Under the pieces are notes generated by a model. The model worked only from the letters and a program-made list of their open reading frames with translations, searched no databases and was not told the origin of the DNA. Below, piece by piece: positions 1 through 55,718 of a DNA stretch of 55,718 nt (within the stretch, counting starts at the first letter, position 1; every line of letters begins with the position of its first letter). Source of the stretch: a virus; the IMG/VR virus record IMGVR_UViG_3300047157_000003, positions 1 to 55,718 of that record; one strand, given 5' to 3'. Position numbers and translations under genes: made by a program.

Positions 1-16
1 CGGAGCGCAACCTGCG

Positions 17-538
17 CTATACAGCTTCTTCGTTATCGTATGTTATGTCGATTTGTTCGGTTTTTGTGGGATTTGCTTCAGGTGTTACATCAATCATGCG
101 ATCTTTAGCGCGAGTCATAAAGTCCTGCAACTGCTTAACGATTTGATCCCGTGTCATATTATCAACGTTTTCGTGTGTCACATGGCTACGGGCTACCATA
201 AGACCCGTTACCTTGAGTCTGAGTTCTTCTGCTTTAATAGCCGCCCCGAAGTTCCCTGCTTCCCATGCTTCATCTCTGAGTCGTTGCATATCCCGAACAG
301 ATTTGGTTACAGAAACCCCGTACTTGCTTTCGAGTTCCTGTCTCATTTCTTCCATTCGCTCTTTAACAACTGGATTGTTAAGAAGCTGAACGGCTCTCAC
401 ATTCGGCGACTTATACCCTGCCGCACGAGCCGCACCCGTCTGGGTCATATCTTTGTGAATATAATTATCTAAAAACTTTTGCTGTTGCGGTTGCAACCTA
501 CGTCCGCCCTTTTCTATTTGTTCTCCGACCTTTGGCAT
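17..538 (-). CDS. terS: Terminase small subunit (Terminase_2-like)
   Basis: Likely DNA-recognition subunit of the packaging motor, which binds the pac/cos site and feeds DNA to the large terminase and portal. The 173-residue protein has the family's N-terminal helix-turn-helix signature: QQQKFLDNYI, then TQTGAARAAGY and a NPVVKERM segment (about residues 18-62). A charged helical middle, probably for oligomerisation, follows. The gene lies 6.7 kb beyond the large terminase if the genome is circular, so the two subunits are not adjacent. An AAAGG ribosome site precedes the ATG, and a promoter lies at 570-598. Family assignment is by motif; the role is inferred from the family. Confidence 0.85.
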   Translation of the reverse strand: MPKVGEQIEKGGRRLQPQQQKFLDNYIHKDMTQTGAARAAGYKSPNVRAVQLLNNPVVKERMEEMRQELESKYGVSVTKSVRDMQRLRDEAWEAGNFGAAIKAEELRLKVTGLMVARSHVTHENVDNMTRDQIVKQLQDFMTRAKDRMIDVTPEANPTKTEQIDITYDNEEAV

Positions 539-569
539 TTACAAACCTTTTAACTTACAGCACCTCTTA

Positions 570-598
570 AATATAACCCAACAATAAAAAAAGAACAA
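570..598 (-). promoter_or_regulatory. Sigma-70-like promoter of the small terminase gene
   Basis: On the minus strand TTGTTC (598-593) is followed after 17 nt by TATATT (575-570), about 30 nt upstream of the terS start codon. The spacing is ideal but the -35 box is weak. Confidence 0.5.
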
Positions 599-660
599 GC
601 CCATAATAAACCAATAGTTCCCACACTGGAACAACTTTCCCAAGATCACAAATCACATCA

Positions 661-696
661 GGGGGGTTGGTTATATAACCCCCCCTATAAGGGGGG
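661..696. repeat. Alternating G-run/C-run inverted repeats
   Basis: GGGGGGTT, an AT-rich spacer, AACCCCCC, TATAA, then GGGGGG. The central C-run can pair with either the left or the right G-run, giving two mutually exclusive hairpins. It lies directly beside the TGACGYA repeat cluster and AT-rich DNA, an arrangement seen at replication origins and regulatory switches. Confidence 0.7.
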
Positions 697-857
697 TGAC
701 GCGGTTGACGTAAAATAACCCATTGATTTTAAACAATATTCTGCGTCAAAACGCAAAACTGACGCAACTGACGTAAACTACCTAAACCATTGAAAACAAA
801 CAAAACTCTGCGTCAACATCAACTGCGTCAGGTTTTGACGTAAAAAAAGTTGACGTA
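697..857. repeat. Cluster of nine TGACGYA repeats (candidate origin iterons)
   Basis: Copies of TGACGYR, usually as TTGACGTAAA or TGCGTCA, lie at 697-703, 705-714, 742-749, 760-766, 769-777, 809-816, 824-830, 835-844 and 850-857. Six read on the plus strand and three on the minus. They fill the gap between the leftward small terminase gene and the rightward early promoter and are separated by AT-rich stretches. Such arrays normally bind a replication initiator or repressor. No gene is visible in 539-960. Confidence 0.75.
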
Positions 858-901
858 GAAAATCGTTTAAAATCAATGCATAACTTTTCTTATGTTTTTG
901 C

Positions 902-947
902 TTGACCACGGCGCATATAGTGGGTATATATGGGATATTCTAGCAAA
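902..947 (+). promoter_or_regulatory. Early rightward promoter with TTCTAGYAAA box
   Basis: TTGACC (902-907), a 17-nt spacer and TATATA (925-930) form a near-consensus sigma-70 promoter. TGGGATA follows, then TTCTAGCAAA (938-947), so transcription should start inside this box. The same element is found at other early promoters of this phage (3058, 14133, 55097). The start codon at 961 has a GGAG ribosome site 8 nt upstream. Confidence 0.75.
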
Positions 948-960
948 CGGAGTATATAAA

Positions 961-1281
961 ATGCAGACGATTACAACAAAATATATTGGACCAACTGAAA
1001 AAAGATGTTCAAGAATTAAGGTTACACATTCTGGCAATTATGCAAGTATTATCATGAGTTATGATCACGCGTTAAATGCTGAGGAAAATTATGTTGTAGC
1101 GGCGAAGTTGCTTGCTGAACGTCTTAATTGGGATGGTCAATTTATTGGCGGTCACACAAAAGATGGCATGGTATTTGTAGACGCAAAGCCTGTTTATGAT
1201 TTCACAGTAACAAGCAAAGCGCCCAAATTAACTACAACCAAATCAATTGATGAAATTGCAGAAGCACTAGGAGCCGCGTAA
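961..1281 (+). CDS. Early hypothetical protein, 106 residues
   Basis: First gene of the rightward early operon. I do not recognise the family. The predicted protein is small, soluble and mixed alpha/beta, with no membrane segment or obvious catalytic motif. An in-frame ATG at 892 would give 129 residues, but that codon precedes the promoter's -35 box, whereas the ATG at 961 has a good GGAG site. I therefore take 961. Its stop overlaps the next start as TAATG, so the two are translationally coupled. Early position suggests a host-takeover or regulatory role, which is inference only. Confidence 0.75.
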   Translation: MQTITTKYIGPTEKRCSRIKVTHSGNYASIIMSYDHALNAEENYVVAAKLLAERLNWDGQFIGGHTKDGMVFVDAKPVYDFTVTSKAPKLTTTKSIDEIAEALGAA

Positions 1282-1796
1282 TGTTACTTAAACTTAAAAA
1301 TATTAAGCGCACTGAGTGGGCGAGCCAAGAAACGCATTGTTATCAGGCGTCTTTATATGTAGATGGCAAGCCTGTTGCTGTTGTGAGCAATGATGGTCAC
1401 GGCGGTTGTGATAGAGACTATCCACACCCGAAGTTCAAGGGTGATTATCGTACTAAGATGAATGAGATTAACGATCATTTTAAATCTTTACCGCCTTCAC
1501 CTTTTAGTTACGAGGGCGCAAATGGCGTTATGATCCATGATAGCTTGGATCAATCTTTGGAGTCTTGGTGCAGTGATCAGGTCAACAATTGGCTTTCTGA
1601 GAAGGAATTAAAGCGTAATTTAAAGTCTTATGTTTTAATGCAAATCAAAGGCAAGGAAGGAATTTATCAAACTAAATTTCACCCAACTGTAACCAAGGGT
1701 GAATGGGTAACTAATAAGCATTCTGGGCAAACTAGGCGTATCTTAAATGATATGGATTTTTCCGATGCTTTAACTTTATGGAAGGAAAGTGCATAA
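1281..1796 (+). CDS. Early hypothetical protein, 171 residues
   Basis: Second gene of the operon, coupled to both neighbours by TAATG overlaps. The 171-residue protein starts with a beta-rich segment (YQASLYVDGKPVAVVSNDGH) followed by GGCDRDY, and has an alpha-helical centre and a basic C-terminal part. I recall similar phage proteins of unknown function with a conserved N-terminal 'SEET.CF.A.vy.dGk' pattern, but cannot name a domain. There are no membrane segments. Its function is unknown. Confidence 0.75.
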   Translation: MLLKLKNIKRTEWASQETHCYQASLYVDGKPVAVVSNDGHGGCDRDYPHPKFKGDYRTKMNEINDHFKSLPPSPFSYEGANGVMIHDSLDQSLESWCSDQVNNWLSEKELKRNLKSYVLMQIKGKEGIYQTKFHPTVTKGEWVTNKHSGQTRRILNDMDFSDALTLWKESA

Positions 1797-2197
1797 TGTT
1801 TTATATGGCATACGGAATGAATACCAACCGCGAATCTATGGCGGTTCGGTGTCCACAAGCAAAACCAATGGGCGCATTTTACTTGCCAGATCATCGGCTA
1901 GTATTTCGCGGCGTTGCTGACTTTGTTCCAGACGTTGAAAGCGTTTTACCTGTTGTACTGTGGGAAATTACGCCCGATTGCTTACGTTCTTTAGATAGAC
2001 TTGAGGGCTACCCGCATTTTTACAATAGGCGCAAACTAAACGGCGCATGGATTATTTACGAAATGGTTGATCAATCGCGCACCAGTTTACCTAGTGAGCA
2101 TTATTATCGTATGATTGAGGAAGGTTACAAAGATTTTGGCCTTGACGATTGGCATTTACGCCGAGCGAGAGCAGACGCAAAGGAGCAAGCCGCATGA
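1796..2197 (+). CDS. Gamma-glutamylcyclotransferase-like (AIG2/GGACT fold) protein
   Basis: The protein has the gamma-glutamylcyclotransferase fold. MFYMAYGMN at the N-terminus corresponds to the family's 'YG.L' substrate loop, and LDRLEGYPHFYNR (about residues 65-77) carries the expected catalytic glutamate in D-x-x-E-G. Family members release 5-oxoproline from gamma-glutamyl amines or peptides and act in the cytoplasm; the substrate here is unknown. At 133 residues the length is normal. The start at 1796 overlaps the previous stop (TAATG) with a GGAAGG ribosome site. Phage copies are known; possible roles are altering glutathione pools or undoing a gamma-glutamyl modification. An amidoligase that could make such bonds is encoded at 53303-54404. 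Confidence 0.75.
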   Translation: MFYMAYGMNTNRESMAVRCPQAKPMGAFYLPDHRLVFRGVADFVPDVESVLPVVLWEITPDCLRSLDRLEGYPHFYNRRKLNGAWIIYEMVDQSRTSLPSEHYYRMIEEGYKDFGLDDWHLRRARADAKEQAA

Positions 2198-2235
2198 GCG
2201 AATTAGAAAACCCAATTACAGCAAACCGACACTAG
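2194..2235 (+). CDS. Possible 13-residue leader peptide
   Basis: A short reading frame (MSELENPITANRH) starts with an ATGA overlap on the preceding gene. It ends at the base of an 8-bp hairpin (AGCGGGAA/TTCCCGCT, 2234-2260) just upstream of the next gene. The layout would suit translation-dependent attenuation, but a frame this short could be chance. Confidence 0.3.
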   Translation: MSELENPITANRH

Positions 2236-2260
2236 CGGGAAAGTTCATTTAATTCCCGCT
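2234..2260 (+). other. Hairpin between early genes
   Basis: AGCGGGAA (2234-2241) and TTCCCGCT (2253-2260) form a perfect 8-bp stem with an 11-nt loop. No T-run follows, so it is more likely an mRNA processing, stabilising or attenuation hairpin than a terminator. Confidence 0.55.
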
Positions 2261-2272
2261 ATTAAGGTTTCT

Positions 2273-2755
2273 ATGACCGCTATGGAAATTTCATGGCTGA
2301 TCGAGGGCTTAGATGCCCTTGTTTTGCCTAGTAGATCAAAACGCGTTAAACGTAGTTTGAAGCGCGCACTTACTGAAATTGAAAAGGAAGCATACAAAAT
2401 GACTAAAACAAAGAAAAATAATAAACCTTGGACTGCCGCAGATGATGCAGAGCTAGTTCTTATGCGTGAGGCTAAGACGCCAACGAAAGAAATTGCTAGA
2501 GCGTTAGACCGCACGCCTTCTGGGGTTATGAATAGAATTCAAAACAAGCAAATCCCTTACGGCAAAGAGCCAACATTTCGCGAAGTTGTAGATACAGCGT
2601 TTGCCAAGGGTGAAATTGAATTCGGTGAGCCAGACGAAAAGGGAAGCTTTGAACAACTAACAGATTTGTTAGGCCAGATGGAAGAGGACATTAAACCGAG
2701 CAAATGGTTTCCAAGGCTGCGGAAGTTCTTAAAGAAATTATTCGGGTTAAAATAA
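2273..2755 (+). CDS. Putative DNA-binding protein with SANT/Myb-like helix-turn-helix
   Basis: The segment WTAADDAELVLMREAKTP-TKEIARALDRTPSGVMNRI resembles the SANT/Myb or GcrA type of helix-turn-helix, with a tryptophan start, an acidic first helix and an IARALxRTPxGV recognition helix. A basic C-terminal tail rich in Lys and Arg follows. Two starts are possible: 2273 (160 residues, weak AAGG site) or 2399 (118 residues, good AAGGAAG site directly before MTKTKKNNKPW). The second leaves the domain at the N-terminus and may be the true one. As last gene before a terminator in the early operon, a transcription-regulator role is plausible but not shown. Confidence 0.65.
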   Translation: MTAMEISWLIEGLDALVLPSRSKRVKRSLKRALTEIEKEAYKMTKTKKNNKPWTAADDAELVLMREAKTPTKEIARALDRTPSGVMNRIQNKQIPYGKEPTFREVVDTAFAKGEIEFGEPDEKGSFEQLTDLLGQMEEDIKPSKWFPRLRKFLKKLFGLK

Positions 2756-2764
2756 CAAAAAATC

Positions 2765-2787
2765 AGGCGGATCTCCCGCCTTTTTTT
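2765..2787 (+). terminator. Rho-independent terminator of the first early operon
   Basis: AGGCGG (2765-2770), loop ATCTC, CCGCCT (2776-2781) and a run of seven T. It lies 10 nt after the stop of the preceding gene. Confidence 0.9.
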
Positions 2788-2899
2788 ATATACATAAGCC
2801 GAACAAATCATCGGGTTATAAAACCTACTGCTGTGTTATGCGCGCCAGTTGTTACAGGCAATGTGATGATTGAAACACCTTGCCCCAATTGCTGTGTTA

Positions 2900-2928
2900 T
2901 TGACACCCGTGGTTTTTACATCTATCCT
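2900..2928 (+). promoter_or_regulatory. Promoter for a small RNA
   Basis: Perfect TTGACA (2900-2905), 17-nt spacer, TATCCT (2923-2928). No reading frame with a ribosome site lies between it and the terminator ending at 3027, so it should drive a short untranslated transcript. Confidence 0.6.
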
Positions 2929-2934
2929 AAAATT

Positions 2935-3027
2935 ATTGTAATCAGTTTAACCTTACCTGTATTGATTACACTGCTCTTACTGACCCCGACTGGCTAGGTT
3001 TCGCACTGCAAAGTCGGGGTTTTTTTA
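2935..3027 (+). ncRNA. Candidate small RNA of about 93 nt
   Basis: The predicted transcript starts about 7 nt after the -10 box and ends at a strong terminator. It would contain two hairpins. TGTAATCA (2937-2944) pairs perfectly with TGATTACA (2963-2970). CCCCGACT (2984-2991) pairs with AGTCGGGG (3012-3019), followed by eight T (3020-3027). The 13 nt between the stems and the 18-nt first loop would be single-stranded and free to pair with a target. Promoter, stems and terminator are seen directly; the existence of the RNA is inferred. Confidence 0.55.
2984..3027 (+). terminator. Rho-independent terminator of the candidate small RNA
   Basis: Perfect 8-bp stem CCCCGACT/AGTCGGGG with a 20-nt loop and a T-run of eight. 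It also insulates the next promoter at 3058. Confidence 0.85.
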
Positions 3028-3057
3028 TCCCGAACATAAATTTTCTTATATATGCCC

Positions 3058-3100
3058 TTGACCCCGAACATAAGAAATGTTATGTATTAGGTCTAGCAAA
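3058..3100 (+). promoter_or_regulatory. Second early rightward promoter
   Basis: TTGACC (3058-3063), 17-nt spacer, TATGTA (3081-3086), then GTCTAGCAAA (3091-3100), a variant of the TTCTAGYAAA box, and a GAAAGG ribosome site before the start at 3114. The spacer contains CCGAACA, the phage's recurrent motif. Confidence 0.7.
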
Positions 3101-3113
3101 GAAAGGTAATAAG

Positions 3114-3446
3114 ATGACACAATCATTTCAATGGCTTATCACTTCATCAGGTCACTTCATGCACGGCACGGAAAAGAAGTTTTACAACAACTTAGCCCAT
3201 GCTGAGGAGCTGCCCGAAAATTTTAAAGATGCTTGCCACATGGCGTATGATCATTGCAAGGACTGCACGTCTATTCGTGTTTTACGTCTTGATCGCGATA
3301 CAGGCACTTTTGAAGATCAAACGGCTAAAGCTGTATATTTTATCGCGCAAAGCGTTTTAGACCTTCATGACGAGGAGAACGGCGTTCCCGAATGGGCGCA
3401 GGAGCAATTTGATGCCTTGGAACCAGTATTAGAGGGAGATTACTAA
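3114..3446 (+). CDS. Early hypothetical protein, 110 residues
   Basis: First gene of the second early operon, with its own promoter and GAAAGG ribosome site. It is acidic and soluble. Cys and His residues in the middle (DACHMAYDHCKDC) could bind metal, but the spacing does not match a named zinc finger. Its stop overlaps the next start (TAATG). I do not recognise the family and assign no function. Confidence 0.75.
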   Translation: MTQSFQWLITSSGHFMHGTEKKFYNNLAHAEELPENFKDACHMAYDHCKDCTSIRVLRLDRDTGTFEDQTAKAVYFIAQSVLDLHDEENGVPEWAQEQFDALEPVLEGDY

Positions 3447-3592
3447 TGAGTAATGCGCAAGTAGAAAATTTAGAGGAGTTTTTAACTTGGTTAAAGACTT
3501 GCCCAAATCATTACACAATTAGCTCGATGCAGGGCGGTTTTGTTCATGTAAAGTTTTTAATTTCAGTTGAAAAGAAAAAGGAAGACCAATGA
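3446..3592 (+). CDS. Small hypothetical protein, 48 residues
   Basis: Starts by TAATG overlap with the previous gene and ends by ATGA overlap with the next. The sequence begins MSNAQVENLEEFLTWLK (amphipathic helix) and ends in a Lys-rich VEKKKEDQ tail. The tight coupling on both sides is the main support. Function unknown. Confidence 0.6.
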   Translation: MSNAQVENLEEFLTWLKTCPNHYTISSMQGGFVHVKFLISVEKKKEDQ

Positions 3593-3660
3593 AAAAAGAC
3601 ATAGAGCTTGAACGTATGCTTAATGAAGTTTTCGCAAAAGTATTTGGGAAGGACTGGTAA
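3589..3660 (+). CDS. Very small hypothetical protein, 23 residues
   Basis: The frame MKKDIELERMLNEVFAKVF ending GKDW overlaps both neighbours (ATGA upstream, TAATG downstream), so it fills the gap between two coupled genes exactly. It could form a single amphipathic helix. Translation is likely from the coupling pattern; a function is not evident. Confidence 0.5.
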   Translation: MKKDIELERMLNEVFAKVFGKDW

Positions 3661-3806
3661 TGGCAAAATGGAATTTAAAAGGGGAGCGCATGGACATTAA
3701 AGATGTCCTTGTGCGTCTTAACGATATTATTCACGCGAAAGACCCGAAGGCTGAGGCTGTAAGGTTTAAGCGTGATCTTGTTGTTAAGTTGGAAGAGGAC
3801 AAGTAA
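3660..3806 (+). CDS. Small hypothetical protein, 48 residues
   Basis: Starts by TAATG overlap. The sequence is mostly helical and charged (MDIKDVLVRLNDIIHAKDP, then a basic middle and acidic end). An internal ATG preceded by GGGGAG at about 3680 could be the real start (38 residues). No recognised domain. Confidence 0.55.
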   Translation: MAKWNLKGERMDIKDVLVRLNDIIHAKDPKAEAVRFKRDLVVKLEEDK

Positions 3807-3807
3807 T

Positions 3808-4089
3808 ATGGAAAGACCAACTTTCAGATACATTCTTGACCGCTTAAATGGTATTAAAACGCAATCTGACTTAGAGGCATTGAAGTCCGATGTTGAGGGT
3901 TACTTGCCTTTAGATAAGTTCGAAGAGGACTTTGATGTTACCGCAGCGGTTGATAATTTGAAGCGTGACTATGTTAATAGAGCTTTAAATAAAGTCCCGA
4001 CATTACACGAAGCCGCAGACTTGCTCGGGTTAAAGAGCTATCAGGTTTTAGTAAATTGGATGAAACGACTGGATATTAAAAATGACTAA
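3808..4089 (+). CDS. Hypothetical protein with C-terminal helix-turn-helix-like segment, 93 residues
   Basis: The N-terminal two thirds is acidic and helical. The last 30 residues (TLHEAADLLGLKSYQVLVNW) read like a compact helix-turn-helix of the excisionase or merR-N kind. It starts 2 nt after the preceding stop and overlaps the following gene by 8 nt. DNA binding is a reasonable guess; no family is recognised. Confidence 0.6.
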   Translation: MERPTFRYILDRLNGIKTQSDLEALKSDVEGYLPLDKFEEDFDVTAAVDNLKRDYVNRALNKVPTLHEAADLLGLKSYQVLVNWMKRLDIKND

Positions 4090-4414
4090 CAGAGCAGAAA
4101 TTCTTGAAACAGCAAAACAATATGTGACCAAAGACAGAGCGTCTGATCATGGCGACATGGAAGATAACTTTGAAATGATCGCAGACTTTTGGTCGGTTTA
4201 TTTAGACATTAGAATTAAACCGCATGAAGTTGGAGTTATGATGACGCTATTAAAAGTAGCGCGGATTAGGTCAAATCCCGAACACCCCGACAATTGGGTC
4301 GATGGCGCAGGATATATGGCTTGTGGCGGTGAGATTGCGGGAAAGAGAAAGCGTACTACAATCCCGAAAATTGATGCCAACGGCAAGTTTGAAAAACATG
4401 AGGAAGCGTTATGA
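4082..4414 (+). CDS. DUF6378-family phage protein
   Basis: The protein matches the pattern I know as DUF6378: AKQYVTKDRASDHG near the N-terminus, DNFEMIADFWSVYL, then MMTLLKVARIRSNPEHPDNW and VDGAGYMACGGE. The conserved His/Asp/Glu positions suggest a helical nucleotide- or metal-binding protein, and relatives often lie near MazG-type or nucleotide-metabolism genes in phages, but no activity is established to my knowledge. At 110 residues it has the usual length. It overlaps both neighbours, in keeping with coupled translation. Confidence 0.8.
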   Translation: MTNRAEILETAKQYVTKDRASDHGDMEDNFEMIADFWSVYLDIRIKPHEVGVMMTLLKVARIRSNPEHPDNWVDGAGYMACGGEIAGKRKRTTIPKIDANGKFEKHEEAL

Positions 4415-4629
4415 CTTTTTACACAATGCTTGTGCTGACATATGTAATAGAAGGCACGGAAGTTCAAAAGAAAACTTTGTATAGAAACGCATATGAGTGT
4501 GGAAATGCACTGCCAGAAGCGTACAAACCATATGAGGATATGGATAGTATGGGTCAATGTATTGAGACAGACAGGGTATCGTCTAGCACTCTTATGCCAA
4601 AACTAAGACCTATTAATTTAGGAAAATAG
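4411..4629 (+). CDS. Small hypothetical protein, 72 residues
   Basis: Last gene of the second early operon, starting with an ATGA overlap. The first 15 residues (MTFYTMLVLTYVIEG) are hydrophobic and could be a short membrane or beta segment. Two Cys (YECGNALPEAY and MGQCIETD) might pair if exported. The operon's 3' side leads into a structured element rather than a simple terminator. Function unknown. Confidence 0.65.
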   Translation: MTFYTMLVLTYVIEGTEVQKKTLYRNAYECGNALPEAYKPYEDMDSMGQCIETDRVSSSTLMPKLRPINLGK

Positions 4630-4633
4630 TCGC

Positions 4634-4747
4634 GCAAGGCGGCGATGAATTCGTTTAAATGTTAGCGCATTTGGTAGCGAATTTATCTAAGTTCTGATCT
4701 GATATTAACTTTGCCCGTTTAAATCTGATTAAATTTAACCGCCTTGC
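4634..4747 (+). other. Structured untranslated element with nested stems
   Basis: GCAAGGCGG (4634-4642) pairs perfectly with CCGCCTTGC (4739-4747). Inside lie an arm AATTCG/CGAATT (4648-4653 with 4778-type spacing at 4678-4683), capped by AAATG/CATTT with a TTAGCG loop, and an AT-rich arm GTTTAAAT/ATTTAAC (4717-4739). The overall shape is a closed multi-branch junction of about 114 nt followed by TGCTTTTAT. It follows an early operon and precedes the gene at 4845. It may be a small RNA, a 3' stabiliser, or a replication structure. Confidence 0.5.
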
Positions 4748-4844
4748 CGTGCTTTTATAAACAACACAAATTCACAGTCAATCAATTATTGATCGAAAAC
4801 TAAATAAATGGTATAACCCGAACAAGTTCACTCGGAGATTATAC

Positions 4845-6380
4845 ATGGTAGCCTCACCTTACGCAAAATCAATTAGGTCAATGCCGTTTAGACAGCCTAG
4901 TTTTTCGTCTGGAATTATGCAACCTAGACCTAATTCTATATTTAATGATCCAAGAGGCCCACAACAGACTTTTAAAGACTATACTAGCGTTTTAGAACCA
5001 CTAAAGGGTATGTATTCAGATCGACTAGATGAAATTGTTTCTGCTCCTATTGAAAGTAAGTTAAAATACGATCCTACAACAATATACACTGACTCTAGTG
5101 GGGGGGAAATGGCTTATGCCGTAGATATAAACGGCAACGTTGATAAAACAAATTCTCTTAACGTAGGTGCGGCAGATAAAAGAAGGCAAGACAATTATCA
5201 AAAACGATTAGATGCCTATAATGCTCAGAAAGAATCATTAGGTGAAAATTTTACTTATGGTCAGCTAGAAAATTATAAATCTGATCAAAATCTTCAAGGA
5301 ATGAAGGATAAGTATTCAAACATAGACCAAGGATTTTTTGACTCTCCTGAATTTGAACATTTTAAAAGAGCAGGTGGTGGCGCAGGTACAAGGGATGTAC
5401 GTTTTAGTCCCTATTTTGGAAAGCAAGGATCAGGAAGCATTGGTGGACGACAAGATGAAATATATGAATCTTATTTAAATCGTGTAGGAAATACAGGTTA
5501 TCTTGAAGGTGGGCAAAATTTTGTTGCAAATGAAGGTTATGGTGTTAAACCTGATATGAGTGTTTCACTTACTAACAGACCTCAACCTAGTTTTACAAGA
5601 CCTCTTGGAAGCCCTTCTTTTGCAGATGCTTCTGGCGGTCAAGGAATTATGGGTAGACCGATGAGGCCACCACACAGTGGTTCGCATCTTCCAAACAATC
5701 CAATGAACCCTAATTATACTGGACCCAAGTTTGATCAATCTGCTTTTGATGAGTTTATGGGCGGATTAACTCAAGCTCAAAAAAATCTAGTAGGAAGTTA
5801 TGGTGCAAATCAAACGTACCAAGCGACTCAGCAGTATAGTAACCCGAACATGGGTATGGGTATTGGTGGTCAAAGACCTACAGGCATGGGAATGTTTGGT
5901 GGATTTCCTCAAAGACCTCCGCAAAGACCTCAAGGTATTATGGGTGGATTCGGAATGTTCAGGCCCCAGCAGCCAATGAATTATTCGGGTTATGGTGGAA
6001 TGCAGCGGCCCATGAATTATTCAGGATATGGAGGTATGCAGCGCCCGCAGCCAATGATGAATTATTCGGGTTATGGTATGCAGCGCCCGCAGCAGAATTA
6101 TGGAATGCAGCAGCCTATGAATTATTCGGGTTACGGACAGCAGCCAATGCAATCACCTTACCAGCAATACGGAATGATGGGTGGCGGATACCAGCAAAGT
6201 CCTTATCAACAGCCTTATCCCCAGCCGCAACAATACGGCGGATACGGAATGAGTCAGAGTTATGGTGGTCAGAGTAGTTTTGCCCCGATGTCGAACCCGT
6301 ACCAGCCGCAGCAGTATGGTAACTCGAACAATTTCTCAGGTTATGGAATGCAGCAAGGCCCGTTTGGCGTAGCGCGTTAA
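4845..6380 (+). CDS. Low-complexity, prion-like Tyr/Gly/Gln/Pro/Met-rich protein, 511 residues
   Basis: The N-terminal half (to about residue 290) looks mostly soluble and disordered, with short ordered islands. The C-terminal 190 residues are low-complexity, with repeats of MNYSGYG and MQRPQ and very high Tyr, Gly, Gln, Pro and Met. Such composition is typical of prion-like or phase-separating domains and of some virion fibres. The gene stands alone on the plus strand, with a possible extended -10 (TGGTATAAC) at about 4809-4817 and a GGAG ribosome site. Its end overlaps the convergent gene by 4 nt. The context gives no function; a virion or DNA-organising role is speculative. Confidence 0.8.
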   Translation: MVASPYAKSIRSMPFRQPSFSSGIMQPRPNSIFNDPRGPQQTFKDYTSVLEPLKGMYSDRLDEIVSAPIESKLKYDPTTIYTDSSGGEMAYAVDINGNVDKTNSLNVGAADKRRQDNYQKRLDAYNAQKESLGENFTYGQLENYKSDQNLQGMKDKYSNIDQGFFDSPEFEHFKRAGGGAGTRDVRFSPYFGKQGSGSIGGRQDEIYESYLNRVGNTGYLEGGQNFVANEGYGVKPDMSVSLTNRPQPSFTRPLGSPSFADASGGQGIMGRPMRPPHSGSHLPNNPMNPNYTGPKFDQSAFDEFMGGLTQAQKNLVGSYGANQTYQATQQYSNPNMGMGIGGQRPTGMGMFGGFPQRPPQRPQGIMGGFGMFRPQQPMNYSGYGGMQRPMNYSGYGGMQRPQPMMNYSGYGMQRPQQNYGMQQPMNYSGYGQQPMQSPYQQYGMMGGGYQQSPYQQPYPQPQQYGGYGMSQSYGGQSSFAPMSNPYQPQQYGNSNNFSGYGMQQGPFGVAR

Positions 6381-6700
6381 TTTTCTCTAGGCAGCTCGTA
6401 TTTATCTTTAATCTTTACGATTGCTTTTTCAGAAGTATGTATAACTGCTGATATTTCTTTAATCCCGAAGCCCCGAAGCAACAGCATATTTATTGTAGTT
6501 GCTTGCTTTGTAAGGGCTTTCGGCTCTTTTTCACTGATTTCATCTTTAACGATGTGAAACGATGCTCTTCTTTTTTTATAGTTAGGCGATATTGAATCAA
6601 GCTTTGGGTTAGCTTTGCGATCTTTCTTCATTTGAATTTCCCAAAGCTGCTTATAGACATCTTGATACTTATCAACAACTTTTTGTGGAATTTTATCCAT
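6377..6700 (-). CDS. Small basic protein with helix-turn-helix-like C-terminus
   Basis: The protein has 107 residues from ATG 6700, which overlaps the upstream stop as TAATG; a GTG at 6709 would add three residues. The N-terminal part is highly basic. The C-terminal stretch LLLRGFGIKEISAVIHTSEKAIV resembles a sigma-70 region 4 or LuxR-type helix-turn-helix (GxxxxEIAxxxxxSxxxV). A DNA-binding or transcription role is plausible. It is the last gene of the leftward replication-side operon here and runs into the convergent gene at 4845. Confidence 0.65.
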   Translation of the reverse strand: MDKIPQKVVDKYQDVYKQLWEIQMKKDRKANPKLDSISPNYKKRRASFHIVKDEISEKEPKALTKQATTINMLLLRGFGIKEISAVIHTSEKAIVKIKDKYELPREN

Positions 6701-6927
6701 TAGTCCCACCTAGCATCGCCTTTAAGAACAACTGCATTGCCTACAATGCCCGTTCCATAAGTTTCAGATGCTTCCTTATTATAGTCTAGTCCTTTCAATA
6801 ACCCTTCTTCATTAACGAGGATTTGAATATCTTCATGAATAGGTGAACGAACCATTTCAACATACCCATCTACAAGAGACTGCGCCTCTTCCAATGTGGG
6901 TTTCTTATCTTTAAAAATGTGAATCAT
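6700..6927 (-). CDS. DUF3846-family protein
   Basis: The sequence has the DUF3846 pattern: LVDGYVEMVRSP, then ILVNEEGLLKGLDYNKEAS and GIVGNAVVLKGD. The family is common in phages and plasmids, sometimes linked to ArdA-like antirestriction proteins, but its activity is not established. I chose ATG 6927 (75 residues) because a strong AAGGAG site lies upstream; a longer frame to 6960 lacks one. A promoter with TTGACA at 6979 lies upstream. Confidence 0.8.
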   Translation of the reverse strand: MIHIFKDKKPTLEEAQSLVDGYVEMVRSPIHEDIQILVNEEGLLKGLDYNKEASETYGTGIVGNAVVLKGDARWD

Positions 6928-6949
6928 TTTATTTCTCCTTAAAGATGGG

Positions 6950-6979
6950 ATTATTGCCATAATTTCCCACGATTGTCAA
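6950..6979 (-). promoter_or_regulatory. Promoter for the DUF3846 operon
   Basis: Minus strand: TTGACA (6979-6974, overlapping the primase stop codon), a 17-18 nt spacer containing GTGGGAAATTATGG, then CAATAAT (6956-6950). The spacer resembles the TGGGATTAT element found at other early promoters here. Confidence 0.5.
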
Positions 6980-9189
6980 ATGTTATCTCGACCTGTTTGA
7001 CGCTCATACTCACCTCTAGCGAGTGATCCATCCATAGCACCAAGCCACTTTTCTTCCCCACCTGTTGATAGTGCATACTTTCGTATCATTCCCATAGCGA
7101 GAGCTTCAGTAACGGCTTTTTTGATAGTTGTTTGACCGCCTGCGCCTTGCAAATAGACAACGCAAGGCTCAATAGCTTCCGACTCACGAATAGCATGGAA
7201 TATACCACTATTGACACCACCATGTGTAACAGCACGACCATCTAATTCTCTAATTCTAACAAACTCAACAATATGCGATAGTCTATCCCGAACAGATTGT
7301 GACATCGTTATAGATCGGACATCTTGTGACCTATCTTCGAGTAGGCCAGTGTTAGGATTACGGATAAAATGCCTAATATCTCTATTTGCAGGACCATTTG
7401 ACTTAACGACAGCTCCATCAAACACACCATTACGCGTATATTCTACATTAAGATCACGACAGCGTTGTTTTCCTGTACCTTCATCTACAGACCAGACCGC
7501 AAATGCAGACCGAACGCCATCAACAATAGCAGAAGTACCCCGAATAAGACTACGCGCTTGTTCTGGTGTTGTAACTGGATCGTTGTCTTTGATCTTTGCC
7601 ATATGGTGATTAACCATAACAGTAGCACCAGTTTCAGTAGCCATCTGTGCAAGTAAACTCATGAATGCAGCTCCTGCCGCCGGATCGGCGTTTACATCTG
7701 CGTGAACAAACGAGGCCATAGGGTCAATTACGATTAGCTTTAATGTTTCCATCTCTAGCATCTGATCATAAATCCGCGAGAACTCTTCGCCCATCAAATA
7801 TGTATTGTCGAACTTCTGCATGATAGGAAACACACCACCAAGGTTTGGCAATGGAAGCACACGCAACTTATGGCTGTAGACTTCTCTATGCCTTTGAGGG
7901 TCAAGGCGCGAAATACGTCTGTGCATTTCGTCTTTGTCATCTTCTGCTGTAATTAATATGACATCGCCGTGTTCTGCTACGAGGCCACCAAAAGCAGACT
8001 GCATAGATGTACCTGACGCAACCTTCATAGCCAAATCAAGTGTCATCATGCCCTTACCGCTATCTCCTGCCGCCGCAAATACACACGGAACTCCAAGAGG
8101 TATTGTATCACCAATAAGAAACTTTTGCTCAGGCACTGACCCGACAAAGTATTGGTCAACTAACAGGCTTTCATCAAGTAAGTTAATTGGTTTCTTTACA
8201 CTTCTCTCGTTCTTCTTGAGCATCTTCTCAATGTTAAAGTTTTCTTCCACGGCATCAGCGGCATCCCACTTTTCAGACTTAGTGGTAGGTATTTTAAGAA
8301 TTATTGTAGACTTTACGCCTGCTTCTTTAGCTTGAGCTTCAACAATAGAAGCAAGCTTCTTGCCTGCGGCGTCATTATCAGGCCACAATATCAGCTCTTT
8401 TCCTTTTAGCGGCGTGAAATCAAACTTATATGCTGTGTTTTCTGACAACATGCCAGCACCGCCAATTGTGCAAGTTGCTACATACCCAAGAGACGTAAGT
8501 GCATCAGCGCATTTCTCGCCTTCAACCCAAATAACTTTGTCTGAATCCAAAATGTTCGGGATATTGTATAAAGGTCTAGGTTCTGGAATGCCTTGGCGAC
8601 CTTCCATAAACTGACGAAACTGCTTTTTAGGCTTACCAGATGCGTCGAGTATCAGTTCACCTTGTGCGTTTTTCTCAAAATACTTACGAACTGATACAAT
8701 AACTATGCCATTTTCGTCGGTATAGTTGTATTCATCTTCAAAATCTGTGCTTGAGTTGATGCTCATGCTCTTTTGTTGCTGTGGAAATCCCTGCTGCGCA
8801 GTTGTAACTGCAAAGTTTGACGGATTGTTCGGCTTAACAATGTTTTCTGGCGGGGCAACATAGTCTGGGCTTATGTATTCCTTAAAGTATTCAACGCATT
8901 CAGCCAATGTATAGCCGCGACCTTCTTTGAATATCTTGCATATGCCCCCGACACCTTCACCTGATTCGAAATCTTTTCCGTTTAAGAACCAAGGACTTTG
9001 CATATCTATGTTGATAACCATAGACTTTCCTGCCTCACCACGAAGCGATCCAATATAAAACTCTTTGCCCCTTTGAACGCCTTCTGGGTATGTATCTATC
9101 AATGTTTGTAGCTGTACGCTACGAGGCACTTCTCTCGAAATACGCTCGGCTACATCTTTAGGTGACTTGCCAACGCTCAGTATATTCAT
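6976..9189 (-). CDS. Primase-helicase: TOPRIM domain plus RepA/DnaB-type AAA ATPase
   Basis: Bifunctional replication protein of 737 residues. A TOPRIM primase-like region carries VEGEKCADAL (about residue 222) and the acidic LWPDNDAAG (about 271). A RecA-fold helicase of the AAA_25/RepA type follows, with Walker A AAGDSGKG (about 380), the acidic Walker B LIVIDPMASFVHAD (about 495) and a VNHHMAK sensor. It probably unwinds the fork and primes or regulates priming. I take ATG 9189, which overlaps the nuclease stop as ATGA and has a GGGGAG site. No N-terminal zinc-binding domain is obvious. No DNA polymerase gene is seen nearby, so host polymerase is the likely partner. Confidence 0.85.
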   Translation of the reverse strand: MNILSVGKSPKDVAERISREVPRSVQLQTLIDTYPEGVQRGKEFYIGSLRGEAGKSMVINIDMQSPWFLNGKDFESGEGVGGICKIFKEGRGYTLAECVEYFKEYISPDYVAPPENIVKPNNPSNFAVTTAQQGFPQQQKSMSINSSTDFEDEYNYTDENGIVIVSVRKYFEKNAQGELILDASGKPKKQFRQFMEGRQGIPEPRPLYNIPNILDSDKVIWVEGEKCADALTSLGYVATCTIGGAGMLSENTAYKFDFTPLKGKELILWPDNDAAGKKLASIVEAQAKEAGVKSTIILKIPTTKSEKWDAADAVEENFNIEKMLKKNERSVKKPINLLDESLLVDQYFVGSVPEQKFLIGDTIPLGVPCVFAAAGDSGKGMMTLDLAMKVASGTSMQSAFGGLVAEHGDVILITAEDDKDEMHRRISRLDPQRHREVYSHKLRVLPLPNLGGVFPIMQKFDNTYLMGEEFSRIYDQMLEMETLKLIVIDPMASFVHADVNADPAAGAAFMSLLAQMATETGATVMVNHHMAKIKDNDPVTTPEQARSLIRGTSAIVDGVRSAFAVWSVDEGTGKQRCRDLNVEYTRNGVFDGAVVKSNGPANRDIRHFIRNPNTGLLEDRSQDVRSITMSQSVRDRLSHIVEFVRIRELDGRAVTHGGVNSGIFHAIRESEAIEPCVVYLQGAGGQTTIKKAVTEALAMGMIRKYALSTGGEEKWLGAMDGSLARGEYERQTGRDNI

Positions 9190-9974
9190 TGATCTGCTCC
9201 CCAACAAGTTTCCCTAAACTCACAAAACTTACAAAGAAAGAAATCTTTGGTGTGAGCAATACGAGGTAGAATGTCACCTGCTTTTGCCGCAGTCAAGATA
9301 TTCACTGCCTTGTCGCTTGCCTCTTGAGCCAACTTCTTATTGTAAGGTACAAGCTCATAGTATATTTCAGACGTGTTTTTATTAATAACAGTAAACAAAG
9401 CAGGATGCTCATAAAGCTCCATATAAGTCTGGTATAGTGCAAGTTGAGTAGCATACACTGGATTTGCCTTAGCTACACCATGACGAACAAACGCCTTAAA
9501 TTTATTATCATTTGCTGACTTACATTCCCAAAGAGCAGGGTAGCCCATTTCAACAGGACCATCACAAATTACGCCATCTATATGACCGCGAATCTCTCCA
9601 TCCGCTATAGAAAACCCAAACTGCTTTCCATCTTTGTGTTCTGTACGCAAATCAAATCCTGCATCTCGCAACCATTTTGACGCATATTCTTCTATCTCAT
9701 GACCGAACTGAAAGATACGCAAAGTTCTTGCGCTAAATGCTTTGTCCGCATCAATCGTGTAGTTTAAATAACGATATTGTATTTTACGCTGACATTCATC
9801 ACCAATGCTTGACGCACCGATATACTTGCGTCTCTCCCTTTTTTCTTCATTCGCAACAATCGCATCATCTACGACCTTAGTAATACTATCTGCTACAGGA
9901 TTTTCATTAGAATGGGATTGAAGTAGAAGGCCAAGCGCCTGTTGACTTATAGTAGATTTCTTCGAGTTTCCCAA
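9186..9974 (-). CDS. PD-(D/E)XK nuclease, Cas4/RecB-like, with probable Fe-S cluster
   Basis: This 262-residue protein has the PD-(D/E)XK core GHIDGVI followed by ALWECKSAN (about residues 131-153). One N-terminal Cys (IGDECQRK, about 56) and three C-terminal Cys (CKFCEFRETC, about 247-256) match the four-cysteine Fe-S arrangement of Cas4 and AddB-type nucleases. Family members resect DNA ends with 5'-to-3' polarity, which suits recombination or replication alongside the annealing ATPase at 12836. Its stop overlaps the primase start and its start overlaps the upstream gene by 68 nt. A CRISPR role is not suggested, as no array or other cas gene is present. Confidence 0.85.
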   Translation of the reverse strand: MGNSKKSTISQQALGLLLQSHSNENPVADSITKVVDDAIVANEEKRERRKYIGASSIGDECQRKIQYRYLNYTIDADKAFSARTLRIFQFGHEIEEYASKWLRDAGFDLRTEHKDGKQFGFSIADGEIRGHIDGVICDGPVEMGYPALWECKSANDNKFKAFVRHGVAKANPVYATQLALYQTYMELYEHPALFTVINKNTSEIYYELVPYNKKLAQEASDKAVNILTAAKAGDILPRIAHTKDFFLCKFCEFRETCWGADQ

Positions 9975-10143
9975 TGTTTATCTCCTTAGTTAGCGGTGTT
10001 GATTCCTGTATTGCAAATATTAGTGTTTGTACTTCTTCTTCTGTGAGGTCACAAAACCTCTTATCCCAACCATACTTACCTAATACGAACGCCAACTCTT
10101 TCATTGGCGGTAGTGCTGTTGGTGCATTACTTGCTGCTGTCAA
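9907..10143 (-). CDS. Small hypothetical protein in the replication block, 78 residues
   Basis: The sequence is LxxELAFVLGKYGWDKR followed by LTEEEVQTLIFAIQE, helical and soluble, and starts with an ATGA-type overlap on the upstream gene. The C-terminal part overlaps the nuclease start by 68 nt in a different frame. No known family recognised. Confidence 0.6.
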   Translation of the reverse strand: MTAASNAPTALPPMKELAFVLGKYGWDKRFCDLTEEEVQTLIFAIQESTPLTKEINIGKLEEIYYKSTGAWPSTSIPF

Positions 10144-10445
10144 TGTACTGTCTCCTCATTTAAGTCGAACAAATCTATGACATCATCAATGTCATCAGGA
10201 TTTATTTCGCTGTTTCTAAACCCAATGTTTATAACTTCTTCACCTTTAACTCTGATACTTGCGGTACCAAACAGGACAATACTCTTGGCCTCTTCAATGT
10301 GATCGTTGATTTTTTCATTCGCAGAAGCTTTTATTTCTTCAATATTGCTTGAGTCTTTAACCCAACAAATCATTTCGTATTCACAAGTTTCAACTTTATC
10401 GTCTTCTTTTTCAGCAAGCATAAGATACATTTCAAATCTCGGCAT
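10140..10445 (-). CDS. Hypothetical acidic protein, 101 residues
   Basis: Lies directly after the helicase gene (start 1 nt from its stop). It is strongly acidic with alternating beta and helical stretches (YEMICWVKDSSNIEEIKASA). The acidic ending (PDDIDDVIDLFDLNEE) could mimic DNA or bind a partner, which is speculation. No recognised family. Confidence 0.65.
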   Translation of the reverse strand: MPRFEMYLMLAEKEDDKVETCEYEMICWVKDSSNIEEIKASANEKINDHIEEAKSIVLFGTASIRVKGEEVINIGFRNSEINPDDIDDVIDLFDLNEETVH

Positions 10446-12129
10446 CTATTCAGTCCCTGTTAATTTTTTAACTTGTTCTGAAATTATCTTATCAATCTTT
10501 TGCTTGTTCCAATAGTACCCTAAGCAACAACCTGCCTTATACTTTGTCCAAGAGAAATCAATCGCACTGATTTGTACGCCATTTTTGCGTAAATGTTCTT
10601 TCTGTTTGTCAGTAGCTGCTTGGTTTAACCAACGCTTAGTTTTATTAGCCGCGTTGCTGTCTTCGATCTCACGAAGGAAATCGTCGCCTGCCGCCATCGC
10701 TTGTACCTTCTCACCGATAGAAACCACTCTAGGACGCCCATTCTGCGCCTTCACGATAGCTATCCAGTATTCTCCGATATTACCCACCAAAGTAAACCCA
10801 CTGAAGCCCATAGCCATCATAGCGTTTCCGTTACCAAATGGATCAATCCACATAAACGGAGACAACTTCATCAAGTCATACTCAGTCATAACAAAGCTAT
10901 CTAATGCTTCTTTAACTTTTTTCTGGAACTCATGCTCACAGATAGGACATATGCGCGTATTTGCAGATACTTCACTTCCGCAATCAGGACATATCTTGGT
11001 AGGTGCTTCACCGCCCTCAGTCTTGTGCGCGCCATCTAAGTTAGCTGTTTCGTCCAACCCACCATGCGTAATGATAGATGTTCCAAAATCCATAACAATA
11101 CAGTCTGTTTTAACAATATTTGGATATAGCTCTGGATCAAGTATTCTTAGACCCCTGCCTATCATCTGAACCATTGTGCCTTTTTGCGAGCATGGCCTAG
11201 TTAAGATAACGCAAGATACTGGTGGGGCATCAAACCCTTCTGTCAGCACGGCAACGTTTACGATTACTTGTAAGTCGCCAAACTCCAAATCATGTAGCAT
11301 CTGTGCGCGTTCGTCTTTGTCTGTCTCTCCAGTAACAAAGTTTGCCTTTATTCCAGAGTTTACAAAAGAATCGCAAACATGTTCGGCATGTGAAACTGTA
11401 GAGCAAAACACAACAGTTTTTCTTCCAGATGCTTTTGCTTTCCACTCAGATACAATCCTATCATTAATCACCTGTCGATCCATGATAGCCGCAACTTCTT
11501 CCATATCGTATTCTTTGCCGCGCTTAGTTACGTTATCAAGTTGCTCACCAACGCCAAGATCAATCACGAATGATTTAGGACGCACTAAAAATCCTTCACG
11601 AATTAAAGTTGCTAATTCAATCTGATGTGCGCAATTATTGAATACAGACCGCAAACCTTTGCCATCGCCACGGTTTGGCGTAGCTGTAAAGCCCACGATC
11701 TCTGCGCTGTCATTGTCTTCAAGAACAGCGTTAATAACTTTCATGTAAGTTGGTGCGGCTGCATGGTGGCCTTCATCAACTACAACCATATCAAACATTG
11801 GGCGATCTCGTAAGGTTTCTGTCCCTCGACATTGTTTGAACCATTGAGAACACGGCTTCGCCATCCCAATGTTTAACGGTGCCATTAACAATGCTTGTTG
11901 TAATATACGGATTGACCTTCTCAAATTTCGCTTTGTTTTGCGAAACGAGTTCGTCACGATGCTGTATTACTAAAATTCTTCTGCCTTTTTCATGTCTCTT
12001 ACCAACCAAAGCAGAAAGCATAATTGTTTTGCCTGCTCCTGTAGGAGCGACGATTAGGGTATTACCGTGTTTGTCTAATGCGTTACACGCGTCAGAAACG
12101 GCTACCTCTTGGTAAGGACGTAATATCAT
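10446..12129 (-). CDS. DEAD/DEAH superfamily II helicase, frameshifted
   Basis: Two frames make one helicase of about 560 residues. The N-terminal frame (12129-11791) carries LRPYQ (Q motif) and motif I APTGAGKT. The C-terminal frame (to 10446) carries motif II VVDEGHH, motif III FTATPNR, and the SF2 second RecA domain with ILTRPCSQKG and QMIGRGLR. A C-terminal CPDCG...CPICE zinc ribbon (about 345 residues into the second frame) may bind DNA. The frames join near 11825, at a GGG run, if one G is extra: TMSR then TETLRDRP. This looks like a sequence error. It probably drives strand separation or fork restart within the replication module. Confidence 0.8.
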
Positions 12130-12142
12130 AATAAACCTATTT

Positions 12143-12195
12143 GCTAGAATAGTTGGGGGGATTGTGGCGCACGGCCCCCCTGTCCGTGTTCTAGC
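12143..12195 (-). other. Nested stem-loop in the helicase leader
   Basis: GCTAGAA (12143-12149) pairs with TTCTAGC (12189-12195), and inside it GGGGGG (12155-12160) pairs with CCCCCC (12175-12180). On the minus strand the right arm is the TTCTAGCAAA box used at early promoters. The structure lies between the SSB-like gene and the helicase start, so it could terminate, attenuate or process the message. Confidence 0.6.
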
Positions 12196-12221
12196 GGGTG
12201 CAGATAGACCCTGCCACTAGA

Positions 12222-12836
12222 TTAACTTTGCGCCCAAGAAGGTACTGCACCAGTTGGTTGCGGACTTGCCGCTTGTGGTGCTGTGTTGGCAACAGGCGCT
12301 GAACCCTGCTGTGCCACTCCTTGAGTAAAGAACTCTCTGTTATCGGGTGTTAGTGCCGCCATAAGCTGATTGCTATCGGCGTAACCATTAGTACCCTTCT
12401 TGATACCGATTTTCGCACAAATTTCCAATGTATTCAAGTCTGCCATACCTGTAATGTTTCGGTTTTGCTGTGCTTGTGGTGTCATATCAGATGGTAAGAT
12501 ACCTCTCGCGCTCTCAACAATACTCTTTAATGTGCGCAAACCAATTTCTTTTGCCAATGGCATACCACTTTGACCTAGCTTATCGCCATCAACGAATACG
12601 CTGTGCCAAAACTTTCTGCGGTCATACTCGCCACCGATAATAGTAAATTCAAGGTTCATCCACTTTGCAGATGTACTTGCAGACTTTTTAAACCAAGCCC
12701 CTTGTCCAAACTCAGGGATTTCAATGTCGCCCGGCTGTACTAATACAATCGCACGAACCACTGCTCCTTTTGGGATAAGTGTGAATTCTTGGTTTTGTGG
12801 GTTTTCGTCTTGTGGAACGTTATTTAAATTAAGCAT
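12222..12836 (-). CDS. Probable single-stranded DNA-binding protein (DUF669-like partner of Sak4)
   Basis: The 204-residue protein has a beta-rich N-terminal two thirds (FTLIPKGAVVRAIVLVQPGD, then WMNLEFTIIGGEYDRRKFW) like the DUF669 type proteins that usually lie next to Sak4 recombinases. The C-terminal 40 residues are disordered and rich in Ala, Gln and Pro, ending PSWAQS. An SSB-like tail fits, though it lacks the acidic tip of bacterial SSB. Its start overlaps the Sak4 stop (nt 12836), so the two are co-translated. Binding of single-stranded DNA is inferred from context and layout. Confidence 0.65.
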   Translation of the reverse strand: MLNLNNVPQDENPQNQEFTLIPKGAVVRAIVLVQPGDIEIPEFGQGAWFKKSASTSAKWMNLEFTIIGGEYDRRKFWHSVFVDGDKLGQSGMPLAKEIGLRTLKSIVESARGILPSDMTPQAQQNRNITGMADLNTLEICAKIGIKKGTNGYADSNQLMAALTPDNREFFTQGVAQQGSAPVANTAPQAASPQPTGAVPSWAQS

Positions 12837-13699
12837 TATGCTTCTCCTTCGCTAGAGTTTTGTGTTGTTGGATCAACAAAGATTAATTCTTTGTCAGTTT
12901 TGTGACCACCGCTACTCATTTTATCCATGAGTTTTCCTAAGTGTGGCTCTTCAATTACATCAAGCCTACCAGAGCGATCCTTTGCAGGATAGCCCCATTC
13001 ATTTAAAGGCTGACATACAAATGCACGATACTGTCCATGATCACCTGTCAAGATAGACATAGTGATAACTTCGTCAACAATTCCGGGCAATTCTCTTCCA
13101 GTTTTACTACCTTCAATTTGAAGATGGTACTGTTTTCTTCCGTAATCATCTGTGACTTCATCAAGAATACCTACAAACACAACGTTCTTAGAGCGAATGT
13201 GCTGTATGTGAGTAAGCCAAGACATCATTTCACGACCATGTAAACCATACGCGGCTCGTGTATCTAATTTACCAGAACGTTCTGATCTGACTTCTGGTTG
13301 TTGCAAACACCATTGAAAACAAAGACGACCTGCAACAGTAATCGAATCTACAAATAGAGTGTCATACTTCTGCCAAACGTCAGCGCCATCGCCATACATC
13401 TGCTCAACATAGTTATAATGTGATTCGCTGTAAGGCTGATCTTCTGCCAATGATGGGTTAGGACCACCTAAGAAACACGCTAAATCACGACATTCTGCCC
13501 AAGTTCGCGGACGAACAACATCAATAGCGCAACCTTCAATAGCTGCATCCCCTGCTTCTAAATCCATAAACAATGTTGTGTTAGGATTAAGTGTACGAGC
13601 AAGTGTAGTTTTACCTACACCGCTTGCACCACATACTACGATCTTGTGACCCTTCTTTTCGGCAAGTCTCTGATCGGCTGTAATAATTTGTAAAGCCAT
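12836..13699 (-). CDS. Sak4-type RecA-like annealing ATPase
   Basis: A 287-residue P-loop ATPase: Walker A GASGVGKT (about residues 24-31), Walker B TLFVDSI (about 114-120), and no other fused domain. Length and motif spacing fit the AAA_24/Sak4 recombinase family, which promotes single-strand annealing and recombination in phages, normally with an SSB-like partner gene, as here at 12222-12836. It probably works with the Cas4-like nuclease (9186) to recombine genome ends or repair forks. The first gene of the operon starts at 14099. Confidence 0.85.
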   Translation of the reverse strand: MALQIITADQRLAEKKGHKIVVCGASGVGKTTLARTLNPNTTLFMDLEAGDAAIEGCAIDVVRPRTWAECRDLACFLGGPNPSLAEDQPYSESHYNYVEQMYGDGADVWQKYDTLFVDSITVAGRLCFQWCLQQPEVRSERSGKLDTRAAYGLHGREMMSWLTHIQHIRSKNVVFVGILDEVTDDYGRKQYHLQIEGSKTGRELPGIVDEVITMSILTGDHGQYRAFVCQPLNEWGYPAKDRSGRLDVIEEPHLGKLMDKMSSGGHKTDKELIFVDPTTQNSSEGEA

Positions 13700-13700
13700 A

Positions 13701-14099
13701 TTATGTATCCAATTCTACTGTGAAGCGACCAACTTCTGTTGTGCGGCATTCTTCAAGAACGCTTCTGATTGCAGGTGGAGCGTTTGTAAATTTACGCTCT
13801 TCTACGGCAAAGGTCAGCTTACCATAGTGCCTTGCGTCTTCATCAGACAAAGTGCCTAATGCCTCACGCAACGAATCTTGATCCCAAGATACTTTTTTAG
13901 TGACAACTGCTTTTATCTTACGATTGCCATCTACTATACTTGTAGTGCCAAAATCTTTGCCTTCAGCGTTTAATGCGGCTGTAGCGCGAGATAAGTAAGT
14001 GTCTTTTAAATCTTGCTCAACGTCCTTCAAATCACCACGCAACTTATCTATAGCTGCCTTTAGTTCATCTCGGAGTTCGAATAATTCACGACTTTGCAT
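13701..14099 (-). CDS. Hypothetical coiled-coil protein, first gene of the replication operon
   Basis: I use ATG 14099 (132 residues, AAAGG ribosome site), as longer frames lack a site. The N-terminal 45 residues form a coiled coil (ELRDELKAAIDKLRGDLKDVE). The C-terminal part is beta-rich and has a basic patch (KIKAVVTKKVSW). The gene ends 1 nt before the Sak4 start. It slightly resembles Gam-like nuclease inhibitors in length and coiled-coil start, but I would not assign that. Promoter: the divergent region at 14133-14163. Confidence 0.65.
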   Translation of the reverse strand: MQSRELFELRDELKAAIDKLRGDLKDVEQDLKDTYLSRATAALNAEGKDFGTTSIVDGNRKIKAVVTKKVSWDQDSLREALGTLSDEDARHYGKLTFAVEERKFTNAPPAIRSVLEECRTTEVGRFTVELDT

Positions 14100-14132
14100 G
14101 TCGAATCCTTTCTGCTTGTTACTAGAGTCCCA

Positions 14133-14163
14133 ACTATAAGCATATAGCATGGGTTCGTGTCAA
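14133..14163 (-). promoter_or_regulatory. Leftward promoter of the replication operon
   Basis: Minus strand: TTGACA (14163-14158), then CTTATA after 17 nt or TATAGT after 19 nt (14138-14133), followed by TTGGGACTCTAGTAAC (box at 14127-14118) and an AAAGG ribosome site. It lies back to back with the plus-strand promoter at 14200. Confidence 0.65.
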
Positions 14164-14199
14164 GAACTTTTTTAAACATAATTTTTTTTATGTTGAGTA

Positions 14200-14228
14200 T
14201 TGACATCCCATACTATATGGTATATAGT
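14200..14228 (+). promoter_or_regulatory. Rightward promoter of the 14255 gene
   Basis: TTGACA (14200-14205), 17-nt spacer, TATAGT (14223-14228), followed by GGGATTATC. This is the best promoter in the window. The element TATAGTGGGATTAT matches the other early promoters, but the CTAG box is absent. Confidence 0.8.
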
Positions 14229-14254
14229 GGGATTATCAAATACAGGACATTAAA

Positions 14255-14563
14255 ATGAAAACAATAAATAAACTTAAAGAAATTTGCGATCCTCACGGCG
14301 TAATAATTGAAGCTTATAATGCTTACACTTATCCAGATGTCAGAATTGGCAATCATTGGAGCGTCGTGTTTTACGCTCCAAAAGGTAAAGGATTTATGTC
14401 TTCTGGATTATCTTGTGTAGGCTATGGGGATAAATCAATTGTTTCGGCTGTTAAGTATATAAAAGAAGAAATTGCAGGGGGCTTTTTCGACCTAGAGTCA
14501 GACGATGATTTTTATGATGGAATTGGCATACCTGTATCGCACGATTTTACTATAATGAAATAA
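14255..14563 (+). CDS. Small hypothetical protein, 102 residues, with its own promoter and terminator
   Basis: Single-gene plus-strand unit inside the leftward region: strong promoter (14200), AGGA ribosome site, and terminator at 14576-14598. It is a soluble mixed alpha/beta protein with HGVIIEAYNAYTYPDVRIG and an acidic DLESDDDFYDGIG. No known family. A strong private promoter and divergence from the replication operon would suit a regulator or anti-host factor, but nothing proves it. Confidence 0.7.
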   Translation: MKTINKLKEICDPHGVIIEAYNAYTYPDVRIGNHWSVVFYAPKGKGFMSSGLSCVGYGDKSIVSAVKYIKEEIAGGFFDLESDDDFYDGIGIPVSHDFTIMK

Positions 14564-14565
14564 TA

Positions 14566-14958
14566 TTAAACAGGAGGGGGTTTAGCGCCCCCTTTTTTCG
14601 ACAATAGAATATCTATACCTAAACAGGCTTTCATAAGCTTTTTTTTCAGCTTAAATTCTGGCGTCTCAACGCCTTTAGCGTCATCAACAATGTAATGCCA
14701 TACACCGTCTTTGTCTTCTCGCTCGTAGCAGAAATCAGCAATGTAGGCACATATCTTTTGGTCATTAACCATCAAGTTAAATCGAACCTGCAACTCTAAA
14801 TCTCTTATAGTTCCTGCGCGTTCTAATGACTTTAAGTAAAGGTATCGCTCACCTTCCCATTTGGAATCAAACTTAATACCTTGTATGGTAACTTTTTTAT
14901 TTCCATATTTGGGTCTTGACCCACGCCGCTTGGGATTATATACATTAGGGAAAGTCAT
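14566..14958 (-). CDS. DUF1064 endonuclease (PD-(D/E)XK-like, T7 endonuclease I/RecB-type)
   Basis: Matches DUF1064: KYGNKKVTIQGIKFDSKWEGERY at the N-terminus (the E of SKWEGE is conserved), then RFNLMVNDQKICAYIADFCY and YIVDDAKGVETPEFKLKKK, which contains the D...ExK metal-binding residues. The family is predicted to cut branched or phage DNA. At 130 residues it has the usual size. The last few codons (GAKPPPV) lie in the plus-strand terminator of the neighbouring gene, whose G-run reads as Pro codons. It ends at 14566, just 3 nt from the plus-strand gene's stop. Confidence 0.8.
   Translation of the reverse strand: MTFPNVYNPKRRGSRPKYGNKKVTIQGIKFDSKWEGERYLYLKSLERAGTIRDLELQVRFNLMVNDQKICAYIADFCYEREDKDGVWHYIVDDAKGVETPEFKLKKKLMKACLGIDILLSKKGGAKPPPV
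14576..14598 (+). terminator. Terminator of the 14255 gene
   Basis: GGGGG (14576-14580), loop TTTAGCG, CCCCC (14588-14592) and six T. It lies inside the 3' end of the DUF1064 gene on the other strand. Confidence 0.8.
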
Positions 14959-14976
14959 TTATGGGAAGGAACCTCC

Positions 14977-15207
14977 ATGCCAAACCCCGGAAAATATAAG
15001 TCCGTAGGTGTTTCTATTGAAGCATACGATAAACTGGTTATCATTGCTGAAAGCGAAGATCGCGCTATTGGGCGACAACTTGCGCGTATGATAGATGAAA
15101 CATTCGAACAAATTAATGCTCGTGTCAATACCAAGCGACAAGTGCCAAATAGTTTTGGAACAGTTGGTCTAGGTGGTCTGTCTTCAGTCTCCGTTATAGA
15201 AGACTAA
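14977..15207 (+). CDS. Ribbon-helix-helix DNA-binding protein (CopG/Arc type), 76 residues
   Basis: The N-terminal half has a CopG/Arc-like layout: KYKSVGVSIEAYDKLVIIAE (beta strand, then helix A) and AIGRQLARMIDETFEQIN (helix B). Dimers of this fold insert the strand into the DNA major groove and often repress their own or nearby promoters. GGAAGG upstream is a good ribosome site. It lies divergent to DUF1064 with an 18-nt gap and overlaps tail to tail with the gene at 15204 by 4 nt. It is a candidate for the factor binding the shared early-promoter element, but this is only inference. Confidence 0.7.
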   Translation: MPNPGKYKSVGVSIEAYDKLVIIAESEDRAIGRQLARMIDETFEQINARVNTKRQVPNSFGTVGLGGLSSVSVIED

Positions 15208-18200
15208 AGAAGATCAGCATTACCTAAGCCACCTAACAGAGTAGCTGCCGCCGCAGGGCTTTGTCTTGCGCGATCTCTAAGTTCTTGATTAACATTAGAA
15301 CGAAGAACATCAATTATTCCAGCAGGTCTTGAAGGCATTCTTCTTGGTGCAGCCTCTGGTATTGAAACTCTAGGCATATTAGGCTGACTTACTTCTGGAA
15401 TAGAAGTTAATCCTGTGCTTGGAGAAGCATCAGTTTCTTGCCTAAACAATGCGCGAGGTAATACATTTTTACTTGCTCTACCAAGTTGACCAGTTAAGGC
15501 AGCAGTTCCACGAGCCGCACCTCCTAATTTACCAGCCATAGAATTTACATTTATACCTTCGTCTAGCATTGCTTTATTTAAAATACTTGCCATTCCTTGG
15601 GCGCGTGCTTGAGGGTTATTAAGTGTAGCTCTTCTCATATCTATATAAAGTTTAACTGTTTCTGGCCTGCTAAATATTCCAGCAAATACTTTAAATTTAC
15701 CTAGTCTCCCCAATACATTAACTGGATGAGAAAATATTTGCGCCCACATACCACCTGCGGCTATGGAGCCTTCTTTGCTTACATCTCCAACAGTAGCTAA
15801 GTCATCTCCAAAATTCTTCATAGCTGTAAAAGTATCATCACCTAAAATTTGCTTTAAAGAACCAGCTTTGTATTTTTCTAAAGTTTGTTTTAAAGATTTT
15901 GCGTTTGCAGCGCTTTCAAATACATTGCTGTCAACAGAGCTTAAAACATCTTCTATAACTACGTTTTTCATATTTTGTTGCATTTGAGGGTTATTATCAA
16001 AAAACTTCATTATTTGACGAGTTTCACTTTCGGTCAATGAAGGTTTTGTTAAAGCCCTAACCACATCGTCATAACTTGCAGATTTGTTCGGGTTATTTAA
16101 ATCTTTAATTACGCTAGTTGTAAGAGCTTCAGCTTGTTCTTTATTTGCCTTAACAACATTTTCTAAAGAAATAATAAGGTCTTTTGAACCACCTGCGCTC
16201 ATCACTCTTTGAACATCATCAAGACTTAGCGTGTCTTTCATGCTAGTTTGAGACATAACTTTTGCAAGTTTTTTAACTTCGCCCCATTTTCCGCCAAACA
16301 ATTTAGGTCCAGTTGTTCCTAATTTCATAATGTTATTTGAAAATACTTTTCCATTAAAGGATTGAGGGTTTATTGAATCAAATTTAGAATCTGACAAAGC
16401 TCTATTTATATAGCTGCTTGATAATTCTTCCATAAGTTCTTTTGGATTATCTACAGCATTTAAGACAGCTTGCAATCTCTCAGGAGAATCTGGCCTTACA
16501 ACTTTAGTAAAAAATTGATCAGAAATTGCACGAGGGCTAGTGTCTCCAAAAGCTTTTAGGTCTTGTATAGATCGAATAACTCCAAGATTAGACAAGTCTT
16601 CAAAACGACTAATACCTTTTCTGTAGTCATCATTGGCTAATTTTCGTAATTTTGCAGCTTGACCTAATATATTTAAATCGTCTTCGCTTAAACGCCCAGT
16701 AAGATTGCTTAAAATGTCATCTTTATCTAGCATATTATCAAGAAGACCCTTTAGGCTATTTAATTGCCTTGTGCCTTGCGTACCAGCTCCAAACATTAAA
16801 CTGTCATTAACGTGCTTTCTAAGGGATACAAGGTTTCTAAAACTTGCCTTACCTCCTTGATCAGTTAATTCTTTTAATGAGTTGTATGCAAGACCTACAG
16901 AGCCTTCTAAAAGAGAAGTCCCGTGATCTTCAATCATATCATCAAATTTATTCATAAGGCCGCGAGTGTCAAAAAGCTTTAACTTACCGCCTTCTTTCAT
17001 TACTTGTTTTCCATTTATTTCTACTGGAACTTTAATTTGAGCTAAAGCATCATCAATAGCCCCATAACTTGATCTTGATACATCATCAAAAACATTAAAT
17101 GATTTAACTATACTGCCAAGAGTTTTAGCATTTAAATCAATACGATCATTAGAAGATTTAGCCAAAAGTTTAAAACCAGTGTCTATAGCTTTAAACGCTT
17201 CGTCGTTAGCTGATTTTACATTAGATTTTAATTTTGAAAATTGTTTTGGAGAGTACCATTTGACTGCTTTACCTAATTCTTCAGTAGGATCACCATTTAT
17301 CATTGACATAAAAGACTTTTTTTCTTCCAAAGCTACTGATAAATTTTTGTCCATTCTTGCAGTATTTTTAGTTGCATTTTCAGCAAATTTTTGTCCATAC
17401 GCTATAGGTCTTGGAGCGCCTAATGACTCCATAGATTGAACATAACCCTTACCATATAATCTTTCAGCTTGATTTAAAGTTGCTTCTGTAACTTCATCCA
17501 TTGCAGTTGCCGAACCGCCAACACGACCAGCTATATTTTTTCCTGCATTAATAGTGCCACGACCTATAGACGCAAGAACTGCTCCTGCAACTTCACCACC
17601 AGCACCAATAACACCTTCTATTGCTACATCTGTAGCCACTTCACCAAGACTTTGAGTTTGCACGCCAAGCAAAGCCTCAATAGCTTCTTCTACAGCTTGA
17701 CCCGCAGCCGCCCCTGCTCCAGCTCCAGCAATTGAACCAATGCCAAAAGTTAATCCACCTCCAGCAATAGCACCACCAATAGAGCCTATAGTTTCTGGAA
17801 GAATACCTGTTAAATCGGCAAGATCACGAAAGCTAAATCCTTCATCTTCAATAATAAGGTTTTTGCCAATTGGGTCTATACCACGAGCTTTTTGTCCTGC
17901 TTCAGTTAAAGCTAAACGACCAGATTGATCTCTTACATATCCATCTTCACCAACAATATTTTTTAATATTGCTTCACGATCACCATCAGTCTCTCCAAAT
18001 GACATTAATGCACGAAGCTTGCCATCAGCACCAGATGTATAGTCAAAAGACTCACGATCACGCCCAAGACTATCATCAACCATTTGACTTAAATCTTTAC
18101 CTGTATTTAAACTTGAAAAAGCTAACGAACCTATTAAGTCAGCTACTTTTTCATTAGGATCATTGTTTTTTATAGACTGTAAGGCATTGTACGCCTGTCT

Positions 18201-18260
18201 TTCTGAAAATGATCCAGATTTTATACCTTGAAGCAATGTAAATCTTGAACGCTCATCCAT
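15204..18260 (-). CDS. Large internal virion/ejection protein, 1018 residues
   Basis: The last gene of the leftward structural block is the usual place for the large DNA-ejection protein of podoviruses. After a helical N-terminus, residues about 125-225 are Gly/Ala-rich and hydrophobic (SIGGAIAGGGLTFGIGS and AGAGAGAAAGQAVEEA), which could insert into the membrane during DNA delivery. The rest is long, helical and charged, with no recognised lytic transglycosylase motif. Internal virion placement is inferred from gene order and composition, not from a family match. A pro/basic C-terminal tail follows (residues 920-1018). Confidence 0.65.
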   Translation of the reverse strand: MDERSRFTLLQGIKSGSFSERQAYNALQSIKNNDPNEKVADLIGSLAFSSLNTGKDLSQMVDDSLGRDRESFDYTSGADGKLRALMSFGETDGDREAILKNIVGEDGYVRDQSGRLALTEAGQKARGIDPIGKNLIIEDEGFSFRDLADLTGILPETIGSIGGAIAGGGLTFGIGSIAGAGAGAAAGQAVEEAIEALLGVQTQSLGEVATDVAIEGVIGAGGEVAGAVLASIGRGTINAGKNIAGRVGGSATAMDEVTEATLNQAERLYGKGYVQSMESLGAPRPIAYGQKFAENATKNTARMDKNLSVALEEKKSFMSMINGDPTEELGKAVKWYSPKQFSKLKSNVKSANDEAFKAIDTGFKLLAKSSNDRIDLNAKTLGSIVKSFNVFDDVSRSSYGAIDDALAQIKVPVEINGKQVMKEGGKLKLFDTRGLMNKFDDMIEDHGTSLLEGSVGLAYNSLKELTDQGGKASFRNLVSLRKHVNDSLMFGAGTQGTRQLNSLKGLLDNMLDKDDILSNLTGRLSEDDLNILGQAAKLRKLANDDYRKGISRFEDLSNLGVIRSIQDLKAFGDTSPRAISDQFFTKVVRPDSPERLQAVLNAVDNPKELMEELSSSYINRALSDSKFDSINPQSFNGKVFSNNIMKLGTTGPKLFGGKWGEVKKLAKVMSQTSMKDTLSLDDVQRVMSAGGSKDLIISLENVVKANKEQAEALTTSVIKDLNNPNKSASYDDVVRALTKPSLTESETRQIMKFFDNNPQMQQNMKNVVIEDVLSSVDSNVFESAANAKSLKQTLEKYKAGSLKQILGDDTFTAMKNFGDDLATVGDVSKEGSIAAGGMWAQIFSHPVNVLGRLGKFKVFAGIFSRPETVKLYIDMRRATLNNPQARAQGMASILNKAMLDEGINVNSMAGKLGGAARGTAALTGQLGRASKNVLPRALFRQETDASPSTGLTSIPEVSQPNMPRVSIPEAAPRRMPSRPAGIIDVLRSNVNQELRDRARQSPAAAATLLGGLGNADLL

Positions 18261-18274
18261 TTTTGTAACCTTTA

Positions 18275-20164
18275 TTAAAGTTTTACACCAAGAGAAATCA
18301 AGTCAGCTTCATACTCTTTTCTCTCATTTTCGTCTAATTCACCATCATTTAAAGCTGAACCTATTTTTCTTCCAGTATATCTATCTAAGGTAGCCAATCC
18401 TTGCCTAATATCTGCTTCAGCGCTTAAAACAATGTCATTAAACAGTTCTTCTACTTTTTTGCGAACAACTCTTATATCTCCAAAAGAATCAAGTGTTCCA
18501 ACAATTCTTTCTACGCGTTCACGATCACCATCAGAAATTGTTTTTCCAGATTCTCCAAGAATACTAGGAGCATTTTTCATAGCTAACTTTTCTAAAACCA
18601 TTTTTATTCTTGCTGTTTCTGGCATATTTTCACCAAATTTTATTCCAAAAGCCGCACCAAGAGAATTAAGTGAGTCCACTCCATAAGTAAAAACATTTCG
18701 ATTTTTGTCAGTTAAAATACCAAGTTCAATAAACTGTTCTTTAGCTTTTTGATTATCACGGGCCATTCTAGCTAAAGCTTCATAATGATTTTTACCATCG
18801 CCATCTAATATTGCCATGCCTCCCGGATTTTTGTTCGGGTCTGCGCTAAATGTTCTTATTGATAGTGTATCTCCAGCTCCTTCAAAAAGTGGAATTGTGT
18901 TAGGATTTTTAGTTAAATAAAGCTCAGATGCTTCAGGTGTTTTCATGGCTTCCGTTACAACAGAACTCCAAGTAGCACCGGGAAGAACATCAAATTTTTC
19001 AGAAAACTCTGGGTCTTTTCTAAGTTTATCTAACTCGTATTTGCTTAAAGATTCTAACTTACCTTTACCTTGAGATAAGTCTGCTAAAAATCCTTTTACA
19101 TCATTAGATTTAGGAACTACAAAATAATTTGCACGCTCCATCGCTTTTTCCTTAGCGGCAAGAGCTTTGGTTTCATCAGCGGCTTGAGCTTCAAGAGCGT
19201 ATTTGCCGCCCGCTATAGCATCTAAACGAGAACGTTCTCTAGCCTTTTCAAGAGCAGGCATCGCTGATTCACCGGCTTTACCAACTGATGTAAGCATTTT
19301 ACCTACATTAAACCCTTTGCCAGCTTTGTTTTGCATTAAGGCTAAACCAAAAGTCATAAGAGCGTGGCTTTTATCTACTTTTCCACTTATGTCTACACCA
19401 GTAGCTTCTGCAAACTTTTTCTTATAATCATCAATATCTTGAACTGGAGAAATTTCTGGTCCAGAGCCTCTAACTGCATTTATGTAATCATTCATAGCAG
19501 CCATAGAAGCTTCTTCAATTTGACTTTGACCAACTTCAATTTGATTACCTCTAAGACCATCATCTGGACCTGTTGATGTAAAGTCATCTGGAGATGAAAT
19601 AATATCTCTATAAAAAGGATTTTTCTTATCTTTTACTTCATTAGAAGTTTTTGGACTTTCAGCTTCAGCTAATGTTGCAGCTATTTGATCAAGTGCAGAT
19701 TCTTCAAAAGCCGTAGAATTGTTCGGCATTTCTTCTATACGATTAGCATCTTCTGTAAGTTCTTCTTGAGATTTTGAAGTTGCGTTTGGTTGAATTGCAG
19801 ACATTAAGTCTGAGTATGAGTTAGAAAATTCACTAAAGTCAGCAACATCAGGCTGTAAGCTTTGTATCTCTGAAGTAAATATTTCTTCAGGTCTTTTGTT
19901 TGCTCTGTCAACAAGTTGCTCAAAAGCACCTGATGGATTTTTAGTATTAATTCCTAAAGACTCAATGTAATCAATCGCTTCTTCACGATTTAAGCCAGAC
20001 AAAGGATCATCTGAAAATTCTTGTTCTACAGATTTAATTCCAGTAGAAGATGGACCTTCTTCAGCAAAAGGACTTCTTTGCTTTCCTATCATTGAGCGAA
20101 TTCCGCCCAATCCAAGTCCATAAGCTTTTAGAGGGTCTTGATATATTTGCCTTGGATCAGCCAT
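18275..20164 (-). CDS. Internal virion/ejection protein, 629 residues
   Basis: The start at 20164 (MADPRQIYQDP) has an AAAGG site; the longer frame to 20218 overlaps the upstream gene and lacks one. The protein is acidic and mostly helical, with a Lys/Ala-rich coiled stretch (KARERSRLDAIAGGKYALEA) near residues 320-360. It lies between two other large internal-protein candidates, in the position of a second ejection protein. No enzymatic motif is seen. Confidence 0.55.
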   Translation of the reverse strand: MADPRQIYQDPLKAYGLGLGGIRSMIGKQRSPFAEEGPSSTGIKSVEQEFSDDPLSGLNREEAIDYIESLGINTKNPSGAFEQLVDRANKRPEEIFTSEIQSLQPDVADFSEFSNSYSDLMSAIQPNATSKSQEELTEDANRIEEMPNNSTAFEESALDQIAATLAEAESPKTSNEVKDKKNPFYRDIISSPDDFTSTGPDDGLRGNQIEVGQSQIEEASMAAMNDYINAVRGSGPEISPVQDIDDYKKKFAEATGVDISGKVDKSHALMTFGLALMQNKAGKGFNVGKMLTSVGKAGESAMPALEKARERSRLDAIAGGKYALEAQAADETKALAAKEKAMERANYFVVPKSNDVKGFLADLSQGKGKLESLSKYELDKLRKDPEFSEKFDVLPGATWSSVVTEAMKTPEASELYLTKNPNTIPLFEGAGDTLSIRTFSADPNKNPGGMAILDGDGKNHYEALARMARDNQKAKEQFIELGILTDKNRNVFTYGVDSLNSLGAAFGIKFGENMPETARIKMVLEKLAMKNAPSILGESGKTISDGDRERVERIVGTLDSFGDIRVVRKKVEELFNDIVLSAEADIRQGLATLDRYTGRKIGSALNDGELDENERKEYEADLISLGVKL

Positions 20165-20177
20165 ATTATTTACCTTT

Positions 20178-21569
20178 TTATCTATTCGCACCTTGGTAGG
20201 TTGCATACATACCAACACCTTGTAGGAAAGGATTAGGAGCAGTCGAAGGACCTTGTGAGTATTGACTATACATTGACGCAGATGGAGCGCCAGTTAAATA
20301 GTTTTGAGCGTAACTATAAGGAGCTAAAGCCTGCTGTGTAGTCGCCAACTGATTTTGACGATAGAAGTCTTGAGCTTGCTGATCGTATTGTTGTTCTTTT
20401 CCGCCTACTTCGTACATAAACCCTAAGTCTTTAGGTGCCATTCCAGCATACACTTGACCAATATCAGCAGATGCTCCAGCTAATTGACCGTATGCTTTAC
20501 CTATGTCAGCTTGCGCACCGCCTAGTTGACCTGTAGATGCACCAAGGCCACCCATCAATCTACCAGTTTCTAAGTTGCGCTTGCGTTCATCTTCTGCTGC
20601 ACGAGCTTGCGCTTCTGCGCTAGATAAACCCATACTACGATACATATCAGCGGCTTTTAGCATTCTGCCTTCAGCGCCTTCGAATGATTTAGCTTCTGCT
20701 CCAAGCTGACTTGTAGATAAAGAACCAAGTTGTTGACCGCCAGCTATACCACGTTTTGCAGCATTTTCATAAGCGGCTTGCGCTCCAGCTAAAGACTTAT
20801 CATATCCTTGAGACATTACGTTAGCTATAGTTCCTTGCCTTGCTTCTTCAATGGCTCTTTCTGTCTCTGCGGCTTGAACACCAGATCGTGAACCACCAAA
20901 CGCGCCCTTACTTATAGCGTTCGCTGCATCAGCTTGACGCCTTTGTGCAGCTTGACGGTCTATTTTAGCTAAAGTTGTATCAAGAACTTGCTCTTTGTAT
21001 GGGTTCATAAATTTATCAACAGATGACGGATCAAACTGACCTAAACCACCTTTGATTGCACTGCGGGAATCTGCTAAAAGATCATTTGCACGCTGTTGAG
21101 CATCAAATAATTGTGTAGATTGATCAGCTCTTGCTTTTGCCTCTGCTGTCTCTGTGTCGTAAATTCCCTTTGCACCTATACCACCAGCGCCTTGACGTAA
21201 GTATGCTTGAGCTTCTGGAAAGTAATTAGCAAGTGAATCAGCTATAGTAGACGCGCCAGTTCCCAAGCCTTGGCTTGCTTGAGGTAAGTATCTTGCTATG
21301 CCACTTTCGTCAGTAAAGTAAGGCTGATAGCGATCCATAAATGCTTGACGTTGTTCTTCAGTTCCAAATGAATTAACTACGGATTCTTGTAGTGGGTTTC
21401 TTCCTGCTTGAACATAATCAGGAATATTAAACAGCTCAGGATCATCTATAATCCCACCTGTCAAAACGCCTTCATCATCAGGAGCGCCAAAAATACGCTG
21501 AAGCAACGCCTCATCGTATTCCTGCATATAAGCTGGCAATTGCCGTATGGTTGTTACACTATCAGCCAT
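20178..21569 (-). CDS. Internal virion/ejection protein, 463 residues, Ala/Gln-rich
   Basis: The protein is rich in Ala, Gln and Gly, with extended helices (NAISKGAFGGSRSGVQAAET and RAIEEARQGTIANVMSQGYD) like ejection proteins of related marine podoviruses. It starts by a TAATG overlap on the gene upstream. The C-terminal 60 residues are Tyr/Ser/Pro-rich and disordered. It probably forms part of the internal core released with the DNA. The role is from context and composition. Confidence 0.6.
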   Translation of the reverse strand: MADSVTTIRQLPAYMQEYDEALLQRIFGAPDDEGVLTGGIIDDPELFNIPDYVQAGRNPLQESVVNSFGTEEQRQAFMDRYQPYFTDESGIARYLPQASQGLGTGASTIADSLANYFPEAQAYLRQGAGGIGAKGIYDTETAEAKARADQSTQLFDAQQRANDLLADSRSAIKGGLGQFDPSSVDKFMNPYKEQVLDTTLAKIDRQAAQRRQADAANAISKGAFGGSRSGVQAAETERAIEEARQGTIANVMSQGYDKSLAGAQAAYENAAKRGIAGGQQLGSLSTSQLGAEAKSFEGAEGRMLKAADMYRSMGLSSAEAQARAAEDERKRNLETGRLMGGLGASTGQLGGAQADIGKAYGQLAGASADIGQVYAGMAPKDLGFMYEVGGKEQQYDQQAQDFYRQNQLATTQQALAPYSYAQNYLTGAPSASMYSQYSQGPSTAPNPFLQGVGMYATYQGANR

Positions 21570-22567
21570 TACGCTTTCCTTTCCAAGTTATCCATCATGC
21601 CGTACATTTTATTTATACCGCTTTGTAAGTTTCCGTTTCCTGCTCCTTTAACTGCATCACGGGTCATAACAAACTCGCCAGCAGTTAGCATTGCAGGTAC
21701 GTCATCTTTAGTTCCAGAGCCTTCGCTTGGCATTATACCACCATTTCTACGAGGGTAGTGAGCTACACCGCCCTTATTGGCGTATAAAAGGTCTGTCTGT
21801 TGACGCGGAGCGCGTCTTCTTAAAGTTACAGGTGCTTGACCTGCGCCTCTATTAAACCTAGCCATATTTCCATATGGATCAGGGTCTTCTTCTTCACTAA
21901 ATAGACTATCCATTAACTGAGCTGCAATACCAGAAGCTATGCTTTCACCTGCTTTTGTATTAAGAAATCTTCCAATTCCCTTAGTAGGGTCTGTTCCAAA
22001 CATTTCACCTATACCTAAAAGACCTTCTGTTCTTGCTACAGGGCTTTCAGAAACTACAGCTTTAGAAGCTAAATTCTTAATAGCATCATCTGGACCAGAA
22101 GCTCCACCGCCGGTTAATAAGTTCATTATTCCACCGCCCTTATCAGCATCGCCTCCAGACATCATGCTGTCCAAAAATGATATTCCTGTACCACCTCCTG
22201 ATAAAGCTCCAAGACCAGCACCTGCGGCACCACCTATTAAAGCGTCACGAAGGGATACATCTTTTCCTTGTATCTTTCTTAATGCTAAATTACCAAGCGC
22301 GCCTGATATTGCAGGGTTTCCTACGATAGCGCCAATTAAATTACCTAAGAAGAATTCAGATTTACCAGTTACGGGGTTTATGCTGTTTTGACCTGATCCA
22401 ACAACGTATCTCCGAGGGTCAGCACCTACATCTTTGAACGCACGACCAAGGCCACGAGCTAATTGTGGGTTACTTTGGAGTACCTGTTGAGGGACAATTG
22501 TTTCACCCGGAGTTAGGTGTCCCATAGTAGTATCGCCGTTTCTACCGTATCTAGCCATGTTCTGCAT
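21569..22567 (-). CDS. Internal/tail-associated protein with GEFVM motif, 332 residues
   Basis: DDVPAMLTAGEFVMTRDAVK (about residues 295-314) is a motif I know from many phage internal virion and tail proteins ('D.VPAMLTPGEFVM'). A related GDTTMGHLTPGETIVPQQVL lies near the N-terminus. The middle is Gly-rich and hydrophobic (LIGGAAGAGLGALSGG). The gene ends in a TAATG overlap with the next ejection protein. It is likely part of the ejection or tail assembly; the exact role is unknown. ATG 22567 or 22558 can start it. Confidence 0.65.
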   Translation of the reverse strand: MQNMARYGRNGDTTMGHLTPGETIVPQQVLQSNPQLARGLGRAFKDVGADPRRYVVGSGQNSINPVTGKSEFFLGNLIGAIVGNPAISGALGNLALRKIQGKDVSLRDALIGGAAGAGLGALSGGGTGISFLDSMMSGGDADKGGGIMNLLTGGGASGPDDAIKNLASKAVVSESPVARTEGLLGIGEMFGTDPTKGIGRFLNTKAGESIASGIAAQLMDSLFSEEEDPDPYGNMARFNRGAGQAPVTLRRRAPRQQTDLLYANKGGVAHYPRRNGGIMPSEGSGTKDDVPAMLTAGEFVMTRDAVKGAGNGNLQSGINKMYGMMDNLERKA

Positions 22568-22620
22568 TATACTAACCTCATACTTAATATATATAAGTTA
22601 CCAAATATTTATTTAAAATA

Positions 22621-22851
22621 CTAGAGCGTTGACCCAGAAATTCCTTCAGGGGCCGTAACTTTAATATTTGTGCTTCTTTCTTCTGTTCCAGTCCAGCTTT
22701 CACCGCAATCTGGACAGTTACCGTCTGGATAAGACGCAATCTCTTCAGGTGTGTCTACCTTATTTTCGCAATTTGCGCAAGAAACTACGTCTACGCTAGT
22801 TGCCGGCTTCCATGTTGAACCGTCATCCATTGTAATAATTGTATCGCTCAT
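22621..22851 (-). CDS. Small zinc-ribbon protein, 76 residues
   Basis: Two CxxC knuckles (SCANCENK and NCPDCGES, spaced by 19 residues) are the mark of a zinc ribbon. It starts with an ATGA overlap on the preceding gene. Zinc ribbons bind nucleic acid or stabilise small structural proteins; its place among tail genes suggests the latter. Confidence 0.7.
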   Translation of the reverse strand: MSDTIITMDDGSTWKPATSVDVVSCANCENKVDTPEEIASYPDGNCPDCGESWTGTEERSTNIKVTAPEGISGSTL

Positions 22852-23144
22852 GATATAGTCACCGCTACCTCTCCTACTTGTCCTGTTGCAGAAGAACCTC
22901 TAACATAAGGTATATTTCCTACAGGAACACGTAATTGCCCATTATGTTCAAAGACACTTCCAACTTCTAATCCTGAATCGTCTGTTTGCAAATTTGTAAA
23001 TACTGTAAAGGTATTACGCCCTTCACCCGGATTTTGCATGTTTTGCATGTATGTAGAGTATGAACGTAAAACTTCTGCAAAATATCTTTGGTCATACTCA
23101 TCTGGTGGTATGGGAAAAAATGGTAAGTTTAAATTACGAGACAT
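22848..23144 (-). CDS. Small tail-region protein, 98 residues
   Basis: Short, beta-rich C-terminal half (FTVFTNLQTDDSGLEVGSVF) ending VAVTIS, similar in style to the ends of neighbouring structural proteins (37446: VTVTIS). The start overlaps the upstream stop by 1 nt. It may be a minor tail or capsid-tail component. No named family. Confidence 0.6.
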   Translation of the reverse strand: MSRNLNLPFFPIPPDEYDQRYFAEVLRSYSTYMQNMQNPGEGRNTFTVFTNLQTDDSGLEVGSVFEHNGQLRVPVGNIPYVRGSSATGQVGEVAVTIS

Positions 23145-25267
23145 TACCGTCTCCCATCAGGTCTAATGTCTACTCTTGGAGAGCCTAATCTCCAAGCTAC
23201 ACCAGTATCTTCGCTTTCAATTCTAAAAGCAAACGATCTGCCCCTAAGCCGAACAAATACCTGTTCTGTAAATTGCTCTACGGGAACACTGGCTGTTTTT
23301 GTAATTGTATTTGCATTAGAGTCTAAATAGTTTCCGCCGGGAAAATTCCTAACTTTAAGCGTCATAGTGGCACTTGGTACTGGTGCTGTAGAGTTTCTAA
23401 AGGTCATATCTGGTATTAATCTACGCATAAACGCAAACTGCTCACCATCACCTAAGTCCATTTGACTGCTTTCAATGTATGATGAAATCGCTGTAGCTGG
23501 GCTTGTGCTTCCATCATCAAAGCCAATTTCGTGTAAATATAGATAATGATCTGCACCAGCAGCTATAGGTTCTGCGTTTACACCGCGATCTAACCACACA
23601 GTTCTTGATAGAGTTCCATAATACCATATTTTTTGATCGTAATTATATGTTACATAGCTGTCATTTTCAGAGCTAGAAGCAGAAGGATAATACCAAGTTA
23701 CTTCAGAAAATGCAGAGTTAAGGGAAGCGGTAACTTTTTCTATCTGATCGTTATTAATGTTTGAAAACACATAATCTCTTACTGAGCATGGAAGTCTTTG
23801 AACGGCACCGCCGTACACATAGAACTCTTCTGCACCCATCCAGAATACATTATCTTCAACAGCAATAGCTGCAAGTGGGCTTGCAATTGTAATATTTTCA
23901 GAAATAGCGTTAATTCCAAATGTAAATGGCGGCCCTAAGTATTGCATTGCGTGTAAAGAAACGTCAGTAAATACTAGAACTTGTTGTCTTGTCTCTACAG
24001 CAGTAACAATTTTTGAACCTGAGCCAATACGCAAATCACCAGCAGTATTTGTTACAAGTGATTGCCATTCAAGAATATTTTCTTGATCAGAAAACCTAAT
24101 TAGTAGAGGGTCTTGTACTCCGGGGTTTGTTTCGGAATCGCAACCAAATGCAATTACATGCCTGTCTCTGTCGGATACGAGAACTTGCTTTGCTATTATA
24201 GGCGCTTTATTTGATCCAGCTAAACTAGCAAGCTCAACAGCTCTTGAAAATGGAGTTCCAGAGCTTGTAGAGCTATCCCAATAGAATATATCTCCATCTC
24301 GAACGTTAATGATTAAGTCTTCACCAAAGTTATCATGTGACCATATTCGAAGAGTTTGACCAGAAGCAGATAAGTTTGCGCCTGAACCCCAAGTCCCACG
24401 GCTGTAAGTACCTGCACTCCAACCATTTCCAGCAATAGTTGTATCTAGGCCAGTATTAATTTGATAAGTGCCAACAACAGAACCACCGCCATTGCCAGTA
24501 TCTGAAGAATTGGAAAATACATAAGTTGGGTTTAGTCCAGTTGTAGTAGTAATACTTTGAATATCAGAAACTTCACGAACATCAATTTGATAGCTATCAT
24601 CATTTATAACGCCTGTAATTTGATACTCTTGGTTAAGAACGTTGGCTGTTATAAGTCCTCCAAGACTTGCTGCACCAGAAATTGTAACAAAATCATTAAC
24701 TAAAGCGCCATGATTTGTATCTGTTACTATTATAGTAGACATAGTAACAGCGGCACCTGACGAATGAGTGGTTGCTGTAGTACCATCTGCACCTCTAACA
24801 CAACCTATAAGGTTGTTTCCATTAAGACCCGCAAAAGTAATATGTTCAGAATCTATTTTTATAATGCCAAAAGATGGAAATCCTGAAGCTGAAGCTACAG
24901 TTATTGTTGTGTCTATAGCTGATAAAGTTTCGTTGAGTGTTGTTGCATTAGCTGAAAATGTCACATCGCCAGCAGCAGTTGTTGCTCTAATAGGCGTAAT
25001 ATCGTTGTAGGCTCCACCTTGATTTATATAATACTTTAGGTGAGTTCCAACTCCAAGATAGTTTGTACCACCTACAGTAAGCCAAGGATGAAGAGCGCGA
25101 CACGTTCCAAGAAAAGCATTACTAGATTGCTTTATCCAACCTCCAATTTTTTCTGGAAAACCAAACCTAAAACGAACCTTGTCCATGTCGAACCAACCGC
25201 CTTCGTTACTATAAGACGTAGTTTCGCGGTTTGCACCGGGGCGAAATTGAAGTTTTTGTAACGTCAT
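23144..25267 (-). CDS. Probable tail nozzle/DNA-stabilisation protein (P22 gp10-like), 707 residues
   Basis: The N-terminal pattern RPGANRETTSYSNEGGWFD followed by KVRFRFGFPEKIGGW is shared with proteins of related podoviruses that I know as tail nozzle or P22 gp10-like DNA-stabilisation proteins. The rest is beta-rich, with DTTITVASASGFPSFGIIKI and GCDSETNPGVQDPLLIRFSD-type repeats suggesting a propeller. No enzyme motif is seen. The last gene before the internal proteins and after the lysis block; a promoter-like TATAAT (25293-25288) and an AGGAG site lie upstream. Confidence 0.6.
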   Translation of the reverse strand: MTLQKLQFRPGANRETTSYSNEGGWFDMDKVRFRFGFPEKIGGWIKQSSNAFLGTCRALHPWLTVGGTNYLGVGTHLKYYINQGGAYNDITPIRATTAAGDVTFSANATTLNETLSAIDTTITVASASGFPSFGIIKIDSEHITFAGLNGNNLIGCVRGADGTTATTHSSGAAVTMSTIIVTDTNHGALVNDFVTISGAASLGGLITANVLNQEYQITGVINDDSYQIDVREVSDIQSITTTTGLNPTYVFSNSSDTGNGGGSVVGTYQINTGLDTTIAGNGWSAGTYSRGTWGSGANLSASGQTLRIWSHDNFGEDLIINVRDGDIFYWDSSTSSGTPFSRAVELASLAGSNKAPIIAKQVLVSDRDRHVIAFGCDSETNPGVQDPLLIRFSDQENILEWQSLVTNTAGDLRIGSGSKIVTAVETRQQVLVFTDVSLHAMQYLGPPFTFGINAISENITIASPLAAIAVEDNVFWMGAEEFYVYGGAVQRLPCSVRDYVFSNINNDQIEKVTASLNSAFSEVTWYYPSASSSENDSYVTYNYDQKIWYYGTLSRTVWLDRGVNAEPIAAGADHYLYLHEIGFDDGSTSPATAISSYIESSQMDLGDGEQFAFMRRLIPDMTFRNSTAPVPSATMTLKVRNFPGGNYLDSNANTITKTASVPVEQFTEQVFVRLRGRSFAFRIESEDTGVAWRLGSPRVDIRPDGRR

Positions 25268-25300
25268 CGGCAGCTCCTGTTAGGTGGATTATACACAAAA

Positions 25301-25335
25301 GTTCGGCTTATGCTAGAGTAAGCTTTAAACCGAAC
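25301..25335 (-). terminator. Weak terminator hairpin built from the CCGAAC motif
   Basis: GTTCGG (25301-25306) pairs with CCGAAC (25330-25335), and CTTA (25307-25310) with TAAG (25319-25322). On the minus strand the stem is followed by TTTTGTG, which then leads into TATAAT of the next gene. It would partly end transcripts from the lysis genes. On the plus strand it is followed by AATTGTTTTTTT. Confidence 0.5.
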
Positions 25336-25377
25336 AATTGTTTTTTTAATTAATTTTTTAAAAATAATCCGAACAAA

Positions 25378-25887
25378 TTACAACATCTCTAAAGCTTGAT
25401 GCAAAGTCTCTTTATTTCTACGAGTCCATCCACGTCCAAACGTTTCAAATGTTTTTAAACTTTTATAGAAATCTTGCCTTACATCATGAACATACTCAAT
25501 AATAAATTTAGGGTCTTTTTCCATAATAAGCCCTAGCGTAGCTGGCCCTATAGCCCCATCTGCCGTAGCTCCAACTGCACGTTGCACAGCTTTTGCAGGT
25601 CTACCCGATCCGGAATTCACGGCCCAATCGAAACAGGCCCAGTCCAAACCAGATGGAAGTGAATCTCCTTTGACTCGATCCCAGTAGTTCTTTTTATATA
25701 TAGGAGCCACATCTTCGGGTGTTAAGTCACGCATTTCTTGCTCTGTAGACTCACGACCAGTCCACTCATCGTACACTTTTTTGGTAACTCCCAAATTTGT
25801 GATACCTCCGGGATCTTTGGGATGATTTACGAATCCTCCTTCGTGAGCAAGAAGCATTTTTAAGCATTTATCAAAGTTCTCTTTCAT
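25378..25887 (-). CDS. Endolysin: GH108 N-acetylmuramidase with PG-binding domain
   Basis: The N-terminal LLAHEGGFVNHPKDPGGITN is the GH108 signature; E16 (AHEGGF) should be the catalytic glutamate. A C-terminal region (about residues 95-165, VGATADGAIGPATLGLIMEK) fits the PG_binding_3 domain that commonly follows. It cleaves the MurNAc-GlcNAc bond of peptidoglycan. With 169 residues it is of normal length and has no signal peptide, so it needs the holin at 25884, whose gene overlaps its start by 4 nt. Confidence 0.9.
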   Translation of the reverse strand: MKENFDKCLKMLLAHEGGFVNHPKDPGGITNLGVTKKVYDEWTGRESTEQEMRDLTPEDVAPIYKKNYWDRVKGDSLPSGLDWACFDWAVNSGSGRPAKAVQRAVGATADGAIGPATLGLIMEKDPKFIIEYVHDVRQDFYKSLKTFETFGRGWTRRNKETLHQALEML

Positions 25888-26288
25888 TTCGTAATTCCTT
25901 GTTTTTTCTCGTAGCTGCGGAGTCCGCCCAAACCGAGCATTCCCATCATCACAGTCATCAAACTGCCCATATCAAACTCTGGCAAAGCAGGTATATCAAC
26001 ACCAGCGGCAGTTACACCAAAAACAATTAGTGGCTGCAATACAAAATGATAAGCAAAAGCAACACCGCACACCCAACCTATAAATGGTCGCCATCCGCCT
26101 TTAAATAAAGAACCTGATGCAGCTTCAGCTTTGTTTATTTCTAATTGCCCCATTAGCGCCTGCTGGGCATGATTATCGGACATCGTAGCAATCTCATGGG
26201 CTAACTTAGCCTTTTGATCTTTGTCCTCAATAACTTTGTCTAATAGCCCAGTAACAGGTCCTACTAGATTGCTTACAAGACTCATCAT
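25884..26288 (-). CDS. Holin of the GTA_holin_3TM type
   Basis: A 134-residue membrane protein with a GTA-holin layout: a charged N-terminal helix (KDQKAKLAHEIATMSDNHAQ), then WRPFIGWVCGVAFAYHFVLQ as the first membrane segment and LMTVMMGMLGLGG as the last, with a hydrophobic middle. It would collapse the inner membrane and release the endolysin encoded next to it. Its ends overlap both neighbours by 4 nt. A member of the same family releases gene transfer agents of alphaproteobacteria, which weakly suggests an alphaproteobacterial host. Confidence 0.8.
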   Translation of the reverse strand: MMSLVSNLVGPVTGLLDKVIEDKDQKAKLAHEIATMSDNHAQQALMGQLEINKAEAASGSLFKGGWRPFIGWVCGVAFAYHFVLQPLIVFGVTAAGVDIPALPEFDMGSLMTVMMGMLGLGGLRSYEKKQGITK

Positions 26289-26608
26289 TCGTTATTCGCC
26301 TTTCCTTTTGTGTAGGCTTCCTTACCATAGAAGGCGGCAACGATAGCAGCTACAGAAACAAAATACACACCAGCAATAGAAGCTAGTGAGTTCATGGCTT
26401 CATCAAGATTAGCCAAGTTACAAATAATTATAGACAGTGGGTATAGTAGCATACCAAACAAAGCGAACCATGCCATCTTGCGTTGAGCGTCTCTTTGCGC
26501 ATCGTCATCTAGCATTTTTAAACGTTTATCTTCGAACGCCATGCGATCCCATTCGGCTTGATCTATCGAACCGTTACCGTCTACATCAGCTTTTTCAAAC
26601 TCAGTCAT
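26285..26608 (-). CDS. EF-hand membrane protein of the lysis cassette
   Basis: The first 20 residues hold a complete EF-hand loop, DVDGNGSIDQAE, in which all Ca-ligating positions are as expected. Residues about 45-95 form two membrane segments (WFALFGMLLYPLSIIICNLA and LASIAGVYFVSVAAIVAAFY). It starts 10 nt from the coiled-coil protein and overlaps the holin. A Ca-sensing antiholin or pinholin-like role is possible, but unproved. Confidence 0.75.
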   Translation of the reverse strand: MTEFEKADVDGNGSIDQAEWDRMAFEDKRLKMLDDDAQRDAQRKMAWFALFGMLLYPLSIIICNLANLDEAMNSLASIAGVYFVSVAAIVAAFYGKEAYTKGKANNE

Positions 26609-26617
26609 ATTAGTCTC

Positions 26618-27127
26618 CTAATCAGCAAGGGGGTTGTCTAACGCCCTTTGTAGTTTATCCATTAACTTATCTTCAAGTTCTTTCATATCGCCACTTTGCG
26701 AAACTCTAACACGTTCTCGTTGATTTTCAAAGCGAACTTCTGCGTTGTCTATCATCTTACGCACTTTGTCTTCAGATTCACGTACCATGTCCTCCACACG
26801 ATCCGTCTGCTTCTCAATGCTCAATATGTCCGAACGTAATCCGTTCTTAATGTCACGACTATATTCTACGGATTCTTCTACCTTTTCCGCAATACCCGTG
26901 ACTTTTGCATCCATAACATCCATCGCTTGTTGGTAAGCACCTAGGTCTAGCCCCGCGACCTCTTCTATCTTTTGGTACATAACAAACCCACCATATAGCC
27001 CACCTACAACTGTAGATAAGAACGCAAATATAGCTACGATAGAGCCAAACGACAACTTCATGCCACCTGTCTTAAACTCACGATCTGCAAGCCCATCTAT
27101 ATTATCTGCTATCTTGGTAGTATCCAT
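26618..27127 (-). CDS. Single-pass membrane protein with long coiled coil, 169 residues
   Basis: One membrane segment (about residues 26-50, FGSIVAIFAFLSTVVGGLYG) precedes about 110 residues of predicted coiled coil with many charged heptads. Topology and neighbours resemble an i-spanin or a holin-linked protein, yet it lacks a lipoprotein partner. It begins on the base shared with the stop of the secreted protein (27127). Its function is inferred only from context. Confidence 0.65.
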   Translation of the reverse strand: MDTTKIADNIDGLADREFKTGGMKLSFGSIVAIFAFLSTVVGGLYGGFVMYQKIEEVAGLDLGAYQQAMDVMDAKVTGIAEKVEESVEYSRDIKNGLRSDILSIEKQTDRVEDMVRESEDKVRKMIDNAEVRFENQRERVRVSQSGDMKELEDKLMDKLQRALDNPLAD

Positions 27128-27525
27128 TAGTTTTCAAACTCCATCTCGCCGCCAGCATTTTGTAAGTTCTTCAGTGCTTCTAGCTCGTCTCGTAACTTTT
27201 GTATCTCTAAACGACGCTGTGTTAACTCTATCTGGTAAAGATCATCACAGTTAATACGAGCCTTTGGTTTATCAAGCGGTATAACAATACGAGCATACAC
27301 ACCTATATCCTTACCTTTATTCATTGTATTCAATCCAGAAAGAACACCCGTTACGCCATACTCTAGGTTTACACCTCCACCCACAGCGTTACTGCAACGC
27401 GTATTACCTGTAGAAAACGAATCCGACTGATAGTTCATGGGCGGGTTGGGCAAAGCAAGAGAAAGTGAGCTGTTGTCGGCTACAACAGAACTAGATAACA
27501 AACAAAGAGCTACTACTAATCTCAT
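27127..27525 (-). CDS. Secreted protein with C-terminal coiled coil, 132 residues
   Basis: ATG 27525 (GGAG ribosome site, ATGA overlap with the preceding stop) gives a signal peptide RLVVALCLLSSSVVA, cut before DNSSL. The middle is a beta-rich globular part with two Cys (NTRCSNAV and RINCDDLY), and the end is a coiled coil (IELTQRRLEIQKLRDELEAL). It lies directly before the membrane coiled-coil gene, so an outer partner of a spanin-like pair is possible. No lipobox is present. Confidence 0.65.
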   Translation of the reverse strand: MRLVVALCLLSSSVVADNSSLSLALPNPPMNYQSDSFSTGNTRCSNAVGGGVNLEYGVTGVLSGLNTMNKGKDIGVYARIVIPLDKPKARINCDDLYQIELTQRRLEIQKLRDELEALKNLQNAGGEMEFEN

Positions 27526-27908
27526 GCAGGTTCTCCATCTAGCCTTGAGCATATCGTAGAAGAAACAAGTGTCCTAGATACATTAGTCTTTCTTACTTTT
27601 GAGGTTGTGCATAGAAAGACTGCTTCGGGTAAATCTCTCTTTCTTATGTAGACATCAAAAGATTTATGTTCTTTATAGTCAACTTTCATAATTTTATATG
27701 GCGTAGAAAAAGGTATAGGCATCCAGTTTAAATCAAACAAATCAACCTGATAATACTGTATCTCTTCTCTTGAATTAAAAAGAGACATCTCTACCTTAAC
27801 TACGTTTTTAACGTGGGACATCTTTACTTCTGGATAGGCTGGGGTCATCTCGTGCGCAGACGCACCAAAAGTAACTAACGTACCTATCGTGATTATCCTA
27901 CTTAGCAA
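27522..27908 (-). CDS. Pilus-chaperone-like periplasmic protein, 128 residues, probable TTG start
   Basis: The frame has no ATG that keeps its signal peptide. A TTG at 27908 overlaps the upstream stop by 11 nt and gives LSRIITIGTLVTFGASAHE, a good signal peptide. The mature part (KMSHVKNVVKVEMSLFNSRE, YYQVDLFDLNWMPI, then DVYIRKRDLPEAVFLCTT) resembles the N-terminal Ig-like domain of PapD/CsuC-type chaperones, including the run of beta strands and the basic patch before R. It lacks the second domain (normal length about 230). It follows the pilin-like gene, as in chaperone-usher operons. The resemblance is by eye. Confidence 0.5.
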   Translation of the reverse strand: MLSRIITIGTLVTFGASAHEMTPAYPEVKMSHVKNVVKVEMSLFNSREEIQYYQVDLFDLNWMPIPFSTPYKIMKVDYKEHKSFDVYIRKRDLPEAVFLCTTSKVRKTNVSRTLVSSTICSRLDGEPA

Positions 27909-28386
27909 TACAGGTAGCCTGTACAACTGCGGTGTAAGTGCCACCGGGAAACGGTTTTGCTGAACCGTAAACTGCGCTGGATGCAGTAGAGAACCATGCC
28001 GACCCTGCAAGGGTAAGATTAAATTTAGATGTGCTGCCTACCACTGCTTTAGCACCATTATATGCAGACATACCTGACGCAGACATCTTTGTTACAGTAG
28101 TGCTACCTGTCCATACCAATGTATCTGTTAAGGTAGGTGAAGAACTAAACGATGTTGGGTGCGTTATGTTAGCTGTGTAGGCATCTGCAATAGATACATC
28201 AATTCTAATTACAGGTAATATACCACCATCCGCAGGTGTTGTGCTTAACTTACTGGCAATAGGGTTTCCATACACACCAGATTTATCCGTTTGTATCACG
28301 CACTTGGCTTCTACACTCCCTGTAATATTTACAGTTGCGAAAGCTGGCAGTGCAACGAGAGAAAGTGTTGCTATTAAATACTTCAT
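27898..28386 (-). CDS. Pilin-like (CsuA/B, spore coat U-type) secreted protein, 162 residues
   Basis: Start at 28386 has a GAGG site 6 nt upstream. The signal peptide is KYLIATLSLVALPAFA. The mature protein begins TVNITGSVEAKCVIQT, with a Cys about 10 residues in, and ends FPGGTYTAVVQATCIAK. Two Cys at the ends and the 'PGGTYT' final strand are typical of pilins of the CsuA/B or SCPU type that join by donor-strand exchange. The C-terminal strand is a good candidate for strand donation. It lies just upstream of the chaperone-like gene. No usher gene is present, so export to the surface is uncertain. Confidence 0.6.
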   Translation of the reverse strand: MKYLIATLSLVALPAFATVNITGSVEAKCVIQTDKSGVYGNPIASKLSTTPADGGILPVIRIDVSIADAYTANITHPTSFSSSPTLTDTLVWTGSTTVTKMSASGMSAYNGAKAVVGSTSKFNLTLAGSAWFSTASSAVYGSAKPFPGGTYTAVVQATCIAK

Positions 28387-28394
28387 ATTAAACC

Positions 28395-29267
28395 TCATTT
28401 GTTGTACTGCATATCGACCATTTTCTCATGCAGAATCTGTTGTGCTAGATTGTTACGCAAGGCTTTCTTGTTGTCAGCTATCTCTGAATCAGCAAGACCG
28501 GGGGCGTCAGCATACACACCGCCATTAATAGATGCGTTATAGTACATAGCTAAGTTTGTTTGTTGGTTAATAGCCATGATAATATCATCTTGTCCTTGTG
28601 TCTTAAACAGGGTCAGTGCATTGGCAGACGCTGTTAGACCCATCTCAATTCTATTTTCTTCCTCTTCCTCTTCTTCAGAAAGTATCAGATTGCCATCTTC
28701 ATCATACTGAAAGTCTGTATCCGCGTCTATAGCAGCCATAGCGTCATCATCTTCTAGTACGTCATACAGTTCAACTACAGGTATTACAGGTATAGGTTTG
28801 ACATATCCCGGACATGCAGGGTTAGATTGCTCATCATAACATTCGTCTAATCTATAACTATATATAACCATAGCATCTTTGACCGAACCTTCCCCTTCAA
28901 CATCAATCGAACCCGCACCCCATTGCGGAGCTGGAATGTTCGAAAGGGGAAACGATCTAACAATAGTGTTTCCGGGAACTCCTGACCAATCGTCTGTTTT
29001 TCGAAAGATATAGCCATCTGCGTCAACATTCTTATTGCCAATATGCACTTTCATATCAGCGTCAGGGTCTTTTACTGTTGTGTATTTGTATAGTAAGCCG
29101 TTAATATCAATACCCGGAATATCAGGCAAAACAGAACTCATGCTCCAGCTTAGTGCTGTAGACGCGGCATTCCCTGTTGTCCCATAACTATAAGGGTCAC
29201 AAGAAGAGTAAGAAGGCCAAAGTGCTAATAATAACACTAAGACCCGTTTTTGTTTCAACGTTTTCAT
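28395..29267 (-). CDS. Secreted hypothetical protein, 290 residues
   Basis: Signal peptide KTLKQKRVLVLLLALWPSYSS; the next residue is a Cys (SSCDPY), but the preceding residues do not form a good lipobox. The protein has an acidic C-terminal half including a Glu run (near 200-210). Its first 71 nt overlap the upstream gene. No known family. It lies at the centre of the secreted block, so a role at the envelope is likely, though unknown. Confidence 0.65.
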   Translation of the reverse strand: MKTLKQKRVLVLLLALWPSYSSCDPYSYGTTGNAASTALSWSMSSVLPDIPGIDINGLLYKYTTVKDPDADMKVHIGNKNVDADGYIFRKTDDWSGVPGNTIVRSFPLSNIPAPQWGAGSIDVEGEGSVKDAMVIYSYRLDECYDEQSNPACPGYVKPIPVIPVVELYDVLEDDDAMAAIDADTDFQYDEDGNLILSEEEEEEENRIEMGLTASANALTLFKTQGQDDIIMAINQQTNLAMYYNASINGGVYADAPGLADSEIADNKKALRNNLAQQILHEKMVDMQYNK

Positions 29268-29763
29268 TGAACATCTTTCTCATAGGATTGTTCTGATCTC
29301 TTTGTATTTCTTCTTTTACGGCTTCCATTTCCCATGCCAGTCTAGCTTTGTCGCCCACCAACCCATCCTTGGGACAGGGCGTCCCCGCGTTGAGCATGGC
29401 TTCAAACACTCTTTCGTCCTGACACATTACAGATACGGCAGCTACCTTCATGCCCATATCGTACATGGTTTTAGCATTTTTGAGCTTTTCACAGTTCATA
29501 TCTCTAACAGTACGACCAGCAGAGATACCAAGTATTTGTGTTTGTACTGCACCAGCAACCCCGACAGTACATAAGTCAGAGTTACTTGCGCTGATCTGTG
29601 GGGAAATTGCAGAGGGCGGTGGACTGTTGATAGTAGTGTCCATTGTACCATCCGACCTTACTGTGCTTTCAGACTTAATCGTATCGTCATCATCAGCAAA
29701 AACAGTATTACCAATAGTAAGACCTGCAATAAAGAAGAACAATATTACAAGTGAGCGTATCAT
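29197..29763 (-). CDS. Secreted, C-terminally anchored hypothetical protein, 188 residues
   Basis: Signal peptide IRSLVILFFFIAGLTIGNTV (cut near FA-DDD), two pairs of Cys (SDLCTVGVAG and MNCEKLK, then MCQDERVF and TPCPKDG), and a C-terminal hydrophobic tail (LSVIISTLAFLLFL) that could span the inner membrane. It is the first gene of the secreted block in the direction of transcription. No known family; an envelope protein acting during infection is likely. Confidence 0.65.
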   Translation of the reverse strand: MIRSLVILFFFIAGLTIGNTVFADDDDTIKSESTVRSDGTMDTTINSPPPSAISPQISASNSDLCTVGVAGAVQTQILGISAGRTVRDMNCEKLKNAKTMYDMGMKVAAVSVMCQDERVFEAMLNAGTPCPKDGLVGDKARLAWEMEAVKEEIQRDQNNPMRKMFNENVETKTGLSVIISTLAFLLFL

Positions 29764-29996
29764 TTTCTTTCTACCAGCCTGTCTAGCTTTTCTTCAATAC
29801 GATCAAATTTACTCATTATTTGACCTAATACTTGAGATGAGTCAGCCTTAGTGACGTACTCTTTAGCCAACTCTTCTCTAGTTCTGTTAAGCAAAATGGT
29901 GACGCGCTTTAGTTCTTCATGGTGGGCTTTAATCCACCATATTAAAAAACCAAATCCTGCGGTTAAAGCGAAGTTCCAAAGCGCGTCCATTTGCAT
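29760..29996 (-). CDS. Small membrane/coiled-coil protein, 78 residues
   Basis: One N-terminal membrane segment (LWNFALTAGFGFLIWWIKA) then a coiled coil (ELKRVTILLNRTREELAKE and IEEKLDRL). This resembles DUF2730-like phage proteins and holin-class membrane proteins. It overlaps the next gene's ATG (29763) by 4 nt. A role in lysis or membrane scaffolding is possible. Confidence 0.6.
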   Translation of the reverse strand: MQMDALWNFALTAGFGFLIWWIKAHHEELKRVTILLNRTREELAKEYVTKADSSQVLGQIMSKFDRIEEKLDRLVERK

Positions 29997-30235
29997 TAGT
30001 TTACAACTTCCGCTTCTTCTGCTTCAGCTTCTTCTGGGTTCTCCAGAGAGTCAGCCAAACGTGCAACAAAAGCGTCACGACCCACGGAAAGTTGATCTAA
30101 GTTAAATCGAGCATTGTCCATTTTACGCCCTAGATCATTAACGTGATTAAGCAAAGCTTTTTGCCCGTCTGTCATGTCTTCAATAATGTATTCTTTATCG
30201 TTGACTGTAATTGGGGTCTTTTCATTTTTTCCCAT
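29996..30235 (-). CDS. DUF6447-like small protein, 79 residues
   Basis: ITVNDKEYIIEDMTDGQKAL followed by LLNHVNDLGRKMDNARFNLDQ corresponds to the pattern I know as DUF6447. The C-terminus is acidic (ENPEEAEAEEAEVVN). The family is common next to tail fibre genes in marine phages. The function is unknown. Confidence 0.6.
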   Translation of the reverse strand: MGKNEKTPITVNDKEYIIEDMTDGQKALLNHVNDLGRKMDNARFNLDQLSVGRDAFVARLADSLENPEEAEAEEAEVVN

Positions 30236-30260
30236 TGTAGTCTCCTATGGTTAAGTTAAT

Positions 30261-30512
30261 TTATGCGTCTATAAAATTAGTAGCCGCAGTTATTGCGCTA
30301 TCAACAGAAGTCATATCTTCACTTCCCCAATCGCTCAATGTTTTCATGTGAACCAAGTAGCCCATGCTACGTCCCACACGTTCTTTTTTCTCATCGGTAG
30401 TCATGTCGCTACCAAAATCATTATCGTCATCTAAGACGTTAGTGATTACGCTTACACTACCAAGCATTGCTGAGTAGTCCTGTGCGATTTGTTCATCTGT
30501 TCGATCTGTCAT
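30261..30512 (-). CDS. Small hypothetical protein after the tail fibre, 83 residues
   Basis: The protein is acidic (DVLDDDNDFGSDM) with a helical C-terminus and lies 4 nt downstream of the fibre gene on the minus strand. It may be a fibre chaperone or attachment factor; this is an inference from position. Confidence 0.55.
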   Translation of the reverse strand: MTDRTDEQIAQDYSAMLGSVSVITNVLDDDNDFGSDMTTDEKKERVGRSMGYLVHMKTLSDWGSEDMTSVDSAITAATNFIDA

Positions 30513-30516
30513 TGTT

Positions 30517-33500
30517 TTATCCTTCTAGTGTTGCGATACGTGCTTCTAGTGCATCGTTCTTTGCTGATAATTCTTGTACTGCTTTAATAAGTGGGTAGAC
30601 AAACATAGACTGTGCTACACCTTGTATTCCACTATTTTCTTCTTCAGAGTGACCACCAAAATCTGTAATGTTATGTGTATCTAAAGCCGCTTTAACTTCT
30701 TGGGCAATTAAACCGTACAACTTATTCGTATGCTCTGCGGTTGTTTTTTCTGCGTCATAGTCAGGTAAGGTATTAGGTATTTCAGATTTTGCTCTAAACT
30801 TAAATGTTACAGTGCGTAAATCGTTAATAAAATCTAAACCACAATCAGTGTTGGTCTGAATCTCTTTTTTATATCGTTCATCCGACACCCTAGTAAAAGT
30901 GGCATTAGAGGTAAACTGATTATAAACACGATCAGAGCCATTATCTTTACCAAAAGTAAATGTACTATTTCCAACACCTATTGTAGCTTTACCCAAAACA
31001 ATTTGGCTAGTACCACCGACAGCACTTGTCTCAGTCCCATTCCCAACAAGGGTGTTGTTTGATCCTGTCGTGATTGCATCACCTGCTTGCATACCAATTA
31101 AGGTATTTCTGTCACCTGTGGTTACTGCGTACCCTGCACCAGTACCTACGGCGGTATTGAAGCTATCTACACTTGAAGTAAAGTTTTGTGTAAATAGTGC
31201 TTTTTCACCTATTGCAACTGAGTTCTCGCCTAGAGTATCTGAACCAAGAGCATCTTTGCCAACGGCTGTATTACTGTTTGATGATGTAAGTCCATCCCCC
31301 GCATTTGCACCAATTAAAGTATTAAATCTACCTGTGGTTGCATTATAACCAGCACTTGCGCCAATAGCTACGTTGAAACTATCTGTAGCGGATGTGAAGT
31401 TTTGTGTAGCTAAAGCACCATCACCTATAGCTGTAGATTTAGAACCTAAAGTATCGCCAGATAGTGCGGCATACCCTACAACTACGTTTTTATCAGCATC
31501 AGTAAGAGAATCACCTGCCGAACTACCAATTATTGTATTCCGTATGCCTGTTGTGATTGCTTTAGCAGAGTCAGACCCAATGGCTGTGTTGTAACTACTT
31601 GTAGATGTAGTAAAGTTTTGAGCTTCAAGAGCCGAATGACCGACTGCTGTATTTTTACTTCCTTTAGTATCAGTCGTTAAAGCACTCTGACCAATTGCAA
31701 CATTGTGGTCAGCGTCAGTGAGTGCATCACCTGCAAGTCCGCCGATAATGGTGTTGTTTATACCTGTGGTTACATCATTACCTGCCTGAAAACCTATAGC
31801 TACGTTATAATTATTAGTAGCAGACGTAAAGTTTTGTGCGCCTAAAGCACCATGTCCAATAGCTATTGCTCTACTACCTTTTGTATCAGCACCTAAAGCT
31901 GAAACACCAATAGCCACGTTATAATCAGCGTCCGTTAATGAGTCACCAGCCTCACCACCAATGAGGGTGTTCTCTCTGCCTGTGGTTACTGATAGACCTG
32001 CATCAAAACCAACTGCTGTGTTGTAAGCATCTGTAGTTGATGTAAAGTTTTGTAGACCTAATGCACCTGCGCCAATCGCTACAGACTTTTTACCTAAAGT
32101 ATCACTACTAAGTGCAAAATAACCAAGTGCAGTGTTCTCTTGACCTGTAGTAAGAGCATCACCAGCAAGACCGCCAATGAGGGTATTTCTTATGCTTGTG
32201 GTTACTTGATTACCTGCGGCGTGTCCTACTGCCGTGTTGTAACTATCTGTTGCTGATGTAAAGTTTTGCTTTTCAAGTGCCTTATAACCAATCGCAATAG
32301 ACCGACTACCTAATGTATCTGTACTTAAAGAGGCTGTACCTACTACTATATTATAGTCTGCATCTGTTAGTGCATCACCAGCTAATGCACCTATGAGTGT
32401 GTTTTCTGTGCCTGAGGTTACATTTATTCCTGCCTGCGAACCAACAGCGGTATTTTTAGATGCAGTCGCACTAGATAAAGCGCCTTGCCCCACTGCTGTG
32501 TTTTCCGAACCTGTGATGTTCTGAGTTAAAGAGGCATCTCCTACTGCTACATTGGAGTTACCCTCTGTCGTTGCGCCCAATGAAGTATAACCAACCGCTA
32601 CGTTATAACTTCCAGTAGTAAGAGCATCACCAGCTAAACCACCAATGAGGGTATCTCTTGTGCCTGTGGTTACTTGATTACCTGCACTCTTACCAACTGC
32701 TGTGTTGAATGAATCAGCACTAGATGTAAAGTTCTGTGATTCTAAGGCGGCATGACCAATAGCAACACTGCTTTGCCCCCTAGTGTCTGAGCTTAAAGCG
32801 CCGTACCCGATAGCCACGTTAGCACTACCATCTGTAAGAGCATCTCCTGCTAATCCACCGATGAGGTTATTAAATCGACCTGTGGTTACTGAGCCACCTG
32901 CAAACATACCAACAGCGGTATTATAGGTTTCAGTGGCTGAAGTAAAGTTTTGTGCAACTAAGGCTTGATAGCCAATAGCTACGCTTCTACTTCCTAAAGT
33001 GTCACTGCCTAAAGCACCAGAACCAATCGCCACATTATAATCAGCATCAGAAAGGGCATCACCAGCTAGTCCACCAATGAGGGTGTTGTTTACGCCTGTT
33101 GTGACTTGACCACCTGCACCATAACCTACTGCTGTGTTGTAAGTGTCTGTAGCAGATGTAAAGTTTTGACTGCTTAAAACTGATCGTCCTATTGCAACAG
33201 TTTTACTTCCTAAAGTATCAGAAGTTAGTGCGTTGTATCCTAGTACAGTATTATCACCACCAGTTGTCAAAGCATCACCTGCAATGCCACCGATAAGGGT
33301 ATTTCGAGTGCCTGTGGTGACTGCGGCTCCTGCGTTGTGTCCTACAGCTACGTTATACATACTTGTAGCTGAAGCAGGATTTTGAGCATTTAAAGCAAAT
33401 GTACCAATCGCTACACTTTCAGCACCTACAGTATTTGTTTGTAAAGCATCAACACCTATAGCCACATTATTTGAAGCTGTAGTGTTTGAATCTAAAGCGT

Positions 33501-35499
33501 CTTTACCTATAGCTACGTTATTAGAACCTGTGGTATTTGAGACTAATGCTTCGTAGCCAACAGCCACGTTATTACTTCCTGACCCTGCGGCACGAAGAGA
33601 AGTGTAACCAACTGCTGTATTATTAGCACCTGTTGAGTTTTGCATTGATAACGTGCCGATAGCAGTATTATTATCATTCGTTGTCACAGAAGACAAAGCC
33701 CCGTAACCAAAGGCGGCACTTGAATTACCTGTAGTAACACTATCACCTGCACCGCTACCCATAAGTGTAATATTAACGCCTGTCGTTACTGACTCACCTG
33801 CGGCATATCCAATTGCAGTATTATGAGATTGCGTAGCAGAGGTAAAGTTTTGACTATATAAAGCGTTTCTGCCTATAGCAGTAGAATAACTACCTAACGT
33901 ATCTGATGTTAAAGCGTTATAACCAACAGCCACATTATAATCAGCATCGGTTAAAGAATCTCCTGCTAATGCACCTATGAGGGTGTTTTGAACGCCTGTG
34001 GTGATATTTTCACCCGTATTGTAACCAACAGCTACATTGTAGTTTGTTGTCGCAGAAGTGAAGTTTTGTCTTTCAAGTGCTTGGTATCCAATAGCAACAG
34101 AACCACTACCAAGCGTATCTGTCCCCAAAGCGTCAAACCCAATAGCTACGTTGTAATTAGCATTAGTTAAAGCATCTCCTGCAATTCCACCGATAATAGT
34201 GTTTCTTACGCCTGTGCCTATTTGCGACCCTGCTAATGCACCAACAGCGGTGTTATAATTGCTCGCATTATTATTTTGTGTAAGTAGCGCACGATAACCA
34301 ATAGCAGTAGAAAAGTTACCTGTATCTTCTGTTTTTAATGCTTCCCAACCAAGAGCTACATTAGCTTCACCATTTGTAATCGCAGTACCTGCACTTGAAC
34401 CTATAGCTACATTATAGTTACCACCAGATTGCACACTATCTAATGCAGTATCACCCAACGCCACATTGGCTGTACCAACAGGATAATTCCCGTCTAGCTT
34501 GATTGTGCCGCCGTCTACTGAAACATTACCAGCAACTGTAAGGCCGTCTGTTACGGCTGTGCCTGTTACGTCAATGCCTGTTGATGTTGTGGCTAGTTTT
34601 TCAGAGCCGTAGTTGTACATCAAAGCTGCACCAGTGTTTCCGTTTGCTCTAAAATAGTCAGCCATTCCACCAGAACCGTTATCTGATTTTATAATTACAT
34701 TGTAATCATCAAGGGTGTTTTGAATAATTATACTACCAGTTTGACCCTCAATGTAGTTATTCGCCCCATCATGATAAATCTGTAGGTCAGACCCAGCACC
34801 GAATATGGCTTTTGAGTTGTCCGCAAATGTAATGTCGTCGCCTGTAGATACCGCAAGATCAGTACCGCCAGTCGTGTTTCCGTTAGCAAGTATCTCTGCA
34901 AGCGTATCAACCGTGCCAACCTGACTATCCACATACGCTTTAATAGACTGTTGTGTAGAAAGAGCTGTAGCACTATTAGATGCCATGTTATCTTCATCAA
35001 GAATTGCTGTAACAGAAACGCTACCTAATCTTAAACCATCAAAGTAAGCATTGTTAAATACGTTTGCGGCTACAGCACCTGTGCCGCCACCATTAAAGTA
35101 AACAACTGCTGTTGTACCCGCTGGAATTTCATAGTCATTAGATGCGTTATATGTACCTTGAAAGACAATAATACTGCGTGAGCCAGATAAGGCGTTTCGA
35201 ATGTAAATAATTTTTTCAGCATCATTTGGTGTTAATTGAACATAAGCTGTTGCCCCAAGATCACCACTATCTACATAAGAAATTAAACGATTTCTGCCAT
35301 TAGATGATGCTCCATCTGAAACTGGAAGCGCGTTTGGCGATCCAGAAGAGCCTGCTGATGATAATGTTAAGCTAATTTGACCGTCTAGCGCGGTATCAAT
35401 TAGTTCTAAATTTGTATTTGTTGTATCGCCCCATGTACCTGACTGTTCGCCAGTTCCTATGAGTTCGATCCCATTATTTAACGTATATGTACTAGCCAT
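30517..35499 (-). CDS. Giant tail fibre: YadA-like repeats and S74 intramolecular chaperone, 1660 residues
   Basis: Residues 1-340 are the virion-attachment and shaft part (MASTYTLNNGIELIGTGEQ at the N-terminus). Residues about 340-1500 consist of tandem units of about 73 residues, each with motifs such as NYNVAIG.DALG.DTLGS.SVAIGY.AL and TTG..NTLIGG.AGD; the AIG/AVG steps are typical of YadA-head left-handed beta-rolls and should trimerise. The C-terminal 115 residues hold an S74 chaperone: VSDERYKKEI (Ser-Asp/Lys self-cleavage site) and LYGLIAQEVKAAL. Cleavage at this Ser should release the folded fibre. It probably binds the receptor. Confidence 0.85.
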   Translation of the reverse strand: MASTYTLNNGIELIGTGEQSGTWGDTTNTNLELIDTALDGQISLTLSSAGSSGSPNALPVSDGASSNGRNRLISYVDSGDLGATAYVQLTPNDAEKIIYIRNALSGSRSIIVFQGTYNASNDYEIPAGTTAVVYFNGGGTGAVAANVFNNAYFDGLRLGSVSVTAILDEDNMASNSATALSTQQSIKAYVDSQVGTVDTLAEILANGNTTGGTDLAVSTGDDITFADNSKAIFGAGSDLQIYHDGANNYIEGQTGSIIIQNTLDDYNVIIKSDNGSGGMADYFRANGNTGAALMYNYGSEKLATTSTGIDVTGTAVTDGLTVAGNVSVDGGTIKLDGNYPVGTANVALGDTALDSVQSGGNYNVAIGSSAGTAITNGEANVALGWEALKTEDTGNFSTAIGYRALLTQNNNASNYNTAVGALAGSQIGTGVRNTIIGGIAGDALTNANYNVAIGFDALGTDTLGSGSVAIGYQALERQNFTSATTNYNVAVGYNTGENITTGVQNTLIGALAGDSLTDADYNVAVGYNALTSDTLGSYSTAIGRNALYSQNFTSATQSHNTAIGYAAGESVTTGVNITLMGSGAGDSVTTGNSSAAFGYGALSSVTTNDNNTAIGTLSMQNSTGANNTAVGYTSLRAAGSGSNNVAVGYEALVSNTTGSNNVAIGKDALDSNTTASNNVAIGVDALQTNTVGAESVAIGTFALNAQNPASATSMYNVAVGHNAGAAVTTGTRNTLIGGIAGDALTTGGDNTVLGYNALTSDTLGSKTVAIGRSVLSSQNFTSATDTYNTAVGYGAGGQVTTGVNNTLIGGLAGDALSDADYNVAIGSGALGSDTLGSRSVAIGYQALVAQNFTSATETYNTAVGMFAGGSVTTGRFNNLIGGLAGDALTDGSANVAIGYGALSSDTRGQSSVAIGHAALESQNFTSSADSFNTAVGKSAGNQVTTGTRDTLIGGLAGDALTTGSYNVAVGYTSLGATTEGNSNVAVGDASLTQNITGSENTAVGQGALSSATASKNTAVGSQAGINVTSGTENTLIGALAGDALTDADYNIVVGTASLSTDTLGSRSIAIGYKALEKQNFTSATDSYNTAVGHAAGNQVTTSIRNTLIGGLAGDALTTGQENTALGYFALSSDTLGKKSVAIGAGALGLQNFTSTTDAYNTAVGFDAGLSVTTGRENTLIGGEAGDSLTDADYNVAIGVSALGADTKGSRAIAIGHGALGAQNFTSATNNYNVAIGFQAGNDVTTGINNTIIGGLAGDALTDADHNVAIGQSALTTDTKGSKNTAVGHSALEAQNFTTSTSSYNTAIGSDSAKAITTGIRNTIIGSSAGDSLTDADKNVVVGYAALSGDTLGSKSTAIGDGALATQNFTSATDSFNVAIGASAGYNATTGRFNTLIGANAGDGLTSSNSNTAVGKDALGSDTLGENSVAIGEKALFTQNFTSSVDSFNTAVGTGAGYAVTTGDRNTLIGMQAGDAITTGSNNTLVGNGTETSAVGGTSQIVLGKATIGVGNSTFTFGKDNGSDRVYNQFTSNATFTRVSDERYKKEIQTNTDCGLDFINDLRTVTFKFRAKSEIPNTLPDYDAEKTTAEHTNKLYGLIAQEVKAALDTHNITDFGGHSEEENSGIQGVAQSMFVYPLIKAVQELSAKNDALEARIATLEG
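31050..34480 (-). repeat. Tandem coding repeats of about 219 bp in the fibre gene
   Basis: Some 14 imperfect copies encode the YadA-like rolls. Copy sequences differ by point changes, and some are one half-unit shorter. Such arrays gain or lose units by recombination. Confidence 0.75.
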
Positions 35500-35508
35500 T
35501 TTGCGTTC

Positions 35509-36279
35509 CTATGCTGCTATATCGTCCCATCCGGGGCTTTGAGACGGAGATTCGTCAGTCCACGATGGGGTAGAAGATGGATTAATTGGATTATAGCTTG
35601 GATTTTGATTTGGCACAATACCTCCCCAAACTAAAACTTGAGCAGTGTCTGCTGTAGCAGAAACTCCTGTAATATTAACAATTGCGTCTGATTCTGTATC
35701 AACAGTGCCTACTTGGCCTGTTCCTTGTGAACCTGTTACGTTTACTGTAACAAAAATACCTACATCAACAGAACCAACAGAACCTGTAGCTGCAATGCCA
35801 GTTGGATTAACAACTGCTTCAGCAATAACAGAAACCGCACCTACAGATGCAGTTGATTCAAGGCCAGTAACAGAAGTTATTGCGTCAGCAGTAACAACGA
35901 CAGAGCCTACAGAGCCTGTGCCAGCTACTCCAGTAGGATTAACAACAGCTTCTGCAATTACAGTTAGTGATCCGGGTGATCCTGTAGCGGCAACGCCAGT
36001 GACGTTTACATTGACACCAACACCCTCAACTACAGTAACGGAACCTACTACGCCTGTTGATGATACACCTGTTACATTAACATTTGCATCTGCATTTACC
36101 AATACAGATGTAACTGAAGCATTTGCTTGCAGTCCAGTTGTTGGAACATTGGCTTCACCAATAATACTTACTGAGCCAATAGAGCCTGTGCCTGCAACAC
36201 CCGAAACAGTAACAGGAATGGCGGTATTCCAAGCCGCTTCAGACCAAGAACCTCGACCCCATCCCGTTATTGTCGCCAT
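35509..36279 (-). CDS. Repetitive virion protein with VTGVAATG-type repeats, 256 residues
   Basis: After ITGWGRGSWSEAAWNTAIP the protein has about nine repeats of roughly 20-25 residues with the core 'V.GV.(A/G)TG..GSV.V.A'. The end is Pro/Ser/Trp-rich (NQNPSYNPINPSSTPSW). A Gly-Trp N-terminus is frequent in small tail spike/fibre-adaptor proteins. It lies between a structural protein and the fibre. The function is inferred. Confidence 0.65.
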   Translation of the reverse strand: MATITGWGRGSWSEAAWNTAIPVTVSGVAGTGSIGSVSIIGEANVPTTGLQANASVTSVLVNADANVNVTGVSSTGVVGSVTVVEGVGVNVNVTGVAATGSPGSLTVIAEAVVNPTGVAGTGSVGSVVVTADAITSVTGLESTASVGAVSVIAEAVVNPTGIAATGSVGSVDVGIFVTVNVTGSQGTGQVGTVDTESDAIVNITGVSATADTAQVLVWGGIVPNQNPSYNPINPSSTPSWTDESPSQSPGWDDIAA

Positions 36280-36292
36280 CGGATGTTACTCC

Positions 36293-36727
36293 TTATGCGA
36301 TGCGAATAATCGCGTTACTTGCGTCTGCTGTTGGGAATACAACTGTAAAATCACCATTTGTAGATGTTTTATCTGAACCAAAGTCCAAGATCACAACTGC
36401 TGGATTTCCTGCTGCTGTATCATTGTATATCATAGCACCACGAGCAGTTATAGTCGATGAAGACCAAGTTGTATCTGCAAAATCAGTAAAGGCTGTAGTT
36501 CCTGAGCTTGTCGGATCAACACGAGTTAGTGTATTTCCACCTGCCGTATAATTGGTGCCTGTAACTTCATTAGAAGTAGTGTAAGCTGTAGTTGCAGCGT
36601 TAAAAGAAGCACTATTTGTATATAGAGCTATCTTAAAGGTGTCTCCACCTGAGTTTTTAAAGTTATGCACGGCCTCAAGAAGCTCTTTCTTAAAGCTCGT
36701 ACACATAAAATTACCTGAAAAGGCCAT
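36293..36727 (-). CDS. Conserved phage structural protein, 144 residues
   Basis: FSGNFMCTSFKKELLEAVHN then GDTFKIALYTNSASFNAATT and TVVFPTADASNAIIRIA correspond to a structural-protein family common in podoviruses, sometimes called tail fibre or capsid-associated. It is beta-rich and 144 residues long. An AAGGAG site precedes the ATG; a TATAAT lies about 30 nt further upstream. The exact role is unknown. Confidence 0.65.
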   Translation of the reverse strand: MAFSGNFMCTSFKKELLEAVHNFKNSGGDTFKIALYTNSASFNAATTAYTTSNEVTGTNYTAGGNTLTRVDPTSSGTTAFTDFADTTWSSSTITARGAMIYNDTAAGNPAVVILDFGSDKTSTNGDFTVVFPTADASNAIIRIA

Positions 36728-36783
36728 GTCATAATCTCCTTATGAATCTAATGTTAGTATATTATAATTATTTATGCCGATTG

Positions 36784-37449
36784 TCATGTTTTTTCTCTCA
36801 TAATTAAACCAGTGCGATAAGCATCGGTAACTTCTTGAGATTCCCCAAAGTTTTTGACCCTAGACATGGCTTCAGTAAACCGCTGAGTATAGTTTGCAAC
36901 TAAGTCAGCTTCACCCTTCATAAATGTATAAGCCTCAATAAGAGTTCCATACAATAAAGCCACAGAAGCATTTGTACTTAACCATGTAGTATTGTTATCG
37001 CCTACAGACGTTAGACTTGGAGGTCTATAGAAGTAATGTAGCTCTACTTCATATGCCTGATCTGGACTGGGAGCTAATATAAAGTTATTTATGTCGAATT
37101 GAGCATAATAACGAGGCCCACCAGTTGTAGATTTATTGGGATTAAAAGACTGAACAAAGTTTACGTCCTTAAACATAACAAATTCTTTTGAATTGTTGGT
37201 TGTATAAGAAAGGCTAAATGGAGCCAAATAATCAGTCGGTAAGGCAAGATATTGAGCATTATTTGCATCTGTAGCGTATGCTGTTAGATTTCCTGTCTTA
37301 TTCTTCCTAAAAACCTCTAATTGAGCTATTTTTAAGATACGTTCTTCTGCATTCTTGATAAATACATTGATATTATTCACAAAAGTTGTTTCTGTGTTCT
37401 CAGTGTAGTCTTGAATTGCTGTTTTCATTTCTGCGTATGTAAAACTCAT
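36784..37449 (-). CDS. Adaptor-like structural protein (DUF6682 type), 221 residues
   Basis: AQLEVFRKNKTGNLTAYATD, ALPTDYLAPFSLSYTTNN, then GGPRYYAQFDINNFILAPSP and VELHYFYRPPSL follow a pattern found in many marine podoviruses and known to me as DUF6682, an adaptor-like virion protein. N-terminal helices and the beta-rich middle suit a ring at the portal/tail interface. The next gene starts with a 4-nt overlap. Confidence 0.65.
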   Translation of the reverse strand: MSFTYAEMKTAIQDYTENTETTFVNNINVFIKNAEERILKIAQLEVFRKNKTGNLTAYATDANNAQYLALPTDYLAPFSLSYTTNNSKEFVMFKDVNFVQSFNPNKSTTGGPRYYAQFDINNFILAPSPDQAYEVELHYFYRPPSLTSVGDNNTTWLSTNASVALLYGTLIEAYTFMKGEADLVANYTQRFTEAMSRVKNFGESQEVTDAYRTGLIMREKT

Positions 37450-37778
37450 GATATTGTCACCGTAACTCCACCTACTGCACCAGTAGCAACTAAATTATTA
37501 GGGGTTAAGCCCCCATCGTATGCCATTCCTACTGGATTCCATCCCCATTGTATATTGTCTTGTTGCGCAACGTTCTGTTCAGGACGTGGATTTCGCAACG
37601 CTTGTGGGTCTGGAGTAGCTCGTAATGGCTCTAATTGAGGTTGTTTTGCTTCCCATTCATCCTTTCCAACCAATAAACCATTCCACTCTTTTCGCATGTC
37701 TCTCAAGCGATAACGGAAGCCAGAACGGTCAGATATACCATATGCCCATTTTCCAGTGGCATATTTAGACATAGCCAT
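37446..37778 (-). CDS. Conserved marine phage structural protein, 110 residues
   Basis: SKYATGKWAYGISDRSGFRY then RLRDMRKEWNGLLVGKDEWE and QWGWNPVG are strongly conserved in uncultured marine podoviruses. It ends with a VGGVTVTIS strand. Ends overlap both neighbours, so it is co-translated with the adaptor genes. Function unknown. Confidence 0.7.
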   Translation of the reverse strand: MAMSKYATGKWAYGISDRSGFRYRLRDMRKEWNGLLVGKDEWEAKQPQLEPLRATPDPQALRNPRPEQNVAQQDNIQWGWNPVGMAYDGGLTPNNLVATGAVGGVTVTIS

Positions 37779-38433
37779 AGCTCCTTAAATCTGGAGCCAC
37801 ACGGAAAGATGCTCTATCTCTATCTTCATCCATTGCGCGGTTTATTTCTTCTTCATACACCGCTTTTAGCATCTGTGAGCGATCTGGAGCGCGTTTCATA
37901 GAGATATAATAGGCTAATCCAGCCGCTAAAGCAGGGTAAAAACGGAAGGGAACTTGCGCTGTATTAGTGTAAGTATCAGCGTCATCCATGCGTATTAAAG
38001 CGTCATAATACACCACATCAGTGCTATTATCAGGCAAAGGCCACATTTGAAGAACTGGATTTATTTGCCTATCAACAAAAAACTGTGTTGGCCTTGCAAC
38101 TGTAGATTTTGTTGGAATATTGAGGTATTCGTCTCTACTTATGCGATTTAAAGCATAATCTGTTCCATCTCGACGTATAACTAAAGATAATATGTCAATT
38201 ACATCAGTTCCAAGAGGCTGATCACCGTCTCCTTGAGTAACTGTGAAGTTTCTTTGTGCTATAGTCCATTGATTTAAGCCTCTATTCGCCCAATCAGCAA
38301 ACATTAGGTTCATAGAGCGCTTTGCAGTCTTTAAATCATATCCAGTACGAACCTCTAAGCCACATCGCTCAAAAGCTTCCTCAATATAGTCTGCTACGTC
38401 TAATTCAAAGTCCTTAGAGCCTGATACAGTCAT
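37765..38433 (-). CDS. P22 gp4-like head-tail adaptor, 222 residues
   Basis: DYIEEAFERCGLEVRTGYDL, MNLMFADWANRGLNQWTI and ALAAGLAYYISMKRAPDRSQ are typical of P22 gp4-like adaptors/tail accessory factors. The protein binds under the portal and stabilises packaged DNA. It overlaps both its neighbours. Family match is by eye. Confidence 0.7.
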   Translation of the reverse strand: MTVSGSKDFELDVADYIEEAFERCGLEVRTGYDLKTAKRSMNLMFADWANRGLNQWTIAQRNFTVTQGDGDQPLGTDVIDILSLVIRRDGTDYALNRISRDEYLNIPTKSTVARPTQFFVDRQINPVLQMWPLPDNSTDVVYYDALIRMDDADTYTNTAQVPFRFYPALAAGLAYYISMKRAPDRSQMLKAVYEEEINRAMDEDRDRASFRVAPDLRSYGYV

Positions 38434-38708
38434 TTCTTTTTCCTTTTTAAAGCCTTTACTCTACGAGGCTTGCCCGCAGGTTGACCAATACGCTTCTTTT
38501 GGGCTACTCTACTACGCTTTTCGCTCGCTGTCATCTCTGATCTTGTTTTTGGTGTCTTAGAGCTTACGCGCTTAGTGGGGCGACAATAAGGAGTTGAGCG
38601 TTTTTCGCCCTTTTTACGTCCACAAGGCTTACCTGTTTTAACATCTTTCCAGTCTTCTTTAAACCAACGCTTTAAAGCAGCACCTTTTTTTGTTTTTCTT
38701 ACAGCCAT
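38430..38708 (-). CDS. Small basic protein, DUF5872-like, 92 residues
   Basis: LKRWFKEDWKDV, then GKPCGRKKGEKRSTPYCRPT and VSSKTPKTRSEM follow a pattern common in marine phages and giant viruses that I associate with DUF5872. The protein has many Lys and Arg, with two Cys (PCGR, PYCR) likely to bind metal or form a disulfide. It may coat or condense DNA, or bind virion DNA; not established. Confidence 0.7.
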   Translation of the reverse strand: MAVRKTKKGAALKRWFKEDWKDVKTGKPCGRKKGEKRSTPYCRPTKRVSSKTPKTRSEMTASEKRSRVAQKKRIGQPAGKPRRVKALKRKKK

Positions 38709-38984
38709 TATGAATACTTTGTAACTTTTCTTCTATTTGACAAAACTTTACCGCAACCGTTTGCTACAGCTCCACCGCTAATCATTCGACGTACTGGACG
38801 CTTGCGAAACTCATTAGATGGCTCAATAACGCCACCCATAGCCTTCTTAACAGGCTTTTTTTTTGCTGTTTCCCCAGTTTTTAGCGCCTTTTTTTCTACA
38901 CTTAGCGATTGCTCCGCTTGCGTATGCGCTTGGAAACACCTTGTACCTTGCTTTTACCTTTTTGTAGCACGCGTCTTTTGGCAT
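38708..38984 (-). CDS. Small basic protein (MPKDACY family), frameshifted
   Basis: PKDACYKKVKARYKVFPSAY followed by ASGAIAKCRKKGAKNWGNS is a pattern widely conserved in marine viruses. The frame ends early (45 residues, KKKAC). If one A is removed from a run of nine (38854-38862), translation continues through KPVKKAMGGVIEPSNEFRKR and VRRMISGGAVANGCGKVLSN to the TAA that overlaps the next ATG (38708). I read it as one 92-residue gene with a homopolymer error. Its C-terminal GGAV..GCG motif recurs in 47072 and 47272. Confidence 0.65.
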
Positions 38985-39048
38985 TCTTCTTCCTTTTCAT
39001 GGGCGATTTAGTAACTTGTTGCCCCATCTGTGAACGGCTCATAGCCAT
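38902..39048 (-). CDS. Possible overlapping small basic protein, 48 residues
   Basis: The frame MAMSRSQMGQQVTKSPMKRK starts right after the DUF6321-like gene and overlaps the MPKDACY gene in another frame. The N-terminal 22 residues before KKNAK look like a small conserved marine-phage peptide. The extension beyond it may be only a shadow of the overlapped gene. Confidence 0.35.
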   Translation of the reverse strand: MAMSRSQMGQQVTKSPMKRKKNAKRRVLQKGKSKVQGVSKRIRKRSNR

Positions 39049-39343
39049 TTAGCACTTCCACCTTTTTCTAGCTTGTCGCAATCGACTATTCGGATCTTTT
39101 GCAGCTTTCGGAAATTGTTTCATTTGTCCTGCTGAACGTGCGCAATAAGATTTACGGCGTTTAGCTGCGGCACTACCTTTTTTTAACCTTGCCAGTAACG
39201 GCAGTTTTGAGCTTAGAGCCGGGGTTTTTCTTACGATAAGCGGCAACACCCTTTTTGGTCATACCCGCACCGGCCTTAGTCTTTCGGTAGTTACCACCTT
39301 TGCCGGTGGTTTTGCGTATTGGATTTTCTTTTTTACGAGGCAT
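39049..39343 (-). CDS. Basic protein (DUF6321-like), frameshifted
   Basis: The first frame (MPRKKENPIRKTTGKGGNYR, then GMTKKGVAAYRKKNPGSKLK) ends KVKKR. If one A is removed from AAAAAAA (39178-39184), it continues GSAAAKRRKSYCARSAGQMK, QFPKAAKDPNSRLRQARKRW and KC, all conserved in marine phages. Together they give about 97 residues, very rich in Lys and Arg. The two-Cys tail is conserved. A role in packing virion DNA is possible. Confidence 0.65.
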
Positions 39344-39366
39344 TAATCACCTATTAAAATTTTAGA

Positions 39367-39389
39367 TGGGAGAATAAGGCACTCTCCCA
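39367..39389. other. Inverted repeat between structural genes
   Basis: TGGGAGA (39367-39373) and TCTCCCA (39383-39389) make a 7-bp stem with a 9-nt loop. It lies just after the 39397 gene in its direction of transcription. The sequence after it on the minus strand is T/A-rich, so it could be a weak terminator. Confidence 0.4.
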
Positions 39390-39396
39390 CCATATT

Positions 39397-39678
39397 TTAA
39401 GACAAAAACACTGTCAGTTCGTTGCTTGATCCTGTGAAAGCACTAACATACGCACCGCTTTTAGCTAGAATACCATCATCAGGAATGTTTAAATGGTGAA
39501 TCCCTGCTGGAAAAGTTTGCGTAATCAGTGTATCGCCCGAACCGCTACCATCTTTAATTGTAAAAGCACCCGCTGCGGCTGCATAAATTACAATTTGACG
39601 AATACGAGAACGAGCAGGACCGACAACAGCCGCAGATGTACCCTGCGCCCAATTATATGCCTTTACTGGACCTGCCAT
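39397..39678 (-). CDS. Small virion protein, 93 residues
   Basis: The protein is beta-rich (SRIRQIVIYAAAAGAFTIKD and PAGIHHLNIPDDGI). Its size, composition and place after the capsid genes resemble decoration-like small proteins of marine podoviruses. It has a TCCTAT/AGGAGC-type ribosome site. The function is unknown. Confidence 0.6.
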   Translation of the reverse strand: MAGPVKAYNWAQGTSAAVVGPARSRIRQIVIYAAAAGAFTIKDGSGSGDTLITQTFPAGIHHLNIPDDGILAKSGAYVSAFTGSSNELTVFLS

Positions 39679-39690
39679 GTTAAGCTCCTA

Positions 39691-40086
39691 TCACGCTAAG
39701 TTGTTGTTTTGAGCGTATAGGATAGTAAAACGAACTAAACCCGCATTTGTTGCAGCCGAAGCAGTAACAGTCAAACGAATGTCTGCTGTTCCTGTGTCTT
39801 GCCATGCCAGCGCAGCACCCGCTTCTGTAGTTGGATATTTACGTCCAGCAGTTGTTCCGCTTGCGAATGTGTTTAAAATAGTAGCTGCACCACCTACGGT
39901 ATCACCAACACTCAAGTTGGTTGTAGCATTCGCCGCAGTAATTACATCAATTACACAGTCAATAATCTGAGAATTTGCAGGAATAACAACGTTAGTAACA
40001 GATTTAATATCAGAGCCTACGGTTGTGCCAGTAGTATCTTTGATTGTTCCTGCCAGAATTGGCCCGGAAAAAGTAGTTGTACCCAT
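39691..40086 (-). CDS. Small virion protein, 131 residues, Thr/Ala-rich
   Basis: The protein is rich in Thr, Ala, Val and Gly, and is likely all beta (VVIPANSQIIDCVIDVITAA and IRLTVTASAATNAGLVRFTI). Its gene lies between the capsid gene and a related small protein, so a decoration or head-associated role is inferred. An AGGAGATAG site lies before ATG 40086. Confidence 0.6.
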   Translation of the reverse strand: MGTTTFSGPILAGTIKDTTGTTVGSDIKSVTNVVIPANSQIIDCVIDVITAANATTNLSVGDTVGGAATILNTFASGTTAGRKYPTTEAGAALAWQDTGTADIRLTVTASAATNAGLVRFTILYAQNNNLA

Positions 40087-40159
40087 GTCTATCTCCTGTC
40101 GTGGGTTAAGTCAGACGCTATTTGCGCCTGTCAGGGATAAGCAAATAATACACAACAAT

Positions 40160-40192
40160 CCAAAAAAAGAAAGGGGGCAGATGAACTCCCCC
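40160..40192 (-). terminator. Terminator after the major capsid gene
   Basis: Minus strand: GGGGG (40192-40188), loop, CCCCC (40177-40173), then TTTCTTTTTTT. The hairpin GGGGGAGTTCATCTGCCCCC is 25 nt after the capsid stop. A terminator here would raise capsid message over downstream genes. Confidence 0.8.
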
Positions 40193-40217
40193 AATCAAAA
40201 CCAAACATTTGTTCGGG

Positions 40218-41133
40218 TTACGCTCCGGGTGAACCAAATACGCAACGTGGGTCCGAGAAAGCCAAATGAATAACGCTCACGCGCTTTAAAGCGCATGTTG
40301 CCTGTATCAAAATCTGCTTCCATGTTTGTACGCATGGGAGAACGCTCAAAGTGCTTGAAGCCATTTGGCGCGTCAGTTTTGATAAAGAACGCATCAGTAT
40401 CGGTGAGGAAGTGGTTAATTGTATAACCCTCTGGCACCATACCCATGTTCTTTGTCGCGTTAATATCATTGTCAGCAGTGCCGGGACGCAAAGTCGATTC
40501 CAGCAGACGATCTGCAATGAACTGAAGCTGTGGTGGAATAATCAGCTTAGTGCCACGAAGGGCAATAATCATATTCCGCTCATCAACAAAGCCTGAAATG
40601 TCAATCAAAGCATTTTCAAGCGAAGTTTCATTCAAGGTCAGCAGCAGTAGCTGGTTCGTTACGGAATGTACCGCCCTTGAGCCAACGGGTGAACCGCAGA
40701 ACAAAGCTCAACACCGTCACCGCCTGTGAACGCCGCGTTGAAAGCGTTGTTAAGAACAGCAGCAGCTTTAACTTGCTTAGAATGCGCCATTGAACGGGCA
40801 AGTGCCTTGGTGTAACGAGCGCCAAGCGGTCATACAGAGTTGTCTTCGATTGCCTCTTCAGTCAATTGCGAATGCAAGCGCAACCGTTTCGTGTGTAACG
40901 AGCAGTGTACGCTTCGTTAGCATCATCAAACGATCGACCCCTGATCCTTCGGACTTTTAGTAGGAGCATTTCCAAATCCTGACAAGCATAACTTCTTCTT
41001 CAAACGCACGGTCTGAAGATTCAGTGTCGAAGATTTCTGCATGTTCATTGTCGTAGCGATTGTACTCCATGCCGAACAAAGCGTTGAGGCCCGGTTCTAG
41101 CTCTTTGACAAGTTGTGAACGTGAAATAGCCAT
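40218..41133 (-). CDS. Major capsid protein (HK97-fold), frameshifted
   Basis: Frames together give a capsid of about 300 residues: MAISRSQLVKELEPGLNALF, EMEYNRYDNEHAEIFDTESS-like start, AFEEEVMLV, ALARSMAHSKQVKAAAVLNN, then DISGFVDERNMIIALRGTKL, LESTLRPGTADNDINATKNM and ERYSFGFGDPRCVFGSPGA. The frame changes several times between about 40630 and 40990 and once near 40240. In each place one or two extra bases explain the break. It forms the T-number shell. The stop lies upstream of the terminator at 40160. Confidence 0.8.
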
Positions 41134-41148
41134 AACTTATCTCCTTTC

Positions 41149-41723
41149 TTATGCCAGACCTGCAGTGCCAGCACTGAACAGGTGGTTGTTGATTTTGACT
41201 ATTACATTTGTATTAGCCGACGATACATCGTCATTCTCAGGGTCTTGAGAAATGTCGATAGCTTTAGAGCCAAGACCTGCAGTGGTCGCGCCTGTTGATA
41301 CTGCAAGTTCCATGCTGGAAACACCGCTTGCGGTTCGTCCAACAGGGCTGTTGTCTACAATATCAAAGTTGCCAAACAAGTCGGCTACAGGCATTGCTGC
41401 ATTCGCTTGAATTTCAAAGGTCGCACTTGGATCATCAATGACATTCGCAAAAATGTTTGTTCCAGTTGCGCTTGCAGGCCAATGGTTTGAGAATTTCACA
41501 TCACCATTAGAATCTACATATTCACAGCCATTAAATACGCCCAAGCATCAGATTAGTAGCACCTGCTGCAACGCGAGTAATTGTTCCATTTGTGTTGACT
41601 GTAACTAAGTCACCTTGGAAAATGTTCGTGTTGTAGCCAGAAGCAATACGATAACGGTTTTGTCTTTGTGAAGACAAAAGTTTTAAGTGGGCGAAGGCCG
41701 AAAGGGGCGTCTTGATTCGCCAT
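41149..41723 (-). CDS. Capsid-associated (decoration-like) protein, frameshifted
   Basis: The start ANQDAPFGLRPL is followed by two frames: NRYRIASGYNTNIFQGDLVT and GTITRVAAGATNLMLG, then GVFNGCEYVDSNGDVKFSNH, with a break at about 41545 (GGG run) and one near 41670. The C-terminal part is beta-rich and acidic. It is the gene before the capsid gene, the usual place for a head-stabilising protein. A conserved marine family by my recollection. Confidence 0.65.
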
Positions 41724-41728
41724 CTTAC

Positions 41729-42199
41729 TTATCCTTCAGATTTATTCCGTGAGCCGAAGCTAACAGAAGATTTACGTTGTGGTGCCAGTTTTGGCATAAG
41801 GGCGTTGTTTTCCCGCATCCAATCGCGGTCAACAGCGTCCATTTGATTACTAGCCACTTGTGCAAAGTGTTGATTCCGCTGGTTTACCAATTCGGTAGGG
41901 ATTCGGGCCAAAACCAATCCACCGACACCAATGGTGCCTGCGTTTCTTCCTTCGTCAATGACGGGGCCAACATAATCAGGGTACTCTTCAGCGCGAACAA
42001 GTTCCCATCCCTCTTGCCGTTTCTTATGAACGTTAGTCTTATCATCATATTCCATGACAGATTCACGAATCCATCTATGCTTATATCCTAGAGGTGGCTC
42101 TGGGGCGTCTAAAGCAGAACCCGGACGCCATTCTTGAACACGTTCTGAGTGTTCCCGCGTATTTGCATCGCGTGACTTCCTGTTTTGATCATTTCCCAT
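41729..42199 (-). CDS. Conserved marine phage structural protein, 156 residues
   Basis: PPLGYKHRWIRESVMEYDD and VGGLVLARIPTELVNQRNQH are typical of a family in uncultured podoviruses; the protein is basic, with an unstructured C-terminus. Lies between the scaffold and capsid-associated genes, so a head-completion or scaffold-related role is likely. Starts 2 nt from the scaffold gene. Confidence 0.65.
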   Translation of the reverse strand: MGNDQNRKSRDANTREHSERVQEWRPGSALDAPEPPLGYKHRWIRESVMEYDDKTNVHKKRQEGWELVRAEEYPDYVGPVIDEGRNAGTIGVGGLVLARIPTELVNQRNQHFAQVASNQMDAVDRDWMRENNALMPKLAPQRKSSVSFGSRNKSEG

Positions 42200-42201
42200 G
42201 A

Positions 42202-43134
42202 TTATTCACTCCGTTTGTTTAATTTTGCTACTTCTTGCGCATATTTTTCGAGTGGTATTCTCATTTTTTTCGCAAAAGCAACTTGACCCGGTGATAACTC
42301 AACCGATTTTTTCCGCCCTGATTTTATAGACCGTCCATTGGACGTGGGAGCAACAGTCTGGGCGTTGGACCGTGTTTCCTTAAACCTTTGAGGCATTTCT
42401 CTACGCATACGAGAATCAATTTCTTTATAATAATCGCTTGACGTAGGATCGAAATCCTCTTCTAAAACTAACTGTTCATGAATAGCTTGAGCAGCACGAG
42501 TCATAACTCGATCAGTTCCAAACCAACTATTCTTATCTAACCAACTTTCTAACTTCGGATCACGTTGAGCCGGAGCTTGTCTTTGTGGAGGAGCTTGTTG
42601 TTGCTGAACCTGATCAGGTTGTTGCTCTTGCGCTCTTTGCCTATCGACATTAGCTTTTCTAGCCTGAACTTTATCTTTAGCTACAGCTATTTGTGCTAAT
42701 GCTTGTTGAGCTTTAGCCGCACGATCATAGTCGCCAGCCTCACTTGCTTCTGCGTAAGCGCGAGTAGCTTGAGCTTCTTGAGCTTTCAAGCGACCTTCAG
42801 CTTCTGTGTTATACCCTGCACTCATTTGCTGTAAACGCTGTTTCATTTGAGCGTTTTCTTGCTGAATTGTTTGAGCATACTGAACAGCGGCTTGAGCTTC
42901 TTCAGAAGCTTGCTTACGTTTTGCTGTTAATTGATTAATTCGACGTTGTACGGATTCGCTATAATTTTCTAGCTCATCATCTCCAGAAGATTTTTTACGA
43001 ACTTTTGTTCGGGTTTCTTCTTCATCATCAGAACTTACTTCAACACCTTCTTCTTGGTCTTGATCCTGATCGTCTTCAACATCTATAGATGCACCATTTT
43101 CAAAGTCATCGTCTTCACGAATATCTTCAGACAT
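42202..43134 (-). CDS. Scaffolding protein, 310 residues
   Basis: The protein starts with an acidic, disordered segment (EDDQDQDQEEGVEVSSDDEE), continues with a long Gln/Ala/Glu-rich coiled coil (residues about 65-175) and ends with a basic helical region (SNGRSIKSGRKKSVELSPGQ) to bind the capsid protein. This charge pattern, size and place between portal and capsid genes are typical of podovirus scaffolds. It guides capsid assembly and is then released. Codes AACAAAAGTTCG at 43001, a copy of the CCGAACA motif in the coding strand. Confidence 0.8.
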   Translation of the reverse strand: MSEDIREDDDFENGASIDVEDDQDQDQEEGVEVSSDDEEETRTKVRKKSSGDDELENYSESVQRRINQLTAKRKQASEEAQAAVQYAQTIQQENAQMKQRLQQMSAGYNTEAEGRLKAQEAQATRAYAEASEAGDYDRAAKAQQALAQIAVAKDKVQARKANVDRQRAQEQQPDQVQQQQAPPQRQAPAQRDPKLESWLDKNSWFGTDRVMTRAAQAIHEQLVLEEDFDPTSSDYYKEIDSRMRREMPQRFKETRSNAQTVAPTSNGRSIKSGRKKSVELSPGQVAFAKKMRIPLEKYAQEVAKLNKRSE

Positions 43135-43160
43135 AGTAATTTTCCTTGTTCTCTACTAAG

Positions 43161-43649
43161 TTATACATATGAAATGTCCTTCGGGTCAAGGATTGTTGAG
43201 ATAATATTATCGTCATTTATGATTCTAACCTCAAGTCCTTCCACTTTGAACCTATTTCCACTATATCTTCCTATAAGTACCCAATCTTTCTCACGACACC
43301 ACGCACCACTTGGGAACTTTTGGGAGTCTGTGTAAGCATCAGGACCCAGTTTAACGACATAAGCCGCAACTGTTGCAAAAGATTCACGGTCACGAACCTG
43401 ATCAGGTACGATTAAACCGCCTTTTGTTTTTTCGCTAGGATAGTAGGGAATTATGAGTACGCGGTAGCCTGTTGGCTGCGGCAATCTCTCCAGAGAAGAC
43501 TGCTTCATTTCAGAAGGATCGTCTTCATTTTTATTTTTACCGCCTTTGCCAAAGGCGTTTTCAATTGGCTTAGGAACTGTTGGATTTTCCTTTATGGCCT
43601 TTTGCGCTGCTTTAGCAACGTGTTCAGGCACAAACAACTTTTTAGTCAT
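43161..43649 (-). CDS. GroES-like co-chaperonin, 162 residues
   Basis: PQPTGYRVLIIPYYPSEKTK followed by GGLIVPDQVRDRESFATVAA, then VLIGRYSGNRFKVEGLEVRI and IISTILDP, matches the GroES fold with the mobile loop (EKTKGGLIVPDQ) that binds GroEL. It is longer than host GroES (about 97) by a 55-residue N-terminal extension. Phage co-chaperonins such as T4 gp31 fit capsid proteins to host GroEL, so this one probably helps fold the capsid protein. It lies between scaffold and portal and overlaps the upstream gene by 8 nt. Confidence 0.8.
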   Translation of the reverse strand: MTKKLFVPEHVAKAAQKAIKENPTVPKPIENAFGKGGKNKNEDDPSEMKQSSLERLPQPTGYRVLIIPYYPSEKTKGGLIVPDQVRDRESFATVAAYVVKLGPDAYTDSQKFPSGAWCREKDWVLIGRYSGNRFKVEGLEVRIINDDNIISTILDPKDISYV

Positions 43650-43839
43650 CTGAGTATTCTATACCTTTCATCGCGGCTTTAATTTCATCTTCAACATAGG
43701 ACATGCCACGTATTTGACCTACAATATACCGATACTCCTCAAGAGTTTGTATCGAACCGTCCGCGAGCTTATCTTTAAGACGAGCATCGCGTTCACGAAC
43801 GCTTTTCAATAAGTATTGTGCTAAGTTTAATGCATCCAT
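43642..43839 (-). CDS. Small helical protein, 65 residues
   Basis: The sequence is helical and charged (NLAQYLLKSVRERDARLKDK and QTLEEYRYIVGQIRGMSYVE) and is often seen next to co-chaperonin genes in marine podoviruses. Overlaps the co-chaperonin start by 8 nt. A promoter lies at 43847-43874. Function unknown; possibly a capsid-assembly helper. Confidence 0.6.
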   Translation of the reverse strand: MDALNLAQYLLKSVRERDARLKDKLADGSIQTLEEYRYIVGQIRGMSYVEDEIKAAMKGIEYSDD

Positions 43840-43846
43840 ACCACAT

Positions 43847-43874
43847 ATAGTATAAAATTATACGGGAAATACAA
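43847..43874 (-). promoter_or_regulatory. Possible late promoter before the head-assembly genes
   Basis: Minus strand: TTGTAT (43874-43869), 16-nt spacer, TACTAT (43852-43847), 8 nt before the start at 43839. Another AT-rich TATAAT (43863-43858) lies in the spacer. The site lacks the TTCTAGYAAA box of early promoters. Confidence 0.45.
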
Positions 43875-43937
43875 GTATAAATACCAAAAAGTCAGAAAAT
43901 TCCTCGGAATATCTGGGGTCTTGATATTTTACTAAAC

Positions 43938-44162
43938 CTACTTAGACTTTTTTGCTGTGGTTTTTTTCTTTGCAACAGCTTTCTTTTTGACTTTTGACTT
44001 TTCAATCCAAGATTCATTTTCTTCTGTTTTTGGGTCGTCTTTGATGAAGTGTCCATTTTCATTCCTAGCTCTTACCATTTCAACAGGAGTTTCAGATAGC
44101 CGTTGGGCTACCTTCTTTTCTTTTTCTTGTTCAGCCATTTTTTGTCTAACAGATGATGTCAT
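43938..44162 (-). CDS. Small Lys-rich protein, 74 residues
   Basis: Starts MTSSVRQKMAEQEKEKKVAQ and ends in a Lys/Ala tail (SKVKKKAVAKKKTTAKKSK) like histone H1 C-termini. It is the gene right after the portal. The tail suggests binding to DNA. No recognised family. Confidence 0.6.
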   Translation of the reverse strand: MTSSVRQKMAEQEKEKKVAQRLSETPVEMVRARNENGHFIKDDPKTEENESWIEKSKVKKKAVAKKKTTAKKSK

Positions 44163-44163
44163 G

Positions 44164-46638
44164 TTATTGCCTTTTCGTTTGTGCGTTTAAATTTGCAATA
44201 TCTCGTTGCGTTTGTATGCGATCTTCCGCAATCCTAGTTTTGTCTGCCAAAGCAGCTTCTGATACATCAATTCTTTGTTGTGCTGTAAGAACATCATTAC
44301 GCTCTTGCTCACGCTGAAACTCTTGCTTTGTTTCAAACTCAGCTTGCTTACGTTGCATATCAGCGGCTTTAAGTTGTAGCTCTTGGTTTCTAATATCAAC
44401 AAGTGGATCAGAAGTTTCCGGTGCCGCAACAGCTTGCGCAAGTTCTTCAGTTAAGTCAGCTATAATTTGAGCTGCTAAAGAATCTATTTGAGGTTTAAAC
44501 TGCGCCATAGGATCAGGAGCTTGTGCTTGTGGACCTGCCATCTGAGCTTGTTGTTGCATCATTTCCATTTGTTCTGGTGGAATCTGACTCATAACTTCTT
44601 GTTGTGCCTGTGCTTCTGCAAGTAGCCCTATATGCTCCTGTATGTGGCCTTGTAGAGCCATAATAGCATTTGGGTTAAGTTGCATAGCTGGAGTGGCCAT
44701 AACCGCCATGTGAGCTTCTATGTGCGCCTCATGATCTTGATCTGGAAATGCTTGCAAAGGAGCGCCCTGTAAAGCGTTTTGATTTTCCTTAGAAGGATTA
44801 ACAGGAGGTGGTGGTGGAGGTGGAGGTGGCAATATGCCATCAATGTTAGTCACGCCAAGAGCTTCGTACATTTTTCTGTACGCAGTATATAGGCCTTGAG
44901 GTCCACCGTGTATTTGTGGGTTTGATTGAACCAACTGCAACTCTGTTTGTGCCAACGCAATACGTTGAGACATAGAGAAAATGTTTGGATCAGATACGGG
45001 CAATACGTCAACTCTAGCATCAAAGTCTTGAGCAAATATTTCTGGACCCATTTGCATATCTGCTTGATATGGGTACGCAGGAATAGTTTCTGCAAAAATC
45101 TTAGATAAAAGCTTAAACTCAATCTTTTGAGAATAATGTAAACGCTTATGGATAGCTGACATAACTTTTGTGCCACGCTCCATAATTGCCATAGTAGTTC
45201 CTACAGGCGTATCACCACTCATTTCACCGACTTTCATGTCAGCCATTGAAGCAAACCTACGTCCAGCGTCTACAAGCGTTCCAAGAAGGCTATACAGCGT
45301 TCCTGAAGGCTCTTTAAAGGGGAGAGGCATCAAAGAGCCTTGCAGGGTGCCTCCAACCACATCAATGTCGCGGAATTCGCCCGGTTGAAGAGGAGAATCT
45401 TCGTCACGAATTCTTGCGCCACGGGCTTTAAAGCCTGCTGGTAAGTTGGAAAGGGTACCTGCGTCTATAAGTTGACGAAGGATAGATGTAGACGCTTGTG
45501 CTAAACCGCCTATCATATGCGTTAAGCCTAGACCGTAAAAACCTAGTCCCGGAAGAAACTTGTAATGTACGAAATATTGCTTGGCTCGTTTCATTGCATC
45601 GTCTTCAGCATAGTTTCTACGAACAGAAAGAACGTCACCAGAATCTTCAAGTATAGTTACTATATATGGTAACTTTAATCCTGTTGGCTCACCATCTGCT
45701 CCAAGGTCTTCAAAACCTTCAATATCAAGAGATGTATGAACTTCATATATTGTAAGTTCTTCTGATGGACCTGATGGGTGAACGCCTTGGATGTCATCAA
45801 TTGACTCCTCAACTTCACTCATAGATGAATCCTCAGCGTCAGAAGGCAAATCAATATCTCGGTAAAAACCTGCAAGCTGAAGCTTTCTAATTTCGTTGGA
45901 ATCCATAGTTAATCTATGTGTGATACGCGGAGAAGACGTAAGATCAGTTGCGCCGTATGGTACAATCATATCTTCTGCGTGAACAAAACTACTAACAGCG
46001 CGTTGCTTTAAAGGATCGTTGTAAACTTTTTTAAATGTCGAACCAATAACAGGAAGATAGAATAACATTTGATCTAACTCAGGATCATATTCTTCCATTT
46101 CGTAAGTTATCATATAGTTCATGTAGTCCTTTACACGCTCTGCTTGCTGAACAAGCATTTGGTTTTGAGCGCCGACAACTTGTGATCTAACAGGACCAGT
46201 GGCTGGCAAAAGCTCACGATAAGCTTGAGCTTGAAACTGTGTAACACTTTCAGCAAGTAAAGGATGAATAACGCCAGAAGAGCCAGCAAAAGGCTCAGAA
46301 CGTTCTTCTGTCTTCATGCCAAGAAACTCAAGACCTTTTTTATACGTGTCTTCCCAGTCTTCACGAGCAGATAAATCGTCTTCAATTGAACCAACAAGAT
46401 CAGATGAAATTAGGTTTAAATCACCCTCATCCATAATATCTGCTAGGTTTCCACCAAATTCAATTTCTTCTACAGCTTCTTTTTCTTCTTCGTATTCACC
46501 AATAACAGCACTGCCATCATCAAACTCTGTAATACCCGGATCAGCAGGTAATTCAGGAACTTCCATCATACGAGTGTTGTCTTCAACTACAGGTTGATCA
46601 GGAACTCCACCTGCACCTATTCCTTGCTCAATAGCCAT
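44164..46638 (-). CDS. Portal protein (P22 gp1-like), 824 residues
   Basis: LVGSIEDDLSAREDWEDTYK, PFAGSSGVIHPLLAESVTQF, QAQAYRELLPATGPVRSQVV and then VGEMSGDTPVGTTMAIMERG form the portal core of P22-like and marine podoviruses. The length (824) is close to P22 gp1 (725) with a long Gln/Met-rich C-terminal extension (residues about 640-824) that would form the barrel inside the capsid. A Pro run lies near residue 610. It makes the dodecameric channel through which DNA is packaged and released. The start overlaps the next gene by 1 nt. Confidence 0.85.
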   Translation of the reverse strand: MAIEQGIGAGGVPDQPVVEDNTRMMEVPELPADPGITEFDDGSAVIGEYEEEKEAVEEIEFGGNLADIMDEGDLNLISSDLVGSIEDDLSAREDWEDTYKKGLEFLGMKTEERSEPFAGSSGVIHPLLAESVTQFQAQAYRELLPATGPVRSQVVGAQNQMLVQQAERVKDYMNYMITYEMEEYDPELDQMLFYLPVIGSTFKKVYNDPLKQRAVSSFVHAEDMIVPYGATDLTSSPRITHRLTMDSNEIRKLQLAGFYRDIDLPSDAEDSSMSEVEESIDDIQGVHPSGPSEELTIYEVHTSLDIEGFEDLGADGEPTGLKLPYIVTILEDSGDVLSVRRNYAEDDAMKRAKQYFVHYKFLPGLGFYGLGLTHMIGGLAQASTSILRQLIDAGTLSNLPAGFKARGARIRDEDSPLQPGEFRDIDVVGGTLQGSLMPLPFKEPSGTLYSLLGTLVDAGRRFASMADMKVGEMSGDTPVGTTMAIMERGTKVMSAIHKRLHYSQKIEFKLLSKIFAETIPAYPYQADMQMGPEIFAQDFDARVDVLPVSDPNIFSMSQRIALAQTELQLVQSNPQIHGGPQGLYTAYRKMYEALGVTNIDGILPPPPPPPPPVNPSKENQNALQGAPLQAFPDQDHEAHIEAHMAVMATPAMQLNPNAIMALQGHIQEHIGLLAEAQAQQEVMSQIPPEQMEMMQQQAQMAGPQAQAPDPMAQFKPQIDSLAAQIIADLTEELAQAVAAPETSDPLVDIRNQELQLKAADMQRKQAEFETKQEFQREQERNDVLTAQQRIDVSEAALADKTRIAEDRIQTQRDIANLNAQTKRQ

Positions 46639-47072
46639 TAGAAAATGTCCTTTTCGTTCCCTTCAAGCGGTTCGTGTATGTCTATGTCGCTAAAGTCGGT
46701 AACTGGACCGCCTTTCCCCCATTCACTACAAACGTTTTCCGCTGCACAGGTAAAATCTAGTTTATTGCAGTATCCTACTTGAGAACCTTCGTCCATGCCA
46801 ATACCATTTTCTATACAGTCTAGCATAGAAGCTCGAATGTCATAATATTTACAAGTTCCACAAATTTGTTTTTTTCTTTCTGAATCATTTTCAGAATGAC
46901 CATATTCGTATTCCTGTATGGCATTCTCACGATTTTCAGAATTTATTTTAGAATCTTGAGTTGAAAGAGGGCAAGAAAGCTCCTCTTCCTCATCATACAT
47001 ACCATCATCAACAACTTGGTTGACCCCAGATGTAAGCTCATCCATATCAATGTTAATGATGATTTTAGTCAT
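46638..47072 (-). CDS. Cys-rich hypothetical protein, 144 residues
   Basis: ICGTCKYYDIRASMLDCIEN, then VGYCNKLDFTCAAENVCSEW carry seven Cys in a pattern that looks like a small Fe-S or zinc-binding domain (CxxC...C...C...C...C). The N-terminal half is acidic (DDGMYDEEEELSC). Its gene lies between the portal and small basic genes, and ends overlap neighbours by 1 nt. It could be a metal-bearing virion or packaging protein; no known family. Confidence 0.6.
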   Translation of the reverse strand: MTKIIINIDMDELTSGVNQVVDDGMYDEEEELSCPLSTQDSKINSENRENAIQEYEYGHSENDSERKKQICGTCKYYDIRASMLDCIENGIGMDEGSQVGYCNKLDFTCAAENVCSEWGKGGPVTDFSDIDIHEPLEGNEKDIF

Positions 47073-47272
47073 TATTTTACTCCACTAAACTTTTTACCAG
47101 TAATAGCTGCACCACATCCACGAGACATACCATTACTTTCTTTTTCAACACTGCCACCGTGACCATACTTTTTAACAGCACCACCGTGCATGTATTTTTC
47201 AGCTAGATTAGGGTCCATTTTCTTTTGAACAGCTTCTGGTAATTTAGAAAAACCTTTATACTTTTTATTCAT
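47072..47272 (-). CDS. Small Gly/Lys-rich protein with GGAVKKYGHGG motif, 66 residues
   Basis: The C-terminal part reads YMHGGAVKKYGHGGSVEKES and ends RGCGAAITGKKFSGVK. The GGAV and GCG motifs reappear in the neighbouring genes 47272 and 38708. Ends overlap both neighbours by 1 nt. This is a conserved marine-phage type; role unknown, possibly a minor virion protein. Confidence 0.65.
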   Translation of the reverse strand: MNKKYKGFSKLPEAVQKKMDPNLAEKYMHGGAVKKYGHGGSVEKESNGMSRGCGAAITGKKFSGVK

Positions 47273-47532
47273 TAGCGCATCCCCTTATACTTTCCGCCAC
47301 GTCCAGCCATAACGCAACCCATTTTAGATTTTTTCTTTTTGGCTTTTTTCTTTTTAACTGCGCCACCTTTTTTGTATTCCATAACCTTACCACCATTTTT
47401 AAATGGACGAGGCTTAGGCTTTGCAGATGTTGTACCTAACATTTTAAGTAACCTTTGAATTTCAGCTTCAGAAAGCGTTTTTCCAGACTCAGTTCCAGCT
47501 TCGGCTAGTTCAGATGGACTAAGGCCACTCAT
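47272..47532 (-). CDS. Small Lys-rich protein with GGAVKKKKAKKKK motif, 86 residues
   Basis: I take ATG 47532 because GGAGGG lies 5 nt upstream; the open frame to 47619 overlaps the terminase gene. The sequence is MSGLSPSELAEAGTESGKTL, a helical segment, then a Lys-rich C-terminus (YKKGGAVKKKKAKKKKSKM) and the end GCVMAGRGGKYKGMR. It lies directly after the large terminase gene. It may bind DNA or the terminase-portal complex. Confidence 0.65.
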   Translation of the reverse strand: MSGLSPSELAEAGTESGKTLSEAEIQRLLKMLGTTSAKPKPRPFKNGGKVMEYKKGGAVKKKKAKKKKSKMGCVMAGRGGKYKGMR

Positions 47533-47539
47533 ATCCCTC

Positions 47540-49023
47540 CTAGTAATATTCACGTTTTTGTTTCTTAAAAGCGATCTCATCTTCATCATCATAGTCACTT
47601 GGAGTCGTAATAAAACCACCCTGTCTAAATCGCAGTATAGCCTGAGTCATCGAATCCGCCAAGTCATCATGTTCACCATTTGGAAATGCAGCACATTCTT
47701 CCATAACTTCATCAGCAAAATTAGTCTCTGGACACCACACCATACCGCTTTCAAACACAGGCGCGCAAGCGTGCATTCGCGTAAACTTATCAGCACCACG
47801 CCCGGTGTAAATGGAGTTACAGGTATACCCATACGTCGTAGTTCTTGCGTCAACGGCATACCAGAACCTTTTTGCTCTATCAAAACCATATCAGGATCAT
47901 ACTCTTGGTATGATCATGCGCCTGCTCTTTTAACTCAGGAAACTCCCAGCGCCCCTCACAGCGTCAAGTAAAATAATATGTTCCTCACGCTGTTTCCTCG
48001 TGAGTGAAAAATACCCCAAGTTGTAATAGCACTAGTAGTCAGCCCTATCGCTTTTACTAAACGCAGTATCGTAACTTTGAATAATATAGCTGCATGGAGG
48101 AGGGTCTTCTTTTTCCCACAACCTTCCACCACTCACGCTTAATAATCGCACCCTCTTCAGCAGTCGGGTTCTGCATATACTGCGCGTTCCATTTGCTACA
48201 GGAATAGAGGCTTTTACGCCTTCTAGTTCATCTAAAGCCCAATACTCAGGCCATAATGGTTCGCCAGAGGGCATAATTGCAGGAAACTCTACAATCTCCC
48301 ACTTATCAGCACCCTTTTCACTTCTGTTTTGCAAAACCTTCGCAGTTAAATCACGAATAGACCATCGCGTCATAACAATAATTATCGCGCCACCGGGCTG
48401 TAAACGCTGTCTAGGACCAGAAGTGTACCACTCGTAGATATTATCTAACGCAGTAACGCTTAACGCATCCTGTTCAGAAACAGGATCGTCAATAATTGCC
48501 AAATCAGCGCCACGACCAGCAGAGCGCCGCCCACACCAACAGCGTAATATTCACCACCACCGTTCGTACTCCAACGACCACTCGCTTTCGCATCTGCCAG
48601 CAAGACTGACACTTAGGAAAACATCTCTAAAATCATCGCTATCAATTAGGTTTTTAACCTTACGACCAAAACCAACAGCAACTCCGCCGTGTGCGTTGCT
48701 TGAATAATCTTTCAAATCAGGGCGTCTGCCCCATAAGCCACGTTGGAAACAAATAACTCGCAAACTCAGACTTCGTATGTCGCGGCGGCATGTTAATAAT
48801 TAAACGCTTTAACTTACCATCAGCCACAGCCTGTAGCTTTTCAGCGTAAATCTTGTGGTGCCTGCCCTCAATAAACTGAGGCCAAACATGCTTCACAAAA
48901 TTCATATAGTTGTCGTGCTTTTCAGAACGTTTATCTAACGTCGATAAGCCGCTCCAACATGGGAGCGACCTTCGCTAACTCTTCGTCAGTTAGATACTCT
49001 GAAAAGTTATCAAGGCCTTCCAT
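47540..49023 (-). CDS. terL: Terminase large subunit, with many frameshifts
   Basis: Pieces of one protein of about 490 residues: MEGLDNFSEYLTDEELAKVA (start ATG 49023), NFVKHVWPQFIEGRHHKIYA, INMPPRHTKSEFASYLFPTW (Walker A-like, MPPRHTKS), LAIIDDPVSE (Walker B/coupling), IVMTRWSIRDLTAKVLQNRS (motif III), YIIQSYDTAFSKSD (nuclease acid), VLIEQKGSGMPLTQELRRMG and AAFPNGEHDDLADSMTQAIL (nuclease end). At least eight frame changes occur (near 48940, 48740, 48520, 48200, 48150, 48010, 47900, 47780), and none removes a motif. It is the ATPase-nuclease that packages DNA into the head. I read the gaps as sequence errors. Confidence 0.8.
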
Positions 49024-49027
49024 TTAA

Positions 49028-51760
49028 CTACCTCAAGCCACTTAAAAAGCTATCTATGTTAGGGGTTACACTTCCACCATCTTGAAAGAATTTAGGCTTA
49101 CGGAAGTTTACTCCAGCAGCACCTGTCCCACCTGATGGTGGTCTTACAACTGGAGGTCTATCAGGTTGTGTAGATGGAGGTCTTCTAGGTCTTTCACCAA
49201 GTTTTAAATTAGATGAACCTGAACCACCGCCTGCACCATCATCAATTATAGGAACACACATCTGTTCAGCAACGTCATATACATATCCATCAGGGCATCT
49301 ATCATTATCTCTGTCAGATGATTCAGTTGTTAAATCGTTGAATGATACAGCCCCTGCTTTAGTATTTTTAAAGTCGTTAAATCCTTTTACAGTATTTCCT
49401 TCTGCGTCTAAAACACCTTTTAAGACATTAGAATCGTCATAAGAATAAGTGCCAGTTTCTTGCAATGCTTCCATGTATTTCTCTGCTTGATCTTTGCTCA
49501 TCTTAGCAGGATCAATTAGACCGTAAGTTAAAGACTTAACACCAAAATTAAGAAGACTTCTTATTGCAGAACCAGCTTTTTCTGCAAAACCTTCAGCTTC
49601 ACCAAAGGTATCATAGAAAGGATTAATGTCTTCGCCTATAGGACTAGACTTTCGATACTTGGCTATGTCAGCTTCAGAAGCACCATCTGATCTCATTTGA
49701 TCTGCTATTTCGTCTTGAAACTCTTTAGTCATAGGAGTTTCACCTAAACGGTTCATAACTTGTGTCATCTGAGCATATTCAGCAGCATTAGGCTGTTGAC
49801 CAAACTGACCATAAAGCTTCATATCATCCATGCTTTGTTGGCTAGGCGTAATGCCAGCATCAACAAAATCTGGTAAAATTTCTCCCGTTACACCAGCTTT
49901 ATCAGCAAGTTCTAAAGTATTCTGCAAAGACGATTTATTAGATGAAGATATTTCACTATCGCCATATGTTAGCGTTGGTTCATAATTATCAAAGCCATAT
50001 TGATTAGCAAATGATTTACTTGCATCAAAATCACCTGTTGTTAAGAACTTTAAGAAATCTCCATCATTTGCAGAACCTTGAGTAGATGCAAACTCACTGC
50101 CTTCATCCATAGATATTTGGCCTATTCTTTTGAATTTTTCTCTATCTTGTTGATTCCCATGACCGATTTCAGTTGCGCTAATAGGTTCTGTACCAAGGCC
50201 GTTGCCTTCGCCTTTACCAGTATATCTTCTGCTTAATACAGGATCGCCATTTGGATTTGTTACACTTTCGTTTTCATACCATTCAAAGCCATCACCAGCA
50301 TATACACCAAACCTATTAACCTGACCGAAAGATTCAAATTGCTTTTCTTTACCATCTTTCGTGTATGTAGATACATTGCCAGTTGTTGGAGCTATCTCTT
50401 CAGCAGTTGGTATTGCTGTACCAGTACCAGTATCAGTGTCATCACCGAGAGCTAATTTTTTAATATCAGATGGAGCTGTGTCGTAACCAGCAATTAATGG
50501 ATCACCTCCTGTAGTTTCTGTAGAAATGCTAGTAGGTGTTACTGTAGTTGGTACATCAAATGATATTTCTGGATCACTAGCAGAACCTGATAACGGTGGA
50601 ACTGCACCATAACCATCATCTGCTGTTTGAACAGGGATACTTGCAGGCACATTAGCCGCGCTAGTTGTAAACTCTTCACCAGCTAATATATCATCTATTG
50701 GGTCACGCTGAAAAGCTATCTCATCATAGAAATTAGCATCCGGTGCGCTTAAATCCATTTCCATTCCTGAATCATTTCCGGGTGTTAAGAAGTTAGAGAA
50801 ATCATTTGGAATTTCGTCATAGAAATTAGAATCTATAGAATTTGTATTAGAAAAAGTGCCTGAATCGACATCACCATCAAAAAATCCGGGCATAGGAGAT
50901 GGACCTTGCCTTGGGACAAAATCCATCTCATCTCCGGGAGGAGCAATAGGAGCAGCTTGGACAGGTCCTTGCGTTTGAACGAAATCCATTTCATCTGCGG
51001 GCTGATCATAAACTGACGTAGCAAGCTCATCATTTGCATAAATATTAGCAACATCAAAGGCGTTTGTAGGGTTTCTATCTACAAAATCATTATCAAGTGG
51101 ATCATAAGTATCTACTACAGGCTCTGAATAAATATCAGCAGTATCAAAAGCATTTGTAGGATTTCTTGATGTAAAAGCATTAGAGTCATCAAGAGGATCA
51201 TATACAGGATTAACTGGTGGCATAATAGCGTTGCCAGTGCCAAGCTGATAAGCATCTGTTTGCAAAATATTTATAGGATCATAAACACCGCCACCAATAT
51301 CAGTTGCTTGACCAATTAAAGCCTCACTCTGTGTATTCTGACCAATAGGTGCCATGTAACCACCGCGATCAGAATCCGCCATAGCCGCAGGAATAAACGG
51401 ATTGCCACTCGCAGTCGTGCTATAATCAACTATCGAATAATCATCCGTCATATTAGCCGCGCCTAAATCATCAAGCTGCGCATTTAATTCAGCAGACGTA
51501 GGCGTATAATCATCATCATCAAAAATAACAGGGGCGGGTGGCGTATAAACAGGAGCAGGAACAACAGGAGCAGGTCTGTTATTATTATCATTATGAGTAA
51601 TAACCGGTGTTGGAGGTGTATATACTGGAGAAAGAACTGCCGCAGCGCCTTTTCTGTCAGCGCGAGAACCACCGCCTCCGCCGCCTCCTCCACCGCCGCC
51701 ACCGGAATCACCGCCAAAAGCTATCTGAGGTTTTAAAAATGAAAGTAATATATTATACAT
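49028..51760 (-). CDS. Large acidic repetitive protein, 910 residues
   Basis: The protein has a Gly run after residue 20, then long disordered Pro/Asp-rich sequence with internal repeats: NPTNAFDTADIY and NPTNAFDVANIY; DEMDFV..QGP twice; and SNFYDEI or ANFYDEI twice. Residues about 440-800 may be globular (GVYAGDGFEWYENESVTNPN). A C-terminal KFFQDGGSVTPNIDSFLSGL tail is recurrent in marine podoviruses in my recollection. It lies between the large terminase and an HlyC-like acyltransferase. It is possibly a virion or DNA-ejection protein, or a substrate of the acyltransferase; neither is shown. Confidence 0.65.
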   Translation of the reverse strand: MYNILLSFLKPQIAFGGDSGGGGGGGGGGGGSRADRKGAAAVLSPVYTPPTPVITHNDNNNRPAPVVPAPVYTPPAPVIFDDDDYTPTSAELNAQLDDLGAANMTDDYSIVDYSTTASGNPFIPAAMADSDRGGYMAPIGQNTQSEALIGQATDIGGGVYDPINILQTDAYQLGTGNAIMPPVNPVYDPLDDSNAFTSRNPTNAFDTADIYSEPVVDTYDPLDNDFVDRNPTNAFDVANIYANDELATSVYDQPADEMDFVQTQGPVQAAPIAPPGDEMDFVPRQGPSPMPGFFDGDVDSGTFSNTNSIDSNFYDEIPNDFSNFLTPGNDSGMEMDLSAPDANFYDEIAFQRDPIDDILAGEEFTTSAANVPASIPVQTADDGYGAVPPLSGSASDPEISFDVPTTVTPTSISTETTGGDPLIAGYDTAPSDIKKLALGDDTDTGTGTAIPTAEEIAPTTGNVSTYTKDGKEKQFESFGQVNRFGVYAGDGFEWYENESVTNPNGDPVLSRRYTGKGEGNGLGTEPISATEIGHGNQQDREKFKRIGQISMDEGSEFASTQGSANDGDFLKFLTTGDFDASKSFANQYGFDNYEPTLTYGDSEISSSNKSSLQNTLELADKAGVTGEILPDFVDAGITPSQQSMDDMKLYGQFGQQPNAAEYAQMTQVMNRLGETPMTKEFQDEIADQMRSDGASEADIAKYRKSSPIGEDINPFYDTFGEAEGFAEKAGSAIRSLLNFGVKSLTYGLIDPAKMSKDQAEKYMEALQETGTYSYDDSNVLKGVLDAEGNTVKGFNDFKNTKAGAVSFNDLTTESSDRDNDRCPDGYVYDVAEQMCVPIIDDGAGGGSGSSNLKLGERPRRPPSTQPDRPPVVRPPSGGTGAAGVNFRKPKFFQDGGSVTPNIDSFLSGLR

Positions 51761-51763
51761 GCT

Positions 51764-52171
51764 CTAGCCACCTTTGTTCGGATAAACTCCGCGCCGTTGG
51801 CCTCTATGCGACCAAACTTTTTTAACCTCTGGAAACTCCAACTTAAACATTTGCCGAAGATCCCTACAAAAACTCAACACTCCAGAAGAGCCGTTGGGGG
51901 CAATCATATCAACAAAAACTAATTTGTCACCTGTTTCTCGACGAAAAATTTCTGGACCCCAATAATCTCTTGTCTCAAACTCCTCATCCGTCATCCAAGC
52001 CCACGTCACAAAGCCTGCACACGATCCACCCTCGTTATGCCAAATCTTATACTGACCACTCTCAATCGCAGGCGATAACCGCCACGCAATAGTGCTACTA
52101 GGAAAAGTCGAATACGGTAAACACGTTGTCCATAGATCAACGCAATCTATGAAATCTGCCTGCTTAGACAT
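51764..52171 (-). CDS. HlyC-like (RTX toxin-activating) lysine-acyltransferase homologue, 135 residues
   Basis: AIESGQYKIWHNEGGSCAGF then VTWAWMTDEEFETRDYWGPE and KLVFVDMIAPNGSSGVLSFC follow HlyC closely (QY, WA, FIDWIAPFG). HlyC acylates lysines of RTX toxins using H23 and D92. D88 here matches D92, but the place of H23 is taken by Tyr20 (LPYSTFP against SPLHRNWP), with the same spacing to the Asp (68 against 69). So the enzyme may lack the usual catalysis or use another residue. It starts 3 nt after the 910-residue gene and overlaps the Met/Pro-rich protein by 1 nt. Confidence 0.75.
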   Translation of the reverse strand: MSKQADFIDCVDLWTTCLPYSTFPSSTIAWRLSPAIESGQYKIWHNEGGSCAGFVTWAWMTDEEFETRDYWGPEIFRRETGDKLVFVDMIAPNGSSGVLSFCRDLRQMFKLEFPEVKKVWSHRGQRRGVYPNKGG

Positions 52172-52632
52172 TAGTAACGGCCTAAACCGCCAAATAACGG
52201 AACAACACCACCACCCATTAACTGAACAGGCGCACTTCCAACATTCGCGCTATTACCTAATGCACGACCAATCGGCGCAATTTGTGGCTGTGGCTGCATT
52301 TGCATCTGTGGACGCATCTGCATCTGCTGACTCTGCAAAAATTTATTTTTTCTAGTGCCTAAAGCCCTTTTGAAATTTGCACGACCAGATGCACTGCCGC
52401 CATACCCATTAATCTGTGTAGACAAATTAGGATTAGGTGCAGGACTAACTGCGGATTGTCCGCCCATCTGAGGTGGAGGTCCACCCATAGGCGCACCCAT
52501 CATTGGATTTTGCATTGGATTTGGCATCGGATTCGTCGGCATCATCGGATTCGGAGCAGAACCACCCATCGGATTCGGCATCTGAGGCTGTCCCATCGGT
52601 TGACCCATCGGCATAGACGTTACAGCTACCAT
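52171..52632 (-). CDS. Met/Pro/Gly/Gln-rich low-complexity protein, 153 residues
   Basis: Most of the N-terminal 70 residues are made of short MPNPM, MGQP and MMPTN-like units. A basic centre (GRANFKRALGTRKNKFLQSQ) and Met/Gln-rich QMQMRPQMQMQP follow. It resembles the protein encoded at 4845 in composition. Translational coupling to the acyltransferase gene (1-nt overlap) suggests a shared role. Function unknown. Confidence 0.65.
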   Translation of the reverse strand: MVAVTSMPMGQPMGQPQMPNPMGGSAPNPMMPTNPMPNPMQNPMMGAPMGGPPPQMGGQSAVSPAPNPNLSTQINGYGGSASGRANFKRALGTRKNKFLQSQQMQMRPQMQMQPQPQIAPIGRALGNSANVGSAPVQLMGGGVVPLFGGLGRY

Positions 52633-52686
52633 AGAATTATCTCCAAATAAATTTTATCTGTTCGCAGTGTAGCAATAAAATAAAAT

Positions 52687-52935
52687 TTAATCAATCACCT
52701 CAAGTAATCCATTTTTAATCATGCTACCAGCTAAAGCATCCCTGTCATGAAAATAATAATCTTTCCCATTCCATTCACACATCTCCATCGCAGAACGACG
52801 CATAAACAAACGCTCAGACTCAATCCCAAAAGATAAAGGACCATATCTGCGTACCTGCATCACAGGAACAACCTCAGCAGGAGTTTGCGCAAAAAATTCA
52901 AACTGATCACCGTAATTTAACCTATATTTAGGCAC
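52687..52935 (-). CDS. Small hypothetical protein, 82 residues
   Basis: First gene of this late block in the direction of transcription. It is a mixed alpha/beta protein (MPKYRLNYGDQFEFFAQTPA, SFGIESERLFMRRSAMEMCE). No known family. No clear promoter is seen upstream in the hairpin-rich region. Confidence 0.6.
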   Translation of the reverse strand: MPKYRLNYGDQFEFFAQTPAEVVPVMQVRRYGPLSFGIESERLFMRRSAMEMCEWNGKDYYFHDRDALAGSMIKNGLLEVID

Positions 52936-53245
52936 TGTTAAGCTCCATTTCCATCTTATAAGATACGGTATGGGAAGATAAGGGAGGCGTCAATGGATTT
53001 TTTTGAAAAAAATTTTTGAGGGGGTCTATGGGACCCATACATACAGACAAACATAGACATCCCCCTTTAGGGGGTGTCCTATTGTCCATGTATCGACCTG
53101 AATGGCGAAAAGTTTTTTTGGGGTAATTGTTTGAGTAAAACACTGTGTAGTAGTATAGATAAAACCTCTGACCGATAAAGGGGGGGCAAGCCCAAATTAA
53201 CCCCGATACCGAACATTTGTTCGGGTTGCGTAGGGTACCTTGGAA
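52936..53245. other. Hairpin-rich non-coding region
   Basis: No credible gene. GGGTC/GACCC (about 53023-53036) and CCCCC/GGGGG (53061-53065 with 53070-53074, flanked by ACA/TGT) form short hairpins. A perfect CCGAACA-TT-TGTTCGG palindrome (about 53206-53221) lies near the end. The region lies between the amidoligase terminator and the late block and could hold a packaging or replication signal or a promoter for the late genes. Confidence 0.5.
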
Positions 53246-53274
53246 AAAGAAAAAGCCCGCACTAGGCGGGCTTC
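53246..53274 (-). terminator. Terminator of the amidoligase operon
   Basis: AAGCCCGC (53254-53261), loop ACTAG, GCGGGCTT (53267-53274). On the minus strand it is followed by TTTTTCTTTTTCC. It is a strong Rho-independent terminator 29 nt after the amidoligase stop. Confidence 0.9.
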
Positions 53275-53302
53275 TTTGAGCTTCTAAGATGGTACGCTAG
53301 GC

Positions 53303-54404
53303 TTAACCTAGCGCGCCTATTCTGTTTCTATCTGATAGCGTTGTTATTCTATTCTGCCACCATTCGAACAAATCGTCATCAACATTTGCCCATATGCTTT
53401 CAACGCCGCGGCGGTTTTCTGGAAGCAATTGCGCGCCGCTTCCTTCAGTCTCAAAACTGAATAAAACCGTGTAACTGGTGTGGTGAGTTCCATCACCATA
53501 ACGCGCACCATTCGCTTGTTGCGTGCTAGTGACAACCGCCGCATCGCCAACGCGCGTTCTTATTTCAGAGACGCGGCGTCTCACATCGCCTTCAGTACAT
53601 CCCGTTGCGTCCATAATTTCCAATGTGGACGCGCCGCCATCGGTGCGCATTAGATCATAAGTAATTCCAATTCGCGCGCCGCGTCTAAATGGTTGCTCTG
53701 GCGTATCAGTAACAATTGTTCGGTTGCCGCTTTCAATTCTGTTTTCAACAGTATGCAAAACAAGATTGTTTAAAAACTTAACCCAGTTAATAATCTTGGC
53801 CGCTTCAATTGTACCGCTTGCCTGTCTGAATTCAATTGTACCGCGTGACCATGTTTGTAAGTTGATTGATGTAAACTTGCCAAACGTTAATTCGCTAATA
53901 GTCGAAGCTTGTTCAATGCGGCGCGTACTTAATGGTGAGCAATAACGATTATCAGTACGTGAACGAGGGAACATAGAATTGACCGCGTCTTGTTGTCTTG
54001 TATAGCGTTTCATAATATCTTGAACCGCTATAAAATCCATTGGTTCTGAATGGTTTGCAAAAAAGCGGCCAGTTCGTTCTTTAACATCAATACTTTCACC
54101 ACAAAATTGAGTTGCGGTTGTATCGCTATTAAGCGGCGCGTTGCCAATGTGAACGTGCAAACCGCATGATGAATTTACACTTGCGCCAACTTCGTCCAAT
54201 ACACGGCAAATCTTTCTTAATATAATCCCATGCAAAATCACATGGTGCCAATGGTGGCAAAACTATTTCTGCGTCAACTCTTGGTGTTCCATCTGGCTTT
54301 ATTTCGCAACCGCGAATTCCTTCACGGATAAATGCTTGCTTAATACGGCCTATACTTGCGCCGCATGTTTCTATTTCTATTCCATCTGTTGGTATGTAAG
54401 TCAT
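53303..54404 (-). CDS. Amidoligase-family enzyme (GCS-like), frameshifted
   Basis: TDGIEIETCGASIGRIKQAF, SSCGLHVHIGNAPLNSDTTA, YCSPLSTRRIE and LQTWSRGTIEFRQASGTIEA followed by AKIINWVKFLNNLVLH match Amidoligase_2 (PF12224), a relative of glutamine synthetase and gamma-glutamylcysteine ligase that forms amide bonds with ATP. Frames meet near 54215 (AWDYIKK then ICRVLDEVGA) if one base is extra. The merged protein has about 367 residues, with about 120 residues after the catalytic domain. It may modify a host or phage peptide. The last 7 bp overlap a CGCTAGG palindrome. Confidence 0.8.
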
Positions 54405-54420
54405 TGTTTTTGTTACCTTT

Positions 54421-54490
54421 TTTACTAGAATGTGACGGGAAAACCCCCCCACTAAAAATAGATTATACCATATAATCCCATATAACAAGG
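54421..54490 (-). promoter_or_regulatory. Promoter and leader of the amidoligase gene
   Basis: Minus strand: extended -10 TGG-TATAAT (54470-54462), with TTGTTA (54488-54483) 15 nt upstream, and TATGGGATTATATGG in between. The leader has a GGGGGGG...CCC hairpin and the box TTCTAGTAAA (54430-54421), 32 nt after the -10, then an AAAAGG ribosome site. Confidence 0.6.
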
Positions 54491-54597
54491 GATAAAACGA
54501 ACAATTGTGAAGTTTATTTTAAAACCGCTGGAACGCATAACATTGCTATAGGTTAAATAAGTCGAACAAGTTTAGATTTTTTTTACAATTATAATGT

Positions 54598-54723
54598 AAT
54601 AACATATATGTGTATGTGTATATGTGTATGTATATATATCTATATTTATATAGTATATATAACCCCGACCCCGAACCCCGAACCCGAAAGCCCGATCCCC
54701 GAAGCCCGACCCGATCCCGAAGG
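54598..54723. repeat. Low-complexity (TATG/TA)n stretch followed by CCCGA repeats
   Basis: 54598-54662 is a TATATGTGTATG-type repeat. It passes abruptly into about 60 nt of CCCGA, CCCCGAA and CCCGATCCCGAAG units. The switch from AT-only to GC-rich DNA is sharp, with no gene. Confidence 0.8.
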
Positions 54724-54736
54724 ATCAGGTTAGTTA

Positions 54737-54955
54737 TTAGCAAATTAATTCTTTTGTACTAATAAAACGCTGGCCGTTTTTACTACAGTATTGTGAAACG
54801 TAAGTGCCAGACTTTTTAAAAGGATATTCTGTTACACTCCATTTATTATCACATTGTTTATTTAAAAAAACATGCATAGCGTTTGAACTGTTAAAGCATT
54901 TAACAGTATATCTATTAATTAAAGTTTGCGGGCTTGAGATTATTGAATATTTCAT
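54737..54955 (-). CDS. Small hypothetical protein, 72 residues
   Basis: The sequence is beta-rich with several Asn and Lys (MHVFLNKQCDNKWSVTEYPF), with two Cys that may pair. It starts 5 nt after the previous gene's stop with an AAAGGA ribosome site. In the operon upstream of the amidoligase gene. No known family. Confidence 0.55.
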   Translation of the reverse strand: MKYSIISSPQTLINRYTVKCFNSSNAMHVFLNKQCDNKWSVTEYPFKKSGTYVSQYCSKNGQRFISTKELIC

Positions 54956-54960
54956 GATCT

Positions 54961-55089
54961 TTATCCTTTGCTAAAATAATCTACAAATTCGCGAGCAACT
55001 CTGCGACTCCAAAACTCGTGAATACAACCTCCATCTACTACATGGTAAACAGTCACCCCGTTTGAATTCTTTACTTCAGTGATTTCCAT
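54961..55089 (-). CDS. Small hypothetical protein, 42 residues
   Basis: MEITEVKNSNGVTVYHVVDG then HEFWSRRVAREFVDYFSKG. It is a short beta-hairpin plus helix. It has a GGAG ribosome site and the strong promoter at 55097. First gene of the leftward unit at the right end. Function unknown. Confidence 0.55.
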   Translation of the reverse strand: MEITEVKNSNGVTVYHVVDGGCIHEFWSRRVAREFVDYFSKG

Positions 55090-55096
55090 CTTTCAT

Positions 55097-55146
55097 CTCC
55101 TTTACTAGAATAATCCCACATTATCCCACACTATATATAATGTCAA
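55097..55146 (-). promoter_or_regulatory. Leftward early promoter with TTCTAGTAAA box
   Basis: Minus strand: TTGACA (55146-55141), 17-nt spacer with ATATAGTGTGGG, TAATGT (55123-55118), GGGATTA, then TTCTAGTAAA (55110-55101) and GGAG. It is nearly identical in layout to the promoter at 902. Confidence 0.75.
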
Positions 55147-55718
55147 TAGGCAAAGTGAAAAAAAGATTCAGCGCTGCTGACTCGCAGCAGGACGCAGCAC
55201 CCCGGCAGCTTTCGGACAATTGTTCGGGTTATGATTCCGGGCAGCGCTGCGACCCGGCGGATCTCACCCGGCAGCTTTACGATCCGGGGATGAAAGTTGC
55301 AGCAGGACCTTTCCCGGTCCGATAACCCGAACAATTCTTCGGCTTGTCATCCCCGGCTGCAAAGATTCAGGTTAGCCCGGTAGCTGCGGCCCGGTGATTC
55401 CCGTGCAGCCTGAATCACGAGTCCCGATCCCGAACAATTCCTCGGGTTGTCATCGCTGGCTGCGAACCCCGATCCCGAATCTTTAGCTGCCCGGCAGAAA
55501 ATCTGGCTGCAAAGATCCAGCAGCGCTATCCCGAACAATTTGTCGGGTTATGACCCCGCCAAAGCGCTGGCAGCCCGAATCTTTAATTTTTGCTAGAGGG
55601 ATTTTAAAGCTGCTGGAGGTATCCCGAACATATTTCGCAACCCCGAACCCGAACAAGTTTGCTTCAGGCGCTGGGCGGTGCGTTTCTGGGCGTCTAAGAC
55701 CCCGCCAGCCGACCCGCA
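55147..55718. repeat. GC-rich non-coding end with CCCGAACAA palindromes
   Basis: No gene is supported. Near-palindromes CCCGAACAATTNNTCGGG occur with AACCCGAACAATTCTTCGGC (about 55324), CCCGAACAATTCCTCGGGTT (about 55429) and CCCGAACAATTTGTCGGGTT (about 55530), and GGACAATTGTTCGGGTTATG at about 55214. GTTATGA or GTTGTCATC follows each. Between them are recurring GCTGCAAAGATTCAG, GGCAGC and CCCGG units. Base composition is unlike the phage genes, so the block may be imported or a special terminal region. Confidence 0.75.

Follow-up and report, generated by a model that had tools for sequence, protein, structure and literature searches.

The region at about positions 654-880 of the window, by which we mean the whole analysed stretch of 55,718 bp (an IMG/VR virus record with no exact end repeats), is very probably a replication origin, the iterons of which would be read by the C-terminal winged helix of the primase-helicase encoded by the phage. 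This assignment is drawn from sequence comparison of related phages, in which the spelling of the repeats co-varies with that domain, and it supports the claim of the preliminary description that the iterons bind a replication initiator. Fused initiators and C-terminal reading of iterons are known elsewhere, and for that reason the region is read as an origin.

A motif scan of the window rendered nine exact matches to TGACGYR at 697-857, in the order ++, -, ++, --, ++: TGACGCG at 697-703 (+), TGACGTA at 706-712 (+), TGACGCA at 742-748 (-) and 760-766 (+), TGACGTA at 769-775 (+), TGACGCA at 809-815 (-) and 824-830 (-), and TGACGTA at 836-842 (+) and 851-857 (+). A tenth, degenerate copy, TGATGTG, is inverted and located upstream of the first G run, at 654-660 (-). 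In 54 of 106 distinct origin regions from the relatives described below, an inverted word of the region's own class, with at most one mismatch, was found at most 18 bp upstream of the G run, whereas words taken from other classes gave such a match in 42 of 972 tries; the copy in the window itself matches less well. TGACGYR occurs 33 times in the whole window, a number reached in none of 100 shuffles (mean 17.7, largest 27), and nine of these occurrences fall within 161 bp, against at most two per 161 bp anywhere else in the window, so that the Poisson probability of the cluster at the background rate is ca. 1e-16. The longer form TTGACGYAAA is present in the 55.7 kb only at 705 and 835. As in iteron-type origins, the short repeats lie beside an AT-rich stretch: the AT-rich DNA claimed for the region holds over the iterons (G+C of 0.32-0.39 in 100-base windows over 700-899, and 0.43-0.46 over the hairpins), but it is mild, the surroundings being at ca. 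0.41. Analysis of inverted and direct repeats revealed an AT-rich spacer element between iterons, CATTGATTTTAAACAAT (721-737, +), as a candidate melting site, with a related copy near 788 and an inverted copy at 862-878.

The iterons adjoin a G6-C7-G6 triad from which either of two hairpins can form, the C run being common to both, so that they are mutually exclusive. In fold predictions hairpin 1 (661-684, arms GGGGGGTT and AACCCCCC) pairs 661-668 with 677-684 through 8 pairs, at -8.5 kcal/mol as DNA, and hairpin 2, made of part of the C run and the second G run, spans about 678-697, at -7.6 kcal/mol. These energies alone are unremarkable in comparison to shuffles (z from -0.9 to -1.8). On the other hand, the bases that would extend the stem of hairpin 1 co-vary: two such positions are paired in 40 and 31 of 46 distinct triads, the maxima among 2000 shuffles, in which relatedness was ignored, being 36 and 28, and the pairs include both T-A and A-T types. 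Pairing at positions three and four was no higher than in shuffles of the same 46 triads, and for hairpin 2 the variation across triads is uninformative. In the clade of L028 the hairpin sequence is quite different, yet two overlapping hairpins persist, so that a predicted structure with two alternative stems is conserved. L028, L029 and L030 carry ca. 280 bp of extra DNA between terS and the hairpins, with both overlapping stems kept. A minus-strand intrinsic terminator predicted at hairpin 1 was rejected, no T-run being found there in the relatives.

The left neighbour of the region is terS, encoding the terminase small subunit (17-538, -; profile matches to PHROG 51 and Pfam Terminase_2), and the right neighbour is the first early gene (961-1281, +), which matches phrog_3199 and has no known function. 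The nine repeats in both orientations, the two alternative hairpins and the oppositely transcribed flanks had all been pointed out in the preliminary description, and all are confirmed here. A candidate early promoter, TTGACC-17-TATATA (903-931, +), was recognized by eye, as were similar hexamers at the same place in relatives; it was not returned by a consensus promoter scan. The GC skew of the window tracks gene direction and is therefore uninformative with regard to the origin. Elsewhere in the window, ORFs at 51764-52171 (-) and 53303-54241 (-) match Pfam HlyC (RTX acyltransferase family) and Amidoligase_2, respectively, and two proteins of 1018 and 647 aa (15204-18260 and 18275-20218, both -), which diverge fast between relatives, rendered no Pfam or PHROG match.

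A scan of IMG/VR with TerS yielded a first set of 80 loci with TerS proteins 83-100% identical to that of the window, and in nearly all of those with enough sequence the triad was found at an about constant distance from terS. Most of these loci carry 6-11 TGACGYR words at fixed positions, whereas 18 have the triad and at most one such word. Nine of the latter were read first, followed by all with at least 300 nt, and in them the words have not been lost but respelled together, as TCATGTA, TGGAGTA, TCCGGTA, TACCGTA or TGGCGTA. The set grew to 206 loci with 106 distinct origin regions when the primase-helicase and the hairpin pattern were used as further queries, and 12 word labels could be ascribed to these regions: TGACGTA (61 regions), TACCGTA (14), TACAGTA with a mixed third letter, TAACGTA, TCATGTA and TGGAGTA (5 each), TCCGGTA (4), TTGCGTA and TGAAGTA (2 each), and TTGGGTA, TCCAGTA and TGGTGTA, the last also as TGGCGTA (1 each). 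The automatic search was limited to words of the form TxyzGTA, and the common GTA end is therefore partly a product of construction, the first looks at loci having been unrestricted. Counted from the second G run, the repeats occupy slots 1+, 10+, 46-, 64+, 73+, ~113-, ~119-, ~128-, ~140+ and ~155+, which are largely kept, with their orientations, in examples of all 12 words, single slots being missing or degenerate in several. One further locus, L401 (TATAGTA), was dropped as a spurious triad. Neither the DNA region nor TerS has a relative in 50,697 phage records, and a literature search, mostly without subscription journals, brought up nothing on these phages or on a phage primase-helicase whose changes are accompanied by changes of the iteron word. 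The only match in cellular genome contigs, L456, belongs to a Rhodobacteraceae MAG, which could point to the host or result from faulty binning.

Between phages the word changes at most slots together, and therefore the protein that reads it should change too. To find it, 25 ORFs of the window were compared with 15 longer loci, after which the primase-helicase was aligned. TerS was rejected as the reader of the repeats, its DNA-binding region being nearly identical across word classes, as was gene 961, homologues of which are present in phages with several word classes. The binders previously proposed (the products of 961, 2273 and 14977) are thus probably wrong, and it is the primase-helicase (6976-9207, -) that co-varies instead. 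Its residues are numbered here from a TTG-initiated ORF, the relatives starting at the methionine that is residue 7 in this numbering. In phages with the words CAT, GGA and ACC (given as the three variable letters), 30-residue bins within residues 361-630 are 60-97% identical, and the C-terminus (631-720) only 17-47%, as compared with 37-67% between separate GAC phages; the last ca. 110 residues are those that diverge between word classes.

Individual residues were then compared in a MAFFT alignment of 46 rows, which collapse to 40 when sister loci from the same record are merged. Among the 516 columns that vary, that of residue 696, in the recognition helix (codon at 7120-7122, -), alone separates the word groups completely, with K in 36/36 rows with GAC, AAC, ACC or ACN and N, G, L, I, E or V in 10/10 rows with GAA, GGA, GG[CT], CAT or CCA, counts that are inflated by the relatedness of the rows, which are not independent. 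The division into words with C or N before GTA and all others was made once the first 54 loci had been read, and TGG[CT]GTA (L142) was placed in the second group by choice; the perfect split breaks if it is placed with the C words. The next best column, 700, lies in the same helix (balanced accuracy 0.81). No disjoint column was present in terS (107 variable columns), g1796 (85), g3772 (86), g6700 (62) or the nuclease at 9186 (155), and the best balanced accuracies in the five control proteins were 0.63-0.78. For helicase 10446, gene 10140 and gene 4082 there were too few non-C examples, only one in the case of gene 4082, which could be a second co-varying gene: its product is 36% identical in a CAT-word phage, versus 53-77% in most GAC-word phages. 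In the window this gene (4082-4414, +; 110 aa) forms part of the early operon, and relatives carry it next to the helicase (L141:9784-10062). A cruder column test based on pairwise tblastn, which rendered no disjoint column, was replaced by the MAFFT alignment; we attribute its result to misaligned C-termini. A first ranking by mutual information was noisy, with K696 in fifth place behind columns that were poorly aligned or marked lineages. Locus L222, labelled ACC by hand and part of this ranking, was rejected and excluded from the column test, the Mantel tests and the tree, its supposed repeats being a coding glycine-rich stretch.

In a FastTree of the core (40 rows) the words change 14 times, and the K/non-K state and the word group change seven times each, with the same partition. 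Both TGAAGTA phages (L175 and L265) have N at 696 and otherwise different cores, and L150 (GAC) and L265 (GAA) are 96.5% identical in core segment 390-620 versus 42% in the recognition helix. A partial Mantel test of word against recognition helix given the core rendered 0.38 (0/2000 permutations); the correlation was weak over the whole C-terminus (0.12, 130/2000), and that for the linker at 605-640 was also positive (0.30, 5/2000). Two predictions made in advance, that L482 (TCCAGTA) would not have K and that L479/L480 (TGACGTA) would, were both right, and represent two independent cases, one of them of the common class. The domain accounts poorly for the first letter of the word, as L170 (AAC) and L172 (GAC) have nearly the same helix. 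In the clade of L327, L352 and L081, the word is TACNGTA, the last of its three variable letters differing within the clade as though it went unread there, even though L327 has K696. The co-variation, as judged from sequence, thus points to a replicon-encoded candidate initiator matched to its repeats.

It had been reasoned that loss of the repeats in phages that keep the replication genes would speak against an origin, and this was not what we found: an origin was detected for 20 of the 22 distinct primase-helicases that have 8.5 kb or more of sequence downstream. One of the two misses, L153, has the repeats together with a divergent hairpin, as could be seen in the sister loci L028-L030. The other, L473 of record G072, is a real exception and counts against the origin reading, since it has K at 696 and no such origin was found upstream of its TerS or elsewhere in the record. 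This record (L483, L484) encodes a similar primase-helicase and a longer, different TerS.

The location of the region raises the question of packaging. It is very unlikely that TerS, encoded next to the region, recognizes the G/C hairpins as a cos or pac site and the repeats as auxiliary sites, because TerS remains constant while the word changes and the match of repeats to TerS that this would entail was not observed. That the hairpins alone are a packaging site is less improbable, although we still consider it unlikely: in most loci they are found upstream of terS at a distance of ca. 111-190 nt, they and the DNA-binding region of TerS are kept in all word classes, and origin and terS are neighbours in 201 of the 207 loci with a called origin. 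In the L028 clade, however, TerS is 91% identical and the hairpins have a different sequence ca. 280 bp further away, as would be expected if the signal lay in structure and not in sequence. Since the hairpins are constant across words, they probably have a reader other than that of the iterons; TerS, a host factor or a different region of the primase-helicase could be that reader.

The primase-helicase carries a Toprim_2 match at residues 244-309 (23.0 bits, the Pfam cut-off being 22.1), an AAA_25 match at 344-538 and a C-terminal domain (residues 619-743; 6979-7353, -) predicted to be a winged helix. AlphaFold2 run on an alignment of 82 C-termini gave a pLDDT of 82.5, with predicted helices at 19-37, 51-57, 63-70 and 74-86 and strands at 90-93 and 103-106 of the 125-residue segment, a layout which in this model is that of a winged helix; numbered within the segment, K696 is residue 78 and belongs to the initial turns of the last helix. 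Foldseek returned weak matches (E-value of 0.34 at best), many winged-helix proteins among them, and the best VIA-align match (Z of 7.7, 78 aligned residues, rmsd of 3.0), to a DNA-bound winged helix, has a Z that is common. The solved origin-binding domain of P4 was not among the Foldseek and VIA-align matches listed, which excludes nothing, and a sequence search of the PDB with the domain gave chance-level matches only. No relative of the domain was found in plasmids, and in the loci examined copies of it were confined to primases, so that an Odn-like nuclease was not observed. The nearest named relatives of the whole protein are the primase-helicases of Wolbachia phage WO, ca. 37-44% identical over most of the chain, one of which is annotated as similar to RepA of plasmid RSF1010.

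We infer from these data origin activity with the following steps of binding, melting and helicase loading. Several copies of the iteron would be bound by the C-terminal winged helix of the Toprim primase-RepA-like helicase, and through the bound copies the helicase would reach the AT-rich spacers that separate the iterons; the primase-helicase would melt these spacers, load the helicase and prime. The exclusive G/C hairpins would be a conserved structural part of the origin, which in single-stranded form may serve as signals for priming or loading. It could also be the case that the repeats are a cluster of operators through which the C-terminus of the primase-helicase, or another protein, controls the early promoter and the terS side, replication starting elsewhere. 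The promoter-like sequence recognized by eye after the last iteron and the divergent genes at both sides would be in keeping with it, and the co-variation with a DNA-binding domain fits equally, as gene control alone through repeat binding would produce it to the same extent. We regard such exclusive control as improbable, since the domain that co-varies is that of a replicative primase-helicase, the window holds only one such cluster, and the first early gene differs freely among phages with a common word. Initiators often repress their own origin region too, and therefore both functions may hold. Clusters of short repeats in both orientations can also be partition sites, and a centromere-like site of a plasmid-like prophage, with a ParB-like reader, was considered on that general ground; its likelihood is minimal, as the co-varying protein is the primase-helicase and not a ParB, and no partition gene was present among the 27 window proteins scanned, a part of its ORFs.

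Returning to the origin reading, an uncultured marine phage group gains in this way a defined candidate origin and initiator. One tentative interpretation, which we hold as a possibility rather than as the expected outcome, is that these phages form a large natural set of mutually private origin-initiator pairs, in which about ten iterons are respelled with the recognition helix, residue 696 is a main determinant of the letter before GTA and rivals drive the change; such rivals would be satellites, co-infecting relatives or origin-directed nucleases, as in the case of PLE and Odn. Should parasites or competitors drive the switches, the recognition of origins would be one front of phage conflict. 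Moreover, with at least 12 words, several near-isogenic pairs and about ten sites per switch, the group offers a test bed for specificity switching of origin readers, and a repeat word that changes with the terminal domain of a replication protein offers a route to finding origins in unannotated viral contigs.

Several known systems resemble the one described here. The helicase of the P4 alpha protein is of SF3/D5-type, whereas here it is AAA_25/RepA-like, without a Pfam D5-type match in the primase-helicase. According to PMC4234260, alpha unites Toprim primase, helicase and a repeat-binding winged helix in one protein, an arrangement like that of the chain studied here, in which the winged helix is predicted and would bind the repeats. 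The origin here, unlike that of P4, adjoins terS at ca. 6 kb from the gene of the candidate initiator, the phage has 55 kb or more, and the word varies widely between relatives. As no D5-type family is present, we describe the system as one that would work like P4 alpha, and do not file it as P4 alpha-type. SaPI Rep and Cch2 are described as helicases whose C-terminal domain reads iterons (PMC7581432), and in PICI origins two iteron sets are said to flank an AT-rich candidate melting site (PMC6092414). A candidate initiator helicase with C-terminal iteron reading and an AT-rich candidate melting site would be common to these and to our phages; in contrast, PICI origins are located just 3' of rep, the helicase is of another family, and their carriers are satellites and not whole phages. 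Iterons and a primase are shared with oriV of RSF1010 (IncQ), as would be a RepA-like helicase, a candidate feature of our phages (from the AAA_25 match and the WO annotation). RSF1010 also has single-strand initiation hairpins (ssi). RepA, RepB' and RepC of this plasmid are three separate proteins (PMC4234260), whereas primase, helicase and candidate reader are here one chain, with no separate RepC or RepB'. Finally, in the PLE satellites of Vibrio cholerae the origin and the RepA_N domain are reported to co-vary and to have been swapped, cognate pairs being specific (PMC8263062), the swaps probably having taken place under origin-nuclease attack (PMC8263062, PMC7145576). The co-variation of the origin with the DNA-binding domain of the candidate initiator is alike in both, the reader being N-terminal in a stand-alone initiator in PLE and C-terminal in a primase-helicase, with about twelve words, here. 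By analogy, it is possible that attack by an origin nuclease is also the cause of word switching in these phages.

Follow-up and report, generated by a model that had tools for sequence, protein, structure and literature searches.

A TCTAG(Y/A)AAA box in the early-gene leaders of a phage family

Sequence comparison across a family of uncultured marine phages identifies a short box, TCTAG(Y/A)AAA, as a real and family-wide leader element whose sequence and setting are new, while its kind is already known. The box is early-specific, occurring almost only outside the structural genes, and for 17 of the 24 gene families promoter predictions put it at the 5' end of the mRNA.

Box copies in the window and in related phages

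The window, that is the whole stretch of DNA analysed here, is an IMG/VR virus record of 55,718 bases, and none of its relatives in the annotated phage collection is close to identical. Its portal protein shares at most ~48% identity with those of pelagiphages HTVC027P and HTVC023P and of Roseobacter phages CRP-901 and CRP-902, and since relatives of its helicase are also found in metagenome-assembled genomes of Rhodobacteraceae (L268) and Thalassolituus (L267), a marine proteobacterium, perhaps a roseobacter, is the probable host. Early genes occupy both ends of the window (0-15 kb and 53-55.7 kb), and the interval from 15.2 to 52 kb contains minus-strand genes that are either structural or without assignment. 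A gene of 1660 codons with 216-nt tandem repeats (30517-35499, -) probably encodes a repetitive tail or fibre protein, and the Rfam family RF03012 (Mu-gpT-DE RNA) is found at 40084-40136 (-) with 64.6 bits, in a phage the portal of which is pelagiphage-like, not Mu-like. The helicase (10446-12129, -) and amidoligase (53303-54404, -) genes are each distributed over two frames in the window and are continuous in relatives (~560 and ~365 codons, respectively), sequence errors or frameshifts in the window record being the probable cause. Palindromes of type CCCGAACAATTGTTCGGG are repeated in GC-rich intergenic DNA at 55118-55718, 54650-54740, 2790-2825 and 53190-53215, with a very high density at the right end.

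Exact copies of TTCTAGYAAA number four in the window against 0.59 expected, a count that was reached in 1 of 100 shuffles, and all four are located 21-27 nt 5' of a start codon. With one mismatch allowed, we counted 14 copies in the window against 13.4 expected, which is chance level; the window signal therefore resides only in the exact copies and their place, and degenerate copies were dropped as window evidence. Searching with TCTAGYAAM picked up two more leader copies at 3092 and 14118. Each of the six leader copies precedes a Shine-Dalgarno sequence (SD) and an ATG, the genes concerned being those at 961, 3114, 14099(-), 12129(-), 54404(-) and 55089(-). A seventh copy (55589-55597, -) is embedded in GC-rich repeats and has no start codon, and the structural block of the window contains none.

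On the plus strand, the exact copy TTCTAGCAAA (938-947) coincides with a predicted +1, is followed by the SD CGGAG and the ATG at 961, and is kept in orthologous leaders, and TCTAGCAAA (3092-3100; read with one more 5' base as GTCTAGCAAA, 3091-3100) precedes the SD AAAGG and the ATG at 3114 and is conserved in the relatives L088 and L026. On the minus strand, TCTAGTAAC (14118-14126) is followed by AAAGG and the ATG at 14099, and TTCTAGTAAA occurs twice as an exact match, at 55101-55110 before GGAG and the ATG at 55089 and at 54421-54430 before AAAGG and the amidoligase ATG at 54404, where TCTAG is kept in the intergenic leaders of orthologs. The helicase leader carries TTCTAGCAAA (12140-12149, -) followed by the SD UAGG and the ATG at 12129. 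Exact matches thus confirm the amidoligase and helicase copies that a preliminary description of this DNA had listed.

Relatives were obtained from viral-contig scans (80 helicase, 36 amidoligase, 46 ORF961 and 80 portal), and the set used, from which redundancy had been removed, comprised 261 loci and 2.58 Mb. There, TCTAGYAAA occurs at 55 distinct sites, 43 of which are located 15-28 nt 5' of an ATG that opens an ORF of 35 codons or more; for 40 permuted motifs composed of the same letters, the corresponding number averaged 1.4 and never exceeded 4. Measured against shuffles and relatives, the earlier observation is confirmed in part: exact copies are above chance and the association with start codons in relatives is overwhelming, but some details need correction. 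When the pattern was relaxed to NCTAGYAA and an SD was required, we obtained 57 leaders in 29 families, and removal of 5 families judged spurious on inspection left 52 non-redundant leaders from 24 unrelated protein families. Loci anchored on early genes contain 16.6 box leaders per 100 kb (240 in 1.45 Mb) and portal-anchored loci 0.5 per 100 kb (4 in 0.74 Mb); of the latter four, one is spurious, and three can be recognised as leaders of early genes.

Since the CTAG-AA core columns are set by the search pattern, invariance in these columns is not itself evidence, and we therefore conducted a separate check on ortholog leaders picked by protein homology without using the motif. NCTAG was kept in 11 of 11 distinct leaders of the 14099 gene, in 10 of 14 helicase leaders and in 9 of 20 amidoligase leaders, with L170 and L172 additionally carrying it at a shifted amidoligase start. 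Ortholog leaders without the box mostly had another coding gene directly upstream and hence no leader. The pyrimidine given after TCTAG in the preliminary description proved too narrow, given that TCTAGAAAA and TCTAGAGAA also occur among the amidoligase orthologs identified through protein homology. As A is allowed after TCTAG and the box is gone where there is no leader, the consensus is the wider TCTAGNAAA, tied to the leader and not to the gene. The box is absent from distant ORF961 orthologs in other phages; a 42-kb stretch of pelagiphage HTVC027P contains one TCTAGYAAA with no start codon after it, and none occurs in 24 kb of Roseobacter phage CRP-901 that cover the structural side only. 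Across all viral contigs, TATTCTAGYAAAGGAG was found in 44 stretches, those outside the family mostly resembling ordinary SDs or coding DNA.

Promoters, dyads and structured RNAs upstream of the box

As stated in the preliminary description, boxes follow the -10 of four predicted early promoters. These are TTGACC-17-TATATA (902-930, +), serving the first of the rightward early operons, TTGACC-17-TATGTA (3058-3086, +), TTGACA...TATAGT of the leftward replication operon (14133-14163, -), which contains the inverted CCCAtgCTATA..TATAGttGGG, and TTGACA-17-TAATGT or, alternatively, -15-GATAAT (55118-55146, -), which is accompanied by two copies of TGGGA. Across the family, a sigma70-like -35/-10 pair ending 4-12 nt (mostly 6-10 nt) 5' of the box was found in 29 leaders from 17 families, with promoters called at a -35/-10 mismatch score <= 4.5, which ~10% of random positions reach. 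From this spacing, +1 would be expected 0-3 nt before TCTAG or inside it. The placement needs to be extended in the 3' direction, in that SDs in the family leaders start 9-16 nt past the box start and the ATG follows the box at 18-27 nt. At promoter sites, the spacing of the box varies about equally relative to the -10 (s.d. 1.9 nt) and relative to the SD (s.d. 2.0 nt), so that a DNA role at +1 would also suit these sites.

The box had been described together with the -10 region as one composite element, TATAnTGGGAT...TTCTAGYAAA. TGGGA is located within 45 nt 5' of the box in 14 of the 17 promoter families, compared to ~10% of control starts, and CATAA-n-TTAY is found instead or in addition in 3 families (controls, 2/1521). 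Contrary to the description, TATAnTGGGAT is not common to all promoters: the one at 3058 has TATGTATTAGG and, in place of TGGGA, the different dyad ACATAAgaaatgTTATGT (3068-3085, +). This dyad lies inside the promoter spacer and is of the CATAA..TTAY type shared by three gene families in relatives. Since two dyad types share the box, the earlier composite separates into two independent modules, one operator-like around the -10 and the other the leader box. TGGGA/TCCCA is a good candidate for the operator of an early regulator, separate from the box. TCCCA-17-TGGGA (14206-14232, +) is an operator-like dyad covering the promoter that serves ORF 14255 in the rightward direction, and TGGGA-14-TCCCA (6946-6969) marks a further promoter, both promoters being without a box.

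Seven families have the box and no promoter at the usual distance. They comprise the amidoligase gene, two small-gene families, a cyclotransferase gene, the helicase leader, a gene inserted behind it and a family in which the box immediately follows a stop codon. Most of them have a GC-rich hairpin or a pseudoknot directly 5' of the box, ending 2-12 nt before it (-20.1 kcal/mol and z -6.1 in one hairpin), and one has neither. The box is thus real, yet it is not specifically a promoter element. Of the two roles proposed earlier, a 5'-end RNA signal of the early regulon is supported by early specificity and by the predicted 5'-end position in 17/24 families, whereas an operator is not favoured, because the box accompanies two types of dyad and occurs in seven promoterless families.

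The amidoligase gene, for which no promoter had been recognised, has a promoter-like TTGTTA-15-TATAAT at 54462-54488 (-) that is conserved in relatives and is separated from the box by the hairpin GUGggggggUUUUCCCGUCAC (54432-54452, -) predicted by folding. With the promoter this far upstream, the message would begin with the order hairpin-box-SD. In amidoligase leaders of relatives, the position of the hairpin is constant and its sequence differs (GTGAGGGGGTTTTCCCGTCAC, AGGGCGACAGCTTTGCCCT, AGGGCGGCGTGCCT). The hairpins of the two small-gene families, GGCGGCGCAATAACGCGCCGCC and GGTGGCGTGATAACGCGCCACC, differ by a compensated change, and the cyclotransferase gene leader contains GGGGGCGCAATGCCCCC. 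Pairing predictions leave the box ~60% unpaired in short leaders and 43% unpaired behind hairpins.

In the helicase leader, sequence covariation identifies a conserved pseudoknotted RNA (12152-12220, -) that is new to Rfam: the window's leader had no match at gathering score, and four relatives had none at E up to 1. From 12220 to 12152, the elements follow in the order CTAG, P1, P2, GCTAGAA, P3 with a G-run loop, P1' and a C-run, and the box comes next. Helices P1 (GUGGC/GCCAC) and P3 (CACGG/CCGUG) and the GGGGGG/CCCCCC pseudoknot form in 17 of 17 distinct relatives, with pairs counted by explicit parsing because MAFFT misaligned P1'. Compensatory changes affect P1 (C-G to U-A, G-C to A-U), several pairs of P3 and the pseudoknot (G-C to A-U in L037), and among 20,000 mononucleotide shuffles only 1 showed such an arrangement. 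P3 and the pseudoknot are retained in more distant copies (L268 and L126), and the RNA is also present in L058, L037 and L039. In several relatives another gene follows the RNA and the box, and hence the module is not exclusive to the helicase. Pairing between TGCTAGA and TCTAGCA within this leader is possible and invariant; L126 alters one side only, and we rejected the pairing for lack of covariation support.

Possible roles of the box

We favour, with a probability of about 0.5, the reading that TCTAG(Y/A)AAA is a family-specific 5'-leader 'start-associated' box that acts as RNA at early translation initiation. At most sites, the promoter would be placed such that the message begins 0-3 nt ahead of the box or inside it, resulting in a leader of ~20-27 nt with the layout 5'-(AU)UCUAGYAAA-N(0-7)-SD-AUG, and at the other sites a stable hairpin or pseudoknotted RNA would take the promoter's place. 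Directly preceded by a free 5' end or by a structured cap, the box would present a defined, mostly unpaired segment just 5' of the ribosome-binding site. This segment could be a landing or standby site whose sequence is recognised by a putative ribosome-associated or phage RNA-binding factor, and such recognition would raise or gate early protein synthesis. Conservation at the level of single letters points towards a specific reader and away from a landing pad that only has to be unpaired. Highly expressed late genes would be expected to carry a plain translation enhancer, yet they are without the box, which argues for regulation. A more specific version, which we regard as tentative, is that UCUAG(N)AAA next to the SD is recognised in the mRNA by a factor which the phage encodes or hijacks, leading to preferential translation or joint switch-off of the early messages, with the bare 5' end, hairpin and pseudoknotted RNA acting as interchangeable 5' modules that tune individual genes.

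The box could instead be a DNA element, either an initial transcribed sequence or a +1 operator, read by RNA polymerase or by a phage repressor or activator. Its limitation to early genes would suit this role, as would the way it overlaps or abuts the predicted +1 in 17 families (4-12 nt from the -10), but we consider it unlikely: the seven families without a promoter there mostly have a hairpin or pseudoknot and in one case a box right after a stop codon, the box accompanies two different operator dyads, and box-free family promoters exist (14200+ and 6979- in the window). Action as RNA is favoured because it covers promoter, hairpin, pseudoknot and bare sites, whereas a DNA role covers promoter sites only. 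The alphaproteobacterial 16S rRNA 3' tail is CCUCCUUUCUAAGGA, and some copies of the box read TCTAGTAAAGGAG, which could pair with it with one bulge. An extended SD, in which UAG-AAAGGAG pairs with the tail, is nevertheless very improbable, and we rejected it given that the variable gap of 9-16 nt between box and SD allows no single continuous pairing for all copies.

Shared ancestry or recombination might also spread promoter-box-SD cassettes onto different small genes, the box being kept as an exchange junction. In close relatives, one promoter and box indeed precede different small genes (F13, F14, F15 and F18). This explanation seems improbable to us, since the flanks have diverged (majority base <= 54% at -3 to -30 across 24 families) around a retained core and since the box also precedes old, stable genes, namely the helicase and the replication operon, whose leaders are kept across divergence. 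Only marginally better placed is an mRNA turnover or processing tag, through which a phage or host endoribonuclease or a later-made translational repressor would shut off early genes in the manner of T4 RegB or RegA. The invariant short core, the early-only distribution and the site in the translation initiation region are what such a tag would predict, and RegB of T4 cuts GGAG in the SDs of early genes (PMC3014915). However, the box is distinct from the SD itself, and none of the early proteins for which Pfam and PHROGs scans were run was identified as a RegB or RegA relative.

Known counterparts and implications

The closest known arrangement is that of the Start-Associated Sequences (SAS) and Extended SAS (ESAS) of cluster K mycobacteriophages (PMC3203893, PMC11373665, PMC12699233); SAS-like motifs have also been described in Microbacterium phages of clusters EF and EC (PMC7302621). 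Like SAS, the box is a short, asymmetric, conserved motif that precedes the starts of many unrelated non-structural genes almost always in sense orientation, and both lie outside the structural module. An inverted repeat directly upstream accompanies about half of the cluster K SAS, resembling the hairpin- or dyad-preceded box, and in phage Adephagia the ESAS includes a SigA-like promoter with an inverted repeat, matching the order promoter/operator-box-SD-ATG seen here with promoters in 17 families and dyads in part of them. The 17-bp imperfect inverted repeat consensus of ESAS is absent here, however, and two short elements, TGGGA and CATAA..TTAY, are found instead. The SAS consensus (GGGATAGGAGCCC in cluster K, GGGAAAGGACCCC in cluster EF) differs from that of the box, and so does the host group of the cluster K phages. 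Moreover, SAS lies 3-9 bp from the start codon and overlaps the SD, whereas the box is 5' of the SD, and the upstream part can here be a true RNA hairpin or covarying pseudoknot, while the authors saw little RNA-hairpin support for ESAS repeats.

The T7 gene 10 leader (V01146) resembles the amidoligase type in its order of a 5' hairpin GGGAGACCACAACGGTTTCCC, then TCTAGAAA, an A/U-rich stretch, SD and ATG. It belongs to one late gene, in contrast to the many early genes here, and its TCTAG is 42 nt from the ATG with a longer stretch before the SD; shared ancestry is not implied. The T4 gene 32 leader (PMC3014915), which also belongs to a replication gene, resembles the helicase leader in having a pseudoknot 5' of a ribosome-binding region that is A/U-rich and unpaired, but the helicase leader has the additional enclosing helix P1 and precedes a helicase gene instead of a single-strand binding protein gene. 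In archaeal viruses, common upstream regulatory sequences likewise mark early and anti-defence genes, many of them functionally uncharacterised (PMC11065993), although those sequences are promoter elements and not leader boxes.

The box of this marine phage family would thus constitute an independent and structurally clearer case, unrelated to the actinobacterial phages with start-associated motifs. With copies both at transcription starts and behind hairpins, it makes RNA and DNA explanations separable, and it has led to a new conserved pseudoknotted RNA. The box also flags uncharacterised early genes, a class that often holds host-takeover and anti-defence genes. If a dedicated factor does read it, the family would possess a post-transcriptional early regulon set by one RNA word.
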